Of a DNA stretch of 64,000 bases, positions 1 to 64,000 are shown one piece after another (position 1 is the stretch's first letter; each line of letters starts with the position of its first letter). This DNA comes from Desulfosporosinus acidiphilus SJ4. GTDB taxonomy: Bacteria > Bacillota > Desulfitobacteriia > Desulfitobacteriales > Desulfitobacteriaceae. The notes under the pieces were generated by a model. The model did no database searches. It saw only the letters and a program-made list of their open reading frames with translations, and had not been told where the DNA came from. Where the stretch lies: the NCBI RefSeq assembly GCF_000255115.2, contig NC_018068.1, positions 434,001-498,000 of the forward strand, read 5' to 3'. The translations under genes and the position numbers were made by a program.

Positions 1-1
1 T

Positions 2-508
2 TTTGAAAACGTGAACGTTCCAAAGGAAAATGTTCTGGGCGAAATCAACAATGGTTTTGCGGTAGCTATGGGACTTCTGGCAGGCGGCCGTATTACCATT
101 GGCGCTCAGGGCTTGGGAATTGCTGAAGGCGCTTTGGAATATACCACCAATTATATTAAAGAGAGACAACAATTTGGCAAACCTCTGGCGGCGAATCAAG
201 GTGTTCAGTTCATGATCGCTGAAATGGCCACAAAGATTGATGCTGCTCAGATGCTGATTTACCGGGCTGCTTGGCTCAAGGACAATAAAATGCCTCACAA
301 TAAGGAAGCCTCAATGGCTAAATTTTTTGCCACAGATACTGCTATGGAAGTAACAACAAATTGTGTGCAGTTAATGGGCGGATATGGATATTGTTCAGAG
401 TTTCCGGTGGAACGCATGATGAGAGATGCTAAGATCACCCAAATCTACGAAGGGTCTAATCAGATTCAGCGCATGATTATTGGCCGCGAAGTCATTGGCC
501 GGTTCTAA
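2..508 (+). CDS. Acyl-CoA dehydrogenase, C-terminal part (5' end outside window)
   Basis: The reading frame is open from base 2, so the true start lies upstream; about 168 residues remain of a family that is usually about 380. They cover the C-terminal helical domain of a flavin-dependent acyl-CoA dehydrogenase, which oxidises an acyl-CoA to its 2,3-enoyl-CoA and passes electrons to ETF. The motif QIYEGSNQIQR near the end carries the glutamate (YEG) that acts as catalytic base in most short- and branched-chain members. The adjacent CoA-transferase genes suggest a pathway for activating and oxidising an organic acid. The exact substrate cannot be read from this fragment. Confidence 0.93.
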   Translation, partial: FENVNVPKENVLGEINNGFAVAMGLLAGGRITIGAQGLGIAEGALEYTTNYIKERQQFGKPLAANQGVQFMIAEMATKIDAAQMLIYRAAWLKDNKMPHNKEASMAKFFATDTAMEVTTNCVQLMGGYGYCSEFPVERMMRDAKITQIYEGSNQIQRMIIGREVIGRF

Positions 509-519
509 TAAGGAGTAAT

Positions 520-539
520 CTCCACTTATAGAAGTGGAG
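520..539. other. Short perfect hairpin between acyl-CoA dehydrogenase and CoA-transferase
   Basis: CTCCACTT and AAGTGGAG form an 8-bp perfect stem with a 4-base loop. No U-run follows, so it is not a clear terminator. The stem resembles the terminal hairpin of the dispersed repeat found elsewhere in the window (CTCCCACTT/AAGTGGGAG), but none of the rest of that repeat is present, so kinship is only possible. Confidence 0.4.
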
Positions 540-582
540 GGGTCTTAAATGGGATAAGATTTAAAAGGAGGTTGGTTGCATC

Positions 583-1557
583 ATGGCTAGGCCTAAAATT
601 GTTAGTCTGACAGAAGCAGTAGAGCAGATTAAAGATGGGGATATGTTGACCTTCGGAGGCTTTACAGTCTGGCGTCGTCCTATGGCGGCTATTTATGAAC
701 TGATTCGCCAGAAGAAACGCAATCTTCATCTCGTAGAGGTCAACGGCGGGACACATGATGATATGCTTGTGGGCGCCGGCTGTGTAGGCATATGGGAATC
801 GAGCTGGTGCGGACACGAACTCTATGGCAAATTTGGCAGCAATCTAGCCCGTAAAATTGAAAAAGGCGAAATTTTATATGAAGACTGGTCACATATCCAG
901 GTTTTAAACAGACTGACTGCCGGGGCTAAAGGTCTTCCTTTTTTGCCCAGCTATTCTGCCATGGGATGCGATATGCTGAATCCGGAGAATGATAATCTCG
1001 GTAAAGCGGGACTACGGGATGGGTCGAATCCCCATATCGGGAAGCACAAATATGTGTTGTATAAAGAGCCTTTCACAGATTCGGAGATTGTTCTTGTTCC
1101 CGCCGCTAACCCGGATTGGTGCATTACCCATGTCCAGATGGTCGGCGATGAAGGAACTGTAAGAGTCGAGGGACTGAAATTCAGTGATCATGAAGTTATT
1201 AAAGCTTCTAAACACAATATTATTATCACTGAACAAATTGTTCCTGAGGAATACTTGCGGCGAGAACCGACTCGTAACATGCTGCCGGGTTACTTTGTTG
1301 ACTATATTGTTGAATTGCCTTGGGGTGCTCACCCAACGGGTTTGTATGGTGTTCATGAACCAGACGGTGAATTTATTGCTGACTTTTTCAAAGCGACTCG
1401 AACTCAAGAAGGCTTTGACCAATGGGCCGAAAAATGGATCTTTGGAGTTAAAGACTTTCAGGAATACCTTGCCAAGCTGGGAATTAACCGATTGGAATCC
1501 CTCAGGGCCAATCCGGCGCTAGGTTATTCCTCGACAATGAAAAGGGGGTCAAGATAA
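583..1557 (+). CDS. gctA: Family I CoA-transferase, alpha subunit (glutaconate CoA-transferase A-like)
   Basis: This 324-residue protein matches the alpha subunit of family I CoA-transferases, most like glutaconate CoA-transferase A. The enzyme moves CoA between acyl-CoA and a free acid. The N-terminal stretch with GGFTVWRRPMA is the typical CoA-binding glycine-rich start of these subunits. A strong AAAGGAGG lies at about 563-572 before the ATG. The stop overlaps the start of the beta subunit (TAATG), so the two are probably translationally coupled and made in equal amounts. The acyl-CoA dehydrogenase just upstream suggests one catabolic unit. The specific acid is unknown, so the symbol is by resemblance. 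Confidence 0.85.
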   Translation: MARPKIVSLTEAVEQIKDGDMLTFGGFTVWRRPMAAIYELIRQKKRNLHLVEVNGGTHDDMLVGAGCVGIWESSWCGHELYGKFGSNLARKIEKGEILYEDWSHIQVLNRLTAGAKGLPFLPSYSAMGCDMLNPENDNLGKAGLRDGSNPHIGKHKYVLYKEPFTDSEIVLVPAANPDWCITHVQMVGDEGTVRVEGLKFSDHEVIKASKHNIIITEQIVPEEYLRREPTRNMLPGYFVDYIVELPWGAHPTGLYGVHEPDGEFIADFFKATRTQEGFDQWAEKWIFGVKDFQEYLAKLGINRLESLRANPALGYSSTMKRGSR

Positions 1558-2366
1558 TGGAAAGCCGAAAAGGATATTCCAAACCCGGTGAATTCAAGCC
1601 AATGGATCTCTTGGCCTGTGCTGCCGCCCGGGAGGTTCAAGATGGTGAAATAGTTTTTGCGGGAACAGGTCTGCCGATGTTAGCCATTATGGTAGCTCAG
1701 CATACTCAAGCCCCCACAGCCGTATGTATTTATGAATCGGGGTCCATTGACGGCAGGCCCATTGATTTGCCAACCTCGGTTGCTGATGCACGCTGCAGCT
1801 ATCAGGCCGCTGTTGCTGATGGCTTGACTGACGTTTTTGGGCAGCTCCAGTCGGGGAAGGTTGATTTGGCTTATCTGGGGGGAGCCGAGGTTGATCGCTA
1901 CGGAAACGTTAACTGTACTTTTATGGGCGGCCCTACGGGCAAAAGACTTACCGGCAGCGGCGGAAATTCAGATATTCATTCCTTAGCCAAGAGAAGTGTT
2001 TTAATTATGCCTCAGTTCGGTCAGAAACGTCGTTTTGTAGAAAGAGTAAGCTATATTACTTCGCCCGGTTGGAAAATCCCTCATTGGCCTGATAAAGAAT
2101 GGGTCCCTAAGCAGGAGGTTTATGGCCCGGCTTTTAACGGAGGGCCGGCTGCGGTTATATCGGACATGGGAGTTTATCGTTTTGATGAAAATGGTGAAAT
2201 GTATCTTGACACAGTTCACCCCGGTTTCACACCTGAGGAATGTCGTGAGAACTGCAGTTTCGATCTGAATATTTCTCGCTGTCAGGGAGAAACTCTGACG
2301 CCTACTTATGAAGAACTGGATTTGCTGTATAACGTAATAGATCCGGAAGGAATTATCATGAAATAA
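1557..2366 (+). CDS. gctB: Family I CoA-transferase, beta subunit (glutaconate CoA-transferase B-like)
   Basis: This 269-residue protein is the partner beta subunit. The family forms a covalent glutamyl-CoA thioester. Here the IYESGS stretch places the probable catalytic glutamate at E60. Glycine-rich LGGAEVD and GPTGKRLTGSGG motifs further on fit the CoA-transferase beta fold. It starts inside the stop region of the alpha gene, with a GGGGGTC purine stretch just before it. A hairpin terminator follows about 180 bases downstream. Substrate assignment is inference; other family I transferases acting on 3-oxoacids or short acids are possible. Confidence 0.85.
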   Translation: MESRKGYSKPGEFKPMDLLACAAAREVQDGEIVFAGTGLPMLAIMVAQHTQAPTAVCIYESGSIDGRPIDLPTSVADARCSYQAAVADGLTDVFGQLQSGKVDLAYLGGAEVDRYGNVNCTFMGGPTGKRLTGSGGNSDIHSLAKRSVLIMPQFGQKRRFVERVSYITSPGWKIPHWPDKEWVPKQEVYGPAFNGGPAAVISDMGVYRFDENGEMYLDTVHPGFTPEECRENCSFDLNISRCQGETLTPTYEELDLLYNVIDPEGIIMK

Positions 2367-2547
2367 GGATCCTTCCGGCACATACCCTTTCTTTATAGCT
2401 GTGGAGTCATTAATAGTTTTCTGGTTAACCGGAAATAGACCTTTAAGGAAGCTGTCGGATCGTGTGAAAAATGCACAAGATGTCTACTTTATATACTGTA
2501 TTAAAGGACGTTTTGGTTACTTAAATTACACAAGGATTGATATTCGA

Positions 2548-2583
2548 ACAAGCAGTCGGCGGTCGCTAACTGCTTGTTTTTCA
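2548..2583 (+). terminator. Intrinsic terminator after the CoA-transferase genes
   Basis: ACAAGCAGT pairs with ACTGCTTGT across a 12-base loop and is followed by TTTTTC. It lies inside the 374-base gap between the CoA-transferase operon and the carboxylase. The rest of that gap contains an ATGCCGCT/AGCGGCAT palindrome near 2597 but no convincing gene or known riboswitch. Confidence 0.65.
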
Positions 2584-2740
2584 ATTATCTGACCTCTATG
2601 CCGCTCAGCGGCATTACTGCAACTAGGCAGCTGCCCGCCTAAAGGCTTGGCATAAAGCCATATTTTAATAAGGCATGGCATAATTTTTGCAATTAAGAGT
2701 TGTCGTTTCAAAATATAAAAACAGAGAGGCAGAATCGGAA

Positions 2741-5700
2741 ATGAAAAAAATACTTATCGCTAACAGAGGCGAGATAGCTATTCGCATAGCCCGAGCTGCT
2801 GCGGATCTCAATATGCAGACTCTAGCTGTCTTCTCAGAGGATGATGCAAAATCATTGCACCAGCGCAGGGCTGATGAGTGTTGGGCACTCAAAGGAACCG
2901 GAGCCGCCGCCTATTTGGATCAAGGACAAATAATTTCTATTGCCAAGAAAACCGGCTGTGATGCGATACACCCCGGATATGGCTTCCTAAGTGAAAATGC
3001 CTCGTTTGCCCGCTTCTGTGAAACAGAAGGGATAACGTTTATCGGTCCCAGTTCTGACATCTTGAAATTATTTGGTGATAAGGTTGAGGCCCGTTTTCTA
3101 GCTAAGAAGTGCAATGTTCCTCTGCTTGCAGGTACACTTGGAGCAACCAGTTTGGAAGAAGTCAGAGATTTTTTCTTGTCTCTTGGCTCGGAAGGGGCTG
3201 TTATGATTAAAGCGGTCCTGGGTGGAGGCGGACGGGGAATGAGAGCCGTTTACAGCCTTGACGATCTTGAGGATGCCTACGCCTATTGCAGTTTGGAAGC
3301 AAAGAAGGCGTTTGGTTCCGGTGCAGTTTATGCTGAGCAACTGATACATAAGCCACAACATATTGAGATTCAAATCATTGGGGATGGTAAACAAGTAATT
3401 CATTTGGGTGAGCGGGATTGTACTATGCAGCGCCGCAATCAGAAACTTATGGAGATTGCGCCGTGCCCGACCCTTTCTCCTGAACTCCGCGAGAAAATGA
3501 TCGAAGCGGCTTTGCGTTTGGCTCAGGAAACTCGATTTAACAACCTTGGTACGTTTGAGTTTTTAGTGGATAGAAGCGTTCAAGATGAAGCATCCTTTGT
3601 TTTCATGGAAGCAAATCCCCGACTTCAAGTTGAGCATACCGTGACCGAAGAAGTTACCGGTATTGATCTTGTCAGAGCTCAGATCGAGATAGCGGGCGGG
3701 AAATCTTTGTCAGAGATCGGTTTGAAGGAGCATGAAGTTTCCCCTAAGGGTTATGCCATACAGCTGCGTATTAACACGGAAACCATCGATGACGTGGGCA
3801 GCGCTCAGCCCATGGGCGGAACAATCAGAGTCTATGAAGTGCCCGCCGGGCCGGGAATTCGGATCGATGGTTATGGTTACAGCGGCTATGCCATCAATCC
3901 GGCGTTTGATTCTTTATTAGCTAAGCTCATTGTTACTTCACGCTCTTCACGATTTGAAGACGTTATTATTAAAGCCCGCCGGATTCTTCAAGAGTTTCGC
4001 ATAGAAGGGGTTGCGACAAATATTCCCTTTTTGCTGACACTTTTGAGCCGGTCTGAGGTCGTGAATAACGATTTTTCTGCCAGGTTTATTGAAGAAAATG
4101 CTTGTGAATTGATTTCGTCTTTAAAACCTTTAGAATTTCCTTTCTTTGAAGACCTTTCGGCCTCGGACAGTATGACTTCGGTAAAAAATATTCCGGAGAT
4201 TCCCGCTGGAACGCAGCCTATTTCAGCTCCGATGATGGGAAACGTTGTCAGCATTGCTGTTTTCAACGGAGATCCTGTGAGAAGAGGACAGACAGTTGCC
4301 GTTATCGAAGCCATGAAGATGGAACATGAAGTAAAAGCTCCGTTAAGTGGTTACGTGCGTAAGATCTGCATCAATCCTAATGATGTGCTGGCAGCCGGGG
4401 ACGTGATTCTCTATCTGGAAGAAGCGGAAATCCTTGGCGAGGTTAAGGTCAAGGATGAGGAGATAGATCTTGATGCGATTCGGCCTGATCTCGCTGAAGT
4501 GTTGGCTCGCCACGCCTATGGATTAGATAGTCATCGAAATGAAGAGGTGGCTAAACGTCATAATAATGGACAGCGCACAGCCCGCGAAAATATCCAGGAC
4601 CTCTGCGATCCTGAAAGTTTTATAGAATATGGGGCTTTAACTGTTGCCGCCCAGCGTAAACGACGGCCGCTGGAGGAGCTTATCAGAAAAACGCCCGGTG
4701 ATGGTTTGGTAGGAGGTTTTGGGTCAATTAATGGTTCTCTCTTTGGAACAGAAAGATCACATTCCCTGATTATGGCTTATGATTTTATGGTTATGGCCGG
4801 TACCCAGGGAGCGATGAATCATAAAAAGATGGACCGAATGATCAAAATCGCACACGAATGGAGGCTGCCGACGGTTTTATTTGCCGAAGGGGGCGGAGGA
4901 AGACCGGGAGATGTGGATGCCAATGGGGTAACAGGTCTCGACCTTTCAACCTTCAGTCAATTTGCCGGTTTGAGTGGCAAAGTTCCCCTCATCGGGATTG
5001 CTTCCGGCTTTTGTTTCGCTGGCAATGCCGCTCTGCTCGGATGCTGCGATGTCATTATTGCAACTAAGAACTCCAACATTGGTATGGGCGGTCCGGCAAT
5101 GATTGAGGGCGGGGGACTCGGGATCGTCAGACCGCAGGAGATCGGTCCTATGGATATACAAACCCAAAACGGCGTGGTTGATATCGAGGTGACAGATGAA
5201 AAAGAAGCAGTTGAGACAGCGAAAAAGTATCTCGGCTTCTTTCAAGGCACTGCAACTCATTGGGAGGCAGCGGACCAACGCTTGCTGCGCAGGCTTATCC
5301 CGGAAAACAGGCTAAGGGTTTATGAGATAAGGAAAATCATTGAGGTCTTGGCAGATAGGGAATCTGTCTTGGAATTGAGGCCGCGATTTGGTTTGGGAAT
5401 GATTACTGCCCTTATCAGAATTGAAGGCAGACCTTTTGGCCTGCTTGCCAATAACCCGAAACATGATTCGGGAGCTATTGAAGCTCAAGATGCAGACAAA
5501 GCGGCTCGTTTTTTACAACTTTGTAATGTCCATAGACTTCCGGTATTATCTCTAGTTGATACGCCGGGATTTATGGTTGGGCCGGATATGGAAGCAAAGG
5601 CTCAGGTCCGCCATGTCAGCCGAATGTTTATGATTGGGTCCCATCTCACTGTGCCCTTTTTTACGGTTGTTCTGCGCAAAGGATATGGACTCGGAGCGAT

Positions 5701-6031
5701 GGCTATGTCGGCCGGGGGTTTTCAAGATTCCTTTTTCACGGCTGCCTGGCCCTCAGGGGAATTTGGAGCTATGGGGCTTGAAGGAGCCGTTAAGCATGCC
5801 TACAGAAAAGAACTGGAATCCATTGCCGATCCGGTGCTGCGTGAGGAAGCCTATCAACGTTTTATAGAGGAGGCTTATGAAAAAGGGAAAGCAATTAATG
5901 TGGCCTCTTACCTGGAAATCGATTCGGTCATCGATCCGGCAGATACCCGCAGGTGGGTTATAAATGGGTTAAAATCAGCATTGCTGAATTATAAAGAAAA
6001 GAAATCTGAGCGATTCATTGATACTTGGTAA
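2741..6031 (+). CDS. Single-chain biotin-dependent acyl-CoA carboxylase (biotin carboxylase, biotinyl and carboxyltransferase domains fused)
   Basis: The ATG at 2741 begins MKKILIANRGEIAIRIAR, the standard N-terminus of biotin carboxylase; an in-frame TTG further upstream is unlikely. Of 1096 residues, about 1-450 are biotin carboxylase (HPGYGFLSEN, ANPRLQVEH), about 485-560 a biotinyl domain with EAMKMEHE (biotinylated lysine near 526), and about 600-1090 a carboxyltransferase of the acetyl/propionyl-CoA carboxylase beta type. ATP and bicarbonate carboxylate biotin, which then carboxylates an acyl-CoA. Most bacteria split these domains over two to four genes. The layout recalls single-chain long-chain acyl-CoA carboxylases, but no obvious interaction domain sits between the first two modules. 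The substrate is not readable. Confidence 0.9.
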   Translation: MKKILIANRGEIAIRIARAAADLNMQTLAVFSEDDAKSLHQRRADECWALKGTGAAAYLDQGQIISIAKKTGCDAIHPGYGFLSENASFARFCETEGITFIGPSSDILKLFGDKVEARFLAKKCNVPLLAGTLGATSLEEVRDFFLSLGSEGAVMIKAVLGGGGRGMRAVYSLDDLEDAYAYCSLEAKKAFGSGAVYAEQLIHKPQHIEIQIIGDGKQVIHLGERDCTMQRRNQKLMEIAPCPTLSPELREKMIEAALRLAQETRFNNLGTFEFLVDRSVQDEASFVFMEANPRLQVEHTVTEEVTGIDLVRAQIEIAGGKSLSEIGLKEHEVSPKGYAIQLRINTETIDDVGSAQPMGGTIRVYEVPAGPGIRIDGYGYSGYAINPAFDSLLAKLIVTSRSSRFEDVIIKARRILQEFRIEGVATNIPFLLTLLSRSEVVNNDFSARFIEENACELISSLKPLEFPFFEDLSASDSMTSVKNIPEIPAGTQPISAPMMGNVVSIAVFNGDPVRRGQTVAVIEAMKMEHEVKAPLSGYVRKICINPNDVLAAGDVILYLEEAEILGEVKVKDEEIDLDAIRPDLAEVLARHAYGLDSHRNEEVAKRHNNGQRTARENIQDLCDPESFIEYGALTVAAQRKRRPLEELIRKTPGDGLVGGFGSINGSLFGTERSHSLIMAYDFMVMAGTQGAMNHKKMDRMIKIAHEWRLPTVLFAEGGGGRPGDVDANGVTGLDLSTFSQFAGLSGKVPLIGIASGFCFAGNAALLGCCDVIIATKNSNIGMGGPAMIEGGGLGIVRPQEIGPMDIQTQNGVVDIEVTDEKEAVETAKKYLGFFQGTATHWEAADQRLLRRLIPENRLRVYEIRKIIEVLADRESVLELRPRFGLGMITALIRIEGRPFGLLANNPKHDSGAIEAQDADKAARFLQLCNVHRLPVLSLVDTPGFMVGPDMEAKAQVRHVSRMFMIGSHLTVPFFTVVLRKGYGLGAMAMSAGGFQDSFFTAAWPSGEFGAMGLEGAVKHAYRKELESIADPVLREEAYQRFIEEAYEKGKAINVASYLEIDSVIDPADTRRWVINGLKSALLNYKEKKSERFIDTW

Positions 6032-6139
6032 TTTTTACTCGGCGAATTTCTGTTTTTTCCTTAAACCATGTATGAGAGTTTTCCAATGACGAATACTAAA
6101 TTGGACTGATTCAAAGTTTTTTCAGAGGAGGCTCTCAGT

Positions 6140-9100
6140 GTGGCTAAGAAAATGAAAACAATGGACGCAAACCAAGCCGCAGCAGAAGCATCGTATGCTC
6201 TGACTGAGGTTGCAACGATCTTCCCAATCACACCTTCTTCTCCGATGGCTGAGGGAGTTGACGAATGGGCGGCCCATGGTAAGAAGAATTTATTTGACCA
6301 ACCGGTAAGAGTTGTTGAGATGCAATCAGAATCCGGCGCCGCCGCCGCAACTCACGGCTCCCTGCAGGCCGGGGCTCTGACGACCACCTACACCGCTTCC
6401 CAAGGATTACTCCTTATGATTCCTGAAATGTATAAAATGGCCGGAAATCTCGTGCCGGCTGTTTTCCATGTCAGCGCCAGGGCTCTGGCGACCCATGCCT
6501 TATCGATTTTCGGCGACCACCAGGATATTAATGCTGCCAGGCAAACCGGTTTTACGATGATCTGTTCGAATAGCGTTCAAGAAGCCATGGATTTGGGTTT
6601 CGTTGCTCATCTTGCAGCAATCAAGTCGAGAGTTCCGGTTTTGCACTTTTTTGATGGTTTCAGAACCTCCCATGAAGTGCAAAAAATTGAAACCACAAGT
6701 TACGATGAGATCAGGAAGCTCGTGGATTACGACAAGATCAAAGAATTCAGAGATCGGGCTTTAAATCCCAATCATCCTGTTCTCAGAGGTACTGCCCAAA
6801 ATCCTGATATCTATTTCCAGGGCCGAGAGGTTTCTAATCCCTTCTTTGAAGCTGTCCCGGATATTGTTGAAGATTACTTCAAAGAGATCAAAAAAGTCAC
6901 CGGACGGGAGTACCATCCCTTCCAGTATTACGGTGACCCGGAGGCTGAACATATTATTGTGGCCATGGGCTCTGTCTGCAGTACCATTGAAGAAACTATA
7001 GACTTTTTGGCACAACGGGGGGAAAAGATCGGGCTTATCAAAGTCCATCTATATCGTCCTTTCTCCAAGAAATATTTCTTTGATGTTTTGCCTAAATCCG
7101 TTAAAAAAATTGCAGTTCTTGATCGGACGAAAGAGCCGGGTTCCACGGGTGAACCTCTCTACCTTGATATTGTTCAGGTCTTCGATCATGAAACTTCAAG
7201 ACCCCTCATCGTGGGAGGGCGTTATGGGCTGGGTTCCAAAGATACCACCCCGTCACAAATTCTTGCCGTTTATCAAAATTTGAAGAAAGCCCAGCCGAAA
7301 AATCGTTTTACCATTGGTATTGTTGATGATGTGAGCAATACCTCGTTACCTATCGAGGAGACCATCGACACCTCGCCGGAAGGTACTATACGCTGCAAGT
7401 TCTGGGGACTCGGTTCTGACGGTACGGTGGGGGCTAATAAAAGTGCCATTAAAATCATTGGAGACAATACCGATCTGTTTGTCCAAGGCTATTTTGAATA
7501 TGACAGCAAGAAATCCGGCGGCACGACGATTTCCCATTTGCGCTTCGGCAAGAAACCTATCAAATCATCGTATTTAGTTTTTGATGCCGATTATATTGCT
7601 TGTCATAATAGGTCCTTTATTTACCACTACGATATCCTTAAGGGGTTAAAGAAAGGCGGAACGTTTGTCTTAAACTGTCCCTGGAGGACAGAAGAAATTG
7701 CGGATCATTTGCCGGCTGCACTCAAACGGTATATTGCTAAAAATAATATCAATTTCTATACCATTGATGCTATTGCCATAGCCGGGGAAATCGGACTCGG
7801 CGGACGTATCAACATGGTGATGCAGTCAGCCTTCTTTAAATTAGCCCAGGTCATTCCTGTGGAGGATGCCATTCAATATCTGAAAGACTCCATTGAGAAA
7901 GTCTACGGCAAAAAGGGTTCCAATATTGTAGAGATGAATCAAAAGGCAGTGGATCTGGGGATCGAAGCTTTACATAAAGTAGAGGTTCCTGCTTCCTGGG
8001 CTGAAGTTCCCGATGAGGAAATGCCTGTTAAGGATGAACCTGAGTTCGTTAAGAAGGTGCAAAGGCCTATGGCTAGGCATGAAGGGGACGATCTGCCCAC
8101 AAGTTCTTTCGTTGGTGTAGAGGACGGAACCTTCCCCTTAGGCACCACACGCTATGAAAAACGAGGAATTGCAGTCTATATTCCGGAGTGGCAAATTGAT
8201 AAATGCATTCAATGCAACCAGTGTTCCTATGTTTGCCCTCACGCAACGATTCGGCCCTTCCTCTTGGATGATACCGAACTTGAGAAAGCTCCTGATACAT
8301 TTAAAACTAAGAAACCTATCGGGAAAGGGTTGGAGGGGTACCACTACCGCATTCAAGTTTCACCGTTGGATTGTACCGGCTGCGGCAACTGTGCCGACAT
8401 TTGTCCCGCACCGGGTAAAGCCATTGTGATGCAGCCGGCAGACCATGAGATTGAAATGGAATCCGAAAACTGGGAATACGCCATTAAAAACGTTTCCGAA
8501 AAACGTCATCTCATGGATGTCAAGTCCTTAAAAGGAAGTCAATTTGCCCGACCCTTGCTTGAGTTTCACGGGGCATGCCCAGGCTGCGGCGAAACCCCCT
8601 ATGCTCGCCTGATAACCCAGTTGTTTGGGGATCGCATGATTATCGCCAATGCTACAGGTTGTTCTTCCATCTGGGGAGGCAGTGCGCCTTCAATTCCATT
8701 TACTGTTAATGCTGAAGGCAGAGGACCGGCCTGGATGAATCCCTTGTTTGAAGATAATGCCGAGTTTGGCTATGGCATGTATTTAGGATCAAAACAGGTT
8801 CGAGCGAAGCTTGCGCAGCTGATGAGGCAAGGTCTGGAGAGCTCTTTCAGTGATAATCTTAAAGATGCCTTCCGTGACTGGCTTGATAATATGGAAGATG
8901 GGGAAGGATCAAAACGAGCCTCTGACCGCCTGCTTGAAGCCATGAATCATGAAGATGCTGCCGGGAATTCGCTGCTCTGCGAAATCAAAGAGAAAAAGGA
9001 CTATCTCATTAAGCCATCCGTTTGGATTTTTGGCGGCGATGGTTTTGCCTATGATATTGGCTACAATGGAATTGACCATGTCATTGCCAGTGGCGATGAT

Positions 9101-9667
9101 ATCAACATCCTGGTTATGGATACGGAAGTCTATTCCAACACCGGCGGTCAATCCTCGAAGGCTACCCAGACGGCAGCCATTGCTAAATTTGCAGCGGCAG
9201 GCAAGAAGGTCCGCAAGAAGGATTTAGGACTCATTGCCACCACCTACGGCTATGTCTATGTTGCGCAAATTGCTATGGGGGCGAATATGAATCAAACGAT
9301 TAAAGCGATTGCCGAAGCTGAAAGCTATCATGGTCCCTCGATCATTATTGCCTATGCCTCTTGCATAAACCATGGGATTAAATCGGGAATGGGAACAAGT
9401 ATCTTCGAAGAAAAGAAAGCTGTTGAAGCGGGTTATTGGCATCTTTGGCGTTTTGATCCCCGCCTTAAAGATCAAGGAAAGAATCCATTTATGCTTGACT
9501 CCAAAGAACCCACGGCTTCTTTCCAAGACTTCTTAAAAGGTGAAATCAGATACTCGTCTCTCATGACCGTATTCCCTGAGGTAGCCCAAGAGATGTTCAA
9601 TGTAGCGGAAGGACACGCTCGAGATAAATATCAAACTCTAAAACGTTTTGCCGACATGCAGTATTAA
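6140..9667 (+). CDS. nifJ: Pyruvate:ferredoxin (flavodoxin) oxidoreductase, single chain
   Basis: This 1175-residue homodimer-type PFOR decarboxylates pyruvate to acetyl-CoA and CO2 and reduces ferredoxin. It is cytoplasmic and central to anaerobic metabolism. The N-terminal pyruvate-binding domain has FPITPSSPMAE. Two [4Fe-4S] ferredoxin motifs lie near residues 688 (CIQCNQCSYVCP) and 744 (CTGCGNCADICP). The third cluster's cysteines include CPGCGETPY and a late ASCINHG. The thiamine diphosphate site is GDGFAYDIG to YSNTGGQ at about 966-1003. It starts with GTG at 6140, eight bases after AGAGGAGG. It is full length and appears monocistronic. A reverse role as pyruvate synthase is possible. 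Confidence 0.97.
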   Translation: MAKKMKTMDANQAAAEASYALTEVATIFPITPSSPMAEGVDEWAAHGKKNLFDQPVRVVEMQSESGAAAATHGSLQAGALTTTYTASQGLLLMIPEMYKMAGNLVPAVFHVSARALATHALSIFGDHQDINAARQTGFTMICSNSVQEAMDLGFVAHLAAIKSRVPVLHFFDGFRTSHEVQKIETTSYDEIRKLVDYDKIKEFRDRALNPNHPVLRGTAQNPDIYFQGREVSNPFFEAVPDIVEDYFKEIKKVTGREYHPFQYYGDPEAEHIIVAMGSVCSTIEETIDFLAQRGEKIGLIKVHLYRPFSKKYFFDVLPKSVKKIAVLDRTKEPGSTGEPLYLDIVQVFDHETSRPLIVGGRYGLGSKDTTPSQILAVYQNLKKAQPKNRFTIGIVDDVSNTSLPIEETIDTSPEGTIRCKFWGLGSDGTVGANKSAIKIIGDNTDLFVQGYFEYDSKKSGGTTISHLRFGKKPIKSSYLVFDADYIACHNRSFIYHYDILKGLKKGGTFVLNCPWRTEEIADHLPAALKRYIAKNNINFYTIDAIAIAGEIGLGGRINMVMQSAFFKLAQVIPVEDAIQYLKDSIEKVYGKKGSNIVEMNQKAVDLGIEALHKVEVPASWAEVPDEEMPVKDEPEFVKKVQRPMARHEGDDLPTSSFVGVEDGTFPLGTTRYEKRGIAVYIPEWQIDKCIQCNQCSYVCPHATIRPFLLDDTELEKAPDTFKTKKPIGKGLEGYHYRIQVSPLDCTGCGNCADICPAPGKAIVMQPADHEIEMESENWEYAIKNVSEKRHLMDVKSLKGSQFARPLLEFHGACPGCGETPYARLITQLFGDRMIIANATGCSSIWGGSAPSIPFTVNAEGRGPAWMNPLFEDNAEFGYGMYLGSKQVRAKLAQLMRQGLESSFSDNLKDAFRDWLDNMEDGEGSKRASDRLLEAMNHEDAAGNSLLCEIKEKKDYLIKPSVWIFGGDGFAYDIGYNGIDHVIASGDDINILVMDTEVYSNTGGQSSKATQTAAIAKFAAAGKKVRKKDLGLIATTYGYVYVAQIAMGANMNQTIKAIAEAESYHGPSIIIAYASCINHGIKSGMGTSIFEEKKAVEAGYWHLWRFDPRLKDQGKNPFMLDSKEPTASFQDFLKGEIRYSSLMTVFPEVAQEMFNVAEGHARDKYQTLKRFADMQY

Positions 9668-9753
9668 GTATAGCGTGGAAAACTAAGGTAAGAGGTTTTT
9701 AAGGTAAAAAGGTTAAGAAAGGGGGCATTGCCCAAACCATGCAGCGCCTCCTT

Positions 9754-10139
9754 TCATCCAATCGTGAGGCTCCCGCTTTTATAAGTGGGAATGGTCCTTG
9801 CTCTCTATTTCGGTGGGGGGGAGAGTCCATCCTTCAGCGCGCTGGCATTATGGGATCGTGCCTGAGAAATGTACCTTAAAGCGAAAAGAGAATAAAGAAG
9901 CGAATGATTAAAATCTTAAAGAATTACCCCTAAAGGGTTTACTTTTAGCAAAATATTAGTTAAACTTTATTAAATCACATCTGCATATCGTCTGATTTGT
10001 TCAGTCCATCCGAATGTACTCGAAGTTATGTTCTGCTTTTAGAACGTCTCCGAAGCTAAACAAGTGCGATACTCTCCACTGGAGACTATCGGGATGGCTG
10101 GAGGAGACCGCTGGCCATGACGACAAGCGAACGAGCTTA
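9754..10139 (-). repeat. Diverged long copy of the dispersed structured repeat
   Basis: Read on the minus strand, the 3' part (about 9754-9850) matches the full copies: an ACCGAA segment, then a GGGAG-type hairpin, then TCACGATTGGATGAA. The 5' part near 10055-10139 has the CTCGTTCGCT end and a hairpin CGATA-G-TCTCC / GGAGA-G-TATCG. The two parts are separated by about 200 bases of unrelated sequence, so this copy is either longer or broken by an insertion. It lies in the gap between the oxidoreductase gene and the ileS leader; I see no gene in that gap. Confidence 0.6.
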
Positions 10140-10234
10140 TTGCCGCACTGCAACTTATTGCGTATACTCCTGCAGTGTGGATTGGCCGAGTGTTTCTTGA
10201 AAATTCGGTGTAAAGTTTAAGCAGTGACGGTTTT

Positions 10235-10503
10235 GGTTAAATTATGAGAAAACGACGATGAAAAGGACAGTAGTAATTGAATCTGGTTTTTAGAGACATA
10301 ATCCCTGGCTGAAAGATTATGACGAAGATTCTTTATGAAGATCACCTTGGAGTTGGGTGGCTGAAAACAATTAAGCTGCTCCGTTTGACATGCGTTATAT
10401 GTTTTAAGTGATTGACGGATTGTTTATTTGAGCAATCCATTAATAATAAGGGTGGTACCGCGAGATAATTCGTCCCTAAGTTGTAGACTTAGGGACTTTT
10501 GCT
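10235..10503 (+). promoter_or_regulatory. T-box leader of ileS (isoleucine specifier ATC)
   Basis: The T-box sequence AAGGGTGGTACCGCG lies at about 10449-10463. It is followed by a terminator hairpin GTCCCTAAG / CTTAGGGAC with TTTTG at about 10473-10500. Upstream is a stem I region with the usual GATGAAAAGGACAGTA-type segment. A specifier ATC (Ile) at 10341-10343 sits in the context GAAG-ATC-ACC. Uncharged tRNA-Ile should bind the specifier and the T-box, favour the antiterminator and switch on ileS. The upstream boundary is approximate. Confidence 0.93.
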
Positions 10504-10553
10504 GTTACTGCCTCCTCTATTAAAGGTATTATTTTACTCATTGAGAAAGGAAG

Positions 10554-13500
10554 ATGACCATGGCTGATTTTAAAATTTTATCGGACCAACCGGTAGCCCA
10601 AAAAGAAAGCGAAATAGCAGATTTTTGGGACGAACATGAGATTCTTGATAAAAGCATCCAAAACAGGGAAGGCAAGACACCTTTTGTCTTCTATGAAGGA
10701 CCTCCCACAGCTAACGGTAAACCGGGAATCCATCACGTTATAGCCAGAACGCTTAAGGATTCGGTTTGCCGCTTAAAGTCTATGCAGGGTTACCAAGTCA
10801 AGCGGAAAGCCGGGTGGGATACCCATGGACTTCCTGTAGAAATCGAAGTTGAAAAGCAGCTTAAGCTTACCAACAAGCAGGACATTGAAGATTATGGTAT
10901 CGCTGCATTTAATCAAAAGTGCCGGGAATCTGTGTTTAGTTATGAAAAACAATGGCGGGATATGACCAAACGTATGGGATATTCCATTGATTTGGATCAT
11001 CCTTACGTGACATTGGATAATAACTATATTGAAAGTGTGTGGTGGATTCTCGACCAATTTTTCAAGCAAGGTTTAATTTATGAAGGACACAAAATTCTGC
11101 CCTATTGTTCACGCTGCGGTACAGGGTTGGCTTCCCATGAAGTCGCCCAGGGATATCAGGAGATAAAGACCAATACTGTCTATGTTAAATTTAAGAAAAA
11201 AGATGCCGAGGAATACTTTTTAGTTTGGACGACAACGCCCTGGACACTGCCTTCAAACGTAGCCCTTACGGTAAATCCTCAGGAAATCTACCTGAAGGTC
11301 CGACAAAATAATGAGGTCTATTATGTTTCTAAGACCTTGTCCGCCAAAGTGTTGGGTGAAGAGTTTGAAGTTTTGGCCGAAATCCCCGGCAAAGATCTCG
11401 AGTATGCAGAATATGAACAGTTGATGCCCTTTGTTAAATCGGATAAGAAGGCCTTTTTTGTTACCTTGGGCGATTATGTAACTACTGAAGATGGAACCGG
11501 AATAGTTCATACCGCCCCGGCTTTCGGCGAAGATGACTATAATACAGGGCGCAGGTATAATCTGCCGGTGCTTCAACCCGTCAATGAAACCGGAAAATTT
11601 GTGACCACACCCTGGGCAGGAAGCTTTGTTATGGATGCCGATTTGGAGATTATCAAGTGGCTGCACGGAGAAGGGAAATTATACAAAAAGGAAAAAGTAG
11701 AACACAATTATCCCCATTGTTGGAGATGCCATACTCCGCTGCTGTATTATGCAAAACCAAGCTGGTATATTGAAGTCACTAAATTTAAGGACAAATTAGT
11801 TGAAAATAACAACCGTGTGGAATGGTATCCCGATTATGTGGGAGAAAAAAGATTTGGTAACTGGCTGGAAAATGTCAATGATTGGGCGTTGTCCCGCAGC
11901 AGATACTGGGGAACACCGCTTAACATCTGGCGATGCGAATGCGGGCATACCACATCGATTGGCTCCCGCCAAGAGTTAAGAGAAAAATCTCTGGAGCCTC
12001 TGGATGAATCGGTTGAGTTGCATCGTCCTTTTGTTGACGGTATCCACTTAAAATGCGAAAAGTGCGGTTCAACCATGACACGTGTCACGGATGTAATCGA
12101 TTGCTGGTTTGACAGCGGTTCGATGCCTTTTGCCCAGCAGCACTATCCTTTTGAAAACAGCGAGACCTTTGACCAGGTCTTCCCGGCTGATTTTATCTGT
12201 GAAGGGATTGACCAGACGAGGGGATGGTTTTATTCTTTGCTTGTAATCTCCACCTTTGTAAAAGGAGTTGCCCCCTACAAACGAGTATTAGTCAACGATC
12301 TGATCTTAGATAAGGACGGGCATAAAATGTCCAAGTCCAAAGGAAATACTGTTAATCCTTTCGAATTGTTCGATCAATATGGAGCCGATGCTCTGAGATG
12401 GTATTTACTTTATGTATCTCCGGCTTGGACTCCAACTAAATTTGATATCGAAGGGCTGAAGGAGGTGCAAAGTAAATTTTTCAGTACCCTCAGAAATGTT
12501 TATGCTTTCTTCTCCCTGTATGCCAACACGGATAAGCTTGATCCGCGAACCTTCTTTATTGAACACAAGGATCGCCCCGAGCTTGACCGATGGCTCTTAT
12601 CGAAATACAACAGTCTCCTTCAAGAAGTTGAATCGGATCTCAATGTCTTTGATCTTACTAAGGCAGTCAGAAAAATCCAGGAGTTTGTCAACGAGGACCT
12701 CTCTAACTGGTATATCCGACGTTCACGCCGCCGTTTCTGGAGTACCGAGCTAACCGATGATAAGAAAGCTGTCTATAATACCACCTATGAAATCCTGGTG
12801 GGATTGTCTAAACTGGTGGCACCTTTTGCACCTTATATTTCAGAGGAGCTTTATAAACGGCTAACCGATGAACTGTCAGTTCACCTGGCAGATTATCCTG
12901 TTATTGAAGCGCAGCTGATAGATGTCGAGCTGGAAACGAGAATGGATTTGGTGAGAAAACTGGTAGGGCTGGGCAGGGCGGCCAGAGAACAAGTGAGAAT
13001 CAAAGTGCGCCAGCCAATCCAACAGATTTTAATTGACGGCAAATATCAACAGCTGATCGACTACATGCTTCCCTTAATCAAAGAGGAGCTAAATGTTAAA
13101 GAAGTTGTGTTTGCTAAGGATTTAAATCAGTATATGAGCTTCAGTCTCAAGCCTAATTTCAAAGTAGCAGGCTCAATTTTCGGTTCGAAGATAAAATCCT
13201 TAAGCAAAGTATTAGCTGCCTTAGACGCTTCTGCAGTGGTGCCTAAGTTAGAAGCGGGGGAAACCATCTCCCTTGAGGTCGATGGAGAACTCATAGATCT
13301 GGTTAAGGATCATGTAATCACCTCGATTTCTGCCAAAGAAGGCTTCACAATGACTGTGGAGGACAACTTATTCGTAATCCTTGAAACGACGCTTACAAAA
13401 GAGCTAATTAATGAAGGTTATGCGAGGGAGTTTGTTTCCAAGGTTCAGCAGATGAGAAAGAACAATGGTTATGAGATGATGGATCGAATCACGATCGTTT

Positions 13501-13664
13501 ACGAGGGTGATGAGGAAATAGCGGAAGCCGTCAAGTTGTTCGAAGACTATATTAAACAGGAAACTTTAGCAAATTCTATCGAGCGAACTCAGGATGCCGG
13601 CTTGGAGCAGCAAAACCTTAATGGTCATAAGACAGGCATGAAGCTGGAAAAAGTGTCTAATTGA
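10554..13664 (+). CDS. ileS: Isoleucyl-tRNA synthetase, type 2 (IleRS2-like)
   Basis: This 1036-residue class I synthetase charges tRNA-Ile with isoleucine. The usual HIGH signature is replaced by GIHH (residues 58-61) within PTANGKPGIHHVIAR. The KMSKS motif is at about 591. The length, the ANGKPG context and no visible C-terminal zinc-finger cysteine cluster indicate the eukaryote-like type 2 enzyme rather than the usual bacterial type 1. The family editing (CP1) domain is present. An Ile T-box leader precedes it. The start could be the ATG at 10554 or two codons later at 10560. From family knowledge, type 2 enzymes resist mupirocin, and GxHH variants strongly so. Confidence 0.96.
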   Translation: MTMADFKILSDQPVAQKESEIADFWDEHEILDKSIQNREGKTPFVFYEGPPTANGKPGIHHVIARTLKDSVCRLKSMQGYQVKRKAGWDTHGLPVEIEVEKQLKLTNKQDIEDYGIAAFNQKCRESVFSYEKQWRDMTKRMGYSIDLDHPYVTLDNNYIESVWWILDQFFKQGLIYEGHKILPYCSRCGTGLASHEVAQGYQEIKTNTVYVKFKKKDAEEYFLVWTTTPWTLPSNVALTVNPQEIYLKVRQNNEVYYVSKTLSAKVLGEEFEVLAEIPGKDLEYAEYEQLMPFVKSDKKAFFVTLGDYVTTEDGTGIVHTAPAFGEDDYNTGRRYNLPVLQPVNETGKFVTTPWAGSFVMDADLEIIKWLHGEGKLYKKEKVEHNYPHCWRCHTPLLYYAKPSWYIEVTKFKDKLVENNNRVEWYPDYVGEKRFGNWLENVNDWALSRSRYWGTPLNIWRCECGHTTSIGSRQELREKSLEPLDESVELHRPFVDGIHLKCEKCGSTMTRVTDVIDCWFDSGSMPFAQQHYPFENSETFDQVFPADFICEGIDQTRGWFYSLLVISTFVKGVAPYKRVLVNDLILDKDGHKMSKSKGNTVNPFELFDQYGADALRWYLLYVSPAWTPTKFDIEGLKEVQSKFFSTLRNVYAFFSLYANTDKLDPRTFFIEHKDRPELDRWLLSKYNSLLQEVESDLNVFDLTKAVRKIQEFVNEDLSNWYIRRSRRRFWSTELTDDKKAVYNTTYEILVGLSKLVAPFAPYISEELYKRLTDELSVHLADYPVIEAQLIDVELETRMDLVRKLVGLGRAAREQVRIKVRQPIQQILIDGKYQQLIDYMLPLIKEELNVKEVVFAKDLNQYMSFSLKPNFKVAGSIFGSKIKSLSKVLAALDASAVVPKLEAGETISLEVDGELIDLVKDHVITSISAKEGFTMTVEDNLFVILETTLTKELINEGYAREFVSKVQQMRKNNGYEMMDRITIVYEGDEEIAEAVKLFEDYIKQETLANSIERTQDAGLEQQNLNGHKTGMKLEKVSN

Positions 13665-13685
13665 TAAATTGCCTATAAAAATAGG

Positions 13686-13730
13686 ACTCCGTATCGCTTT
13701 GTTGAAAAGTGGTACGGAGTTTATTATTTT
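13686..13730 (+). terminator. Terminator after ileS
   Basis: ACTCCGTA and TACGGAGT form the stem, followed by the T-rich tail TTATTATTTT. It ends the ileS transcript before the convergent small spore-type gene. Confidence 0.7.
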
Positions 13731-13750
13731 GGCTCATTATGGATGCCCGC

Positions 13751-13924
13751 TTAGGATAGAGAATTAGTATCCACCCATTCTTTGGCATTCTGTACAGATT
13801 CTTCGCTGGGTATAGGAACATTGGATTGAGGTTTTACACTTTCAATATGTCCCCGCCAGGCTGCCGTATCATGTCTTTCAATAGGATTAGCTGCGAATTT
13901 TTCCCTGGATTTATTTTCAGCCAT
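13751..13924 (-). CDS. Small DUF3787-like protein, possible spore-associated protein
   Basis: The protein has 57 residues, starting MAENKSREKF and ending with AKEWVDTNSLS. I chose the ATG at 13924 because AGGAGGG lies seven bases before it; the longer frame lacks a site. Segments HDTAAW, PSEESVQNAKEWVD and KPQSNVPIP match what I remember of the DUF3787 family of clostridial small proteins, some of which are annotated as spore-surface proteins. That label is from memory. The neighbour on the same strand, tlp, is also a spore protein, which fits. No membrane segment is visible. Confidence 0.65.
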   Translation of the reverse strand: MAENKSREKFAANPIERHDTAAWRGHIESVKPQSNVPIPSEESVQNAKEWVDTNSLS

Positions 13925-14106
13925 GATAATACCCTCCTTTAATTGCATACTTAGTATTCCCGGTTTTTAATCAATCATTTGTTTCTATTTATAATTTCTT
14001 ATGAGTTAATCAGGATTGGCAGATCGAATAAAAATAGGAATGGCACCCACTCCCTGAAACAGGATAGGATGCCATTTTAGATAAAGAGTAACGTACTTTT
14101 AGATAA

Positions 14107-14325
14107 TTACTGTTTCTGGGATTCGTCTTTCTTTTCAGCAATAAAAGCTTTGATGCTTTCTTTTCGCCGCTCGTTTTTGGCCTCAATATCTTCGCGGTCT
14201 TTCGCAGAAAGTTCCTCAGCGTGTTCGTCAAGATAATCCTCTGCCGCATGCAGTTTCGCTAAGGTGTGGTTAATATGTTCCTGCAAATGAACATCGTTAT
14301 CAGCTCTATTATCAGGTTTAGCCAT
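14107..14325 (-). CDS. tlp: Small acid-soluble spore protein Tlp
   Basis: The protein has 72 residues, starting MAKPDNRADNV, close to the MAKPDDRSDNV start of Bacillus Tlp. Its highly charged helical body (AEDYLDEHAEEL, KNERRKESIKAF) also fits. Tlp is made in the forespore and found in the spore core; its exact role is unclear. Two ATGs occur in tandem; the second, at 14325, is eight bases from AGGAGGA and matches the family N-terminus. A sigma-G-like promoter lies just upstream. Confidence 0.85.
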   Translation of the reverse strand: MAKPDNRADNDVHLQEHINHTLAKLHAAEDYLDEHAEELSAKDREDIEAKNERRKESIKAFIAEKKDESQKQ

Positions 14326-14360
14326 CATAATTTCCTCCTGTCTCCATCAAGAATCTTCTT

Positions 14361-14390
14361 TATAATTCACTGATTGGCTTAGTTTTATAC
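14361..14390 (-). promoter_or_regulatory. Putative sigma-G promoter of tlp
   Basis: On the minus strand, GTATA (14390-14386) is followed after 18 bases by AATTATA (14367-14361). The sigma-G consensus is about GHATR, 17-18 bases, CATNNTA, so only the first -10 base differs. Forespore expression is what a tlp gene should have. Confidence 0.5.
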
Positions 14391-14577
14391 AAAAATAATG
14401 ACTATAAAAAATTAAGGGCGGGATTTATAAGATATTGCTTTTTAGTTACCTTACAGACTATTCTGAATAAGGGAATGGAAATAAATTTATATTGGCAGAA
14501 TCATTATTTTGGAGTATATTTTATGAACATTAAGCATATTCAAAAATTCATTCATACTTAATTATTTTGGAGGGCAT

Positions 14578-16995
14578 ATGATTGAAGATAAAGTGTATTG
14601 TCTGGCTAAGATTGAACTTCTTTCAGATCTCTCACCTGCCGAATTAGCCGAGCTTGCTCTGGATTTTCAATGGGAGAGCTTTGAAGCGGGCTCTGAGATT
14701 ATCAAACAGGGGCAAGAAGAACATTCTTTTTATATACTGATCAAAGGAAAAGCGGATGTCATGATCCGAAGGGAAGGACAACGCAAACGGCGGGTTAGAT
14801 CTATTGGCTCCGGGGATTCCTTTGGTGAATTCTCCTTGCTTGACGGCAAGCCTGCTGCCACTACGGTTCTCTGTCAAGAAGAATGTCAAGCTCTTGTTAT
14901 GAATTCTGAAGGTTTTGCGCGAATGCTTTTGCGCTGGCCAAAACTATATCAAAGGTTTATTGGCAGATTGACAAATAATCTGAATGAAGCCAATCTCATC
15001 TTATCGGAGACTAAATACAAAGAGATTTTACGTTCAGCTTTGCAGCTTACCCAATATAAAGAGAAATTTTACGGACTTTGGGGGGGAGCGCGAACAACTG
15101 CCGAGGTTGAACGAAAACTGGAGGAATTCGCTCAGCCTAAAGGGCACCTCATGCTTTTCGGAGAGCGGGGAACCGGTCGTCAGATGATGGCTTGGTATGT
15201 TCATCAACGCCATTCCGGTTCGGAAGCCCCTTTTGTGGTGGTAGAAGGACAACGTTTTGAGCAGCAGTGGATGGACTTAGTTTTGGAGCCGGCCAGTCAA
15301 GAAGACTCTCCCAGTGTTCAGAATGCCAACCTATTCGACATCGCTGAGGGAGGAACGTTGTTTATACGGGCGATAAACCTCATATCACCTCATGCACAGC
15401 TTAAGCTTGCCCGAGCGATAAAGGCACAAAACAACAAATGTTTTGTTATAGGAAGTTCAAACTTAGAACCTGATTCAGAGAAGATAATTATTCCGGAACT
15501 TCAAGAATGCTTTGCTCACACTTATGAGATCCCTCCTCTGAGAAAACACAAACGAGATATTCCTATTTTAGCCCAAGGGTTCTTGGAAAAATTAGCTCAG
15601 AAAAGTCAGCGAAATGTTCCCACTCTAAATCAGGAAGCAATTAAGTTATTACTCTCCCATCATTACCAGCAAGGGAATGTTACAGAACTAATTCAAGTTA
15701 TTGAGAGAGCCTTCTATATTGCGGATCAAGATGTTATTGGCTTAGAACAGATCTTTTTTGGCCCGACGGCAGAACAAAACGGTCATACAATTAACCTTTT
15801 AGCCTGGGGAAAGCTGAACAGTCTTATAAAAAAGGGGACCTTTCTAAATTGGATAAGGCGTGCAGCAGCGTTTCTGTTTATAGCTCTCATAGCATTGTTG
15901 CTTTTCGCACCTCAAGTTGCGGTTTCTACTAAGATTTTCGTCTTAGTATGGGGGTTGTGGTGGCCGGCGCTTGCTCTTGTTTCTCCTTTTTTAGGGCGTT
16001 TGTGGTGCACTGTTTGCCCGTTTTCGACCTTTATGGAGTTCATTCAAAGGAAGGTCCATCTGAACCGTAATCTTCCGGAATTTATCATTAAGTATGATTA
16101 CCTTCTAGTCAGCTTTTTGTTTTTACTGATTTTTTGGCTTGAAGTGATCAGCGACATGCGCTCTCATCCTGTCTACACGGCAATCTTGCTTATAGCGATC
16201 CAACTTTGTGCAATTATTACCGCCGTTCTCTATCCCCGTCATGCTTGGTGTAAACATCTTTGCCCTTTGGGAGGCTTTATTGGAACTGCTTCAATAGGCT
16301 CCATGCTAGAGGTGCGAGCCGATGCCGCAGTTTGCTTGAATAAGTGTACAAGCTTTGAATGTTACGTTGGGAGTGAGAAGGCTTCAGGGTGTCCCATGTC
16401 CCAGCACTTACCATATTTAGATAATAATTTGGGCTGTAAACTTTGCTTTAATTGCGTTCGAAATTGTCCGAACGGGTCAGTTCAAGTTAATTTAAGACTC
16501 GCGGGCCGTGAAGTGTGGCATTTAGTTCGAGTTAATCAGGGATTTGTTGTGTTTATAGGGGTCATGTTGGGAATTTTGATTCCTCTGAATTATTTTGTCA
16601 CGTTCCCGAAACTCTGGTTTTCTTCTTATTGGAAAGTATGGTTTAGTCTATGTTATTGGGGAGCAGGTTTGTTGGGAGGGGCACTTGCTTGGTTGGTTGC
16701 CAAGCCTTTTAAAACAAAAGCGGCTTCACTTCGCGTCAAGCTAATCTTTGCCTTAACTCCGCTTGTTTTGGCCGGGCATATTATGTATCAGGTGTCACTG
16801 ATCCCAGGCATTCGTTCTCTTTTATTTGGGGTGAGTTATGAAACGCAGTCAGGATTACAGTCTTTTTACCTTCCTGTCACTTTTATCACCCATGGCATTG
16901 CTGCCGCCTTTGGTTTAGCCTTAACAGGTATAACCATTGCTCTTGTATTGCTGCATAAGAAAGAAAAGCGAACGGTAACCATTAAAGCTAAATGA
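14578..16995 (+). CDS. Fusion: cyclic-nucleotide-binding domain + degenerate NtrC-type AAA+ domain + membrane polyferredoxin (NapH/NosR-like)
   Basis: The 805 residues fall into three parts. Residues 10-125 form a CNB/CRP-type sensor fold (FEAGSEIIKQGQ, GDSFGEFSLLDGKPAATT). Residues about 165-400 resemble a sigma-54 activator AAA+ domain (PPLRKHKRDIPILA, GNVTEL). There Walker A reads GERGTGRQ, with no lysine; Walker B reads GGTLFIRAI instead of GGTLFLDEI; and the GAFTGA loop is missing. Residues about 425-795 have several membrane helices and cysteine groups: C477xxC480P, C558xxxC562P, C586/C590/C595/C605P, and C620xxC623xxC626xxxC630P. No DNA-binding helix-turn-helix is seen. It is probably a membrane electron carrier gated by a sensor. 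The function is unknown; it stands alone, with AT-rich flanks and nothing recognisable in 16996-17215. Confidence 0.85.
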   Translation: MIEDKVYCLAKIELLSDLSPAELAELALDFQWESFEAGSEIIKQGQEEHSFYILIKGKADVMIRREGQRKRRVRSIGSGDSFGEFSLLDGKPAATTVLCQEECQALVMNSEGFARMLLRWPKLYQRFIGRLTNNLNEANLILSETKYKEILRSALQLTQYKEKFYGLWGGARTTAEVERKLEEFAQPKGHLMLFGERGTGRQMMAWYVHQRHSGSEAPFVVVEGQRFEQQWMDLVLEPASQEDSPSVQNANLFDIAEGGTLFIRAINLISPHAQLKLARAIKAQNNKCFVIGSSNLEPDSEKIIIPELQECFAHTYEIPPLRKHKRDIPILAQGFLEKLAQKSQRNVPTLNQEAIKLLLSHHYQQGNVTELIQVIERAFYIADQDVIGLEQIFFGPTAEQNGHTINLLAWGKLNSLIKKGTFLNWIRRAAAFLFIALIALLLFAPQVAVSTKIFVLVWGLWWPALALVSPFLGRLWCTVCPFSTFMEFIQRKVHLNRNLPEFIIKYDYLLVSFLFLLIFWLEVISDMRSHPVYTAILLIAIQLCAIITAVLYPRHAWCKHLCPLGGFIGTASIGSMLEVRADAAVCLNKCTSFECYVGSEKASGCPMSQHLPYLDNNLGCKLCFNCVRNCPNGSVQVNLRLAGREVWHLVRVNQGFVVFIGVMLGILIPLNYFVTFPKLWFSSYWKVWFSLCYWGAGLLGGALAWLVAKPFKTKAASLRVKLIFALTPLVLAGHIMYQVSLIPGIRSLLFGVSYETQSGLQSFYLPVTFITHGIAAAFGLALTGITIALVLLHKKEKRTVTIKAK

Positions 16996-17215
16996 TTTAT
17001 CTGTTAATAATTTAGTTAATATTTTAGGGTTTTAACATTTTATGACTTTAATAATATAAGTTATACTTTAATATCTAACATGTTAAGTTTGTAGTTTAAG
17101 ATTTTTATAATATTAAGCATGAGTTTTGAGATTTAACAGTCGTAAATATGGAATAGATAAGGAAACTGCTCTCTTGATTGAAAATGGAGCTGAGTTAGTC
17201 ATACAAGAATGATAT

Positions 17216-18073
17216 TTATAGTCTTTTCAGGTAATTTTGGAGTTTAGCTTTAAAATCCTCTGAAGGGATAGTTCCTAAATCCGAAAAATTGGATTTATAA
17301 GCTGAATAGTCAAAATTCGGGCCAAACTTTTTGCGAATAAGAGGTTCGTATTTTAGAAGCAGAAGATTATTTAAATTATACTGATGAACTTCGACTGAGG
17401 GGCCGATCATGTCACGCGGAACGGATTGGCCCTGTTGAATTTTCTCGATGTAAGCGAGATTGCGCTCGATTAAGTCATCTGCGACAATGCCGGAATGTGC
17501 CGAAAGCTTGGTTCTAGCGGGGAAGTTCCTAATGTACTCTAAGGTTTGAACAAAGGCATGGAGATCATAATAATCCAGGTATGGAATAGGAAACTCCACC
17601 AGGTCCCCGACAAAAAGCACAGAATCCCTTTGATCAAAACAGAGGGATGAGTCAATTGTGTGACCTGGCGCATAGATAAATTCAATACCTTCATCGGCTA
17701 AGGTGAGTTTTTCTTGGAATGTAAGGTTAGGATACTTTAATTCAATTCTCCCGTTATGGAATTTTTTTAGGCGGTTCAACTCAAAGTTTCCGATCTCCAA
17801 CATGCGGGTCCTTGTGGTTTCATGACCGATGATCAGGGCATCCTCGAAAGCACAATTTCCCCAGATATGATCCCAATCAGAATGAGAATTAAAGACCAAA
17901 AGTTCTTTGGGCCTTAACCGATAGGGGAGATAGTCTTTGACTGCATTCATAGATGCGGGACCTAGATGCGTGTCGCATAAAACGTGATAATGATCTCCTT
18001 TAATTAGATATACGGAAATTTCGTCATCAAAGGTAAAAATGACACCTCTCTGGCCGATTTCTTGAATTATCAT
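17216..18073 (-). CDS. MBL-fold metallo-hydrolase
   Basis: This 285-residue protein has the metallo-beta-lactamase fold. The metal motif reads HSDWDH rather than HxHxDH, so the second histidine is replaced by aspartate. Later motifs are APGHTID, FVGDLVEFP and SAHSG, which give the remaining metal ligands. Such proteins hydrolyse esters, thioesters or lactones; the substrate is unknown. I prefer the ATG at 18073 (MIIQEIG), nine bases after GGGAG, over the one three codons earlier, which touches the GGGAG. No operon partner is seen. Confidence 0.8.
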   Translation of the reverse strand: MIIQEIGQRGVIFTFDDEISVYLIKGDHYHVLCDTHLGPASMNAVKDYLPYRLRPKELLVFNSHSDWDHIWGNCAFEDALIIGHETTRTRMLEIGNFELNRLKKFHNGRIELKYPNLTFQEKLTLADEGIEFIYAPGHTIDSSLCFDQRDSVLFVGDLVEFPIPYLDYYDLHAFVQTLEYIRNFPARTKLSAHSGIVADDLIERNLAYIEKIQQGQSVPRDMIGPSVEVHQYNLNNLLLLKYEPLIRKKFGPNFDYSAYKSNFSDLGTIPSEDFKAKLQNYLKRL

Positions 18074-18218
18074 AATGGTCATCTCCCAGCGAAATAATTA
18101 TTTCTATTATATCGTTTTGCAGTCTTCTAGCCAAAGAGTCGAAATTAAATTCCATGGATCGTTTTCGCTTAACGGTTTAATGCTATGGGGGGAGTCTTCT
18201 CGCCGCAAAGAGATAAAA

Positions 18219-18258
18219 AACGAGGTGCTTAACCATAATATTGGCTAGGCGCCTCGTT
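18219..18258 (-). terminator. Terminator after the chemoreceptor gene
   Basis: AACGAGGTGC pairs with GCGCCTCGTT (10 bp, one G-U). On the minus strand the stem is followed by TTTTTTATC, so it ends the chemoreceptor transcript coming from the right. Confidence 0.75.
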
Positions 18259-18315
18259 TCTATAAAGAGGTATTCTATGTTGGATATTAGGGAACAATTT
18301 AATCGAAACTGGGCA

Positions 18316-20298
18316 TTAAACTTTAAATCTAAGAATCTCTTCAGTAAGTTGTTTTGCTACTTTATCCAGAGCTTCTGCGGTTTTAGCAACGTGCTCAACT
18401 GCACTTGTAGTTTGCTGCATTGAGGCAGTTACTTCTTCGGAAGCTGCTGCTGTTTCCTCTGAAACAGCTGAGATGTTTTGCAAGACTTCAACAACTTTGG
18501 TGCTGTTTTCTGAAGCTTCTTTCATGTGATCTGTGTTTTGTTGAATAATTTCATAGATCGTATCGATGGCTGTAGAAATCTCTGAAAAAGAAGAGTCTAC
18601 ATTTGAGACAGCTGACATTTGGGCTGAAGTTTGATTTTGAACCTCCTGCATAACCCCCACGGTATGCTGGCTTTCCTTTTGAATGTCTACAACAATTTGA
18701 CGGATACCGTTGGCTGAATCTGCGGACTGTTCGGCAAGTTTACGTATTTCTTCGGCTACGACAGAAAAACCTCGGCCTGCTTCTCCGGCACGTGCGGCTT
18801 CAATAGAGGCGTTGAGTGCCAGGAGGTTTGTTTGTTCTGAAATCGCTGTAATCGCTTGGAGTATTGTGCTAATAGCCTGCACCTTATTATTTAGGAGAGA
18901 AATAACATGTTCAATTTTATCTATGGCAGTTTTGTTGGCTTCAGAAGTCGATGTGAGCTCTTTAACCGAATCGATGCCTCTTTGGTTAGCTTGAGCAGCT
19001 TCTTGGGAAGCTTTTAACATATCATTGCTGCTGGTTTCCAATGATTGAAAATTGGAAGATACTTGTTCTACGAATAAAGATCCCTGTTCAGCCTGAGTTG
19101 CTTGATCGGAGGCTCCGCTGGCGATTTGGCTTACGGTTGTGGACACTTCTTCAGCAGAACTGCTCGTTTGTTCCGCTGTGCCGGCTAAATCATGGGCGGA
19201 TTTACTGACGTGAAGGGAGAGGTTTTGGATGTTTTTCATTAGAGATCCAAGTTCCTCGACCATACTGTTAAGAGTTGACGATAAGACTCCAATTTCATCC
19301 TTGGAAGTTAGTTTACAGCGAACCGTAAAATCTCCATTTCCAATTTTTTGAGCATCTTCGACTAACAAATTCAATGCTTTGGTGAAGCGTTTGGCAAATA
19401 ATATTCCAATAATGATAGCCAGAATAGCTAATAGTAGTGAGGCTAAAGCGGTATGACTGAGAATTTGGGAAGTTGAAGCCTGGATTTCGCTGTAATTCAT
19501 AACTCCTATAAATTTCCAGCCTGTTTTTTTGAAGGTGTCAAAGCTTCCAAAATGTCGAATATTATTTGTTGTGAAATCGATGACTCCGGAAGTTTGATTT
19601 TCTAAACCTTTTTTAAGCTCAGGAATAGAAACGTCCTTACCTAATTGAGTCTTGTCAGGGTCCACCATAATCTTATTAGTTTTATCCAGCAAAATTATGT
19701 AGCCTTGCTGGCCAATTTTCATTTGCGAGATGATTTGCGTAAGCGAATTAAGAGAAATATCAATGCTCATAACCCCCAGAAGAGAGTTTGTCTGAGGATC
19801 ATAGACAGATTTAGCGACAGTAACGATTAACTGGTGAGTTCCGACATCCACATAGGGATCGGTCCAGACAGTTTCTTTTGTCTTCGCAGCTTCAGTGTAC
19901 CAAGGTCGGGTTGTGGGATCGTAGCCGCTGGGGAGTTGAGTCGGAGGATACAGAAACATGCGCTTATCGGCTGAACCAAAATAGACATTTAATGCATCAA
20001 CGTTAAATTGTTTATATTTTTTAAATACATCTAAGGCTTGAGTTTCGCTGCTGTTGCCTGAGGCCAGCGCAATAACACTGGGATCATTGCTTAATCGGTT
20101 AACATCTTGTTCGATACTTCTCATGAACATGTTTGTTGTTTCTTCCACTTTAGTTACTGATTGAGAAGTGGAAGTCTTGAGTTCAGAAGTAAGAACTGAA
20201 TTTGCATTCTCATAACTGTAAAAACCTAAAATTGAGGTAGGCAGCAGAGATAAGGCTAGAATTAAGCCAACTAATTTACGTTGCATGGATCCTTTCAC
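18316..20298 (-). CDS. Methyl-accepting chemotaxis protein with extracellular Cache domain
   Basis: This 660-residue transmembrane receptor has an N-terminal membrane helix ([18 protein letters not shown]), a dCache-type sensing domain ([27 protein letters not shown]), a second helix ([16 protein letters not shown]), a HAMP domain, and a long cytoplasmic signalling coiled coil. The tip region has [22 protein letters not shown], shown here only as a recognised motif. It should sense a small extracellular ligand and control CheA. I chose GTG at 20298 because GGAGGAGG lies seven bases before it; the ATG further upstream overlaps that site. Confidence 0.95.
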
Positions 20299-20969
20299 AG
20301 TTCGTCCTCCTCCATTCATAATGACATTTCTTTAGTCATAACAAGACAAGGTCGTATTTGAGGGAAGAATTGTTAAGTAGTGTACTTAATATAAAAAGCA
20401 TAAGTTCCAGTTAAATCTTAAATATTATTTACCAACACATAAAAGGTAAAAATTTCGGTTAAACGTTAATTATTTCCACTTATTCCAATCTCCTTTACTA
20501 TTTTTCGACCTTATTTTGCTTGCCGCTTTCATTTTAACCTAATTTATTATTCTAGTACAGTGCCATTGGACCCAGATTTATATGCTTCGCTTAATAAACT
20601 AAAACCACATTGTTTTAAGGAAAGTGTCAGTTTATTAAAGGATAAAATTTAATTTGTAATTAGATTATTAATGGCTTCCGACAATATTATGTAAAACCTA
20701 ATTATGGCTTTAAAATTACAAATTAAAAAATATAATGTTAAAAAATTGAGGTTAATATATGTCGCAATTTTATGAAAATTGTCAAATAAAAGGGAAAGAA
20801 ATTATTAGCTTAAATATAATATGAAGTTTACAATTGAATTGTATTTTTATATGTTTGATTACCTGAATAACAATTACTCTAATATCCTAAATGGTATTAA
20901 GCAGAACGCCTATTTTTTCAAAATAAACTGGGCAAGTGAAAAGAAATTAAGAGGTGAGGGGGTGTCAGA
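20299..20969. other. AT-rich intergenic region without a supported gene
   Basis: This 670-base stretch separates the divergent chemoreceptor and DUF3786 genes. It is very AT-rich and must hold both promoters. A 65-codon frame at 20821-21018 has no ribosome site and low-complexity content, so I do not call it. I looked for cyclic-di-GMP and other common riboswitch signatures and saw none. Confidence 0.6.
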
Positions 20970-21593
20970 GTGGAAACGAATTATCGAATTGCCTACGATA
21001 AATACTGGCAGGATATAAAGGAAAAGCAAGCGGAGGAGATCACAAAGAACCGAGCGGTCTCTTACAACAGTCAATGTCATCAGTTCGAAGTTAGTTTTTT
21101 TAATTCAGAGTATGTTCTGGACTGCCCTGCAGAAAAGATCTATCGTAAAAGTGATGGACATAGCCTGGACATTATGGGATCAATAATTATGCTAAATTAT
21201 TTAGCTTATGCAAGACCCCTCCAAAGATCTATCCATAAGTGGATCAGCCTGAAAGAAATACCCAACGGCGGCGCTTTGTTCTATCCTGCCTTTCACAAGA
21301 ATTCTATCATTCCGCTCGTTAAGGCATTTGGTGTTCAATCTCAGGAATTATATAGAGTTGCTGCCACTATGGGAGGAAGACAGGCAGACTTGGGAGACGC
21401 AGCCGTGATCTTTCAGGTGTTTCCTGAGATTTCCATGTGTGTGGTCGTTTGGGAAGGGGACGAGGAAGTTCGTGGAAATGCCACGATTTTATATGAACCG
21501 GGGGTTGACGAACTGCTGCACATCGAGAGTGTTATAGGTCTCGGCAGTTACATTTCGGAAAAATTAGTCAGGCGATCGGTTTCCTCTTTGTAA
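20970..21593 (+). CDS. DUF3786 domain protein
   Basis: This 207-residue cytoplasmic protein resembles DUF3786: the start METNYRIAYDKYW, a central LNYLAYARPL, and the segment KEIPNGGALFYPAFH. The family is common in anaerobes with corrinoid or iron-sulfur enzymes, but its function is unknown to me. It starts with GTG about eight bases after a GAGGTGAGGGGG run. It appears monocistronic. No transmembrane segment or cysteine cluster is visible. Confidence 0.7.
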   Translation: METNYRIAYDKYWQDIKEKQAEEITKNRAVSYNSQCHQFEVSFFNSEYVLDCPAEKIYRKSDGHSLDIMGSIIMLNYLAYARPLQRSIHKWISLKEIPNGGALFYPAFHKNSIIPLVKAFGVQSQELYRVAATMGGRQADLGDAAVIFQVFPEISMCVVVWEGDEEVRGNATILYEPGVDELLHIESVIGLGSYISEKLVRRSVSSL

Positions 21594-21677
21594 CACTTAT
21601 AACTGTAAAATTATGTGCATAATATATACTACAAAACCATATTATGGTATTATCACAGTATATGATTGGGCAAATTA

Positions 21678-21772
21678 GTGAACTCGTTCGCTAAGGCTGA
21701 ACCTGAACCTGAACCTCGGGGTTTCGGTGACGATGGTCTCAGTTGGAGAGTATCACCGAAGCCGCCTAACCC
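21678..21772 (+). repeat. Variant 5'-half copy of the dispersed structured repeat
   Basis: It begins GTGAACTCGTTC and continues with a GCTGAACC head in which CTGAAC is repeated three times. A larger stem follows, GGTTTCGGTGA / TCACCGAAGCC, enclosing GATGGTCTC / GGAGAGTATC, then CGCCTAACC. The layout matches the 5' half of the full 185-base copies, but the inner stem has a different, still-paired sequence. The 3' hairpin of the full copies is missing. Confidence 0.65.
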
Positions 21773-21817
21773 CAAAAGGAGTTCATATAATTATCAAAAT
21801 ATCTGGCAGGAGAAAAT

Positions 21818-22486
21818 ATGAAAAAGAAAATTCTGATGATTACTGGGATGATGATCTTATTAATAGGTCTAGGAGGGTTTTGGGGCTACAACAAGTATTT
21901 CAGACCCAATCAGGAAATTCAGGACCAGCTCAAAAAGCAGTTTGGAAACGATTTTTTTTACTCATTCAATCTGCCTAAGGCAACGGACAGTAATATAAAA
22001 GATGGTAAAAGTAAGGACAATCAAGCAGGGCAAAGCGGTACTCCTGAAAATATCTCTCAGCAAACGGGCAGTGAGCAGGGAGGGAGCCAATCATCAGCCC
22101 CCATTGCTGGGAGCGGGAGCGAAACTATTACTGTCAAAGGGCTGACACAAGACGAGATCATTAATGAATATACGCCTAAGTTTAATTACTTGCAGAATGT
22201 TGCTCTGAGTCGCTTGGAGACTTTATATTCGGCTGCTCTGCAAGAGTATAAACAAGAGAAAAAGGCGGGTACTTTGAATCGCTCGGTACTGGCTGAAAAA
22301 TATATTCAAGCAGGCACGTTGCTTGAGACTAGTGTGGATAGCCAATTTTACAGTATTTTAAATGCAATGCAGAGCGAATTGGTTGCCAACCATCAGCCTA
22401 CCGCGATTGTTGCGGTGAAAAAGAACGAATATGAAAAGGCCAAGTCTGCTGAACGCTTGCAGCTATTGGCTAAAGCACGCCAGTAG
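21818..22486 (+). CDS. Membrane-anchored hypothetical protein
   Basis: This 222-residue protein has one N-terminal membrane helix (residues about 5-23), then a short region, a Gly/Ser/Gln-rich linker at about 60-105, and a helical C-terminal domain with charged, coiled-coil-like character. It is probably anchored in the membrane with the C-terminal domain outside. I do not recognise a family. GCAGGAG precedes the ATG, with a repeat copy just upstream. A bidirectional terminator follows. It is likely transcribed alone. Confidence 0.75.
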   Translation: MKKKILMITGMMILLIGLGGFWGYNKYFRPNQEIQDQLKKQFGNDFFYSFNLPKATDSNIKDGKSKDNQAGQSGTPENISQQTGSEQGGSQSSAPIAGSGSETITVKGLTQDEIINEYTPKFNYLQNVALSRLETLYSAALQEYKQEKKAGTLNRSVLAEKYIQAGTLLETSVDSQFYSILNAMQSELVANHQPTAIVAVKKNEYEKAKSAERLQLLAKARQ

Positions 22487-22532
22487 CAATAAAAATGGAA
22501 TTTATCTAATAGGTTCGTAATAAAAGCAGAAA

Positions 22533-22575
22533 AATAATAGAGGTCACTTTCAGCAAGTGATCTCTATTATTTTTG
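22533..22575. terminator. Bidirectional terminator
   Basis: AATAATAGAG-G-TCACTT pairs with AAGTGA-T-CTCTATTATT, flanked by A-rich and T-rich runs. It serves the membrane protein gene on the plus strand and the convergent xpt gene on the minus strand. Confidence 0.8.
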
Positions 22576-22610
22576 CTCAAGTCCGTTTTTATCTGACCGT
22601 AACGTATAAC

Positions 22611-23183
22611 TTATTTAAAAATAACTTGTCCATCTTTTATTGAGTCAATAATGGCCAACGACTCTAATTGAATGCCTTTTTCCAGGATGCGTTTTCTTCC
22701 TTCCTGAAAGGTTTTTTCTATAACAATACCTGCTCCGGAAATCTCAACACTGCTCTGAGACAGTAAGTTAATCAAGCCCATAAGTGCACTTCCGCTTGCC
22801 AGAAAATCATCAATAATTAAGACCTTGTCATTTGGACGTAAGAATTCTTTGGATATTTTTATGGAATACTCTTGCTCCTTAGTATATGAATATACTTTTG
22901 CTTCAAAAACATCCTGGTTCATATTAAGGCCCGCATGCTTTTTGGCAAACACAACGGGTACATTATCAAAGTACTGGGCAACAATACTGGCAATGGCAAT
23001 ACCGGAAGTTTCAATTGTGACAATTTTTGTAATCTCTTTGCCGGCAAATCGACGTTTGAATTCCTTGCCGATTTCATTGAATAAGGTAATATCCAGTTGA
23101 TGATTTAAAAAATTATCAACTTTAATAATTCGGTTGTCAATTATTTTTGCTTCATTGCGGATTTTATCTTTTAAGAGTTGCAT
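22611..23183 (-). CDS. xpt: Xanthine phosphoribosyltransferase
   Basis: This 190-residue enzyme salvages xanthine to XMP using PRPP. The PRPP-binding signature VLIIDDFLASGSA lies near residue 115, and the N-terminal MQLLKDKIRNEA matches Bacillus Xpt. ETSGIA and the lysine-rich FAKKHAGLN also fit the family. It is cytoplasmic. The leader on the minus strand contains a terminator-like hairpin right before the ribosome site, suggesting attenuation. The expected purine riboswitch aptamer is not apparent. Confidence 0.93.
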   Translation of the reverse strand: MQLLKDKIRNEAKIIDNRIIKVDNFLNHQLDITLFNEIGKEFKRRFAGKEITKIVTIETSGIAIASIVAQYFDNVPVVFAKKHAGLNMNQDVFEAKVYSYTKEQEYSIKISKEFLRPNDKVLIIDDFLASGSALMGLINLLSQSSVEISGAGIVIEKTFQEGRKRILEKGIQLESLAIIDSIKDGQVIFK

Positions 23184-23206
23184 CCTTGTAATACGCCCTC
23201 CTCATA

Positions 23207-23234
23207 TAAAAAAACTCCTTAATATGTTAGGAGC
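23207..23234 (-). terminator. Terminator-like hairpin in the xpt leader
   Basis: On the minus strand GCTCCTAACATATTAAGGAG is followed by TTTTTTT, then GAGGAGG and the xpt start. A terminator placed between promoter and ribosome site usually means attenuation. The stem is short (5 bp plus weak pairs). On the plus strand the same bases give the ribosome site of the divergent 71-residue gene. Confidence 0.5.
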
Positions 23235-23238
23235 TATA

Positions 23239-23454
23239 ATGTTAGAGACGAAATGTAATAATTACAAGGATAACTTGATTAGCCTAAAAAATCAAATAAA
23301 GTTTTTTCCAGATCTTACGTTTAAGAACGGAAATTGGATTCTATTTCGTTTGACAAAGCTGACAGATATTAATATACTTATACCTGCTAGGGGTATATTG
23401 AAAGCCAATAATGCCGCTAAGATAATACTAATTTGCGAGGAAGGTATTTTATGA
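23239..23454 (+). CDS. Small hypothetical protein coupled to a mini-ferredoxin
   Basis: The protein has 71 residues, starting MLETKCNNYKD and containing FKNGNWILFRLT, INILIPARGILK and KIILICEEGIL. The ATG at 23239 follows AGGAG by about seven bases. Its stop overlaps the next start as ATGA, so translation of the ferredoxin is probably coupled to it. That coupling is the main reason to believe the gene. I do not recognise a family; the single cysteine near the N-terminus and the one near the end are not a cluster motif. Confidence 0.6.
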   Translation: MLETKCNNYKDNLISLKNQIKFFPDLTFKNGNWILFRLTKLTDINILIPARGILKANNAAKIILICEEGIL

Positions 23455-23639
23455 ATATCTCAATTAACAAAAACAGATGCCCACAAAATCATCCTTGTCC
23501 TTCAATTAGAGTCTGTCCGGTAGGAGCAATTGGACAAATCGGATTTAATGCTCCAACAATTGATCAGGAAAAATGTATCAAGTGTCGGAAATGTGTGATT
23601 TACTGTCCGATGGGGGCTTTACAGGTTAGTGAAGAGTAG
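23451..23639 (+). CDS. Small ferredoxin-like 4Fe-4S protein
   Basis: The protein has 62 residues. The first half has CPQNHPCPSIRVCPVGAI and the second a classic CIKCRKCVIYCPMGAL. This suggests two [4Fe-4S] clusters, the first with unusual cysteine spacing. It should be a soluble electron carrier. The start MNISINKN at 23451 overlaps the stop of the small gene upstream (ATGA), with GAGGAAGG before it. A strong terminator follows. Confidence 0.85.
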   Translation: MNISINKNRCPQNHPCPSIRVCPVGAIGQIGFNAPTIDQEKCIKCRKCVIYCPMGALQVSEE

Positions 23640-23684
23640 GGGTTTCCGGCAAGCCCAAAATGCATTGGCGGGTCTGAAAAATAG

Positions 23685-23723
23685 AGGAGGTGTTGCAAGA
23701 TCAAATTGCAACACCTCCTTTTC
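23685..23723. terminator. Strong bidirectional terminator
   Basis: AGGAGGTGTTGCAA pairs perfectly with TTGCAACACCTCCT over 14 bp and is followed by TTTTC. It separates the mini-ferredoxin gene from the convergent hydrolase. Confidence 0.85.
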
Positions 23724-23732
23724 AAAGTATAT

Positions 23733-24485
23733 CTAAGCTGGGGATTGAGCTCCGGTTATGTTTGCAATAAATCGTTCAATTTGCGGAATGATGAAGTCGC
23801 TGTTATAGAGAGAAAACCAATGGTCAGAGTGGGGAATAGATATGAACTCAATGTTTGAGGATAGTTTTGCGCTCTCTCTGACCTTTTCATGAATTGCATC
23901 GTTTTCTCCAGCTAACATTAAGCAGGGAACGGAAATATTTTTTAAGAGTTCAGTATTGTCGGTTCTTGTTTCTTCGATGGCTGCCAATAAAGCCTCTTTG
24001 TCGTTCGATAAAAATCTCTTTTTATGCTCTGCAGAGACATCGTGTTTAGGAACCCAATCTTCAAGGGTCAGGACGGAGTTTCTTAAGGAAAGCATATCAT
24101 TTTCACAAGGATGGATGGCATCAAGGATAAATGATTGGAAGCGGGATTTAAACCACTTCATTAATCCAAAGGAAATCCATCCTCCCATTGAATAGCCAAA
24201 GTAATGGCATTGATCAATTTTTTGAGCATCAAGGATTCTGATTATATCTTGAGAACGAAGATATAAGGAATATTCTTCAGAGCAATGAGGTTTATCGCTT
24301 TTACCATGCCCTCTTGCGTCAATTAATATTAATTTATACTTTGTTTTAAGGGCGTCTACATATCCATAGTCATACCAATCTGAAATACTGCCAAAAAAAC
24401 CATGTTGAAGAACAAGGCAATCGCGGTTTGAGTCCCCTTCAACTTCATAATTGATTTTTACGCTATTATTAAGTACGAAAGCCAT
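23733..24485 (-). CDS. Alpha/beta hydrolase
   Basis: This 250-residue alpha/beta-fold hydrolase has an oxyanion-hole HGFFGS, a nucleophile elbow GYSMGG (serine), a late AGENDAIH (acid) and HSDHWF (histidine). That completes a Ser-Asp-His triad. It probably hydrolyses an ester or similar bond in the cytoplasm; the substrate is unknown. GGAGGAATAG precedes the ATG. The LysR gene just upstream on the same strand may regulate it, but the two are separated by about 50 bases and no operator was identified. Confidence 0.88.
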   Translation of the reverse strand: MAFVLNNSVKINYEVEGDSNRDCLVLQHGFFGSISDWYDYGYVDALKTKYKLILIDARGHGKSDKPHCSEEYSLYLRSQDIIRILDAQKIDQCHYFGYSMGGWISFGLMKWFKSRFQSFILDAIHPCENDMLSLRNSVLTLEDWVPKHDVSAEHKKRFLSNDKEALLAAIEETRTDNTELLKNISVPCLMLAGENDAIHEKVRESAKLSSNIEFISIPHSDHWFSLYNSDFIIPQIERFIANITGAQSPA

Positions 24486-24538
24486 CTATTCCTCCTTAAA
24501 ATGCTAATGATTTAATACTTCTCATTAGAAAGGGCTTT

Positions 24539-25465
24539 TTAAAAATCTAGTCCCTTTCTGGTTAATTTTCTCCATGATGTAATTAGTTCATGACCGAGAA
24601 TTTGCTCCGTAAAGGCTTCCATCACTTCACTTGTTTCATGTTCCTTCGGTTCAATTAAGTAAAAGGAACGAGTGAGACGTTTCCCTTTGATTCTGAGAGA
24701 TTTTAATTCTTTAGCATTCAGCTCTTTCCGGACAATCCAACGGGAGACAAGGGCAATGCCCAAGCCGGCTGTAACTGCCTGTTTAACGGCTTGGCCACTT
24801 CCGAAGATATAACTTTTCCTAACGTTAATTCCCCATTCTTTAATAAGCTTGTCGCTGAAGGCTCGGGTTCCTGAACCACTTTCGCGGAGAATCCACACTT
24901 GGTTTTGGAGATGTTCTGAGGTAGCAATAGGAAGTTTCGCCAAAGGATGTTGATTCGGAACAACTAGAATCAGTTCATCCTCCATGATGGAATGAATTCG
25001 AATGTCCGTATGATTAACCTCTCCCTCTACAAGAGCAATGTCCAATTGGTTGTTCCGGACCGCTTGAATAATTTCTTCTGTATTGGCAATTGAGGTTTCT
25101 ATTTCTACTCCCGGGTAATGGACGGCAAATTCGGTTACAGCAAAGGGTAAAATGTATTCTCCGATGGTATAGCTTCCCCCAACTTTTAAACTGCCTGAAA
25201 CCATATTGGATAAATTTTTGATTTCTTCTTTGGCTCTATCTTGTAAATTTATAATTTGTTTAGCATATTTGTAATATATTTCGCCCTCTTGTGTAAGTTC
25301 AAGGTGAGTGGAAGAACTATTGAAGAATTTTGTATCCAGTTCTTGTTCAAGACTTTCAATTTGAGAACGAACACCGGGGTTAGAGAGAAAAAGCCCTTCG
25401 GCTGAATGAGAGAACTTTTTGAGTTCAACTACGGTAACGAAAGTTTTTAAGGGATCGTCGAACAT
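24539..25465 (-). CDS. LysR-family transcriptional regulator
   Basis: This 308-residue protein has an N-terminal winged helix-turn-helix (residues about 1-60: FVTVVELKKFSHSAEGL to LEQELDTKFF) and a periplasmic-binding-protein-like effector domain (about 90-295). I chose ATG at 25465 (MFDDPLKTF), preceded by GAGGTG; the longer frame adds a non-family N-terminus. The effector domain has DIALVEGEV and ESGSGTR, as in the CysB/CbbR-like branch. The target is unknown. The downstream hydrolase is a candidate. Confidence 0.92.
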   Translation of the reverse strand: MFDDPLKTFVTVVELKKFSHSAEGLFLSNPGVRSQIESLEQELDTKFFNSSSTHLELTQEGEIYYKYAKQIINLQDRAKEEIKNLSNMVSGSLKVGGSYTIGEYILPFAVTEFAVHYPGVEIETSIANTEEIIQAVRNNQLDIALVEGEVNHTDIRIHSIMEDELILVVPNQHPLAKLPIATSEHLQNQVWILRESGSGTRAFSDKLIKEWGINVRKSYIFGSGQAVKQAVTAGLGIALVSRWIVRKELNAKELKSLRIKGKRLTRSFYLIEPKEHETSEVMEAFTEQILGHELITSWRKLTRKGLDF

Positions 25466-25640
25466 AGTTTGCACCTCGAAATATTGATTTAAGGATAATT
25501 CAGATTCATATAATAATACTTCTTTTTCTAGCATTTAACAATGTCATAGAAATTACAATTCCGCTCCTGGTTTTCCCGATAAGAGCTTAAATTGTGGAGC
25601 TTATACAATAATTCAGCTTGCTCGTGGAAATACTACCTTC

Positions 25641-25811
25641 ATGTGTCAGATGTTAAAAATGAAGTTTTCTTTACCTGCAGATTTCTCAACCCCGAGTGAA
25701 TCTCATTTGGTGAAAGCCGAACCTTGGGTTTATATGGGGGAGTTAGATGAAGATACAAATTATTGGCAAATTACTTGGAAAATCAGTAGTTTAGTGATAA
25801 TTTATGATTAA
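25641..25811 (+). CDS. Possible small ORF before the HD-domain gene
   Basis: This is a 56-codon frame starting ATGTGTCAG, with MLKMKFSLPADFS and EPWVYMGELDEDTNYWQI. The frame stays open upstream of the ATG for about 30 codons. The stop overlaps an in-frame ATG of the next gene. The ribosome site is weak and I know no family, so it may be a remnant or chance. Confidence 0.25.
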   Translation: MCQMLKMKFSLPADFSTPSESHLVKAEPWVYMGELDEDTNYWQITWKISSLVIIYD

Positions 25812-25836
25812 AAAGATTAAATTAGCGGAGAAAACT

Positions 25837-26514
25837 ATGATGCAAATGTTTAATGAATTTCAAAAACATTTATCGAATGACCAGAGGCCCTCAGATTACT
25901 TCAATGAATTAAGCAAAACAGGACTATTTGCTGAAAGATACCCCTATACTTTGTTAGGTGCCTTAAAGAATACTCCTCAATCACCGAAGCATCATCCCGA
26001 AGGAAGTGTTTGGAACCATACAATGTTGGTTTTGGATAATGCAGCAGAACGAAAGCATCTGAGCCAAAATCCAAATGTATTTATGTGGGCGGCCTTACTC
26101 CACGATTTGGGAAAGGCACCTACTACCAGAGTTACAAAAGGGAGAATTACTTCCTATGATCATGATAAAGTGGGAGAGGGACTTTCCGCTAAATTTCTTA
26201 GGGAACTAACCAATGAACAGGATTTAATTTACAAAGTTTCTAAATTGGTAAGATGGCATATGCAGATACTCTTCGTTACAAAGAATTTGCCGTTTGCCGA
26301 GATCGCCAAAATGTCATCTGAGGTCTCCATTCATGAAATAGCACTTTTAGGGCTATGTGATCGACTGGGAAGAGGAAAGATGACTTCAGATAAAAAGCTG
26401 GAAGAAGAAAAGGGCATTTTAGCTTTTTTAGAAAAGTGTACGGATTATTTAACTCCGGGAATTACCAAGGATCTTCTTGAAGATGCCCTTTCAAATGATT
26501 CCCTACGAGATTAA
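25837..26514 (+). CDS. HD-domain phosphohydrolase
   Basis: This 225-residue protein has an HD metal-binding domain: HPEGSVWNHT, LLHDLGKAPTT and a later GLCDRLGRG aspartate. The layout resembles the HD module attached to some tRNA nucleotidyltransferases, here stand-alone. It probably hydrolyses a phosphate ester of a nucleotide or RNA. I prefer ATG 25837, six bases after GGAG, over ATG 25804, which has no site but overlaps the stop of a small upstream frame. Confidence 0.8.
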   Translation: MMQMFNEFQKHLSNDQRPSDYFNELSKTGLFAERYPYTLLGALKNTPQSPKHHPEGSVWNHTMLVLDNAAERKHLSQNPNVFMWAALLHDLGKAPTTRVTKGRITSYDHDKVGEGLSAKFLRELTNEQDLIYKVSKLVRWHMQILFVTKNLPFAEIAKMSSEVSIHEIALLGLCDRLGRGKMTSDKKLEEEKGILAFLEKCTDYLTPGITKDLLEDALSNDSLRD

Positions 26515-26649
26515 AAAACGCATTGATTAATGTGTTATTGTCACTTTGCCTAAAAATTTTGATATTTTTGGGGGTTAATCTTATCTTCAAATATTATTTT
26601 CATATTGATGCCATGACCTGTGGTAAAATAGATATAGACTGGTGTTGAG

Positions 26650-26913
26650 GTGATCAAATTGATCATAGGTTTTGGTTTCGGTGATCCAATGCAGAGTATA
26701 GTTATGTTGGTGGTTACTTCGCTGCTCAGCTATTTTATTTATTTGGGTTTGCGAAATTTAGGACGTGGAAAGCAGGATTCTCTTGGGAAAAGGGAGCAGC
26801 GTCGGCAATATTATTATGACCAAAGACAAAGAGCGAGAGAGTACACTCGTGAATTTGATTTAACCGATGAGGAGATAGAACAGCGGTTAGACCAAGAACT
26901 TGGAAAGAGTTAA
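26650..26913 (+). CDS. Small membrane protein
   Basis: The protein has about 87 residues: a hydrophobic N-terminal segment (about residues 5-35, one or two helices), then a basic and acidic tail with RREQRRQYYYDQRQR and DLTDEEIEQRLDQELGK. The start is uncertain: GTG at 26650, or TTG at 26659 placed six bases after GAGGTG. The family is unknown. It lies just upstream of the HD-GYP gene, but a gap of about 80 bases separates them. Confidence 0.65.
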   Translation: MIKLIIGFGFGDPMQSIVMLVVTSLLSYFIYLGLRNLGRGKQDSLGKREQRRQYYYDQRQRAREYTREFDLTDEEIEQRLDQELGKS

Positions 26914-26994
26914 GAGCCGCCTCTCTGCAATTTGATGAGTCAATAACTGTACCTTACTGTTAATATATCCCTTTTGGAGAAGAGAGGAAACTAA

Positions 26995-28059
26995 GTGAGA
27001 GAAGTAAGTGTTGAACGTATTAATGACGGCGATGTTCTTGCAAAAGAGATTTACACCTCCTATGGCAAAATATTGCTTGGGAAAGGTGTGGTTTTAAAAC
27101 GCCCCTATATTGAACGCCTGAAGGAAATGGGAATTTATAGTATCTATATTGAAGATGAATTTACCGATGATATTGTCATAGAAGATGTTATCTCAGATCA
27201 GCACCGCTTTGACGCCTTAAAGGCTATTGAAAAATCTTGTAAAGTAATTCAAAGCGGAAAGAATAAAGACGAGGAAATAGATATAATTGAATCAGTGAGC
27301 AATATCGTGCAGGATATTCTTTTTCAGAAGGACATAATGATTAGTCTCATCGATATGCGCACACTAGATAATCGAATTTACTTTCATTCCGTCAATGTCT
27401 GTGTATTAGCTACTGTTTTAGGAAAAGGACTCGGCTTGCCGGTGGAGAAGCTTAATGAGCTTGCTCAGGGTGCACTGCTTCATGATGTGGGAATTGTTGG
27501 GCTGCCGAAAGAAATTGTTAACAAGAGAGGTCCTTTGACAAAGGAAGAACAAGAACTTTACCAAACTCATACAATTCAAGGCTATGAAATGATTCGCAGA
27601 AGGCCCGAAAGCAGTATCATTACAGCCCACATGGCCTATCAGCACCACGAATGGACAAATGGCAAAGGTTATCCGCGCCAACTGAAGGGCTCGGCCATTC
27701 ACCAATTGGCGGAGATAATTGCTGTCGCAGATTTCTATGATTGTCTTATCCATGGTTCTCCCGGTATTCCTCGAGTATTACCCCATGTGGCTTGTGAAAT
27801 AATGATGGCAAACGCCGGGGTTCGGTTCCGCCATGAATTAATTACTATTTTTCTTAAATATATTGCGGCCTATCCTACTGGATATACGGTTAAGCTTAAT
27901 AATGGAGAAACGGGAGTCGTTGTCGGACAAAATAAGGGGTTACCTACCCGGCCAATCGTGCGCGTTTTTGATGGAAAGGTTAATCTTAAGCAAGTACGGG
28001 TTGTCGAACGAAATCTTGTGGTTGAACGTACATTATTTGTAGAATATATCATTGATTAA
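26995..28059 (+). CDS. HD-GYP domain protein (probable cyclic-di-GMP phosphodiesterase)
   Basis: This 354-residue protein has an HD-GYP catalytic domain at about 110-280, with FHSVNVCVLA, LLHDVGIVGLPKEI, HHEWTNGKGYP and ADFYDCL. HD-GYP enzymes degrade cyclic di-GMP to pGpG or GMP. The N-terminal part (YGKILLGKGVVL) is a common partner region (DUF3391-like). No membrane segment is visible, so it is cytoplasmic. It starts with GTG after AGAGGAAAC. A bidirectional terminator follows. Confidence 0.88.
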   Translation: MREVSVERINDGDVLAKEIYTSYGKILLGKGVVLKRPYIERLKEMGIYSIYIEDEFTDDIVIEDVISDQHRFDALKAIEKSCKVIQSGKNKDEEIDIIESVSNIVQDILFQKDIMISLIDMRTLDNRIYFHSVNVCVLATVLGKGLGLPVEKLNELAQGALLHDVGIVGLPKEIVNKRGPLTKEEQELYQTHTIQGYEMIRRRPESSIITAHMAYQHHEWTNGKGYPRQLKGSAIHQLAEIIAVADFYDCLIHGSPGIPRVLPHVACEIMMANAGVRFRHELITIFLKYIAAYPTGYTVKLNNGETGVVVGQNKGLPTRPIVRVFDGKVNLKQVRVVERNLVVERTLFVEYIID

Positions 28060-28080
28060 ATTTATAACTGACTAAATCAA

Positions 28081-28116
28081 AAAACAAAGGCCTTGCCCCT
28101 AAGACCTTTGTTTTTT
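28081..28116. terminator. Bidirectional terminator after the HD-GYP gene
   Basis: AAAACAAAGG-C-CTT pairs with AAG-A-CCTTTGTTTT around GCCCCT. A-rich and T-rich flanks allow termination from both the HD-GYP gene and the convergent DUF4474 gene. Confidence 0.85.
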
Positions 28117-28143
28117 GATTTTGAGAATTCCTTTTATGATTTA

Positions 28144-29085
28144 TTACAAAAATATATTAGAAAAAACCGCTCCTGTAATTATTACTATTAAAGCTACAAT
28201 TGCCGTTAAAATTGCTTGATACATACTATATAAAGGCTTGAACCTCCCCATTCTAAGGACTTTTTTATATAGTTCCGGTGCTGATTCTTCAATAACTTTG
28301 ATTTTCTCCGGTACAGTAGTTGATGAACCGGTAATTTCTTGGAATTCTTTACACAGTTGTTCATTTTTCCATTGAATAATCCATTCCAGGGTTTTTGCTC
28401 GTGTAATTGGCTGAGCAGTATGAGGAACATCAAAATTAAAGCCCACAGTTGTTCCGAAATAGGTGAATTCCTCATCAGAATAACCGGCAGCTTTTAAACC
28501 GTCAATAAAAGCATCACGCATGATGGTATTATTTAACGTAAGTTTTATGGTCATGGATAATTCCGACGGCTGTGAGAATTCCCCCAATTTGAAACCTGTT
28601 AACCACCAATGCTTATCTTGCCTGCTGAAAAACACCTTTCCGTTTTTCTTTAAAGTAAAGGACATTTGTAAGAGTTCATCATCGTTGGCGCTTTGATAAT
28701 AAGCACCAAAAATATTTCGAAGGGGATTGCCATTAAGTGTTCTTGTATAGACTCCAATCTCCGCCCCCGAGACTAAATCATATTGACCTTTCCAAAAGCC
28801 TATCATCCATTGTTTGTCGTTATAGTTAAAGAAAATAGGTTCACAATCGACGATCATCCCCATTGGTGCGGCGGCTTCATCAAACAGTCGGCAATAACCC
28901 ATTTTTCTTTGCCAGGGATCCATATTCGAATAAAAAATGTCTTGAACAGGATCATAGGAATAACCAGAAATCTCAATTAGTTCATCGAGGGTTTTATCAC
29001 CTGTCTCATCGGATAAGTTTCGTAATTTATCATAGCTTTCCCAAGGGAAAGTTCCACTGTTAGAAATTGTTAAAAGTTCAGGCAT
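28144..29085 (-). CDS. DUF4474 domain protein, membrane-tethered
   Basis: This 313-residue protein has the pattern GYSYDPVQDIFYS, WQRKMGYCRLFDE, MIVDCEPIFF and FWKGQYDLVSGAEIG, which I recognise as DUF4474. A C-terminal hydrophobic helix (AILTAIVALIVIITGAVFS) should anchor it. The function is unknown. The proline-rich spacing before the helix suggests a domain on the cytoplasmic side. A GGGGGAGGACG run precedes the ATG. It is transcribed alone. Confidence 0.7.
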   Translation of the reverse strand: MPELLTISNSGTFPWESYDKLRNLSDETGDKTLDELIEISGYSYDPVQDIFYSNMDPWQRKMGYCRLFDEAAAPMGMIVDCEPIFFNYNDKQWMIGFWKGQYDLVSGAEIGVYTRTLNGNPLRNIFGAYYQSANDDELLQMSFTLKKNGKVFFSRQDKHWWLTGFKLGEFSQPSELSMTIKLTLNNTIMRDAFIDGLKAAGYSDEEFTYFGTTVGFNFDVPHTAQPITRAKTLEWIIQWKNEQLCKEFQEITGSSTTVPEKIKVIEESAPELYKKVLRMGRFKPLYSMYQAILTAIVALIVIITGAVFSNIFL

Positions 29086-29500
29086 AATCGTCCTCCCCCT
29101 TTTGTATATTGTACGTGCTTAGGGGATAAGAGTGTGCATGGAATTTAGAAGTTTTATAGATGGATAATTCGAATCAGTTATAAAATAATTATGTTGATTT
29201 ATTTGCTGTTATATAATAAAATATTGCTATTCACATAATTGATAAGAATTTTATTTTACAAGTCGTTTGATTTATAAAGGGTCACTATAAAAAATTAGCT
29301 GACGTCCACGAAGACACTGTCTTAGCACGAATTGGCCTTTTTGAGCCACAGGTGCAGGCTGCCGATGTTTCTTATTGTAGATGTTAGACCCATTAGACCC
29401 GATAGAAATAGGAACATACTATTAAGCTATAAATTAAATATTCTTAACATTCTAAATAATTTAGTGTATTATATACAAATAAAGACAGGAGGAGTTATGT
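29086..29500. other. Intergenic region before acetyl-CoA synthetase
   Basis: These 415 AT-rich bases lie between divergent genes. The acs ribosome site GGAGGAG sits at its right end. No conserved RNA, repeat copy or supported gene was found. A 62-codon plus frame at 29332 has no ribosome site. Confidence 0.6.
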
Positions 29501-31810
29501 ATGGAAGAGAAACGCCGTGAGGGATTGCTGGAGGAAAAACGGTTGTTTTTCCCTCCTTCAGAGTTTCACTCGACAGCCGTTATTCAAAACCCAGAAATTT
29601 ATGAACTTGCCCACGAGCGGGAGACTTTTTGGGACGAACGGGGGAAACGGCTGGAGTGGTTTAAACCATGGGACAAAGTTTTAGAATGGAATCATCCTTT
29701 TGCCAATTGGTATGTTGGCGGAAAATTGAATGCAGCTTATAATTGCTTGGACCGACATCTTAAGGGCGCACGCAGAAATAAAGCAGCCTTGATATTTGAA
29801 GGAGAATTGGGAGATCGAAGAGTTTTAACGTATCAGGATCTGCAACGCGAAGTATCTCAGTTTGCCAATGTGCTTAAGTCCTTTGGAGTTGAAAAAGGAG
29901 ACCGCGTCATAATTTATATGCCTATGATCCCAGAGGCAGTCATTGCAATGCTCTCTTGCGCCCGACTGGGTGCTCCTCACTGCGTTGTTTTTGGAGGTTT
30001 TAGTTCGGATGCTTTAAAAGATAGAGTCCTTGACGCTCAGGCAAAGGTTGTCGTGACTTCAGACGGAAGTTATCGCCGTGGAAATATTATTCCTTTGAAA
30101 GAAAACGTAGATCAAGCGTTGCGCGATGTCAGCTGTGTGGAAAAAGTTGTTGTCGTTCAACGGACGAGTCATCCTGTGGACATGCAATCTGAAAGGGATT
30201 GCTGGTATCATGAGGTCATAAAGAATGTGTCCAGCGTTTGCCCGGCAGAACCTATGGAAGCGGATGACATGCTCTTTATCCTTTATACTAGTGGCACAAC
30301 CGGAAAGCCTAAAGGTGTTGTTCATACAGTCGGGGGTTATTTAGTAGGCGTTTCCACAACCCACGAATGGGTATTTGACCTTAAAGAAGAGGATGTTTAT
30401 TGGTGTACTGCTGATGTCGGCTGGATAACAGGGCATAGTTATTTGGTTTATGGTCCTTTGTCAAATGGCGCAACAGTTGTCATGTACGAAGGAGCACCGG
30501 ATTATCCTGAAAAGGACCGTTATTGGGAAATCATTGAAAAATACAGAGTTAGCATTTTATATACCGCTCCGACTGCGATTCGCACGTTTATGAAATGGGG
30601 AGAACAATATCCTTCGAGCAGAGATCTTACAAGTTTGCGGCTTTTGGGGTCTGTTGGAGAACCAATTAATCCGGAAGCCTGGATGTGGTACTATAAACAT
30701 ATAGGCGGAGAGCGTTGCCCCATCGTAGACACATGGTGGCAAACTGAAACCGGTATGATTATGATGACCCCTGTTCCCGGGATTACTCCTCTTAAGCCAG
30801 GATCGTGTACAGTTCCGTTTCCGGGGGTTCGTGTTGAAATAGTAGACCCCTCAGGAAATCCCGTGCCTAAAGGTGAGGGCGGATATTTAGTAATATGTGA
30901 TCCTTGGCCGGCAATGCTTAAAACAGTGTATGGCAACGACAAACGTTATGTTGATACGTATTGGAGTGATATTCCAGGGGTTTATTTCACAGGAGACGAA
31001 GCTAAGTGGGATGAAGATGGCTACTTCTGGATAATCGGGCGCGCTGATGACGTTATTAACGTTTCGGGGCATAGGATTGGGACAGCGGAAGTAGAAAGTG
31101 CCTTAGTTGATCATCCGTCGGTAGCCGAGGCTGCCTGTGTTGGGAAAACTCACGAAATTAAAGGCCAGTCAGTATTTGCTTTTGTCAGTATAAAAGAGGG
31201 TATTGAAATTGAGGATTCCCTTATTCATGAATTGAAAGCTCATGTCGTTTTGAAAATAGGTTCACTTGCGCGGCCCGATGACATTTTTTTAACGGCTGAA
31301 TTGCCTAAGACTCGAAGCGGAAAGATTATGAGACGACTTCTCAAAGATATTGCAGAAGGTCGGACCATGGGGGATACCACGACCCTTGCCGATGCAGCGG
31401 TGGTAAATTTCCTTAAGAAGAATATTGATGCTCAAAAAATCCGCGAAGCACGGAAAGCATCCATGAGATTAGGAAACAGGATATCAATTCCCGATACAGC
31501 TATCTTTAATCACTGTAAAGAAGAGTCTTACGATGGCTATAGTTATACTATTTGGTTTTCAACTCCTCCTAAGGATAATTCACCTCATCCGGTTACCAAC
31601 TTTTATTGTTTCAAGTGGATAGAAAGACTAAACTTACCGGCAGAAGTTGCTCTTGCTATTTCCAACATCATGATCAATAACAATAGTGCTTGTGAAGCAA
31701 TCTTTGGCAATGGTGAACCGGATTTTAGTCATGCGGTTATCAATGAAGCAAATATTATAGATGACTTGTCAGAGGAAGGTCAAATCTGTTTCTGTGGTTC
31801 GGCGGGATAA
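29501..31810 (+). CDS. acs: Acetyl-CoA synthetase with extra C-terminal domain
   Basis: This 769-residue enzyme activates acetate (or another short acid) with ATP and CoA through an acyl-adenylate. The ANL motifs are present: [12 protein letters not shown] (phosphate loop), [31 protein letters not shown], and the late TRSGKIMRR with the catalytic lysine at about 608, which is the usual acetylation site. Standard Acs ends near residue 650. Here about 110 further residues follow (657-769), with [19 protein letters not shown] at the end and several cysteines. GGAGGAG precedes the start. It is monocistronic with a terminator downstream. The extra domain is unassigned. Confidence 0.93.
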
Positions 31811-31844
31811 GAAGCAACTAGGTAAAAGGTTTGATTGGTAATAA

Positions 31845-31890
31845 TAGGCTCGTTTTTTGTTAATAACAAAGAACGAGCCTACATTAATTT
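31845..31890 (+). terminator. Terminator after acs
   Basis: TAGGCTCGTT pairs perfectly with AACGAGCCTA (10 bp) across a T-rich loop, followed by an AT-rich tail. Confidence 0.65.
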
Positions 31891-32107
31891 AAGCATAAAT
31901 TTCCCTTTAAAAACGACGAGGTGCGTTATAAATATCTTTAATTTGCAGATTCATAAATGATATTGAGTAAACATCTATAAACCCTGTCTGAGAAGAATGG
32001 GGCAATTTGATAGGCGAATTTCGTTGAATTTGCAATGTCAGAGGGTTAAGATATTAAGTATCTGCTGGTCAGAACGATAAGCAGGGGAGCTTATCGCTAT
32101 ACTGCAA

Positions 32108-32292
32108 TTCATCTAATCGTGAGACTCCCACTTAAGAAGTGGGAGTGGTCCCCGGTCTCTGCTTCGGTGGGGGTAGAGTCTATCCATCAGCGCGATAGCA
32201 TTTGTTATTGGCTAGGCGCTTTCGGCGAAACTGTCCACAGGACACTTTCGTCACCGAAGCCCCGATGTTCAGCTTTAGCTGAACGAGTTCAC
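32108..32292 (-). repeat. Full-length (185 bases) copy of the dispersed structured repeat
   Basis: Read on the minus strand it runs from GTGAACTCGTTCAGC to GATTAGATGAA. It contains a head hairpin GTTCAGC/GCTGAAC, a stem CGAAA-G-TGTCC / GGACA-G-TTTCG, a conserved middle (CTGATGGATAG), then ACCGAAGCAGAGA, GGGGACCAC and the end hairpin ACTCCCACTT/AAGTGGGAGT. By hand it differs from the copy at 47450-47634 at about 12 of 185 positions, in opposite orientation. It lies alone in a 550-base gap between acs and the aldolase gene, with no ORF that I trust. Confidence 0.85.
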
Positions 32293-32367
32293 TACGTAGA
32301 CTTCTGAGTGTCGATTGGCCAAATTTTTTGATAGCTGTATTCAAAATAAATAAAGGGGTTTTTTGTG

Positions 32368-33393
32368 ATGTATAGTTTTAAAAACGATTATAGTGAAGGT
32401 GCCCATCCAAGACTATTAAAAGCCTTGAGTGAAACGAATTTTGAACAAGCAGAGGGCTATGGAGAAGATCTCTACACTCAAAAGGCAATAGAGCTGATAA
32501 AGCGAAAGATTGGGAACGATAATGTTGATATTCACCTGCTCTCGGGGGGGACACAAACGAATCTAACCGCGATCTCGGCCTTTTTAAGACCCCATGAAGC
32601 AATCATTTCGGCCAGCACAGGCCATATTTTAGTCCATGAAACCGGAGCCATTGAAGCAACGGGACATAAGATCATCTCGGTTGAAGTAAAAGATGGAAAG
32701 CTTGATACGTTACATATCAAAACGGTGCTTGATTCTCATACGGATGAACATATGGTAAAACCTAAATTGGTTTACATTTCTAATCCAACGGAAATTGGTT
32801 CAACTTATACCAAGGAGGAATTAAAACAGATTAACAAGTGCTGCCAAGAACATAATCTCTTGTTGTACATGGATGGAGCAAGATTGGGCTCGGCCTTGTG
32901 TTCGTCGGAAAATGATTTAACCCTGTCTGATTTGGCAACGCTTGTGGATGCTTTTTATATTGGAGGAACAAAGAACGGAGCGCTTATGGGAGAGGCTCTC
33001 GTGATTTGTCGTGATTCTCTCAAGGAAGACTTTCGGTTTCATATGAAGCAGAAAGGGGCGATGCTGGCCAAAGGTAAGATCTTGGGAATTCAGTTTTTTG
33101 AGCTTTTTAAAGATGATTTATACTTTGAGATGGCCAGACATGCTAATGGGATGGCTGATTTGCTCAGGGATGAACTAACTAAAGCTGGTTTTAAGTTTTT
33201 GGTTCATTCACCATCAAATCAGATTTTTCCCATCCTGCCCGATCAAATAATATCTGATCTTCTGAAGAAATATGCGTTTTATGAATGGACAAAGGTCGAT
33301 GCGAACCACTCGGCCGTTCGACTTGTCACTTCTTGGGCGACAAAAGAGGATGAAGTGCTGGCTTTTATTGAAGACTTAAAGTGTCTGCTCTAA
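32368..33393 (+). CDS. PLP-dependent aldolase/beta-eliminating lyase (low-specificity threonine aldolase-like)
   Basis: This 341-residue fold-type I PLP enzyme has LLSGGTQTNLTAI near the start, MDGARLG in the centre, and the internal-aldimine lysine in IGGTKNGALMGE. This matches the threonine aldolase / beta-eliminating lyase family, which cleaves beta-hydroxy amino acids such as threonine to glycine and acetaldehyde. ATG 32368 is preceded by GTG 32365; either could be used after AGGGG. It overlaps the frame of the downstream MutT gene but probably not its real start. Substrate specificity is inference. Confidence 0.85.
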   Translation: MYSFKNDYSEGAHPRLLKALSETNFEQAEGYGEDLYTQKAIELIKRKIGNDNVDIHLLSGGTQTNLTAISAFLRPHEAIISASTGHILVHETGAIEATGHKIISVEVKDGKLDTLHIKTVLDSHTDEHMVKPKLVYISNPTEIGSTYTKEELKQINKCCQEHNLLLYMDGARLGSALCSSENDLTLSDLATLVDAFYIGGTKNGALMGEALVICRDSLKEDFRFHMKQKGAMLAKGKILGIQFFELFKDDLYFEMARHANGMADLLRDELTKAGFKFLVHSPSNQIFPILPDQIISDLLKKYAFYEWTKVDANHSAVRLVTSWATKEDEVLAFIEDLKCLL

Positions 33394-33443
33394 AAATGAC
33401 TTGGTCGGAAGAAGTAAACGAGTTATTCAAAGGAATGAAGACT

Positions 33444-33836
33444 ATGAAAGAAGTAAGTGCTGCAATTATCTTAAAGGATCGTAAAGTTCTAATCGCCCAA
33501 CGGGCTCCGGGTGAGAATTTAGAAGGCAAATGGGAATTTCCCGGGGGGAAAATTGAACCGGGAGAAACTGCTGAAGAATGTTTGATACGAGAAATACGGG
33601 AGGAATTTGACGTTGATGTTGACGTCCTTGGCTTTTTTGGAGAAAGTATTTATGATTATCCTAACGGAACTATTAAATTGCTTGCTTATACTTGCCGGTG
33701 GCTTTCGGGTGTTTTCACCCTCAAAGTCCATAGCCTGATTGAATGGGTTGATCCCGAAGAATTAGATAACTTTGATATTGCTCCGGCAGATATCCCCTTG
33801 GCAGAAAGACTGAAATCAAGGGTCAAAGTATTATAA
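33444..33836 (+). CDS. mutT: Nudix hydrolase, MutT-like (8-oxo-dGTP diphosphatase)
   Basis: This 130-residue Nudix enzyme has GKIEPGETAEECLIREI followed by REEF, a complete Nudix box. WEFPGGK just before it is typical of MutT, which removes 8-oxo-dGTP from the nucleotide pool. I start at ATG 33444 (MKEVSAAII), nine bases after AAAGGA; the long frame starting at 33381 overlaps the aldolase gene. It is probably co-transcribed with it. The exact nucleotide substrate cannot be proven. Confidence 0.85.
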   Translation: MKEVSAAIILKDRKVLIAQRAPGENLEGKWEFPGGKIEPGETAEECLIREIREEFDVDVDVLGFFGESIYDYPNGTIKLLAYTCRWLSGVFTLKVHSLIEWVDPEELDNFDIAPADIPLAERLKSRVKVL

Positions 33837-33840
33837 CTAA

Positions 33841-33885
33841 AAGAGGCCGTTGCTTTACGACATAGTTCGTTAGCTGCGGCCTCTT
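33841..33885. terminator. Terminator between mutT and the spoVA cluster
   Basis: AAGAGGCCG pairs with CGGCCTCTT, with an A-rich side and TCTTACTT on the other. It can end both the mutT transcript and the convergent spoVA operon. Confidence 0.75.
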
Positions 33886-33910
33886 CTTACTTAAACTGAC
33901 AACAATCGTC

Positions 33911-34117
33911 TTACGATTGTTTATACTGGGGTTCCTGTTGCTGGATGTATTGCTCTCTGCCTTTTAAAACGTCAAGGGCTGAATCAAAGGTTTGGGCGAG
34001 TTGCTCAAAGGTTTTTTTGGCTTGTTGATCTTGTGTTTCTAAAGCGAATGTTTTCATAGTAGCCGCTGCGCTTTGGACAGTGGCAATCGCTTGTGTCATT
34101 TGTGTTCCAACCGTCAT
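33911..34117 (-). CDS. DUF1657 protein, last gene of the spoVA cluster
   Basis: The protein has 68 residues, starting MTVGTQMTQAIATVQS, with KTFALETQDQQAKKTFEQLA and ending QEPQYKQS. It is clearly related to the DUF1657 protein at the other end of the cluster (both start MTVx-Q and end EPQYK). DUF1657 genes flank spoVA genes in mobile-type spoVA operons; the function is not known to me. GGAGGTGATTG precedes the ATG. It is the last gene of a six-gene unit. Confidence 0.85.
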   Translation of the reverse strand: MTVGTQMTQAIATVQSAAATMKTFALETQDQQAKKTFEQLAQTFDSALDVLKGREQYIQQQEPQYKQS

Positions 34118-34171
34118 CTTTCAATCACCTCCTTTAAATATTTGCGGCAAGGGGTGAGACTTCAAACCCGT

Positions 34172-34525
34172 TTATCCTTTAGGTCTGAAAATAAGCGCTC
34201 CTAAGAATCCGAAGATGATAGCTGCTGATATTCCGGCACTTGTCACTTCGAAGATGCCTGTAAGAACTCCGATGGGCCCATCGCTTGAATATTCCTTCAA
34301 AGCTCCTTTAACTAGGGAGTTGCCAAAACTGCTGATGGGGATAGAAGCCCCGGCCCCGGCAAATTTAATAAGGGGGTCGTATAGACCAAGTCCCCCGAGT
34401 ACCGCCCCTACAACAACTAAGGCACATGTGGTATGGGCAGGAGTGAGTTTAAGCCCATCTAAGATAAGCTGCCCAATAACACAAATGCCGCCCCCAATCA
34501 AAAAAGCCCAGAGAAATTTTTCCAT
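34172..34525 (-). CDS. spoVAE: Stage V sporulation protein AE (SpoVAEb-type)
   Basis: This 117-residue membrane protein starts MEKFLWAFLIGGGICVIGQ, with later helices around VVGAVLGGLGLYDPL and ISAAIIFGFLGALIF. AGAGASIPISSFGN is shared with SpoVAC-type proteins. SpoVA proteins form the channel for dipicolinic acid across the inner spore membrane. I take ATG 34525, eight bases after AAGGAGCG; the longer frame overlaps spoVAD. It lies directly downstream of spoVAD. Confidence 0.9.
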   Translation of the reverse strand: MEKFLWAFLIGGGICVIGQLILDGLKLTPAHTTCALVVVGAVLGGLGLYDPLIKFAGAGASIPISSFGNSLVKGALKEYSSDGPIGVLTGIFEVTSAGISAAIIFGFLGALIFRPKG

Positions 34526-34538
34526 TATACCGCGCTCC

Positions 34539-35543
34539 TTATAGTTCAATACTTACAGCATGAGCAACACAGGGAATGCTTTCCTTTTGCTGAAAGGACA
34601 TGGGTGATAAAAGGGCTCCCGTGGCGACTACTAAGATTTTACTTAATTCACCCTTTCGCATTCGGTTCAGGAAATGGCCGAAGGTTGTTGTCGCTGCACA
34701 GGCACAGCCGCTTCCGCCTGCCAGTACAACGGGCTGATCCTCTTTGTATATTAAGATACCGCAGTCCGTGAAAATCTCCTTCGGTATCTCTAGACCGTGT
34801 TTGACTAATAAGTCGCCGGCAATTCTATGCCCGACTCTTCCCAAATCACCGGTAGCTATGAGATCGTAGTATGATGGGTCCCGCCTTAAGTCTCGAAAGT
34901 GTGCTTCAATGGTATCCACTGCTGCCGGAGCCATTGCTGCCCCCATATTAAAAGGGTCGGATAGCCCCATATCAATAACTCTGCCAATCGTTGCAGAAGT
35001 TACTCTTGGTCCTTCTCCTTGGTCGGAGACTAAGGCTGCTCCTGAGCCGGTGACGGTCCACTGAGCTGTAGGCGGCTTTTGGGCCCCATACTCTGTTGGG
35101 TAACGATATTGCTTTTCGGAGGCGGCATTATGACTTGAAGTGCAAACAAGAACATTCTTGGCAAATTTACTATCGATTAGCTGGGAAGCTAAGGCCAAAC
35201 CTTCCATCGACGTAGAGCAAGCCCCGTAAAGGCCGAGGAAAGGAACGCCAAGGGTACGAGCGGCGAAACTGCTGGGCACTGTTTGGTTGATTAAATCTCC
35301 GCTTAATAAAAATTGGACATCTTCTTTTTTTAGAGAAGCTTTTTTTATGGCTAATTCTGAGGCCTGCTCCTGCAGCTTTCGCTCCGCCTTTTCAAAGCTG
35401 TCCTGCCCCAGCCAGATATCTTCGTGCAGAAGATCGAAATCTGCAGCCAATGCACCACGGGCTTCGCGAGGACCGCCCACTGCTGCCGAGGCGATAATGG
35501 CAGGTTTTGAATCGAAAAGCCATGACTGATGACCTTGCAACAT
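34539..35543 (-). CDS. spoVAD: Stage V sporulation protein AD
   Basis: This 334-residue protein has a thiolase-like fold. YGACSTSMEGLALA and GGSGCACAATTT are hallmark segments. SpoVAD binds dipicolinic acid and is needed for its uptake into the spore. The gene starts one base away from the stop of spoVAC, so it is translationally coupled. It is full length. The surrounding gene order marks it as the mobile-type spoVA cluster rather than the chromosomal spoVAA-AF operon. Confidence 0.95.
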   Translation of the reverse strand: MLQGHQSWLFDSKPAIIASAAVGGPREARGALAADFDLLHEDIWLGQDSFEKAERKLQEQASELAIKKASLKKEDVQFLLSGDLINQTVPSSFAARTLGVPFLGLYGACSTSMEGLALASQLIDSKFAKNVLVCTSSHNAASEKQYRYPTEYGAQKPPTAQWTVTGSGAALVSDQGEGPRVTSATIGRVIDMGLSDPFNMGAAMAPAAVDTIEAHFRDLRRDPSYYDLIATGDLGRVGHRIAGDLLVKHGLEIPKEIFTDCGILIYKEDQPVVLAGGSGCACAATTTFGHFLNRMRKGELSKILVVATGALLSPMSFQQKESIPCVAHAVSIEL

Positions 35544-36023
35544 TTACATCACACCCAATGCTCTTAACGTTATAACGACCAAGGACACGACGAAGGCAGA
35601 AAACACACCATAAACAATAACAGGACCGGCTAATTTAAACATATTACCGCCTACGCCGAGAACATAGCCTTCACTTCGATGCTCTATTGAAGCAGAGGCA
35701 ATGGTATTGGCAAAACCTGTTACGGGAATTATGGTACCAGCTCCTGCCCACTGGGCAATGTGATCAAAAACTCCTAAACCGGTGAGGATGACAGTTATGA
35801 TGATAATCACCGCCCCGGTGGGATTCCCGGCATTTTCCTGAGAAAAGTGATAATAAGACACAAAAAACATCTGTATTGCCTGAGCGATGACGCAAATCAG
35901 TCCTCCAACAAAAAAGGCCTTTATGCAGTTTAGGAAGATGGGTCGTTTAGGTTCTCTGTCTTGAGCGAATTTTTGGTATTCCTGTTGAGTGGGGGATAAC
36001 TTTTTCTTCTTTTTATCGGACAT
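35544..36023 (-). CDS. spoVAC: Stage V sporulation protein AC
   Basis: This 159-residue membrane protein has a charged N-terminus (MSDKKKKKLSPTQQEY) and about four helices. AGAGTIIPVTGFANT matches the SpoVAC/AE shared motif. SpoVAC is thought to form the mechanosensitive channel through which dipicolinic acid leaves at germination. Its stop and the spoVAD start are adjacent. It follows the DUF421 gene by 11 bases. Confidence 0.95.
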   Translation of the reverse strand: MSDKKKKKLSPTQQEYQKFAQDREPKRPIFLNCIKAFFVGGLICVIAQAIQMFFVSYYHFSQENAGNPTGAVIIIITVILTGLGVFDHIAQWAGAGTIIPVTGFANTIASASIEHRSEGYVLGVGGNMFKLAGPVIVYGVFSAFVVSLVVITLRALGVM

Positions 36024-36034
36024 GGTAACACCTC

Positions 36035-36892
36035 TTAATGTAGTAAGTAAGGACGTATTTTGTTCAGAAGGTGATCAAGTTTCTCTGAGTTACGGATATA
36101 CATGCCTTTAGCACTCTTATTATTTGTTTGCAGGGAAAAAGTCATGAGATCTGCTTGAATTTTCTCCAAGTTGGCGTAAAGCAATTCCTTGACTTTTGGC
36201 TGAGGAATTTCCACGGCATCGTTGAAAAGATCCAGAAAAAGTTCACCTGAGGAATCAACCTGACAGAGAAACACATTCTCCAAAGCCACTCCCATTTTAT
36301 CCAGTTCGGTTTTTAGCCATTCTGGGTTAAGTCCCAAGGAAGAAAGAGGTTCAACGAGGATGTTTCCGTCCATAATAACGGTTTGAGGTTCAGCTTGCGG
36401 TGCTACTTTTTGCCCAATATCATGGGCAGTCACCGGTTTTTTATCTGCTTTTAAGTAAACGTTGATCTCACCATTGGACTCCATAACGGCAAACTCAACA
36501 TCAGGAAGATTAAAAATGTTCTTTGATCTAAGTTCAGCCAATAGATCCTCCCCAGTCATTCGGAGCTGAAGAAGATTTTCTTCCATGATTTTGCCATGTT
36601 TTATTAAAACAGTTTCCTTACCGTTAATAAATTGATGAATTACTTGGCTCTTAATCGCTAAATAATCGAGAGCCAGCGGCAGAATAACCCAAGTAAGCAA
36701 AACGACTAATCCTGAGCTTAAAGTAATAAGGTTTAGAGACATTAAGCTGACCACGACAGCTAAAATTACATAGCTCAAGAAATTGAAAGGTTTTACTCTG
36801 GTGATGTTTCGTTTTCCTATCAATCGTATCGCTAACCAGGCTATACAGAATAATGCGAGAGATTTTAAAATAGTATTAAGTGTTTCCTGCAT
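36035..36892 (-). CDS. 2Duf-type protein: DUF421 (YetF-like) membrane domain plus C-terminal DUF1657
   Basis: This 285-residue protein has three N-terminal membrane helices (about residues 5-80) and a YetF/DUF421 cytoplasmic domain (NGKETVLIKHGKIMEENL, LLAELRSKNIF). Residues about 235-285 (LEKIQADLMTFSLQTNNKS, KLDHLLNKI) align well with the neighbouring DUF1657 proteins. This two-domain form is the 2Duf gene of mobile spoVA operons. From published Bacillus work as I recall it, 2Duf raises spore wet-heat resistance and slows germination. Context and architecture both agree. Its role in this organism is inference. Confidence 0.88.
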   Translation of the reverse strand: MQETLNTILKSLALFCIAWLAIRLIGKRNITRVKPFNFLSYVILAVVVSLMSLNLITLSSGLVVLLTWVILPLALDYLAIKSQVIHQFINGKETVLIKHGKIMEENLLQLRMTGEDLLAELRSKNIFNLPDVEFAVMESNGEINVYLKADKKPVTAHDIGQKVAPQAEPQTVIMDGNILVEPLSSLGLNPEWLKTELDKMGVALENVFLCQVDSSGELFLDLFNDAVEIPQPKVKELLYANLEKIQADLMTFSLQTNNKSAKGMYIRNSEKLDHLLNKIRPYLLH

Positions 36893-36909
36893 ATTATTTC
36901 CTGCCTTTG

Positions 36910-37116
36910 TTAATTGCCTTTGTATTGTGGTTCTTCGAATTCGAGTATTTTTAAGCGATCTTCCAGATCTTTAATAATGACATCGGTGATTTCCAGAGAA
37001 TTGTTATAGACGGATTGAGCATGTTTATCTTTTGCCTGAATGGTATAAGTTCTCAATGTGCCTTGAACGCCTTTTAAGCTTGCCAGGGTTTGTTTTACTT
37101 GAGAAGCAACTGTCAT
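36910..37116 (-). CDS. DUF1657 protein, first gene of the spoVA cluster
   Basis: The protein has 68 residues from ATG 37116 (MTVASQVKQTLASL), preceded by GGGAGGTGATAATT. The body has LRTYTIQAKDKHAQSVYNN and ends EEPQYKGN. It is a paralogue of the last gene in the cluster. It is the first gene of the operon, so its upstream region should hold the promoter. A weak sigma-G-like pair (GCATT, 17 bases, GATAATA) can be read about 20 bases before the ribosome site, but two positions deviate. Confidence 0.85.
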   Translation of the reverse strand: MTVASQVKQTLASLKGVQGTLRTYTIQAKDKHAQSVYNNSLEITDVIIKDLEDRLKILEFEEPQYKGN

Positions 37117-37208
37117 AATTATCACCTCCCGCAAGTTATTATCTCTCGTCATTGCGTTTTAATGCTTTGAACAAACTGGAAAGTGAAGGCAGTTCTTTAA
37201 TTCATTAC

Positions 37209-37279
37209 AGACTCATACCCGAAGCAGAGAACGGGGACCACACTCACTTATTAAAGTGGTAGTCTTACGATTGGATGAA
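37209..37279 (+). repeat. 3' partial copy of the dispersed structured repeat
   Basis: It matches the last third of the full copies: CCGAAGCAGAGAACGGGG, ACCAC, a CACTT/AAGTG hairpin (partly decayed) and TCTTACGATTGGATGAA. The 5' two thirds are missing. It lies just upstream of the spoVA operon's promoter region, on the opposite strand. The gap 37117-37438 holds nothing else that I recognise. Confidence 0.65.
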
Positions 37280-37438
37280 CCATCCAAATATCTGGTAATG
37301 AATCTGGAAAATAACTGAAAGTATCGTATTTTAAAGGTTTATGAGAGTTTATGTCGAAGTGATAGATACAAAGAGAATTAATGTAACTAAGTCTAATTAC
37401 TTAGATTCACAAGACTTCTAAAATACGGGGGTATAGAA

Positions 37439-38248
37439 GTGACAAAATTCCAGGCGTACCAGCTTATCGTCTCAGAGATTCAGCAGTTATTCAATGATGA
37501 TGTTGCCGTTACACTCTTTGATACAGAGAAAATTGTTGCTTATTATCCAGGGAAGACAATTGATACCAAGGCTAGGATAGGGAATCCTCCCACACCGGGC
37601 TCGAATGTTTTAGAAGCTCTTACAAGTGGGAAGCGCGTTGTGCGGCGTATCCCTAAAGAACTTTTTGGGGTTCCTTTTGTCGGTATCGCCTTGCCCATTA
37701 TGGAAGATTCCGAAATAGTCGGTTGTCTTGCCGTTGCCTGTTCCATCGAACTTTATGACAACTTGTTCTCCACGGGGAAGGAAATACTTGAAACAGTGGT
37801 TAAAATTTCTTCTTCGGCTCAAAACTTGTCAGGTGGCACAGAAGAACTTGCTGCAACGATACGGAGAATAGATAATGAGACGGAGCATGTAAGCACCGAA
37901 ATGAACAGAACCAACGAATTGACGCAGCAAATCAAGAAGATTTCCAAACAGAGCAACATCTTAGGGCTTAATGCTGCTATTGAAGCTTCACGGGCAGGGG
38001 AACATGGGCGGGGATTTGCTATTGTATCGGAAGAGGTTAGGAGACTTGCTTCAGATACAGATGTATCTACAAAAGCAATTGACAATAATGTTCAAGTCGT
38101 TCAATCTTCCGTTCAGCTTCTCATTGACGCTATTAAACAGCTGACGGCGGTAACCGAAAATCATGCCGGTGAAGTGGCGGAGATTGCTCAAAGCCTGGAG
38201 AGAATCGAGAGAATGGCTAAAAGTCTGGTGGAAATGGGAAAAAAATAA
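37439..38248 (+). CDS. Soluble methyl-accepting chemotaxis-like protein
   Basis: This 269-residue cytoplasmic protein has no membrane segment. Residues about 1-105 form a small sensory domain ([22 protein letters not shown]). About 115-265 are a short chemoreceptor signalling coiled coil ([29 protein letters not shown]). The short, soluble form resembles cytoplasmic receptors that read an internal signal. It starts with GTG at 37439 after a GGGGGT run. A strong terminator follows. It is not obviously part of a che operon. Confidence 0.88.
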
Positions 38249-38273
38249 TCATTCGCTTATTGAGCATTAGAAT

Positions 38274-38308
38274 AAAAAACAAGGCTGAGCACAACGCCTT
38301 GTTTTTTA
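38274..38308 (+). terminator. Terminator after the soluble chemoreceptor gene
   Basis: AAAAAACAAGGC pairs with GCCTTGTTTTTT around TGAGCACAAC, with an A-run before and a T-run after. It could work in both directions. Confidence 0.85.
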
Positions 38309-38360
38309 TTACTCCTTACACACATAACCCTGCGATTGGATTGGTCGAGTGCACTAGCCC

Positions 38361-38516
38361 CTAAATATCCAAGTCATCCGGGCTTTTGTCTTTTGTTGGG
38401 GTTAAGGTATCCCTGTCTTTCCTGCTGGAATCGGTAGAGGGACAGCTTTTAGAATTTTGAGCAGTGGTTTCATTATTAACGGTTTGGCGGGACGCTTTAT
38501 TCCAATTTTGGCTCAA
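38361..38516 (-). CDS. Tiny hydrophilic protein with TTG start
   Basis: The protein has 51 residues: MSQNWNKASRQTVNNETT at the start, a Ser/Thr/Lys/Asp-rich body, and DKSPDDLDI at the end. A very strong AAAGGAGG lies eight bases before the TTG, which is the main support. There is no membrane segment and only one cysteine, and it is predicted to be disordered. It lies just downstream of sigK on the same strand, past a terminator-like hairpin. I know no family. A small spore or mother-cell product is possible, by location only. Confidence 0.65.
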   Translation of the reverse strand: MSQNWNKASRQTVNNETTAQNSKSCPSTDSSRKDRDTLTPTKDKSPDDLDI

Positions 38517-38630
38517 TGTAGTTTCCTCCTTTAGAAAGTTTTGATTTGAAGATGATTTTAAGGTTTAACAAAAAGTACTTAAACCTTGCTATGAATAAAG
38601 TATGGTAGTTTCGTTTTGTAATTATGTAAT

Positions 38631-38670
38631 AATCCGGCGGCAAACCATAAACAAGTTTTGCCGCCGGATT
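38631..38670 (-). terminator. Terminator-like hairpin after sigK
   Basis: AATCCGGCGGCAAA pairs with TTTGCCGCCGGATT over 14 bp. The following sequence on the minus strand is AT-rich rather than a pure U-run. Confidence 0.7.
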
Positions 38671-38687
38671 TGAATTCCTTAATTCAA

Positions 38688-39440
38688 TTATTGGGGGAGA
38701 CTATCTTTCATTTCCAGAGTTAAGGTTTGGATAGCACGTTTTTCAATCCTTGAGACATAGGAACGGGATATTCCGAGAATATCGGCAATTTCTTGCTGTG
38801 AATGCTCGTTTCCTTCCAACAGTCCAAATCTAAGATGAAGGACTTGTCGGTCAAGAGTAGGAAGTTTTTTAACATTTTCCAATAAGAGGCGCTGATCTTC
38901 TTCTTCGGCAATTTGTTCAGGTATGGGGGTGTTTTCAGCGGAAAGGCTTTCCAAAATACTCAATTCTCCATCATTATTATCCTGGCCGATGGGAGTATAG
39001 ATAGACATTTCGCCCCGGCGTTTTTTGAGAATGCGGAAGTGCATTAGAATTTCGTTATTGATGCAGCGGGCAGCATAGGTGCTTAATTTAGCTCCTTTTG
39101 TAAGATTAAACGTGTTAATAGCTTTAACTAAGCCAACAATCCCGATGGAAAATAAATCTTCGGTTCTTTCTTCCGGCCCTTCATATTTTTTGACGACATG
39201 AGCGACTAGACGCAAATTATGCTCGATCAATTTATTTCGAGCAGTCTCAATACTTTTATGAAAAGCAGAGTCATTAAGAGAAGGGTTTGTACGATTTGTT
39301 TCTAATATTTGTAGGTAGCGTAATTCTTCTTCTTTATTAAGAGGGTGAGGAAATGAATTATTATTAATGTAAGAAACGAGTAGGCTGGCTCCTTTAAGGA
39401 CAGAGAGGGCAAAACTCATGAGAAGGGCCTGTAGAAACAT
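38688..39440 (-). CDS. sigK: Sporulation sigma factor SigK (pro-sigma-K), uninterrupted
   Basis: This 250-residue sigma-70-family factor directs late mother-cell transcription during sporulation. It begins MFLQALLMSFALSVL, the hydrophobic pro-sequence that SpoIVFB removes in other species. Region 2 has EDLFSIGIVGLVKAI and LSTYAARCINNEI; region 4 has QQEIADILGISRSYVSRIEK. I start at ATG 39440 after AAAGGAGTG. The gene is one piece, so no skin-type element splits it as in Bacillus subtilis. A terminator-like hairpin and the tiny gene follow. Confidence 0.96.
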   Translation of the reverse strand: MFLQALLMSFALSVLKGASLLVSYINNNSFPHPLNKEEELRYLQILETNRTNPSLNDSAFHKSIETARNKLIEHNLRLVAHVVKKYEGPEERTEDLFSIGIVGLVKAINTFNLTKGAKLSTYAARCINNEILMHFRILKKRRGEMSIYTPIGQDNNDGELSILESLSAENTPIPEQIAEEEDQRLLLENVKKLPTLDRQVLHLRFGLLEGNEHSQQEIADILGISRSYVSRIEKRAIQTLTLEMKDSLPQ

Positions 39441-39550
39441 CGGTTTCACTCCTTTCACATCAGGTTATCATATGCTTAAGGAATGAATCCTGTGATTTTC
39501 TGTGTTACGAGCAGGACATCTAATGGCATGGCTGCCAGACCAAAAATATA

Positions 39551-39573
39551 AAAGCTCCTGCTGAGCAGGAGCT
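39551..39573 (-). terminator. Terminator after the MazG-like gene
   Basis: AGCTCCTGCT and AGCAGGAGCT form a nearly loop-free palindrome; on the minus strand it is followed by TTTTATATTTTT. Confidence 0.75.
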
Positions 39574-39591
39574 AGAATGTTTAGGGGTTAG

Positions 39592-39984
39592 TTAGGTCAA
39601 ATTAAAGATAGTTAAGGTTTGTAATTTCTTGCATTCCAGGTTGAGGACTTCTGTAAGGGAGATATCTAAGGCATTAGCCAAGGCGGCTATGTAAAATAGT
39701 TGTTTGCCTAGTTCTGCTTCTATAATGTCTCTGCAATTATCGCAGAGTGTCCCTTCGAGCTGGCTGTCTAAGAGATCTTTTAAATCGGCAAGGCTTACAT
39801 CGGGGGGGATTGACTTCTTGTGCGCATTCACTGAATGACAACCGCAATTTGTCACGGATTTTACAACGGCCCTGTTAACGCGTGCTGAAGTCTCTTGGCC
39901 TTTGGATAAGATATCCAAAATGCTTTGGTGTCGTATTAACAGAGATTTGACTATATTTTGGAATTGGTCAGTGAGTTGTTCCAC
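39592..39984 (-). CDS. Cysteine-containing protein with MazG-like C-terminal helices
   Basis: This 130-residue cytoplasmic protein has LIRHQSILDILSKGQETSARVN at the start, a CGCHSV motif near residue 50, a CDNC pair near 85, and ELGKQLFYIAALANALDISL at the end. The last stretch resembles the paired helices of MazG-type NTP pyrophosphatases, but the acidic residue after ELG is lysine here, so activity is doubtful. The two cysteine pairs could bind a metal. GTG 39984 is chosen because GAGG lies six bases ahead. It is divergent from carD. Confidence 0.6.
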   Translation of the reverse strand: MEQLTDQFQNIVKSLLIRHQSILDILSKGQETSARVNRAVVKSVTNCGCHSVNAHKKSIPPDVSLADLKDLLDSQLEGTLCDNCRDIIEAELGKQLFYIAALANALDISLTEVLNLECKKLQTLTIFNLT

Positions 39985-40114
39985 CAGTATCCTCACTCCT
40001 TTCTGCCGTTTCTATTATACAGAGATGGTTAGGTCGTTGTCAATTTTCGGGAATTAAAGAGGAGGAAAAGGGAAATTGACAGGCCGAAGACTTGTATGAT
40101 ATAATTTTAAAATT

Positions 40115-40143
40115 TTGACCAGGACATTGTTACTTGTTATAAT
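40115..40143 (+). promoter_or_regulatory. Promoter of carD
   Basis: TTGACC and TATAAT are separated by 17 bases, near-perfect for the housekeeping sigma factor. The start codon follows about 20 bases after the -10 element. Confidence 0.85.
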
Positions 40144-40163
40144 GATAAGAAGGGGGTGGCTGA

Positions 40164-40640
40164 ATGTTTAATGTTGGTGATAAAGTTGTCTATCCTATGC
40201 ACGGTGCAGGGATCATTGAATCCATTGAGGAACGGGAAGTTCTCGGTGAAAAAAGCCAATATTATGTCATGCATTTGCCTGTGGGAAATATGAAGTTATT
40301 TATACCTTTAAAAAATGTTGAAAACTTAGGTTTGCGGCAAGTAATTTCTCCGACCATGGTTAAAGACGTGTTAGAGGTATTAAAAACGAAAGATACGGCA
40401 AATACCCTAGCCTGGAATCGGCGCTATCGTGCCAATCTGGAAAAGATTAAAAGTGGTAATATTTTTGAAGTAGCCAACGTAGTGCGCAGTCTTGCTCAAA
40501 GGGAAAGCGAAAAAGGGCTTTCTACCGGAGAAAAGAAGATGTATGAAAATGCCTGCCAGATCTTGATCAGTGAGCTTGTTCTGACGGAAGGATCTGAAGA
40601 AGATGCAGTGAGACAATGGCTCTCTAAAGCCCTAGCTTAA
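40164..40640 (+). CDS. carD: CarD/CdnL-type RNA polymerase-binding regulator
   Basis: This 158-residue protein has an N-terminal Tudor-like RNA-polymerase-interacting domain (FNVGDKVVYPMHGAGIIE, about 1-65) and a helical C-terminal DNA-contacting domain (WNRRYRANLEKI). CarD stabilises open promoter complexes, often at rRNA genes. A strong ribosome site (AAGGGGGTGG) and a near-consensus promoter lie directly upstream. It leads the run carD, PIN/TRAM, ispD, ispF, though the next gene has its own strong ribosome site. Confidence 0.94.
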   Translation: MFNVGDKVVYPMHGAGIIESIEEREVLGEKSQYYVMHLPVGNMKLFIPLKNVENLGLRQVISPTMVKDVLEVLKTKDTANTLAWNRRYRANLEKIKSGNIFEVANVVRSLAQRESEKGLSTGEKKMYENACQILISELVLTEGSEEDAVRQWLSKALA

Positions 40641-40727
40641 GGATTATTTTTCCTTTGCTTGAAAATAAATGGAATGGACAGTATAATTGGAAAGAATTTT
40701 AGTCAAACTATGATAAAAGGAGGTGAA

Positions 40728-41903
40728 ATGATGATTCGCAATCTGATTCGCGGTATCATCACCCTGTTATTCGGTGCCATAGGTTTTTATGTGGATTACT
40801 TACTATTGCGTCTCGATGTTTTACAATCATTTCGATGGAGTTTTTCTCCTGTCTGGACCTATGTTACGATGATTTTATTATTTGCTAGTTTAGGTTTTCT
40901 GGTAGCTCCTATGATTATTCGTTCTGTTCTTAAACTAATGCGTTGGATGGATTCCCGCCTAACCAAGGTTCCAACCCATGATCTGATGGGCGGGACTATC
41001 GGTGGAATTATCGGACTTATTATTTCAAGTTTATTTAGTAATTCATTTATTATTATTCCCTTTTTTGGCCCCCTGCTGGCAGTGCTTTTGAGCCTTTTTT
41101 TAGGCTATCTGGGCTTTACGATAGGGATGAAACGCAAAGAGGATGTTTTAGGTTTTCTTAACTTTATTCCCAAATTTCGTGATCGCGGAGATAAACAAAA
41201 AGAATCTAAGGTGGGTCAGGTTTCTGAGAACGGTGAGAGTAAAGAACAGCATCCCAACTATAAGATTCTTGATACCAGCGTGATTATTGACGGCAGAATC
41301 GCCGATATTGTCAAAACGGGGTTTATTGAGGGAACCTTGCTTATTCCCAGCTTTGTCTTAGAGGAGCTTCGCCATATCGCTGATTCTTCAGACCTATTGA
41401 AGCGAAATCGTGGGCGTCGGGGTTTGGATATCCTAAATCAGATTTCCAAAGAAACGGCCATTAACGTTCATATACATGAGCAAGATTTCGAAGATATCAA
41501 CGAAGTTGACAGCAAACTGGTGCGTTTAGGTCAAGTGCTGGATTCTCCGCTCTTAACGAATGATTACAATTTAAATAAGGTGGCAGAACTTCAAGGCGTA
41601 AAGGTTCTAAATATCAACGAATTGGCGAATTCTCTTAAACCTATTGTTTTGCCGGGAGAAGAGATGTTGGTTCAAGTGATGAAAGAAGGGAAAGAACCCG
41701 GGCAAGGTGTGGCCTATCTGGATGATGGTACTATGATCGTTGTGGATACCGGCCGCCGCTATATGGGTCAAAATATCACTGTCTTGGTCACCAGTGTCCT
41801 CCAGACAGCCGCCGGCCGCATGATTTTCGCGAAACCTAAAAGTTCTTTGGAAAAAAAGTCGATGGGTCTTCGTCCGACGGATGAGGTGAATGCGATTGGC
41901 TAA
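40728..41903 (+). CDS. yacL: PIN/TRAM domain membrane protein (YacL family)
   Basis: This protein has about 391 residues. The N-terminal region holds about four membrane helices (ITLLFGAIGFYVDYLLL, IGGIIGLIISSLF). A PIN nuclease-like domain follows from about residue 180 (ILDTSVIIDGRIADI, NDYNLNKVAE). The C-terminal TRAM domain has EEMLVQVMKEGKEPGQG. The acidic residues of the PIN site (DTS, NDY) are present. AAAGGAGGTG sits before two tandem ATGs (40728, 40731); either may be used. The role is unclear; RNA cleavage at the membrane is suggested by family. It overlaps ispD. Confidence 0.92.
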   Translation: MMIRNLIRGIITLLFGAIGFYVDYLLLRLDVLQSFRWSFSPVWTYVTMILLFASLGFLVAPMIIRSVLKLMRWMDSRLTKVPTHDLMGGTIGGIIGLIISSLFSNSFIIIPFFGPLLAVLLSLFLGYLGFTIGMKRKEDVLGFLNFIPKFRDRGDKQKESKVGQVSENGESKEQHPNYKILDTSVIIDGRIADIVKTGFIEGTLLIPSFVLEELRHIADSSDLLKRNRGRRGLDILNQISKETAINVHIHEQDFEDINEVDSKLVRLGQVLDSPLLTNDYNLNKVAELQGVKVLNINELANSLKPIVLPGEEMLVQVMKEGKEPGQGVAYLDDGTMIVVDTGRRYMGQNITVLVTSVLQTAAGRMIFAKPKSSLEKKSMGLRPTDEVNAIG

Positions 41904-42588
41904 TTTAGGCATCGTTATACCTGCAGCCGGTCAAGGCAAACGGATGGGGGCCGGATGCAATAAACAATTTCTGCAGCTAAAGGGACAACCGATTTTAATA
42001 CATGCAGTCAGAGTGTTTCAAATGTCCGACTACGTCTCAGAAATAGTGATTGTTGGGGCGGAGAATGATCTTGCTTTGATCAAAGAACTTGTGGATCACT
42101 ATAAACTGGATAAGGTAGTCAGTGTTTGTCAAGGTGGTGCCCAACGTCAAGATTCCGTTCGGTCAGGGGTGCTAGCCCTCAGTCCCGCTATTCAAAGAGT
42201 AGTGGTTCATGATGGGGCTAGGCCCCTTTTGACGCTGAAAGACTTTCACCGCTTTCTCCAAGAGGCGGAAGGATTTTCGGCCGCCATCATGGGGATTCAG
42301 GTTAAGGACACTATTAAACAGGTTAATAATTCCGGAATAGTGACAGACACACTGCCAAGAGAACTTTTAAGGGCTGTCCAAACACCCCAGATTTTTGAAC
42401 GCAATAAATTAGAAGAAGCACATATGCGTGCGGCTTCAGTAGGATACTATGGCACGGACGATGCATCTTTGCTAGAATGGATAGGGTACCCTGTTCAGAT
42501 GATCGAAGGATCATTAGAAAATATCAAAGTCACAACGCCGGAAGATCTCTGGCTTTCGGAACGAATTTTAGCAATGCGTGAAAAATAG
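41890..42588 (+). CDS. ispD: 2-C-methyl-D-erythritol 4-phosphate cytidylyltransferase
   Basis: This 232-residue enzyme is the third step of the MEP isoprenoid pathway, joining CTP with methylerythritol phosphate. IPAAGQGKRMGAG is the nucleotide-binding loop; VHDGARPLL and TPQIFE are further signatures. The start overlaps the end of yacL by 14 bases, with GAGGTGA immediately before. ispF follows in the same unit. Confidence 0.97.
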   Translation: MRLANLGIVIPAAGQGKRMGAGCNKQFLQLKGQPILIHAVRVFQMSDYVSEIVIVGAENDLALIKELVDHYKLDKVVSVCQGGAQRQDSVRSGVLALSPAIQRVVVHDGARPLLTLKDFHRFLQEAEGFSAAIMGIQVKDTIKQVNNSGIVTDTLPRELLRAVQTPQIFERNKLEEAHMRAASVGYYGTDDASLLEWIGYPVQMIEGSLENIKVTTPEDLWLSERILAMREK

Positions 42589-42594
42589 ATTGGG

Positions 42595-43083
42595 GTGTTG
42601 AAAATCAGAGTTGGAATAGGGTATGATGTACATGCCTTGGTAGAGGGAAGACCTTTGATTCTTGGGGGAGTAGAAATCCCTTATGAAAGGGGATTGCTCG
42701 GACATTCCGATGCGGATGTGTTAATTCATGCGCTTATGGATGCACTGCTTGGGGCTTTGGCTCAAGGAGATATTGGAGCTCATTTTCCCGATCATGATCC
42801 CCGTTACGCCGGAATTTCCAGCCTTCTCTTATTGGAACAGGTTGCTCAACTGATAAAAGGCCAAGGATATTGTATTGGAAATATTGACACTATCATTGTG
42901 GCAGAGCGTCCGAAACTTGCTCCCTTTATCCTTCAGATGCGCTCAAATCTTGCCCGGGCTTTGGAGATCGAGATCGGTTGTGTGTCAGTAAAAGCAACAA
43001 CTACGGAACATTTGGGCTTTGAAGGACGCAGTGAAGGTATTGGGGCTCAGGCTATTGTTGGGTTAGAAAAAGATAAGGCCTAG
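42595..43083 (+). CDS. ispF: 2-C-methyl-D-erythritol 2,4-cyclodiphosphate synthase
   Basis: This enzyme of about 161 residues forms the cyclic diphosphate in the MEP pathway. [10 protein letters not shown] and [19 protein letters not shown] carry the metal and substrate residues. The late [14 protein letters not shown] is also typical. The start is GTG 42595 or the next codon TTG. It follows ispD by six bases, so the two are co-translated. Confidence 0.97.
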
Positions 43084-43116
43084 AAACAGAGTTAGAACAT
43101 ATTTAAGGTGGTTTGT

Positions 43117-44574
43117 ATGAAAGAAGTTAGGACAAGATTTGCCCCAAGCCCGACGGGCTATATGCATATTGGCAACTTAAGAACTGCTATCTATGAATAT
43201 TTAATTGCCAAATCCCAGGGAGGGAAATTTTTACTGCGAGTTGAAGATACAGATCAGGCCCGTTTTGTTGAAGGGGCTGTGGAAGTTATATTAAAGACGC
43301 TTAATATTGTCGGGTTGAGGTATGACGAAGGACCGGATATTGGGGGACCTTATGGGCCCTACGTTCAAAGTCAACGCAAAGCAATCTACAAGGAATATGC
43401 CAATAAGCTCGTTGAGTTAAAAGGTGCTTATTATTGCTTTTGTTCTAAAGAAAGAACGGAAAGCTTAGGCAATGACAGCGAGTCTACTACAGTTCCGGCG
43501 AAACATAATTGTCAATGTAAGAATTTAAGTGCCCAAGAAGTCTCCGAAAAGTTTAGAAATCATGAATCCTATGTAGTGCGTCAATGGATTCCTGCGGAAG
43601 GTTCCACAGAGTTTCATGATCTTGTCTATGGAACGGTTTCCGTAGAAAATTCCGAACTTGATGAAGGCGTGCTCTTAAAATCCGATGGCCTTCCTACCTA
43701 TAATTTTGCCAATGTTGTGGATGATCATTTGATGGAGATAACGCATGTTGTGAGAGGGTCGGAATACCTCTCGTCAACACCGAAATACAATTTACTTTAT
43801 AAGTCCTTTGACTGGGATATTCCGGAGTATATTCATTTGCCGCCAATTATGAAGACGGCTGAAAAGAAACTGAGCAAGCGTGAAGGAGACGCCTCTTTTG
43901 AGGACTTCGTTTCCCAAGGTTATCTGCCTGAAGCTATCGTAAATTATATTGTCTTGTTGGGCTGGAATCCGGGGACTAATGAGGAGTTCTTTTCTCTTCA
44001 AGACCTTGAAAAGATATTTAATATTGCCGGTTTAAGCAAGTCACCGGCCATTTTCGATGTCAATAAATTAAAGTGGATGAACGGCGAATATTTGCGGAGA
44101 TTGGGTCTGGAAGAATTTAATGATTTAGCCCTGCCTTACTATAAAGGTATCTCCGATGCTGAAATCGAATTAAAAAAGGTCAGCGCCTTATTGCAAAAGA
44201 GAATTGAAATTCTTAATGAAATTCCTGAGAAAGTTGATTTTTTAAAGAATCTTCCTGACTATGATATTAGCTTATTTGTGCATAAGAAAATGAAAACGGA
44301 TGCAGTCAATTCTTTAAGTAGTTTGCAAGCTATTTGTGAAGCGATGGCTTCTCTCGAACCATGGGATCTGGAAGCAATTGAGGAAACTCTGACTAAGGTC
44401 ATTTCTCAATTGGGAGTCAAAAACGGACAAGTCCTTTGGCCTTTGAGAACGGCTCTCTCCGGTAAAGAATCAAGTCCCGGAGGCGGTGCCGAATTGGCTG
44501 AATTGCTGGGCAAAAGGGAAACGCTGAGAAGAATAGAAGTAGGAATTAGTAAATTGAAAAATACCGTCCAATAA
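43117..44574 (+). CDS. gltX: Glutamyl-tRNA synthetase
   Basis: This 485-residue class I synthetase starts MKEVRTRFAPSPTGYMHIGN, with the HIGH-type signature, and has the KMSKS equivalent LSKREG. The C-terminal helical anticodon region is complete. I use ATG 43117, preceded by AAGGTGG; an upstream in-frame start lacks a site. It charges tRNA-Glu, and possibly tRNA-Gln if the indirect pathway operates. It ends before the Cys T-box region. Confidence 0.97.
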   Translation: MKEVRTRFAPSPTGYMHIGNLRTAIYEYLIAKSQGGKFLLRVEDTDQARFVEGAVEVILKTLNIVGLRYDEGPDIGGPYGPYVQSQRKAIYKEYANKLVELKGAYYCFCSKERTESLGNDSESTTVPAKHNCQCKNLSAQEVSEKFRNHESYVVRQWIPAEGSTEFHDLVYGTVSVENSELDEGVLLKSDGLPTYNFANVVDDHLMEITHVVRGSEYLSSTPKYNLLYKSFDWDIPEYIHLPPIMKTAEKKLSKREGDASFEDFVSQGYLPEAIVNYIVLLGWNPGTNEEFFSLQDLEKIFNIAGLSKSPAIFDVNKLKWMNGEYLRRLGLEEFNDLALPYYKGISDAEIELKKVSALLQKRIEILNEIPEKVDFLKNLPDYDISLFVHKKMKTDAVNSLSSLQAICEAMASLEPWDLEAIEETLTKVISQLGVKNGQVLWPLRTALSGKESSPGGGAELAELLGKRETLRRIEVGISKLKNTVQ

Positions 44575-44610
44575 AAGGATAAGACCCCAAATAATTGACG
44601 ATATGCTTTA

Positions 44611-44890
44611 TTGACAGGGGCAGGAATGTATCCTATAATTGATCATTAATTAATAATTGGCGATGAAGAGAAAGAGTACAAAAAGGAATTGTCAGCAGCG
44701 AGGATGGGAAAGGTGTAAGCCATCGGCGAGGAATTTTTGGAAGTGCATCTCTGAGCAGAAGGGCAGAAAATGAAGTATGTCTTTCCGTAGTAACTGCGTT
44801 AAAGTTTTGAGTAGAAACGACTTTAGTCGTTTAATCAGAGTGGAACCGCGGAATTTTTCGTCTCTGGACGGAGATTCCGCTTTTTTGTAC
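44611..44890 (+). promoter_or_regulatory. Promoter and T-box leader of cysE-cysS (cysteine specifier TGC)
   Basis: TTGACA (44611) and TATAAT (44634) are spaced by 17 bases, a consensus promoter. The leader has a specifier TGC (Cys) at 44744-44746 in the context GAAG-TGC-ATC. The T-box AGAGTGGAACCGCGG lies near 44837-44851, then a terminator stem GCGGAA / TTCCGC with TTTTTTG. Uncharged tRNA-Cys should turn on the downstream cysE and cysS, so cysteine supply controls both biosynthesis and charging. Confidence 0.92.
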
Positions 44891-44942
44891 CCTATTTTAA
44901 GATGTCCGAATACGATGGAAAGGAAAGAGGTGTCTACCGGCG

Positions 44943-45638
44943 ATGATATTTGGCCAAATCAGACGCGATATTCGCGTTATTTTTGAACGAGATCCTGCAG
45001 CTAAGAGTATTCTGGAGGTCATCGTTTGCTATCCGGGTTTTCACGCAGTACTTTTTCATCGGTTAGCCCATTGGTTATATCAACGTAAATTTGTGATCCT
45101 GCCGAGAATGATTTCCCAATTATCAAGGTTTCTGACAGGAATTGAGATTCATCCGGGGGCTAAAATTGGACAAGGCTTTTTTATTGACCATGGCAGCGGT
45201 GTAGTCATCGGTGAAACTGCGGAAGTTGGCGACAACGTTACTTTATATCAAGGTGTTACCTTAGGGGGGACCGGAAAAGAAAAAGGTAAACGGCATCCGA
45301 CCATTGGCGATAATGTTGTTATTGGGGCCGGTGCCAAGATTTTAGGTTCATTCAAAGTTGGAGATAATGTTAAAATAGGAGCGGGTTCTGTGGTTAATAA
45401 ATCCGTTCCCAGTGACACAACGGTCGTGGGTATACCGGGCAGGATTGTGCTTCATCGTGGGGTTCCTATTAAAGATCCCGATTTACGGCATGACGATCTG
45501 CCTGATCCGGTCAATGAAATGCTGAGATGCTTAATGCAGAGGGTAGAATACCTGGAACAACGCTTAAAAGAAGAGGAGAGTCGATGCAATGTCTTTGAGA
45601 TTATTCAACACCATGACCCGACAAAAAGAGGAGTTTAA
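44943..45638 (+). CDS. cysE: Serine O-acetyltransferase
   Basis: This 231-residue protein acetylates serine for cysteine synthesis. It has an N-terminal helical part, then a left-handed beta-helix of hexapeptide repeats ([29 protein letters not shown]). [16 protein letters not shown] is the active-site loop. GAGGTG lies about nine bases before ATG 44943. The gene overlaps cysS by 50 bases, which ties the two translationally. The Cys T-box precedes it. Confidence 0.96.
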
Positions 45639-47022
45639 GTCCCGAGAGAGCGGGAAGGTTGCCATGTATGTCTGCGGACCGACAACCTATAATTTCTTCC
45701 ATGCCGGGAATGCTCGAATGTTTGTTGTTTTTGACATGATACGGCGCTACTTCATGTATAAGGGGTATGATGTACGCTACGTGCAAAACTTTACGGATGT
45801 GGATGACAAAATAATTCAACGTGGTCATGTTGAGGGAATGGACCCTTTGGCCTTAGCTCAAAAGTATATTGATGAATATTTCAAGGATGCTAAAGCTCTT
45901 AACATTCTGCCGGCTACGGTTCATCCCAAGGCTACTGAACATATACCTGAAATGATCGAGATTATCCAAGGATTGATTGAAACGGGGCTCGCCTATGACG
46001 TCGATGGAGATGTGTACTTTGCTGTAGATCATTTTCCTAACTACGGGAAGCTCTCCGGCAGAACCTTAGAAGATATGAAGGCTGGGGCAAGGATTGAGGT
46101 GGATGAGCGAAAGCATCATCCCATGGATTTTGCTCTTTGGAAAAAGGCTAAACCAGGTGAACCGTCTTGGGAAAGTCCTTGGGGTTTGGGACGTCCCGGG
46201 TGGCATATTGAATGCACCGCCATGTCTTTGAAATATTTAGGGGCGGGCTTTGATATTCACGGCGGGGGAGGAGATTTGGTTTTCCCCCATCATGAAAATG
46301 AGATTGCTCAAACGGAAGGTTATTTAAATGGACAAACCTTCGCTCATTATTGGATGCATAATGCCTTTCTGACCATCAATCAGGAAAAGATGTCTAAGTC
46401 CTTGGGGAATTTCTTTACTACCCGGGAATTGTTGGCTAAAAATTCCGGAGAAGTCATTCGATTTTACTTGCTGGGAACACATTACCGAAGCCCGCTGGAT
46501 TTTAACGATGAGAATTTGGGCATGGCTCAAAAAGGGCTTGAACGCTTACAAACGAGTGTTCGGTTAGCTCAGCAGGCCTTGGAGAGAACCGGCTCCGTTA
46601 GGAATGAAAGGATCGAAGAAGGATTGAAAAAGGCTGCTCAAGAAGCGCGGGAAGCTTTTGAGAAGGCAATGGATGATGATTTTAATTCTGCTTTAGCCTA
46701 CGCGGCCCTTTTTGAACTGGCCAAGACGATGAATGGGTATGTTCAAGAACACCCCGTTTCTTCGCAAGCACTGGCAACGGCTCAAAAAACTCTCATCGAG
46801 TTGGGGGAAGTGTTGGGATTTGATCTTCTGCATCCTGCACAGGTTCAGGTGGAAAATGAGGAAATGCTCTCTAAGGTAATGGAACTCGTTCTTAAGATTC
46901 GTTCGAAAGCACGGCAGAAGAAAGATTGGGAGATGTCGGATTTTATTCGAGATGCCTTTAAGGCTGAGGGAATTGTTATTGAAGATACTCCCCAAGGTGC
47001 GAGTTGGAAAATTAAAGCTTGA
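45589..47022 (+). CDS. cysS: Cysteinyl-tRNA synthetase
   Basis: This 477-residue class I synthetase has [17 protein letters not shown] (HIGH-type, with the zinc cysteine), [17 protein letters not shown] (zinc ligands) and KMSKSLGNF. It starts within the 3' end of cysE, eight bases after AGAGGAG. mrnC follows after 11 bases. It charges tRNA-Cys and is controlled by the Cys T-box. Confidence 0.97.
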
Positions 47023-47033
47023 AAGGTGACTTT

Positions 47034-47453
47034 ATGCGCAGTTGGCAAGAAATGAACCCCTTAACCCTGGCGTATTTAGGGGATGCCGTTTACGAGCTTT
47101 GGGTCCGAACCCATTTGCTGGAGTCAGGGTATGAAAAAGTTAAGGACCTTCATAAACAAGCCATTAGTTACGTTCGTGCGGGGACCCAGGCACGGGTTTT
47201 ACAAGCTTTGCTGCCGGAACTTGACGAGGTAGAGCATCAGGTGGTTTTGCGCGGACGCAATGCCAAGGGAGGTTATCCCAAAAATGTTGACGTGGTTACA
47301 TATCGCCATGCAACGGCCTTCGAAAGTTTAGTTGGATACTGGCAGCTAACGGGACAAGTTCAGCGTATGCAATGGGCCTTTAGCCGAGTGGATGAAATTA
47401 TGGGCGAAGGCCCAACAGAAGAGTCTTCAATGGAAAACCTTCTGGAGGAGTGA
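47034..47453 (+). CDS. mrnC: Mini-ribonuclease III
   Basis: This 139-residue RNase III-like dimer processes 23S rRNA precursors. NPLTLAYLGDAVYELWVR and GRNAKGGYPKN are the family's conserved catalytic and RNA-contact segments. ATG 47034 is preceded by AAAGGTGA; the longer frame starts inside cysS. The TGA stop is part of the GTGAAC end of a repeat copy that begins at 47450. Confidence 0.95.
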   Translation: MRSWQEMNPLTLAYLGDAVYELWVRTHLLESGYEKVKDLHKQAISYVRAGTQARVLQALLPELDEVEHQVVLRGRNAKGGYPKNVDVVTYRHATAFESLVGYWQLTGQVQRMQWAFSRVDEIMGEGPTEESSMENLLEE

Positions 47454-47634
47454 ACCCGTACAGCTAAAGCTGAACATCGGGGCTTCGGTGACGAAAGTGT
47501 CCTGTGGACAGTTTCGCAGAAAGCGCCTAGCCAATAACAAATGCTATCGCGCTGATGGATAGACTCTACCCCCACCGAAGCAGAGAACGGGAACCACTCC
47601 CGCTTAAGAAGCGGGAGTCTCATGATTGGATGAA
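47450..47634 (+). repeat. Full-length (185 bases) copy of the dispersed structured repeat, downstream of mrnC
   Basis: It runs from GTGAACCCGTACAGC to GATTGGATGAA, same length as the copy at 32108-32292 in the opposite orientation. Stems readable: CAGCTAAAGCTG head, CGAAA-G-TGTCC/GGACA-G-TTTCG, and the end hairpin ACTCCCGCTT/AAGCGGGAGT, where A-T in the other copy is G-C here. The first bases supply the mrnC stop codon. It separates mrnC from thyX. Confidence 0.85.
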
Positions 47635-47657
47635 TAGAGAAGAAAGAGGCTGTCGAA

Positions 47658-48338
47658 ATGAGAGTAGATCTAATTCAATATACGCCAGATCCTGAAAAGG
47701 TGGTGGCTGCTGCTGCTCGTTTGTGCTATTCTGCAGATCCTGTGCCGGAACTTCTAGAACGATTAGATGATGAGAAAGTGGCCAACTTTGTTCGTAAGCT
47801 GCGTGATATGGGGCATCTTTCGCCCTTTGAACATGTGAGTTTTCAGTTTTCTATAGATGGAGTGTCCCGGGCCTTGTCTCATCAATTAGTGCGGCATAGA
47901 ATTGCCAGTTACTCTCAACGCTCGCAACGCTATGTAAAAGAAAATGGCTTCGATTATGTCATACCGCCCAGCGTTCAACGAAAACCTGAGGCTATGGAGC
48001 GTTTTGAGAAGGCTATGGCCTACCTTCAAGAAGAATACCAGGCCTTGCAGTCTATGGTGCCTGCAGAGGATGCTCGCTTCGTTCTGCCTAATGCCTGCAC
48101 TACCTCCCTGATGGCTACCTTTAACGCACGTTCTCTATTAAACTTTTTTGAGCACCGTACTTGTTTGAGGGCTCAATGGGAGATTCGCGGTTTAGCTGAG
48201 AGGATGCTGGACTTAGTACGTGAGGTGGCTCCCAATCTATTCAGTGAAGCAGGACCAACCTGTGTGACATTGGGAGTATGTCATCAAGGCGCCTATAGCT
48301 GCGGAAGATTACAAACCCTCAAAGGAAAGAAGACGTGA
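47658..48338 (+). CDS. thyX: Flavin-dependent thymidylate synthase
   Basis: This 226-residue enzyme makes dTMP from dUMP with FAD and methylene-tetrahydrofolate. RHRIASYSQRSQR is the defining ThyX motif, and LVRHR is preceded by the usual SRALSHQ. The C-terminal arm FFEHRTCLRAQWEIR is typical. It is unusual in this gene cluster, where mrnC and rlmB are normally adjacent. It overlaps rlmB by four bases. Confidence 0.96.
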   Translation: MRVDLIQYTPDPEKVVAAAARLCYSADPVPELLERLDDEKVANFVRKLRDMGHLSPFEHVSFQFSIDGVSRALSHQLVRHRIASYSQRSQRYVKENGFDYVIPPSVQRKPEAMERFEKAMAYLQEEYQALQSMVPAEDARFVLPNACTTSLMATFNARSLLNFFEHRTCLRAQWEIRGLAERMLDLVREVAPNLFSEAGPTCVTLGVCHQGAYSCGRLQTLKGKKT

Positions 48339-49084
48339 ATAATATGAACGATGAAATCGTTTATGGCAAAAATCCGGTCATTGAGCTGCTGAAGAGCGGA
48401 AAACCTGTAAATAAAGTTCTTTTGCTCTCGGAAAATAAAAATCTAAGAAATCAAGAAATCATCTCTCATTTGGAAGAACGGAATATTCCCTATCAGTTTG
48501 TGACACGAGAGGTTCTCGACCGGCAAGCGCAGCGGGAGCGCCACCAGGGTATTTTGGCTTATGTTGCCGCCACAGAGTACGCTGAAGTAGAGGATATACT
48601 TGCTTTAGCGGAACAACGACGGGAAGATCCATTTATCTTAATGTTGGATGAAATTGAAGACCCACACAATTTAGGGGCATTGCTAAGAACGGTTGATGCC
48701 GTCGGGGCCCATGGGGTGATCATCCCAAAACGCCGCAGCGTTTCGTTAACCGGAACGGTTGCTAAGACTTCGGCCGGCGCGGTTGAACATGTTCTGGTGG
48801 CTCGTGTAAGCAACTTGGTCCAAACGATTAAGGAATTGAAGAAGAAGGGATGTTGGGTGTCTGGTGCGGAAGCCGGGGGGCAGGATGTTTTTTCGGCGGA
48901 TCTCACAGGCCCGCGTGTTATTGTCATTGGCAGTGAAGGCAGGGGGATCAGCCGCTTGCTGAGGGAGAATTGTGATGAGCTTGTCAGTTTGCCTATGAAT
49001 GGTAAGGTTACGTCCCTAAACGCCAGCGTTGCAGGCTCTCTCGTGCTTTATGAGGTTCTCAGGCAACGAAGATATTCTAAGTGA
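48335..49084 (+). CDS. rlmB: 23S rRNA (guanosine-2'-O)-methyltransferase, SpoU/TrmH family
   Basis: This 249-residue protein has an N-terminal L30e-like substrate-binding domain (YGKNPVIELLKSGK) and a C-terminal SPOUT knot: LDEIEDPHNLGALLRT, IGSEGRGI and LNASVAGSLVLYE. It should methylate G2251 of 23S rRNA. The start is GTG 48335, overlapping thyX as GTGA, or ATG 48344. The TGA stop lies inside a short repeat remnant (GTGAACTCGTTC). Confidence 0.95.
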   Translation: MNNMNDEIVYGKNPVIELLKSGKPVNKVLLLSENKNLRNQEIISHLEERNIPYQFVTREVLDRQAQRERHQGILAYVAATEYAEVEDILALAEQRREDPFILMLDEIEDPHNLGALLRTVDAVGAHGVIIPKRRSVSLTGTVAKTSAGAVEHVLVARVSNLVQTIKELKKKGCWVSGAEAGGQDVFSADLTGPRVIVIGSEGRGISRLLRENCDELVSLPMNGKVTSLNASVAGSLVLYEVLRQRRYSK

Positions 49085-49108
49085 ACTCGTTCGGCTAAAG
49101 CTGAATGA
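49081..49108 (+). repeat. 5' remnant of the dispersed structured repeat
   Basis: GTGAACTCGTTC plus GGCTAAAGCTGAA matches only the head of the full copies. After about 28 bases the similarity stops. As with mrnC, the GTGA supplies the rlmB stop codon. Confidence 0.65.
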
Positions 49109-49271
49109 CAGCAACTTATTTGAAGAATGTAAAAATTAGACTTGAAAGATTGGACATCACTGGTTATGATACTTCTAATGGATAAAGTCACTGTCTTATA
49201 ATATTTGACTCCGAACATCCAATATCGTGTCTCAAATCCGGCCCATGCGACAGAACAACAAAAACTTCGCC

Positions 49272-49301
49272 TTGACGCTCTTCTTCAGGGTCGGGTATAA
49301 T
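49272..49301 (+). promoter_or_regulatory. Promoter of sigH
   Basis: TTGACG and TATAAT with an 18-base spacer lie about 75 bases before the sigH start. This argues against the minus-strand frame that spans the same bases. Confidence 0.7.
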
Positions 49302-49373
49302 GAGAATGTTCCCGTGGACAAGGGCTAGGCGAGATTGCGTCTTCTTCATGACGACATTGTAGGGGGGATCAAC

Positions 49374-50024
49374 TTGACTTTTCAAGCCCAACCAGAACTA
49401 CCAGAGTGCGAAATCATCGACATTATCGTAGATGAAGAGATGGTTGAGCTTGCCAAGGAAGGCGACGCTGCTGCACTAGAGTATCTGATCAACAAATATA
49501 AGAACTTCGTTAGGGCAAAGGCTCGTTCCTATTTTCTCATAGGAGCGGATCGCGAAGATATTATTCAAGAAGGAATGATTGGACTCTATAAGGCCATAAG
49601 AGACTTTCGCGGCGATAAACTCTCATCGTTCAGGGCATTTGCGGAGTTATGTATAACCCGCCAGATTATCACTGCCATTAAGACAGCTACAAGGCAGAAA
49701 CACATTCCACTAAACTCCTATGTCTCTCTCAATAAGCCGATATATGACGAAGATTCCGACCGGACGCTTCTTGATGTTATCTCAGGGACTCGTATTACGG
49801 ATCCGGAAGAACTGATTATCAGCCGTGAGGAATTTGACGACATTGAAGAGAAGATGGGTGAGATCCTCAGTTCCTTAGAATGGAAGGTGCTGATGTCTTA
49901 TTTAGAAGGGAAATCTTACCAGGAAATTGCTGTTGATTTAAAAAGACATGTGAAATCAATCGATAACGCGTTACAGAGAGTGAAGAGGAAACTTGAACGC
50001 TATCTCGAACGCCGGGATGGATAA
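49374..50024 (+). CDS. sigH: RNA polymerase sigma-H factor
   Basis: This 216-residue sigma factor drives early sporulation and stationary-phase genes. ARSYFLIGADREDIIQEGMIG (region 2) and KSYQEIAVDLKRHVKSIDNALQR (region 4) are close to Bacillus Spo0H. I start at TTG 49374, six bases after AGGGGGG; the longer frame has no site. The usual gene between rlmB and sigH (rae1/yacP) is absent. Confidence 0.96.
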   Translation: MTFQAQPELPECEIIDIIVDEEMVELAKEGDAAALEYLINKYKNFVRAKARSYFLIGADREDIIQEGMIGLYKAIRDFRGDKLSSFRAFAELCITRQIITAIKTATRQKHIPLNSYVSLNKPIYDEDSDRTLLDVISGTRITDPEELIISREEFDDIEEKMGEILSSLEWKVLMSYLEGKSYQEIAVDLKRHVKSIDNALQRVKRKLERYLERRDG

Positions 50025-50122
50025 TTTTACATAGATTCCTGGTGAAATAAATACTTGCATTTCTCGACAAAAGATGTTAACTTATAAAAGTGTCAATCAG
50101 AGGAAACTCTGATAACCAAAAT

Positions 50123-50198
50123 GCCAACGTAGCTCAATTGGTAGAGCAGCTGATTTGTAATCAGCAGGTTGCGGGTTCGAGTCCCATCGTTGGCTCCA
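50123..50198 (+). tRNA. tRNA-Thr (anticodon TGT)
   Basis: A complete cloverleaf reads: acceptor stem GCCAACG / CGTTGGC, D-arm with GCTCAATTGGTAGAGC, anticodon loop TTTGTAA with TGT, T-arm GCGGGTTCGAGTCCCATC region, and encoded CCA at 50196-50198. It decodes ACA (and other ACN by wobble). Confidence 0.97.
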
Positions 50199-50216
50199 TT
50201 TATTTTGAAGCTTAAA

Positions 50217-50238
50217 GGCAGCACTGCTGTCTTTTTTA
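50217..50238 (+). terminator. Terminator after tRNA-Thr
   Basis: GGCAGC and GCTGTC form a 6-bp stem with a 3-base loop, then TTTTTTA. Confidence 0.65.
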
Positions 50239-50282
50239 TTTCGTCGCTAGCCGAGTTTTCTTTAGACACACTCGTCGTTTTC

Positions 50283-50311
50283 TTGACAGAGAAATCAACT
50301 TGTGATAAAGT
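50283..50311 (+). promoter_or_regulatory. Promoter of rpmG-secE-nusG
   Basis: TTGACA and TAAAGT with a 17-base spacer, about 55 bases before rpmG. Confidence 0.75.
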
Positions 50312-50367
50312 ACTTGAGTAATGGAATAAATGCAGGGATTTACTGTTTGTCTGGGAGGTGTTCGTGA

Positions 50368-50517
50368 ATGCGTGTTGGCATTATTTTAGCGTGTACGGAT
50401 TGCAAGCACCGTAACTATGCTACGATGAAAAATAAGAAAAATAATCCTGATCGTTTGGAAGTCCAAAAGTATTGTAAGTTCTGCAAAAGCCATACTCTCC
50501 ATAAAGAAACCAAGTAA
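50368..50517 (+). CDS. rpmG: Ribosomal protein L33
   Basis: This 49-residue protein begins [19 protein letters not shown] and ends [10 protein letters not shown]. It has two cysteine pairs, CTDC and CKFC, so it is the zinc-binding form of L33. GGGAGGTG precedes the ATG at 50368. It sits in its classic place before secE-nusG. Confidence 0.96.
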
Positions 50518-50602
50518 TTTTTTTTTGTGACGTTTTAAACTGTACGCCTGGAAGCGTTGTCACAATGTCGAGGACACCTATGTCGTTTAAGGATGTGAAG
50601 TG

Positions 50603-50824
50603 ATGGGCGCGTTGAAAAAACCAGCCAATACTCAGAAACAAGCAGATAAGACCAAAGAGTATTTCCGCGGAGTTCTGAGCGAATTAAAAAAAGTTCACTG
50701 GCCGAGCCGCAAACAATTATTGGCCTATACGGGCGTTGTTTTTGTTGCGGTGGGGATTGTTTCTATTCTCATGTGGGTTGTGGACGGCGGTTTAAGTATT
50801 GCCTTAACCAAGCTAGTGCCCTAA
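50603..50824 (+). CDS. secE: Preprotein translocase subunit SecE
   Basis: This 73-residue protein has the conserved ELKKVHWPSRKQLLAYT before a single membrane helix (about 43-65). It is an essential part of the SecYEG channel. ATG 50603 is used; a GTG one codon earlier is possible. nusG follows. Confidence 0.95.
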   Translation: MGALKKPANTQKQADKTKEYFRGVLSELKKVHWPSRKQLLAYTGVVFVAVGIVSILMWVVDGGLSIALTKLVP

Positions 50825-50866
50825 ACTGCAAGTTTCCGCGGCAGTGTCTGAGGAGGTCCCTGAGAA

Positions 50867-51394
50867 ATGGCGAAAGACTGGTTTGTTATTCACACGTACT
50901 CGGGTTACGAAAATAAAGTCAAGATGAATCTCGAAAAGCGCGTTGAATCCATGAATATGGAGGAGAAAATCTTTCGCGTTCTTGTTCCTATGGAAGATGA
51001 AGTTGAGTTCAAGAATGGGAAAGAAAAGGTGACAAAGCGCAAGGTTTATCCGGGATATGTTCTTGTTGAAATGGAAATGACGGATGATTCTTGGTATGTT
51101 GTTCGCAACACACCAGGAGTTACAGGCTTCGTCGGGACAGGAACAAAGCCGATACCGCTCCTTGACCAGGAGGTCATTCAGATTCTCCAACAAATGGGAA
51201 TGGATGATCTGCGGGCTAAAATTGATTTCGAGGTTAATCAAACTGTCCAGGTTATTGCCGGACCGTTTAAAGACTTTGTTGGCGTAGTTCGCGAAATACT
51301 GCCGGATAAAGGCAAGCTGCGTGTGGAAGTATCGATGTTTGGAAGAGAGACGCCTGTGGAATTAGATTTCGGACAGGTACAAAAACTCGACTAA
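50867..51394 (+). CDS. nusG: Transcription termination/antitermination protein NusG
   Basis: This 175-residue protein has an N-terminal NGN domain (WFVIHTYSGYENKVK, FPGYVLVEM-type) and a C-terminal KOW domain (AGPFKDFVGVVREI). It binds RNA polymerase and couples it to termination or ribosomes. GGAGG precedes the start. It lies before the L11-L1 genes. Confidence 0.97.
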   Translation: MAKDWFVIHTYSGYENKVKMNLEKRVESMNMEEKIFRVLVPMEDEVEFKNGKEKVTKRKVYPGYVLVEMEMTDDSWYVVRNTPGVTGFVGTGTKPIPLLDQEVIQILQQMGMDDLRAKIDFEVNQTVQVIAGPFKDFVGVVREILPDKGKLRVEVSMFGRETPVELDFGQVQKLD

Positions 51395-51428
51395 AATAGG
51401 AATTACTCTATCAAGGAGGTGTTAAACA

Positions 51429-51857
51429 ATGGCGAAGAAAGTAATTGGTCTCGTTAAATTAGCAATCACTGCAGGCAAAGCTACACCGGCACCTCCGGTT
51501 GGTCCGGCTCTCGGTCAACATGGTGTCAATATTATGGCCTTCTGCAAAGAGTACAATGAGCGTACTAAGGATCAAGCTGGGCTCATTATTCCGGTGGAAA
51601 TTACGGTTTATGAAGATCGTTCCTTTACCTTTATAACCAAAACGCCGCCGGCATCTGTTTTGCTCAAAAAGATGACCAATATTAATTCGGGTTCCTCTGA
51701 ACCAAATCGTAAGAAGGTTGCTACGATTACAAAATCAAAAGTGCGCGAAATTGCGGACATTAAGATGAAGGATCTGAATGCTGCAAGCGTTGAAGCTGCT
51801 ATGCGGATGGTTGAAGGTACTGCCAGAAGTATGGGTATCGATGTTGTTGAAGGTTAA
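51429..51857 (+). CDS. rplK: Ribosomal protein L11
   Basis: This 142-residue protein begins [18 protein letters not shown], with the [18 protein letters not shown] motif. L11 forms the GTPase-associated centre with 23S rRNA. AAGGAGGTG precedes it. Co-transcribed with rplA. Confidence 0.98.
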
Positions 51858-51907
51858 CAATTAATTGTGGGAGGGCTTGGCCCGCATAACCACAGGAGGT
51901 AAAAAGA

Positions 51908-52600
51908 ATGGCTAAGGTTGGAAAAAGATATCAAGAGGCCGTAAAAGCCTTTGATCGCACAGGATATTACGAACCCCTTGAAGCATTCGCGATCGTAAAG
52001 GCTAATGCCAAAGCAAAATTTGATGAAACTATCGAAGTTGCTTTCAAGTTAGGAATTGACACTCGTCATGCGGACCAACAAATTCGTGGTGCTATTGTGC
52101 TCCCGCATGGAACAGGTAAAACCCGTTCTGTTTTGGTTTTTGCTAAGGGTGACAAGGCTAAGGAAGCTGAGGCAGCAGGTGCTGATTTTGTTGGTGCCGA
52201 AGACATGATCGCGAAGATTGAGCAAGGTTGGTTTGGATTTGATGTTGTCGTGGCGACTCCGGATATGATGGGAATGGTCGGTAAATTAGGTCGGGTACTC
52301 GGACCTAAAGGCTTAATGCCAAACCCCAAGACCGGTACCGTAACTCCGGACGTAACTCGTGCAATCAGAGAAATCAAAGCTGGTAAGATTGAGTATCGTG
52401 CTGAAAAAGCTGGAATTATCCACGCTCCTATAGGCAAAGCTTCTTTCAGTGCTGAGCAACTGTTCGAGAACTACCGCACTTTAGGGGAAACCATTCAAAA
52501 AGCAAAACCTGCCGCTGCCAAAGGTCAGTACATCCGCAGTATTACAGTGAGCTCGACTATGGGACCCGGCGTAAGCATCAACCCCGCAAAGGCTCTTTAA
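51908..52600 (+). CDS. rplA: Ribosomal protein L1
   Basis: This 230-residue L1 protein has [17 protein letters not shown] and [18 protein letters not shown], both diagnostic. L1 lines the E-site stalk and often represses its own operon. ACAGGAGG precedes the ATG. Confidence 0.98.
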
Positions 52601-52608
52601 AAGTTGTC

Positions 52609-52765
52609 TTGACAGTAGCCTACAATGAGGGTAAACTTATCAGGAATATAATATCCGCTGTAGAAAGCAGGCGCCTTAGTGCTTAATTTCCTGCCGAGGT
52701 TGGAATACGTGCCGATTGATATTACTTGGCATTCTTAACCTCTGCAGCTGCGGAGGTTTTTTGCT
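52609..52765 (+). promoter_or_regulatory. Promoter and L10 leader of rplJ-rplL
   Basis: TTGACA (52609), 17 bases and TAAACT (52632) form a promoter directly after rplA. The roughly 130-base leader is structured and ends in AACCTC / GAGGTT plus TTTTTTG at 52737-52762, a terminator placed before the rplJ ribosome site. This is the layout of the L10-binding autoregulatory leader in Firmicutes. Confidence 0.85.
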
Positions 52766-52795
52766 GAGTTGCCCTATAGGAAGGAGGTACACAAA

Positions 52796-53323
52796 ATGCC
52801 CAATATCGAAGAAAAAAGTCAGGTTGTCGCAGAGATTAAAGAAAAGTTTCAACAATCTACAGGGGTTGTTTTGGCGGATTATCGCGGGCTGACTGTGGCT
52901 GAAGTAACTAAATTACGTACTCAGCTTCGTCAAGCCGGTGTAGAGTATAAGGTTCTCAAAAATACTCTGGTACGCCGAGCTGCTCAAGAAGTAGGAGTTG
53001 AAGGCCTTGAGACATACTTAGAAGGTCCTACAGCCCTGGCTTTTAGTAAAGATCCTGTTGCTCCTGCTAAAATTTTAATGGATTTTGCCAAAGCAAATAA
53101 ACTTAAAAACTTTGCCATTAAGGCCGGAGTTTTAGAAGGCAAAGTCATTGGACCTGAAGGCGTTAAAGAACTTGCTGATCTGCCATCACGAGAAGTATTG
53201 CTGGCCATGGTTCTGCGCGGTATGCAAGCGCCTCTGGCTGGTATGGCCAATGTTCTTCAAGGACCTATTCGCAAAATGGGTTATGCTCTCGAAGAAGTGC
53301 GTAAGCTCAAAGAAGCTCAATAA
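52796..53323 (+). CDS. rplJ: Ribosomal protein L10
   Basis: This 175-residue protein starts [11 protein letters not shown], with [15 protein letters not shown] and [13 protein letters not shown]10 anchors the L7/L12 stalk. AAGGAGG lies eight bases before ATG 52796; an upstream frame extends it without a site. It probably represses translation by binding its leader. Confidence 0.97.
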
Positions 53324-53370
53324 TAATTATTGAAATCTAAAATGTGTGTAATTTAAGGAGGAAATAAACA

Positions 53371-53754
53371 ATGTCTAAAGTAAATGAAATTCTCGAAGCA
53401 GTTAAAGGGTTAACTGTCCTCGAACTCTCTGAACTCGTCAAAGCTTTTGAAACCGAATTTGGTGTCAGTGCAGCTGCTCCTGTGGCTGTCGCAGCTCCTG
53501 GCGCAGCTGCAGCTGCCGGTGGTGCTGAAGCAGCTGAAGAGAAAACTGAATTTGACGTTATTCTCACCAATTGCGGCGCTTCCAAAATTAATGTTATCAA
53601 AGTTGTCCGCGAAGTAACCGGCTTAGGTCTGAAAGAAGCTAAAGATCTCGTAGATAATGCTCCGAAGCCTGTTAAAGAAAAAGTCTCTAAGGATGAGGCT
53701 GAATCCATTAAAACTAAATTGACTGAAGCCGGCGCAACTGTCGACGTGAAATAG
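53371..53754 (+). CDS. rplL: Ribosomal protein L7/L12
   Basis: This 127-residue stalk protein has an N-terminal dimer domain, an alanine-rich hinge and a C-terminal factor-binding domain ([20 protein letters not shown]). AAGGAGG precedes it. The downstream terminator separates it from rpoB. Confidence 0.98.
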
Positions 53755-53768
53755 TTTAGAGAATGATA

Positions 53769-53807
53769 AGAAGGTGCTCTCTAAGAAGAGAGCGCCTTCT
53801 TTATTAT
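53769..53807 (+). terminator. Terminator after rplL
   Basis: AGAAGGTGCTCTC pairs with GAGAGCGCCTTCT (13 bp, one G-U) followed by TTATTAT. Confidence 0.85.
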
Positions 53808-53901
53808 ACTAAAATAAATATGATTTTCAGTTATATAACTGACATTTCCATAATTAGTGCCATATCTTCATTATTTATTATTCGCTTCCCTGAAGATTTT
53901 C

Positions 53902-53930
53902 TTGACACCGAATAATGGATTTGGTATAAT
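53902..53930 (+). promoter_or_regulatory. Promoter of rpoB-rpoC
   Basis: TTGACA, 17-base spacer, TATAAT: a perfect housekeeping promoter. About 220 bases of leader follow before the rpoB start. Confidence 0.92.
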
Positions 53931-54053
53931 TTATAAATGTTACCATACATAGATTAAGGTATTTGCTTGATTCTTCCATGCTATGGCATAATTTGAAAGC
54001 ATTGGATAATAAGGAGATAAGTAGTTTGGAATTGTCACGATGATGCGGAATAC

Positions 54054-54107
54054 CATAGATAGTTTAAGCGAGGTTTTATTAAAAGGCCTTGCTTTTGGCT
54101 GTCTATG
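54054..54107 (+). other. Nested hairpin in the rpoB leader
   Basis: CATAGATAG pairs with CTGTCTATG, and inside it AAGCGAGG pairs with CCTTGCTT. No U-run follows, so it is not a simple terminator. A second small stem, CCTCA / TGAGG, lies just downstream before the ribosome site. It may be a regulatory or processing structure. Confidence 0.55.
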
Positions 54108-54159
54108 TCAATATATTAGACCTCAATGAGAGAAATGCGCACTGAGGGGTGAAGCGTTA

Positions 54160-57100
54160 ATGTTCTATCCTGTTAAGGTAGGGGTTCGGGAGCGCTGGAG
54201 TTATTCCAGAATCCGTGAAGTCCTTGACATGCCAAATCTAATTGAAATCCAGCAGAACTCCTATCGTTGGTTTCTTGATGAGGGGCTGCGCGATATGTTT
54301 CGCGATATCTCTCCCATTCAAGACTTTACCGGCAATCTCGTTTTAGAATTTATCGATTACAGCTTAGGAGAACCAAAGTACCAGGTTGAGGAGTGTAAAG
54401 AACGCGATGTGACTTTTGCCGCTCCACTGCGGGTAAAAGTACGCCTTATCAACAAAGAAACCGGTGAAGTTAAAGAACAAGAAGTCTTTATGGGTGATTT
54501 TCCTCTGATGACAGACAAGGGTACCTTTATTATCAACGGTGCTGAACGTGTCATTGTCAGTCAGCTTGTTCGTTCGCCTGGCGTATACTATGCGGAACAG
54601 ATTGATCCGAGTGGTAAGAAACTTTATGGGGCTACGGTGATACCAAACCGTGGAGCCTGGCTAGAATTTGAATCGGATATTAATGATAATATTTTTGTGA
54701 GGGTTGACCGGACTCGCAAACTGCCCGGAACCGTGCTGATTCGGGCTTTGGGGTATTCCAGCAACGGTCAGATTTTAGAACTGTTTAATGACAATGAATA
54801 TATTCGTGCGACCCTGGAAAGAGACAACTCTGAGTCTACGGAAGAAGCTTTGGTTGAAATCTATAAGCGATTGAGACCGGGAGAACCTCCTACTGTGGAT
54901 AGTGCCCGATCTCTGCTGGAAGCTCTCTTTTTTGATGCCAAGCGGTATGATCTGGCGAAGGTTGGCCGTTATAAGCTCAATAAGAAATTAGGCCTGGATA
55001 TACCCATGGAAGTCCGTCATCTGACTCGCGGGGATATCGTGGCGAGCATTCAGCGCATGCTTGACCTCATGGATGGGGAAGGGTATAAAGACGACATTGA
55101 CCATTTAGGAAATCGTCGTTTGCGTTCCGTGGGAGAATTGCTCCAGAATCAATTTCGCATCGGCTTATCCAGAATGGAACGCGTCGTTCGTGAACGGATG
55201 ACTATTCAGGATGTTGAAGTCATTACGCCTCAGGTTTTAATAAACATTCGTCCTGTTGTGGCAGCCATCAAGGAGTTTTTTGGCAGCAGCCAATTGTCAC
55301 AGTTCATGGATCAGACCAATCCTCTGGCAGAGTTGACGCATAAACGGCGTTTAAGCGCTTTGGGACCTGGGGGATTAAGCCGTGAACGGGCAGGGTTTGA
55401 GGTTCGTGACGTTCACCACTCCCACTATGGTCGTATGTGTCCTGTAGAGACTCCTGAAGGGCCGAACATCGGCTTAATTGGCTCATTAAGTACTTTTGGG
55501 CGTATTAATCCTTATGGATTTATTGAAGCGCCCTATCGCAAAGTGGATAAAGAGAACGGCCGTGTTCTCGATGAAATCCATTATCTAACGGCTGATGAAG
55601 AGGAAAAATACGTTGTTGCCCAGGCGAATGCACCTCTTGATGAAGACGGAAACTTCCTTTTAGATAAAATCGATGGGCGGCATGGCCCTGATTTCGTGCA
55701 TGTATCGCCAAATCAAGTGGACTATATGGACGTATCGCCAAAACAAATGGTCTCGATAGCCACGGCACTGATTCCCTTCTTGGAGCATGATGACGCAAAC
55801 CGTGCACTTATGGGTTCAAACATGCAGCGTCAAGCAGTTCCGCTATTACGTACGGATTCTCCGTATGTGGGAACGGGCATGGAGTACAAAACGGCTAAAG
55901 ATTCAGGAGTTTGTGCTATCACAAAACAAGCAGGGGTTGTGCAGCGGGCAACTGCGGATGACATTGTAGTTCTCCACGACGACGGAACTACGGAACGTCA
56001 CAAGCTGCTCAAATATCTGCGCTCTAACCAAGGAACTTGTATTAATCAGCGCCCTATTGTCAAGAAGGGTGATAAAGTCGAGGCTAATCAGATTATTGCT
56101 GACGGGCCATCTACCGACCACGGCGAACTTGCTTTGGGACGAAATGTCTTAGTAGCCTTCATGACTTGGGAAGGTTATAACTATGAAGATGCTATTCTGA
56201 TTAATGAAAAGCTTGTGCGGGAAGATTATTATACATCCATTCATATTGAGGAATATGAATCCGATGCTCGGGATACGAAACTTGGACCGGAAGAAATCAC
56301 TCGAGATATTCCCAATGTCGGAGAAGATGTCCTGAAGGATCTCGATGAGCGCGGTATTATCCGCATCGGGGCAGAAGTTCGCCCTGGGGATATCCTGGTT
56401 GGTAAAGTAACCCCGAAAGGGGAAACGGAACTGACGGCAGAAGAACGATTGCTGCGCGCAATTTTCGGCGAGAAGGCCCGTGAGGTTCGGGATACTTCTT
56501 TGCGGGTTCCCCATGGAGAAGCAGGGAAGATCGTTGATGTCAAAGTCTTTACCCGGGAAAACGGAGATGAGCTGTCACCGGGTGTTAATCAACTTGTTCG
56601 GGTGTATATTGCTCAGAAACGTAAGATTTCCGTGGGTGATAAGGTTGCAGGACGGCACGGAAACAAAGGGGTTATTTCCCGAATTATGCGTCAGGAGGAT
56701 ATGCCCTTCATGCCGGATGGTACACCAATCGAGGTAGTTTTGAATCCTCTGGGTGTTCCTTCACGGATGAATATCGGGCAAGTTCTGGAAACACATTTGG
56801 GCTGGGCTGCTAAAGCTCTGGGTCTGCGCATTGCTACTCCTGTTTTTGACGGTGCACGTGAGGAAGATATTTTCGAAACCTTGGAAAAGGCCGGACTTCC
56901 TAAAGACGGCAAGACGATGCTCTATGACGGGCGTACGGGAGTTCCTTTTGACAGTAAGATTACAGTGGGCTATATGTATGTGCTGAAGCTCCACCATTTG
57001 GTTGACGACAAAATCCATGCTCGTTCCACCGGACCGTATTCCTTAGTAACTCAACAACCCTTAGGTGGAAAGGCACAGTTCGGCGGGCAGCGTTTTGGAG

Positions 57101-57534
57101 AGATGGAAGTTTGGGCCCTGGAAGCCTATGGAGCATCCTATACTCTCCAAGAAATCCTGACTGTCAAATCAGACGATGTTGTCGGGCGTGTTAAGACTTA
57201 TGAAGCTATTGTTAAAGGTGAGAATATCCCTGAACCGGGAATTCCTGAATCCTTTAAAGTATTAATTAAAGAAATGCAGAGTTTAGGATTAGATGTACGA
57301 GTTCTTTCCTCTGATGATCAGGAAATTGAGATTCATGATACGGATGAGGATATCGCGGAAACGGCTAAAGAACTTGGTATTGATCTGCATGAGGAAATTG
57401 CGCCGACCGGCCCCCGTCTCGTTGAAACCGAAGATGAGGATGAAGAAGAAGCCGTGGATGAAGAAGACCCTCTTGATGATCTGAATGAAGAAGTCCTTGA
57501 AGAAGAGGATTTGGATCTTGACGATCTCAAATAG
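54160..57534 (+). CDS. rpoB: RNA polymerase beta subunit
   Basis: This 1124-residue subunit has the rifampicin-region sequence [16 protein letters not shown] with no known resistance change visible. Also present are [17 protein letters not shown] and the late [19 protein letters not shown]. The C-terminus is a highly acidic tail ([13 protein letters not shown]). A GAGGGGTG site precedes ATG 54160. rpoC follows after 27 bases. Confidence 0.99.
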
Positions 57535-57561
57535 TCCCCCGGACGAAAGGAGCGATAAGGA

Positions 57562-60500
57562 TTGCTAGACGTCAATAATTTCGACCGTATGCGTATCGGC
57601 TTAGCTTCGCCGGATATGATTCGTGACTGGTCCTTTGGAGAAGTTAAGAAGCCTGAAACCATTAACTATCGGACCTTAAAGCCGGAACGGGAAGGATTGT
57701 TTTGTGAAAAGATCTTTGGCCCGACCAGAGATTGGGAATGCCACTGCGGAAAATATAAACGGGTACGTTACAAGGGTATTGTTTGCGATCGCTGCGGAGT
57801 TGAAGTCACTCGATCGAAGGTGCGCCGTGAGCGGATGGGACATATTGTCCTGGCCGCTCCAGTTTCCCATATATGGTATTTCAAAGGAATTCCCAGCAGG
57901 ATGGGTCTGCTTTTAGATATGTCCCCCCGTGCTCTGGAAAAGGTCCTCTATTTTGTTTCCTATATTGTGACAGACCCCGGAGATACTTCTCTGATGAAAA
58001 AGCAACTTCTAACGGAAACAGAATATCGTGAATACAAAGACAAGTATGGAGATCGTTTCCAGGCCAGTATGGGTGCTGAGGCAGTTAAACTCCTGCTCAC
58101 AGAAATGGATCTGGATAAACTTAATGACGAGCTGCGCGGCGAACTGAAAGAAGTTTCCGGGCAACGGAAAATCCGTGCTATTCGTCGTTTAGAAGTAGTC
58201 GAGGCCTTTAAGCAATCAGGAAATCGCCCGGAATGGATGATTATGGATGTTGTGCCGGTTATCCCGCCTGAACTGAGGCCTATGGTTCAATTAGACGGCG
58301 GCAGGTTTGCAACTTCTGATCTTAACGACCTATATCGACGGGTTATTAATCGCAATAATCGCTTAAAGCGACTTTTAGATTTAGGAGCTCCTGATATTAT
58401 TGTGCGCAATGAGAAACGGATGCTCCAAGAAGCTGTTGACGCCTTAATTGACAACGGCCGTCGAGGTCGTCCGGTAACAGGACCGGGGAACCGCCCGCTG
58501 AAATCTCTAAGCGACATGCTGAAAGGAAAACAAGGACGTTTCCGTCAAAACCTTTTAGGAAAACGCGTAGACTATTCGGGACGTTCCGTTATTGTTGTCG
58601 GACCAAACCTTAAATTGCATCAATGCGGCCTTCCTAAGGAAATGGCTCTTGAACTCTTTAAACCCTTTGTGATGAAAAAGCTCGTAAACGAAGGGCACGC
58701 TCATAATATTAAAAGCGCTAAACGAATGGTTGAGCGCGTACGCCCTGAAGTCTGGGATGTTTTAGAGGAAGTCATTACCGATCATCCTGTACTGTTAAAC
58801 CGTGCTCCAACCCTTCACCGTTTAGGAATCCAGGCTTTTGAACCAATCTTGGTTGAAGGCCGTGCGTTACAGATTCATCCCCTCGTCTGCACGGCGTATA
58901 ACGCTGACTTTGACGGGGACCAAATGGCTGTACACGTTCCTTTGTCGGCAGAAGCTCAAGCCGAAGCTCGTTTGTTGATGCTGGCCTCCCATAATATCCT
59001 GAATCCTAAGGACGGCCGTCCCGTGCAAACTCCTACCCAAGACATGGTCTTAGGCTCCTACTACTTAACGATGGAGCGACCAGGGGCTTTCGGCGAAGGT
59101 AAAATATTCAAAGATTTCAATGAAGCTGTTTTAGCTTATGATACAGGTGAGGTCCATTTACAAGCGAAGATAAAAGTTCGGCGTGACGATGGGCTTTTGG
59201 AGACGACAGTCGGTCGCTTGATCTTCAATTCTGTAATACCTAAAGAGATCGGCTATTTCAATGAGGTTGTCGGCAAAAAGGGTCTCGGTGAGATTGTAGC
59301 TAAGACTTATCGTATTGCCGGATATGAAGCTACCGCCTCGCTGCTTGATGGACTGAAAAGTCAAGGATTTAAATTCTCAACACGTGCAGGGATGACTGTT
59401 GGTTTGACTGACATCACCGTTCCCGAAGCGAAGACAGAAATTCTCTCCAATGCTGACCAGGCCGTTGCTAAAACAGAATTGCAGTATCGCCGAGGTTTAA
59501 TTACCGATGAAGAGCGTTATAATTTAGTTATCGACACTTGGGCTAAAGCCACCAAGACAGTCACCGATGCCTTGATGGAAAGCTTAAATCAGTTCAATCC
59601 TGTCTATATGATGGCAACTTCGGGAGCACGGGGTAATATTCAACAGCTCCGTCAGTTGGCCGGAATGCGGGGACTTATGGCTGATCCGTCCGGACGTACT
59701 ATTGAATTGCCGATTAAGGCTAATTTCCGTGAGGGACTGACGGTTTTGGAATACTTCATCTCCTCCCACGGTGCCCGGAAAGGTTTGGCTGATACAGCTC
59801 TAAGAACGGCTGACTCAGGGTATTTGACCCGACGTTTAGTCGATGTTTCTCAAGACGTTATTGTGCGTGAAGAGGACTGTGGAACATCCGCGGGTATTAT
59901 CGTAGAAGATATCAAGGATGGCCCGGAAATCATCGAGTCCTTGGAAGAACGACTGGTAGGACGTTTTGTTCTGGAAGATTTATATCATCCTACAACAGGA
60001 AAACTTCTTGCTACTCCGGAAAAGGAAATGACGGAAGAACAAGCAAAAGAGATTGCAGCTGTGTTTGATTCCGTGGTTATCCGATCTGTTCTTGCCTGTA
60101 CATCACGTTATGGAGTTTGCAAAAAGTGTTATGGACGTAATTTGGCTACCGGCCGGCCTGTAGAAATGGGTGAAGCTGTGGGGATTATCGCAGCACAATC
60201 CATCGGTGAGCCAGGTACGCAGCTGACGATGCGGACATTCCATACTGGCGGTGTAGCCGGAGACGATATAACACAAGGTCTTCCGCGGGTCGAAGAATTG
60301 TTCGAAGCCCGTAAACCTAAAGGGCAAGCGATTATATCAGAAGTCAAAGGGAAAGTTTCCATCAGTGAAGTTAAGGGACGCCGAGAGGTGGAGATCACCA
60401 CTGACTCCGATGAGCATATCACCTATACCATACCTTACGGGTCTCGTCTCAGTGTGAAAGACGGTCAGATGGTTGAGGCAGGGGATGAACTTACAGAAGG

Positions 60501-60996
60501 AAGTATTAATCCGCATGATATGCTGAAGGTTAAAGGCCAGCGCGGGGTTCAGGTTTATCTCGTAGGCGAGGTTCAGCGTGTGTACCGCCTGCAGGGCGTT
60601 GATATTAACGATAAGCATATTGAGGTTATGGTTCGCCAGATGCTGCGCAAGGTTAAAATTGATGATGCCGGTGACACAAGCCTGCTGCCGGGCGGTCTCA
60701 TTGATATTTTTGATTTTCAGGACGAGAACGCCAAAGCAATTGCCAATGGAGGAGAACCGGCTGTCGCTCACGCAGTATTGCTGGGGATAACCAAAGCCTC
60801 GTTGGCCACAGATTCCTTCCTGTCTGCTGCTTCGTTCCAAGAAACAACCCGAGTCCTTACCGAAGCAGCGATCAAAGGAAAAGTGGACCCCCTCTTAGGT
60901 CTCAAAGAGAATGTTATCATCGGTAAGCTTATTCCTGCAGGAACGGGCATGGCTCGCTATCGAAATATCAAAACCTTCGATGCAAATCCGGTTTGA
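57562..60996 (+). CDS. rpoC: RNA polymerase beta' subunit
   Basis: This 1144-residue subunit has the N-terminal zinc ribbon ([21 protein letters not shown]), the catalytic [12 protein letters not shown], and the second zinc site ([15 protein letters not shown]). It starts with TTG at 57562 after AAAGGAG. Co-transcribed with rpoB. Confidence 0.99.
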
Positions 60997-61001
60997 AATT
61001 A

Positions 61002-61030
61002 TTGACACGTTTGAATGCAAATGCTAAACT
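61002..61030 (+). promoter_or_regulatory. Promoter of the L7Ae-like gene
   Basis: TTGACA, 17 bases, TAAACT, just after rpoC. The same -35/-10 pair occurs before rplJ. Confidence 0.75.
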
Positions 61031-61062
61031 ACTATAGTGTGTGACTAAGGGAGGAAAGCATA

Positions 61063-61317
61063 TTGCTGCTTGATGAAACCTTTAAACAAGCTAGAAATAA
61101 GACCGTCGGCTTAAAGCAAACCCAACGCGCCTTGGAAAAAGGTACGGTTCGTTGTGTTTATGTAGCAAAAGATGCCGAAGCTCATGTTTTACGTCCGATT
61201 CTTGAATGGTGCAGGACCCATAATGTTGAACGCATAGAAGTCTCAACCATGAAGGAACTTGGCAATGCCTGCGGAATTGAAGTGGGTACTGCGGTGGCGG
61301 CGATCTTGGAAGACTAA
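61063..61317 (+). CDS. L7Ae/L30e-family RNA-binding protein (YbxF-like)
   Basis: This 84-residue protein has the L7Ae fold: LKQTQRALEKGTVRCVYVAKDAE near the start and ELGNACGIEVGTAVAAIL at the end. The family binds kink-turn RNA. It starts with TTG at 61063, about eight bases after AAGGGAGG. It occupies the usual place between rpoC and rpsL. A long hairpin lies downstream. Confidence 0.92.
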   Translation: MLLDETFKQARNKTVGLKQTQRALEKGTVRCVYVAKDAEAHVLRPILEWCRTHNVERIEVSTMKELGNACGIEVGTAVAAILED

Positions 61318-61334
61318 TGTATCGTGCTGGTTTT

Positions 61335-61369
61335 GGAATTGCTTGCTAAATGCTGAAGCAAGCAATTCC
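61335..61369 (+). other. Perfect 12-bp hairpin before rpsL
   Basis: GGAATTGCTTGC pairs with GCAAGCAATTCC around an 11-base loop, followed by TTGTATATT. It could be a weak terminator, an RNA processing site or a leader structure for the S12-S7 genes. Confidence 0.6.
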
Positions 61370-61404
61370 TTGTATATTGATTTGATCAGAAAGGAGGTGG
61401 AGAC

Positions 61405-61824
61405 ATGCCGACAATCAACCAACTCATTCGCAAAGGTCGTACTTCAGTTGGAAAAAAATCGACAGCTCCAGCTTTACAGTGGGGCTATAACTCTCTTAAA
61501 CGTAAACAATTCCCGTCGGGCGGTTCCTCGCAAAAGAGAGGGGTGTGCACAAGGGTTTATACGACAACTCCTAAAAAGCCTAACTCAGCGCTTCGTAAGG
61601 TTGCTCGTGTTCGTTTGACAAATCAACTGGAAGTTACTGCATATATTCCCGGTATTGGTCACAACCTGCAAGAGCACTCCGTGGTTCTTCTCCGCGGAGG
61701 TCGTGTTAAAGATCTGCCTGGCGTACGGTATCACGTAATTCGCGGTGCCCTTGATACAACAGCTGTGCAAAAACGCGCCCAAGGCCGCTCGAAATACGGA
61801 GCAAAACGTCCCAAAAAAGCCTAA
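61405..61824 (+). CDS. rpsL: Ribosomal protein S12
   Basis: This 139-residue decoding-centre protein has [19 protein letters not shown] and [14 protein letters not shown], unmodified at the positions where streptomycin-resistance changes occur. It has the Firmicute insertion near residue 20. AAAGGAGGTGG precedes the ATG. Confidence 0.98.
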
Positions 61825-61867
61825 TTTGATTTAGGATGATTGAGTACGCTATAAAGGAGGGATACTG

Positions 61868-62338
61868 ATGCCACGTAAGGGATATATTGCTAAACGGGAA
61901 GTTCTGCCTGATCCGATTTATAAGAACCAGACAGTAACAAAGTTTATCAATCAGATTATGTTAGATGGTAAGAAGGGGACTGCTGAGGCTATTTGCTACA
62001 GCGCCTTTGATATGATTCAGGAAAAAGCCGGTAAAGATCCGCTGGAAGTCTTTAATAATGCCCTGAAAAACGTAATGCCGGTTTTGGAAGTTAAGGCCCG
62101 TCGTGTCGGTGGAGCCAACTATCAAGTTCCTATCGAAGTACGTGCAGAACGTCGTTCGACTCTCGCACTCCGCTGGCTTGTTGCTATGGCGCGTAAGCGC
62201 GGCGAGAAAACGATGCAAGAGAAAATTGCTGCTGAGTTGCTCGATGCAGCTAACAATACAGGCGGCTCTGTCAAAAAGAAGGAAGATATGCATAAAATGG
62301 CTGAAGCGAATAAAGCTTTTGCGCATTACAAGTGGTAG
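61868..62338 (+). CDS. rpsG: Ribosomal protein S7
   Basis: This 156-residue protein starts [16 protein letters not shown], with [15 protein letters not shown] and [16 protein letters not shown]7 nucleates the head of the small subunit. AAAGGAGGG precedes it. fusA follows. Confidence 0.98.
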
Positions 62339-62377
62339 TTTGTGGCACACTGATTTTGACAGAAAGGGGGAATCGCA

Positions 62378-64000
62378 GTGGCAAGACAAAATTCACTTGA
62401 AAATACGCGTAATATTGGAATCATGGCCCATATTGACGCCGGGAAGACAACTGTTACAGAACGTATTCTTTTCTATACAGGACGTGTGCATAAAATTGGT
62501 GAAGTTCATGATGGCGCAGCAACGATGGACTGGATGGTCCAAGAACAAGAGCGCGGTATTACGATTACTTCTGCGGCAACAACTTGTCAATGGAGAAACA
62601 ATCGGATTAACATTATTGACACACCTGGGCACGTGGACTTCACTGTAGAAGTTGAACGTTCTCTGCGGGTGCTCGACGGTGCTGTAGCGGTATTTTGTTC
62701 CGTAGGCGGAGTTGAGCCCCAGTCTGAAACGGTTTGGCGTCAGGCGGATAAATACAAGGTTCCGCGTATTGCTTATATTAATAAAATGGACCGGATGGGA
62801 GCCGACTTCTTCCGTGGTGTTTCCATGATCTCTGACCGATTGGGTGCCAGGCCTGTTCCGATTCAGGTGCCTATTGGCGTGGAAGACAGCTTTAAAGGCG
62901 TCGTAGATCTGGTAACAATGACAGCGATCATTTACACGGATGATTTAGGAACAACCGCAGAGCATAATGCGATCCCTGAAGAGTTACAGGATTTAGCGAA
63001 TGAATACCGAGAAAAGCTCGTTGAGGCTGTTGCCGAGACCAGCGAAGAGCTCATGATGAAATATCTCGAAGGTGAAGAATTAACCGAAGAGGAAATCCGC
63101 GCGGGTATTCGCAACGGCGTTATAGGCAACAAGTTTATTCCGGTGTTGTGCGGTTCAGCTTTTAAGAATAGAGGCGTTCAACCTCTCTTGGATGCTGTTG
63201 TTGACTATATGCCATCTCCGTTGGATGTTCCTCCAATTAAAGGTGTTAATCCGGATACCGGAGAAGATGATCATAGAACTGCATCCGACACCGAACCATT
63301 TTCCGCCTTGGCCTTTAAGATCATGGCAGACCCCTTTGTTGGGAAACTGGCTTTCTTCCGGGTCTATTCCGGGGTACTAAGCGCCGGTTCTTATGTATTC
63401 AACTCAACAAAAGGTAAGAAGGAACGGATCGGCCGTATTCTCCAAATGCACGCTAACCACCGTGAAGACATTCCGGAGGTTCGCTCAGGCGATATAGCAG
63501 CAGCAGTCGGTCTGAAAGATACGACCACTGGAGATACACTTTGTGATGAGAAACAGCCGATTATTCTTGAAAAAATGGTCTTCCCTGAGCCGGTTATCGA
63601 TGTTGCAATCGAGCCAAAGACAAAAGCAGACCAGGAGAAAATGGGCGGCGCCTTATCACGTTTGGCTGAAGAAGACCCAACGTTCAGAATGCGTACAGAC
63701 GTTGAGACGGGGCAAACAATTATCGCCGGTATGGGTGAACTCCATCTGGAGATTATTGTTGACCGTTTACAGCGGGAATTTAAAGTTCAATGTGACGTAG
63801 GACGTCCTCAGGTTGCCTATAAAGAAACTATCCGCAAAGCGGTTAAAGCTGAAGGAAAGTTCGTACGTCAGTCAGGCGGCCGTGGTCAATACGGACACTG
63901 CTGGGTTGAATTTGAACCTATGGAACCAGGATCCGGTTTTGAATTTGTCAATAAAATTGTTGGTGGGGTTATTCCTCGCGAATATATTAACCCAATCGGC
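62378..64000 (+). CDS. fusA: Elongation factor G (3' end outside window)
   Basis: The frame opens with GTG at 62378 after AAAGGGGG and stays open to the window end: 541 codons of about 690. GTPase motifs are AHIDAGKTT (P-loop), RGITITSAA (switch I), DTPGHVDF and [12 protein letters not shown] moves tRNAs and mRNA through the ribosome. Domains 1 to 4 (in part) are present; the C-terminus is cut off. Confidence 0.98.

Follow-up and report, generated by a model that had tools for sequence, protein, structure and literature searches.

A conserved fusion of a degenerate sigma-54-activator AAA+ domain with a NapH-like membrane module in Desulfosporosinus acidiphilus, with a candidate role in electron transfer

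The window analysed here, a stretch of 64,000 nucleotides from Desulfosporosinus acidiphilus SJ4, carries an uninterrupted open reading frame at positions 14578–16995 that begins with ATG and runs for 805 codons with zero internal stops; coordinates of this gene and its parts are those of the window, and all of these features lie on the forward (+) strand. A putative ribosome-binding site, GGAGGG, stands at 14569–14574, and most of the 16 orthologues aligned have a similar purine run ahead of their start codon. Further upstream is a sigma-A-like promoter, TTGGCA-N17-TATATT (14492–14520), belonging to a pattern (TTG[TG]CA-N17-TATANT) that occurs 76–143 nt upstream of 12 out of 20 Desulfosporosinus orthologues and gave 2 matches in 4000 mononucleotide shuffles. 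Based on this common pattern, the gene is probably under its own control.

The encoded protein combines a cyclic-nucleotide-binding-like (CNB) domain (residues 33–117, 14674–14928; cNMP_binding PF00027, E = 5.1e-18), a degenerate sigma-54-activator AAA+ core (residues 171–296, 15088–15465; Sigma54_activat PF00158, 9.8e-11), an AAA+ lid (residues 322–393, 15541–15756; AAA_lid_14 PF25601, 3.2e-15), and a NapH-like membrane module (residues 428–791, 15859–16950), with Fer4_5 matches in two stretches (1.5e-9). An earlier note, made by a model from the letters alone, had described a single chain of CNB, AAA+, and cysteine-rich membrane domains without a DNA-binding domain; the intact reading frame and the Pfam matches bear out this layout, and the Pfam scan detected no DNA-binding or helix-turn-helix (HTH) family at E ≤ 1. 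The best 60 of 207 sequence matches in the PDB included PKA regulatory subunits for the CNB part and NtrC-type activators for the AAA+ part, with no convincingly related solved structure for the membrane half (best E 0.13). AlphaFold gave a pLDDT of 38.7 for the full length and, in a second model, of 42.9 for residues 1–400 from 14 close sequences, both too low to be usable. Among the matches listed in literature searches, we found neither a paper describing a protein of this architecture nor a known role on record for any relative.

The fusion is conserved beyond D. acidiphilus. Within the family, 29 of 45 genomes gave a match that reaches into the N-terminal half (E ≤ 1e-60; 2 of the 29 partial at contig ends); within the order, 34 of 73 did so, 32 of them along most of the protein and 2 at contig ends; and among the sampled Bacillota genomes, at least 14 of 398 did, with the own genome included in each count. 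The last figure is a lower bound because two candidates were scored per genome; it spans six families, one by a partial copy only, and four genomes of this sample hold two copies. Named relatives are Desulfosporosinus in 13 cases out of 14, the other being designated "Bacillota bacterium" only. The same architecture was recovered by tblastn of plasmids from the cyanobacteria Pseudanabaena galeata and Aulosira laxa, at 23%–24% overall identity, and zero matches were found on the viral contigs searched. As the chain is conserved with the same layout in other genomes, from six Bacillota families to two cyanobacterial plasmids, a sequencing or assembly artefact joining two genes, a possibility raised by the earlier note, is ruled out. 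Residue counts below refer to 46 aligned relatives (44 Bacillota and 2 cyanobacterial), a set that excludes the incomplete relatives L035 and L036 as well as the copy in genome G062 (L116). In genome G005, which has MenG and is without MqnA/D or a MenD match over the cut-off, a relative is broken by one in-frame TAG (locus L088, 9560–9740).

Residues that define a working sigma-54 activator have been lost from the AAA+ part. We compared the relatives with 11 activators from 17 loci, picked by a pattern that covers the P-loop, GAFTGA, and sensor II, for which reason the activators' own Walker A, GAFTGA, and sensor II counts mean little (GAFTGA is present in 10 of the 11 by construction). The GAFTGA loop is absent from all 46 relatives, as is the Walker B Asp (0/46 versus 10/11 activators); the arginine-finger positions are occupied in 0/46 (first) and 1/46 (second) relatives, compared with 11/11 and 10/11 activators, and the sensor II Arg persists in one relative. 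The P-loop glycines, a PLRxRKRDI stretch, and lid residues are retained in most. In the D. acidiphilus protein, Walker A reads GERGTGRQ (15160–15183), with Arg in place of Lys, and Walker B reads GGTLFIRAI (15349–15375), with both acids lost (FIRAI, in which Arg-Ala replaces Asp-Glu). The earlier description of a dead sigma-54 activator thus agrees with the absence of GAFTGA, the Walker B Asp, and the arginine fingers, while its account of the Walker losses holds for this protein and only in part for the family: the second Walker B acid is retained as Glu in 26 of the 46, and the Walker A Lys in 8, with Arg in the other 38. The Lys is kept in the two f75 rows, in one of the two copies in each of four f14 genomes, and in the cyanobacterial rows. 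With neither GAFTGA nor the Walker B Asp in any of the 46, we encountered no relative in which the Walker motifs are intact and a regulatory function is known. Current names can mislead: one cyanobacterial member is annotated as a nitrogen assimilation regulatory protein, and the label on a fragment of another reads sigma 54-interacting transcriptional regulator.

Despite these losses, purifying selection acts on the AAA+ part. Across nine pairs, dN/dS was 0.05–0.24 for the AAA+ part in eight (the ninth being saturated there), 0.06–0.21 for the CNB domain, and 0.07–0.21 for the membrane part; having values as low as its neighbours, the domain is therefore kept for something. It may serve as a scaffold, and the Lys-bearing relatives may still bind nucleotide.

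Phylogenetic analysis of the AAA+ part (20 of the 44 Bacillota rows, the 2 cyanobacterial rows, and the 11 activators) placed all fusions, cyanobacterial ones included, on one side of a branch with support of 99/97. In a tree of the membrane part, the fusions were set apart from seven stand-alone proteins (support 100/99); in this unrooted tree, the cyanobacterial rows adjoin the stand-alone proteins. These topologies are compatible with a single fusion event, although the long branches mean that they do not prove it. In the AAA+ tree, the 16 rows with Arg in Walker A group together (support 87/98), as a single change from Lys to Arg would produce; the membrane tree in its best form requires two changes, although a single one may also be compatible.

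In the CNB domain, the Glu of the FGE cassette is present in 36 of the 46, and the position following this cassette, which we take from alignment with PKA to be that of the phosphate-binding Arg, holds Arg in none. With this residue missing in 46/46, gating by the usual cyclic nucleotide is unsupported, contrary to the ligand gating suggested by the earlier note insofar as a canonical cyclic nucleotide is meant, and such a nucleotide is an unlikely ligand.

The membrane module is a distant relative of NapH. Two curated NapH models matched it, at E = 3.6e-8 (32.8 of 234 bits) and 8.3e-8 (32.1 of 213.05 bits), both far under their cut-offs, in line with the earlier claim of a NapH-like membrane part. 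Manual placement on the hydropathy profile gave about eight hydrophobic helices, of which numbers 6 and 7 are weak. The module contains a CX2CP motif (residues 477–481, 16006–16020; Cys 477/480), a CX3CP motif (residues 558–563, 16249–16266; Cys 558/562), and two four-cysteine groups, CX3CX4CX9CP and CX2CX2CX3CP (residues 586–630, 16333–16467; Cys 586/590/595/605 and 620/623/626/630), and all twelve cysteines are invariant in the 46 relatives. Compared with the NapH/MauN pattern of two CX3CP motifs and two four-cysteine groups, the first motif and the spacing of the first four-cysteine group are atypical. In all 44 Bacillota members, the loops bearing the twelve cysteines lie on the side richer in Lys and Arg, and the same side is still richer, again in 44/44, when the large cysteine loop is omitted, so that all twelve are predicted to be in cytoplasmic loops. 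The Pfam scan returned no redox domain beyond the Fer4_5 module; specifically, neither an FMN-binding domain nor the FixG C-terminal domain borne by the CcoG cupric reductase was found at E ≤ 1. Given cysteine loops predicted to be cytoplasmic and no further redox domain found, the through-membrane electron conduit envisaged earlier is unsupported, and exchange between quinone and a cytoplasmic carrier is favoured over transfer across the membrane. The membrane segments of NapH have been proposed to oxidise quinol (PMC5928378).

RpoN (sigma-54) was found in 39 of 41 carrier genomes tested, the two others being G006, an 82% complete draft, and G344, a single contig of 98% completeness in which two models detected no RpoN. 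The same two models gave no match in a control genome, Synechococcus elongatus, and cyanobacteria in general are not known to have sigma-54. The fusion protein thus seems to be independent of sigma-54, although most carriers have it. G344 also encodes an NtrC-type response regulator (L132) with a Walker A of GERGTGKE, an HTH-like C-terminus (by eye), and no GAFTGA, which poses the question of whether activators are re-used after sigma-54 loss. In another genome, a second, short RpoN fragment (G014:C1:53341-53478) lies ~7 kb from the full gene. In the sections consulted, a survey of sigma-54 in Clostridiales names activators with Fer4 or hydrogenase parts and none with a membrane NapH half (PMC6615313).

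Gene context gave no fixed partner. Across the 34 Bacillota loci, some of them cut by contig ends, an adjacent gene cluster was common to at most four, all of one genus, and no Pfam family recurred in more than three of 60 flanking genes (of 63 picked, 3 that were stretches at contig ends or close to them were omitted; no flanking gene came from the interrupted locus L088). A conserved operon partner in Bacillota was therefore rejected, since no gene family recurs beside the fusion gene. Families recurring at a distance in unrelated Bacillota loci were ABC-transporter ATPases and a tRNA methyltransferase (by eye). On both cyanobacterial plasmids, cysK follows the fusion gene within 20 bases; DsrE, rhodanese, and glutaredoxin-like genes are nearby on one plasmid, and MerR, ArsP, and Rrf2 on the other (L125, L126).

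Co-occurrence was likewise tested in the order. A link to reductive dehalogenases (RDases), whose co-occurrence the earlier note had proposed checking, was rejected, there being no positive association: the fusion occurs in 3 of the 11 genomes where an RDase scores over the cut-off, versus 31 of 62 others (Fisher p = 0.20), and, at E ≤ 0.001, in 5 of 13 versus 29 of 60. Of the 41 carriers, the 34 most complete were searched for MenD and MqnA/D, and 32 of these had MenD over the cut-off or an MqnA/D match at E ≤ 1e-46. Menaquinone was rejected as a discriminator of carriers since MenG is near-universal in the order (66 of 73 genomes, with or without the fusion gene). One 90% complete draft, G062, has an intact fusion gene, and neither MenD over the cut-off nor MqnA/D or MenG was found in it.

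With moderate confidence, we read the protein as a stand-alone NapH-like electron-transfer protein linking quinone to cytosolic iron-sulfur chemistry, whose former activator half would now serve assembly and control. Most likely, the NapH-like C-terminal half would mediate electron exchange of the quinone pool with a cytoplasmic partner such as ferredoxin, by way of putative iron-sulfur clusters on the cytoplasmic side. The N-terminal half, presumably no longer able to remodel the sigma-54 polymerase, would act as a cytoplasmic assembly and control part, and its CNB domain as an input for a non-canonical ligand or as a structural cap. This reading draws on the NapH homology, the 12/12 invariant cysteines and their predicted cytoplasmic loops, the gene's own promoter pattern, the lack of a recurrent flanking family, and the MenD or MqnA/D matches in 32 of 34 carriers. 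It draws equally on the loss of GAFTGA, the Walker B Asp, and the arginine fingers while the P-loop glycines, PLRxRKRDI, and lid residues persist in most relatives, on the low AAA+ dN/dS, on the absence of an HTH family, and on the presence of the fusion in G344, where RpoN was not found, and on two cyanobacterial plasmids. Against it stand NapH scores of ~32 bits where the cut-offs are 213–234, and the link to quinone is a weak one, with MenG general in the order and G062 keeping an intact gene where MenD, MqnA/D, and MenG were not found.

The main rival, which we rank second and hold only tentatively, is a membrane redox sensor in which the NapH-like module would read the quinone or cytoplasmic redox state and signal through the AAA+ and CNB domains to a soluble partner, for example by mixing into the rings that intact sigma-54 activators form and poisoning them. 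The families from which both N-terminal domains derive are those of signalling proteins, other AAA+ signature residues stay conserved, the lack of a fixed neighbour is as would be seen for a global sensor, sigma-54 is present in 39 of 41 carriers tested, and the own genome has dozens of activator-like matches. However, the fusion also occurs where sigma-54 was not found (G344) or is not known to exist (the cyanobacteria), and BLAST with the 11 activator AAA+ domains against the 34 Bacillota loci found one activator-like gene among the genes retrieved, six genes away. Arginine fingers act between subunits, and their loss from the fusion relatives also counts against the sensor.

An unlikely extension of the electron-transfer reading is that the family is ancient and arose when a membrane ferredoxin:quinone oxidoreductase took over a sigma-54-type AAA+ ring as its cytoplasmic ring: the CNB/AAA+ ring, reading energy state or a ligand, would open or close electron flow between cytoplasmic iron-sulfur carriers and the quinone pool, and the Walker A Arg would be the sign that ATP hydrolysis has given way to a fixed or product-binding state. 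If the electron-transfer reading itself holds, a transcription-activator ATPase has moved from gene control into membrane electron transfer, and selection maintains it even in the absence of a detected sigma-54. The fusion also offers a test case for the assembly or gating of a redox protein by an AAA+ part that is catalytically dead.

That the protein is a cytoplasmic-facing reductase which handles stress by acting on a metal or sulfur species seems quite unlikely. The cysK gene and the sulfur and metal stress genes near the fusion on the cyanobacterial plasmids speak for it, as do stand-alone paralogues of the membrane half, which in 6 of 7 loci come after a small protein rich in Met and His; yet relatives of the cyanobacterial neighbours in the 34 Bacillota loci (one MerR, one cysK-like, one rhodanese) are each single and at least four genes away, and the paralogues, of which four were aligned, are only 25%–29% identical. 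That the gene is decaying, or is a functionless product of a chance join, is extremely improbable, for although AAA+ motifs are lost and the G005 relative is broken by a TAG, the pairs measured contradict it with a dN/dS well below 1 for each domain, and the chain is conserved across families and in a second phylum.

Among known systems, the best curated match is to the NapH/MauN ferredoxin-type quinol dehydrogenase subunits, which the protein resembles in its paired Cys-Pro motifs and two four-cysteine groups, the first of them atypically spaced, and from which it differs in its CX2CP first motif, longer membrane part, and large N-terminal CNB-AAA+ half. Stand-alone NapH-like proteins of 443–458 aa in Bacillota, two of them in the own genome, have all the cysteine groups at 25%–29% identity (four aligned); unlike the fusion, they lack the CNB-AAA+ half, and six of seven follow a small Met/His-rich protein. 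The two in the own genome (L085, 5482–7449; L086, 5367–7352) each come after a Met-rich small protein, the one scanned having a weak YtkA match below the cut-off, and are oriented divergently from an intact NtrC-type activator paired with a kinase; these loci are possibly a copper-linked system. Sigma-54 enhancer-binding proteins (NtrC, NifA, PspF) are homologous in AAA+ core and lid (PF00158 and AAA_lid_14 over cut-off), whereas the fusion is without GAFTGA, the Walker B Asp, arginine fingers, or HTH and has membrane helices. CRP/FNR proteins and PKA regulatory subunits match its CNB domain, which is without the phosphate-binding Arg in a protein without HTH. The NosR and RdhC (PceC) flavo-iron-sulfur proteins have a related membrane module but differ in carrying an FMN-binding domain and in having their accessory half outside, where that of the fusion is predicted to be cytoplasmic. 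RdhC and NosR were first named as regulators and later reassigned to redox roles (PMC5928378).
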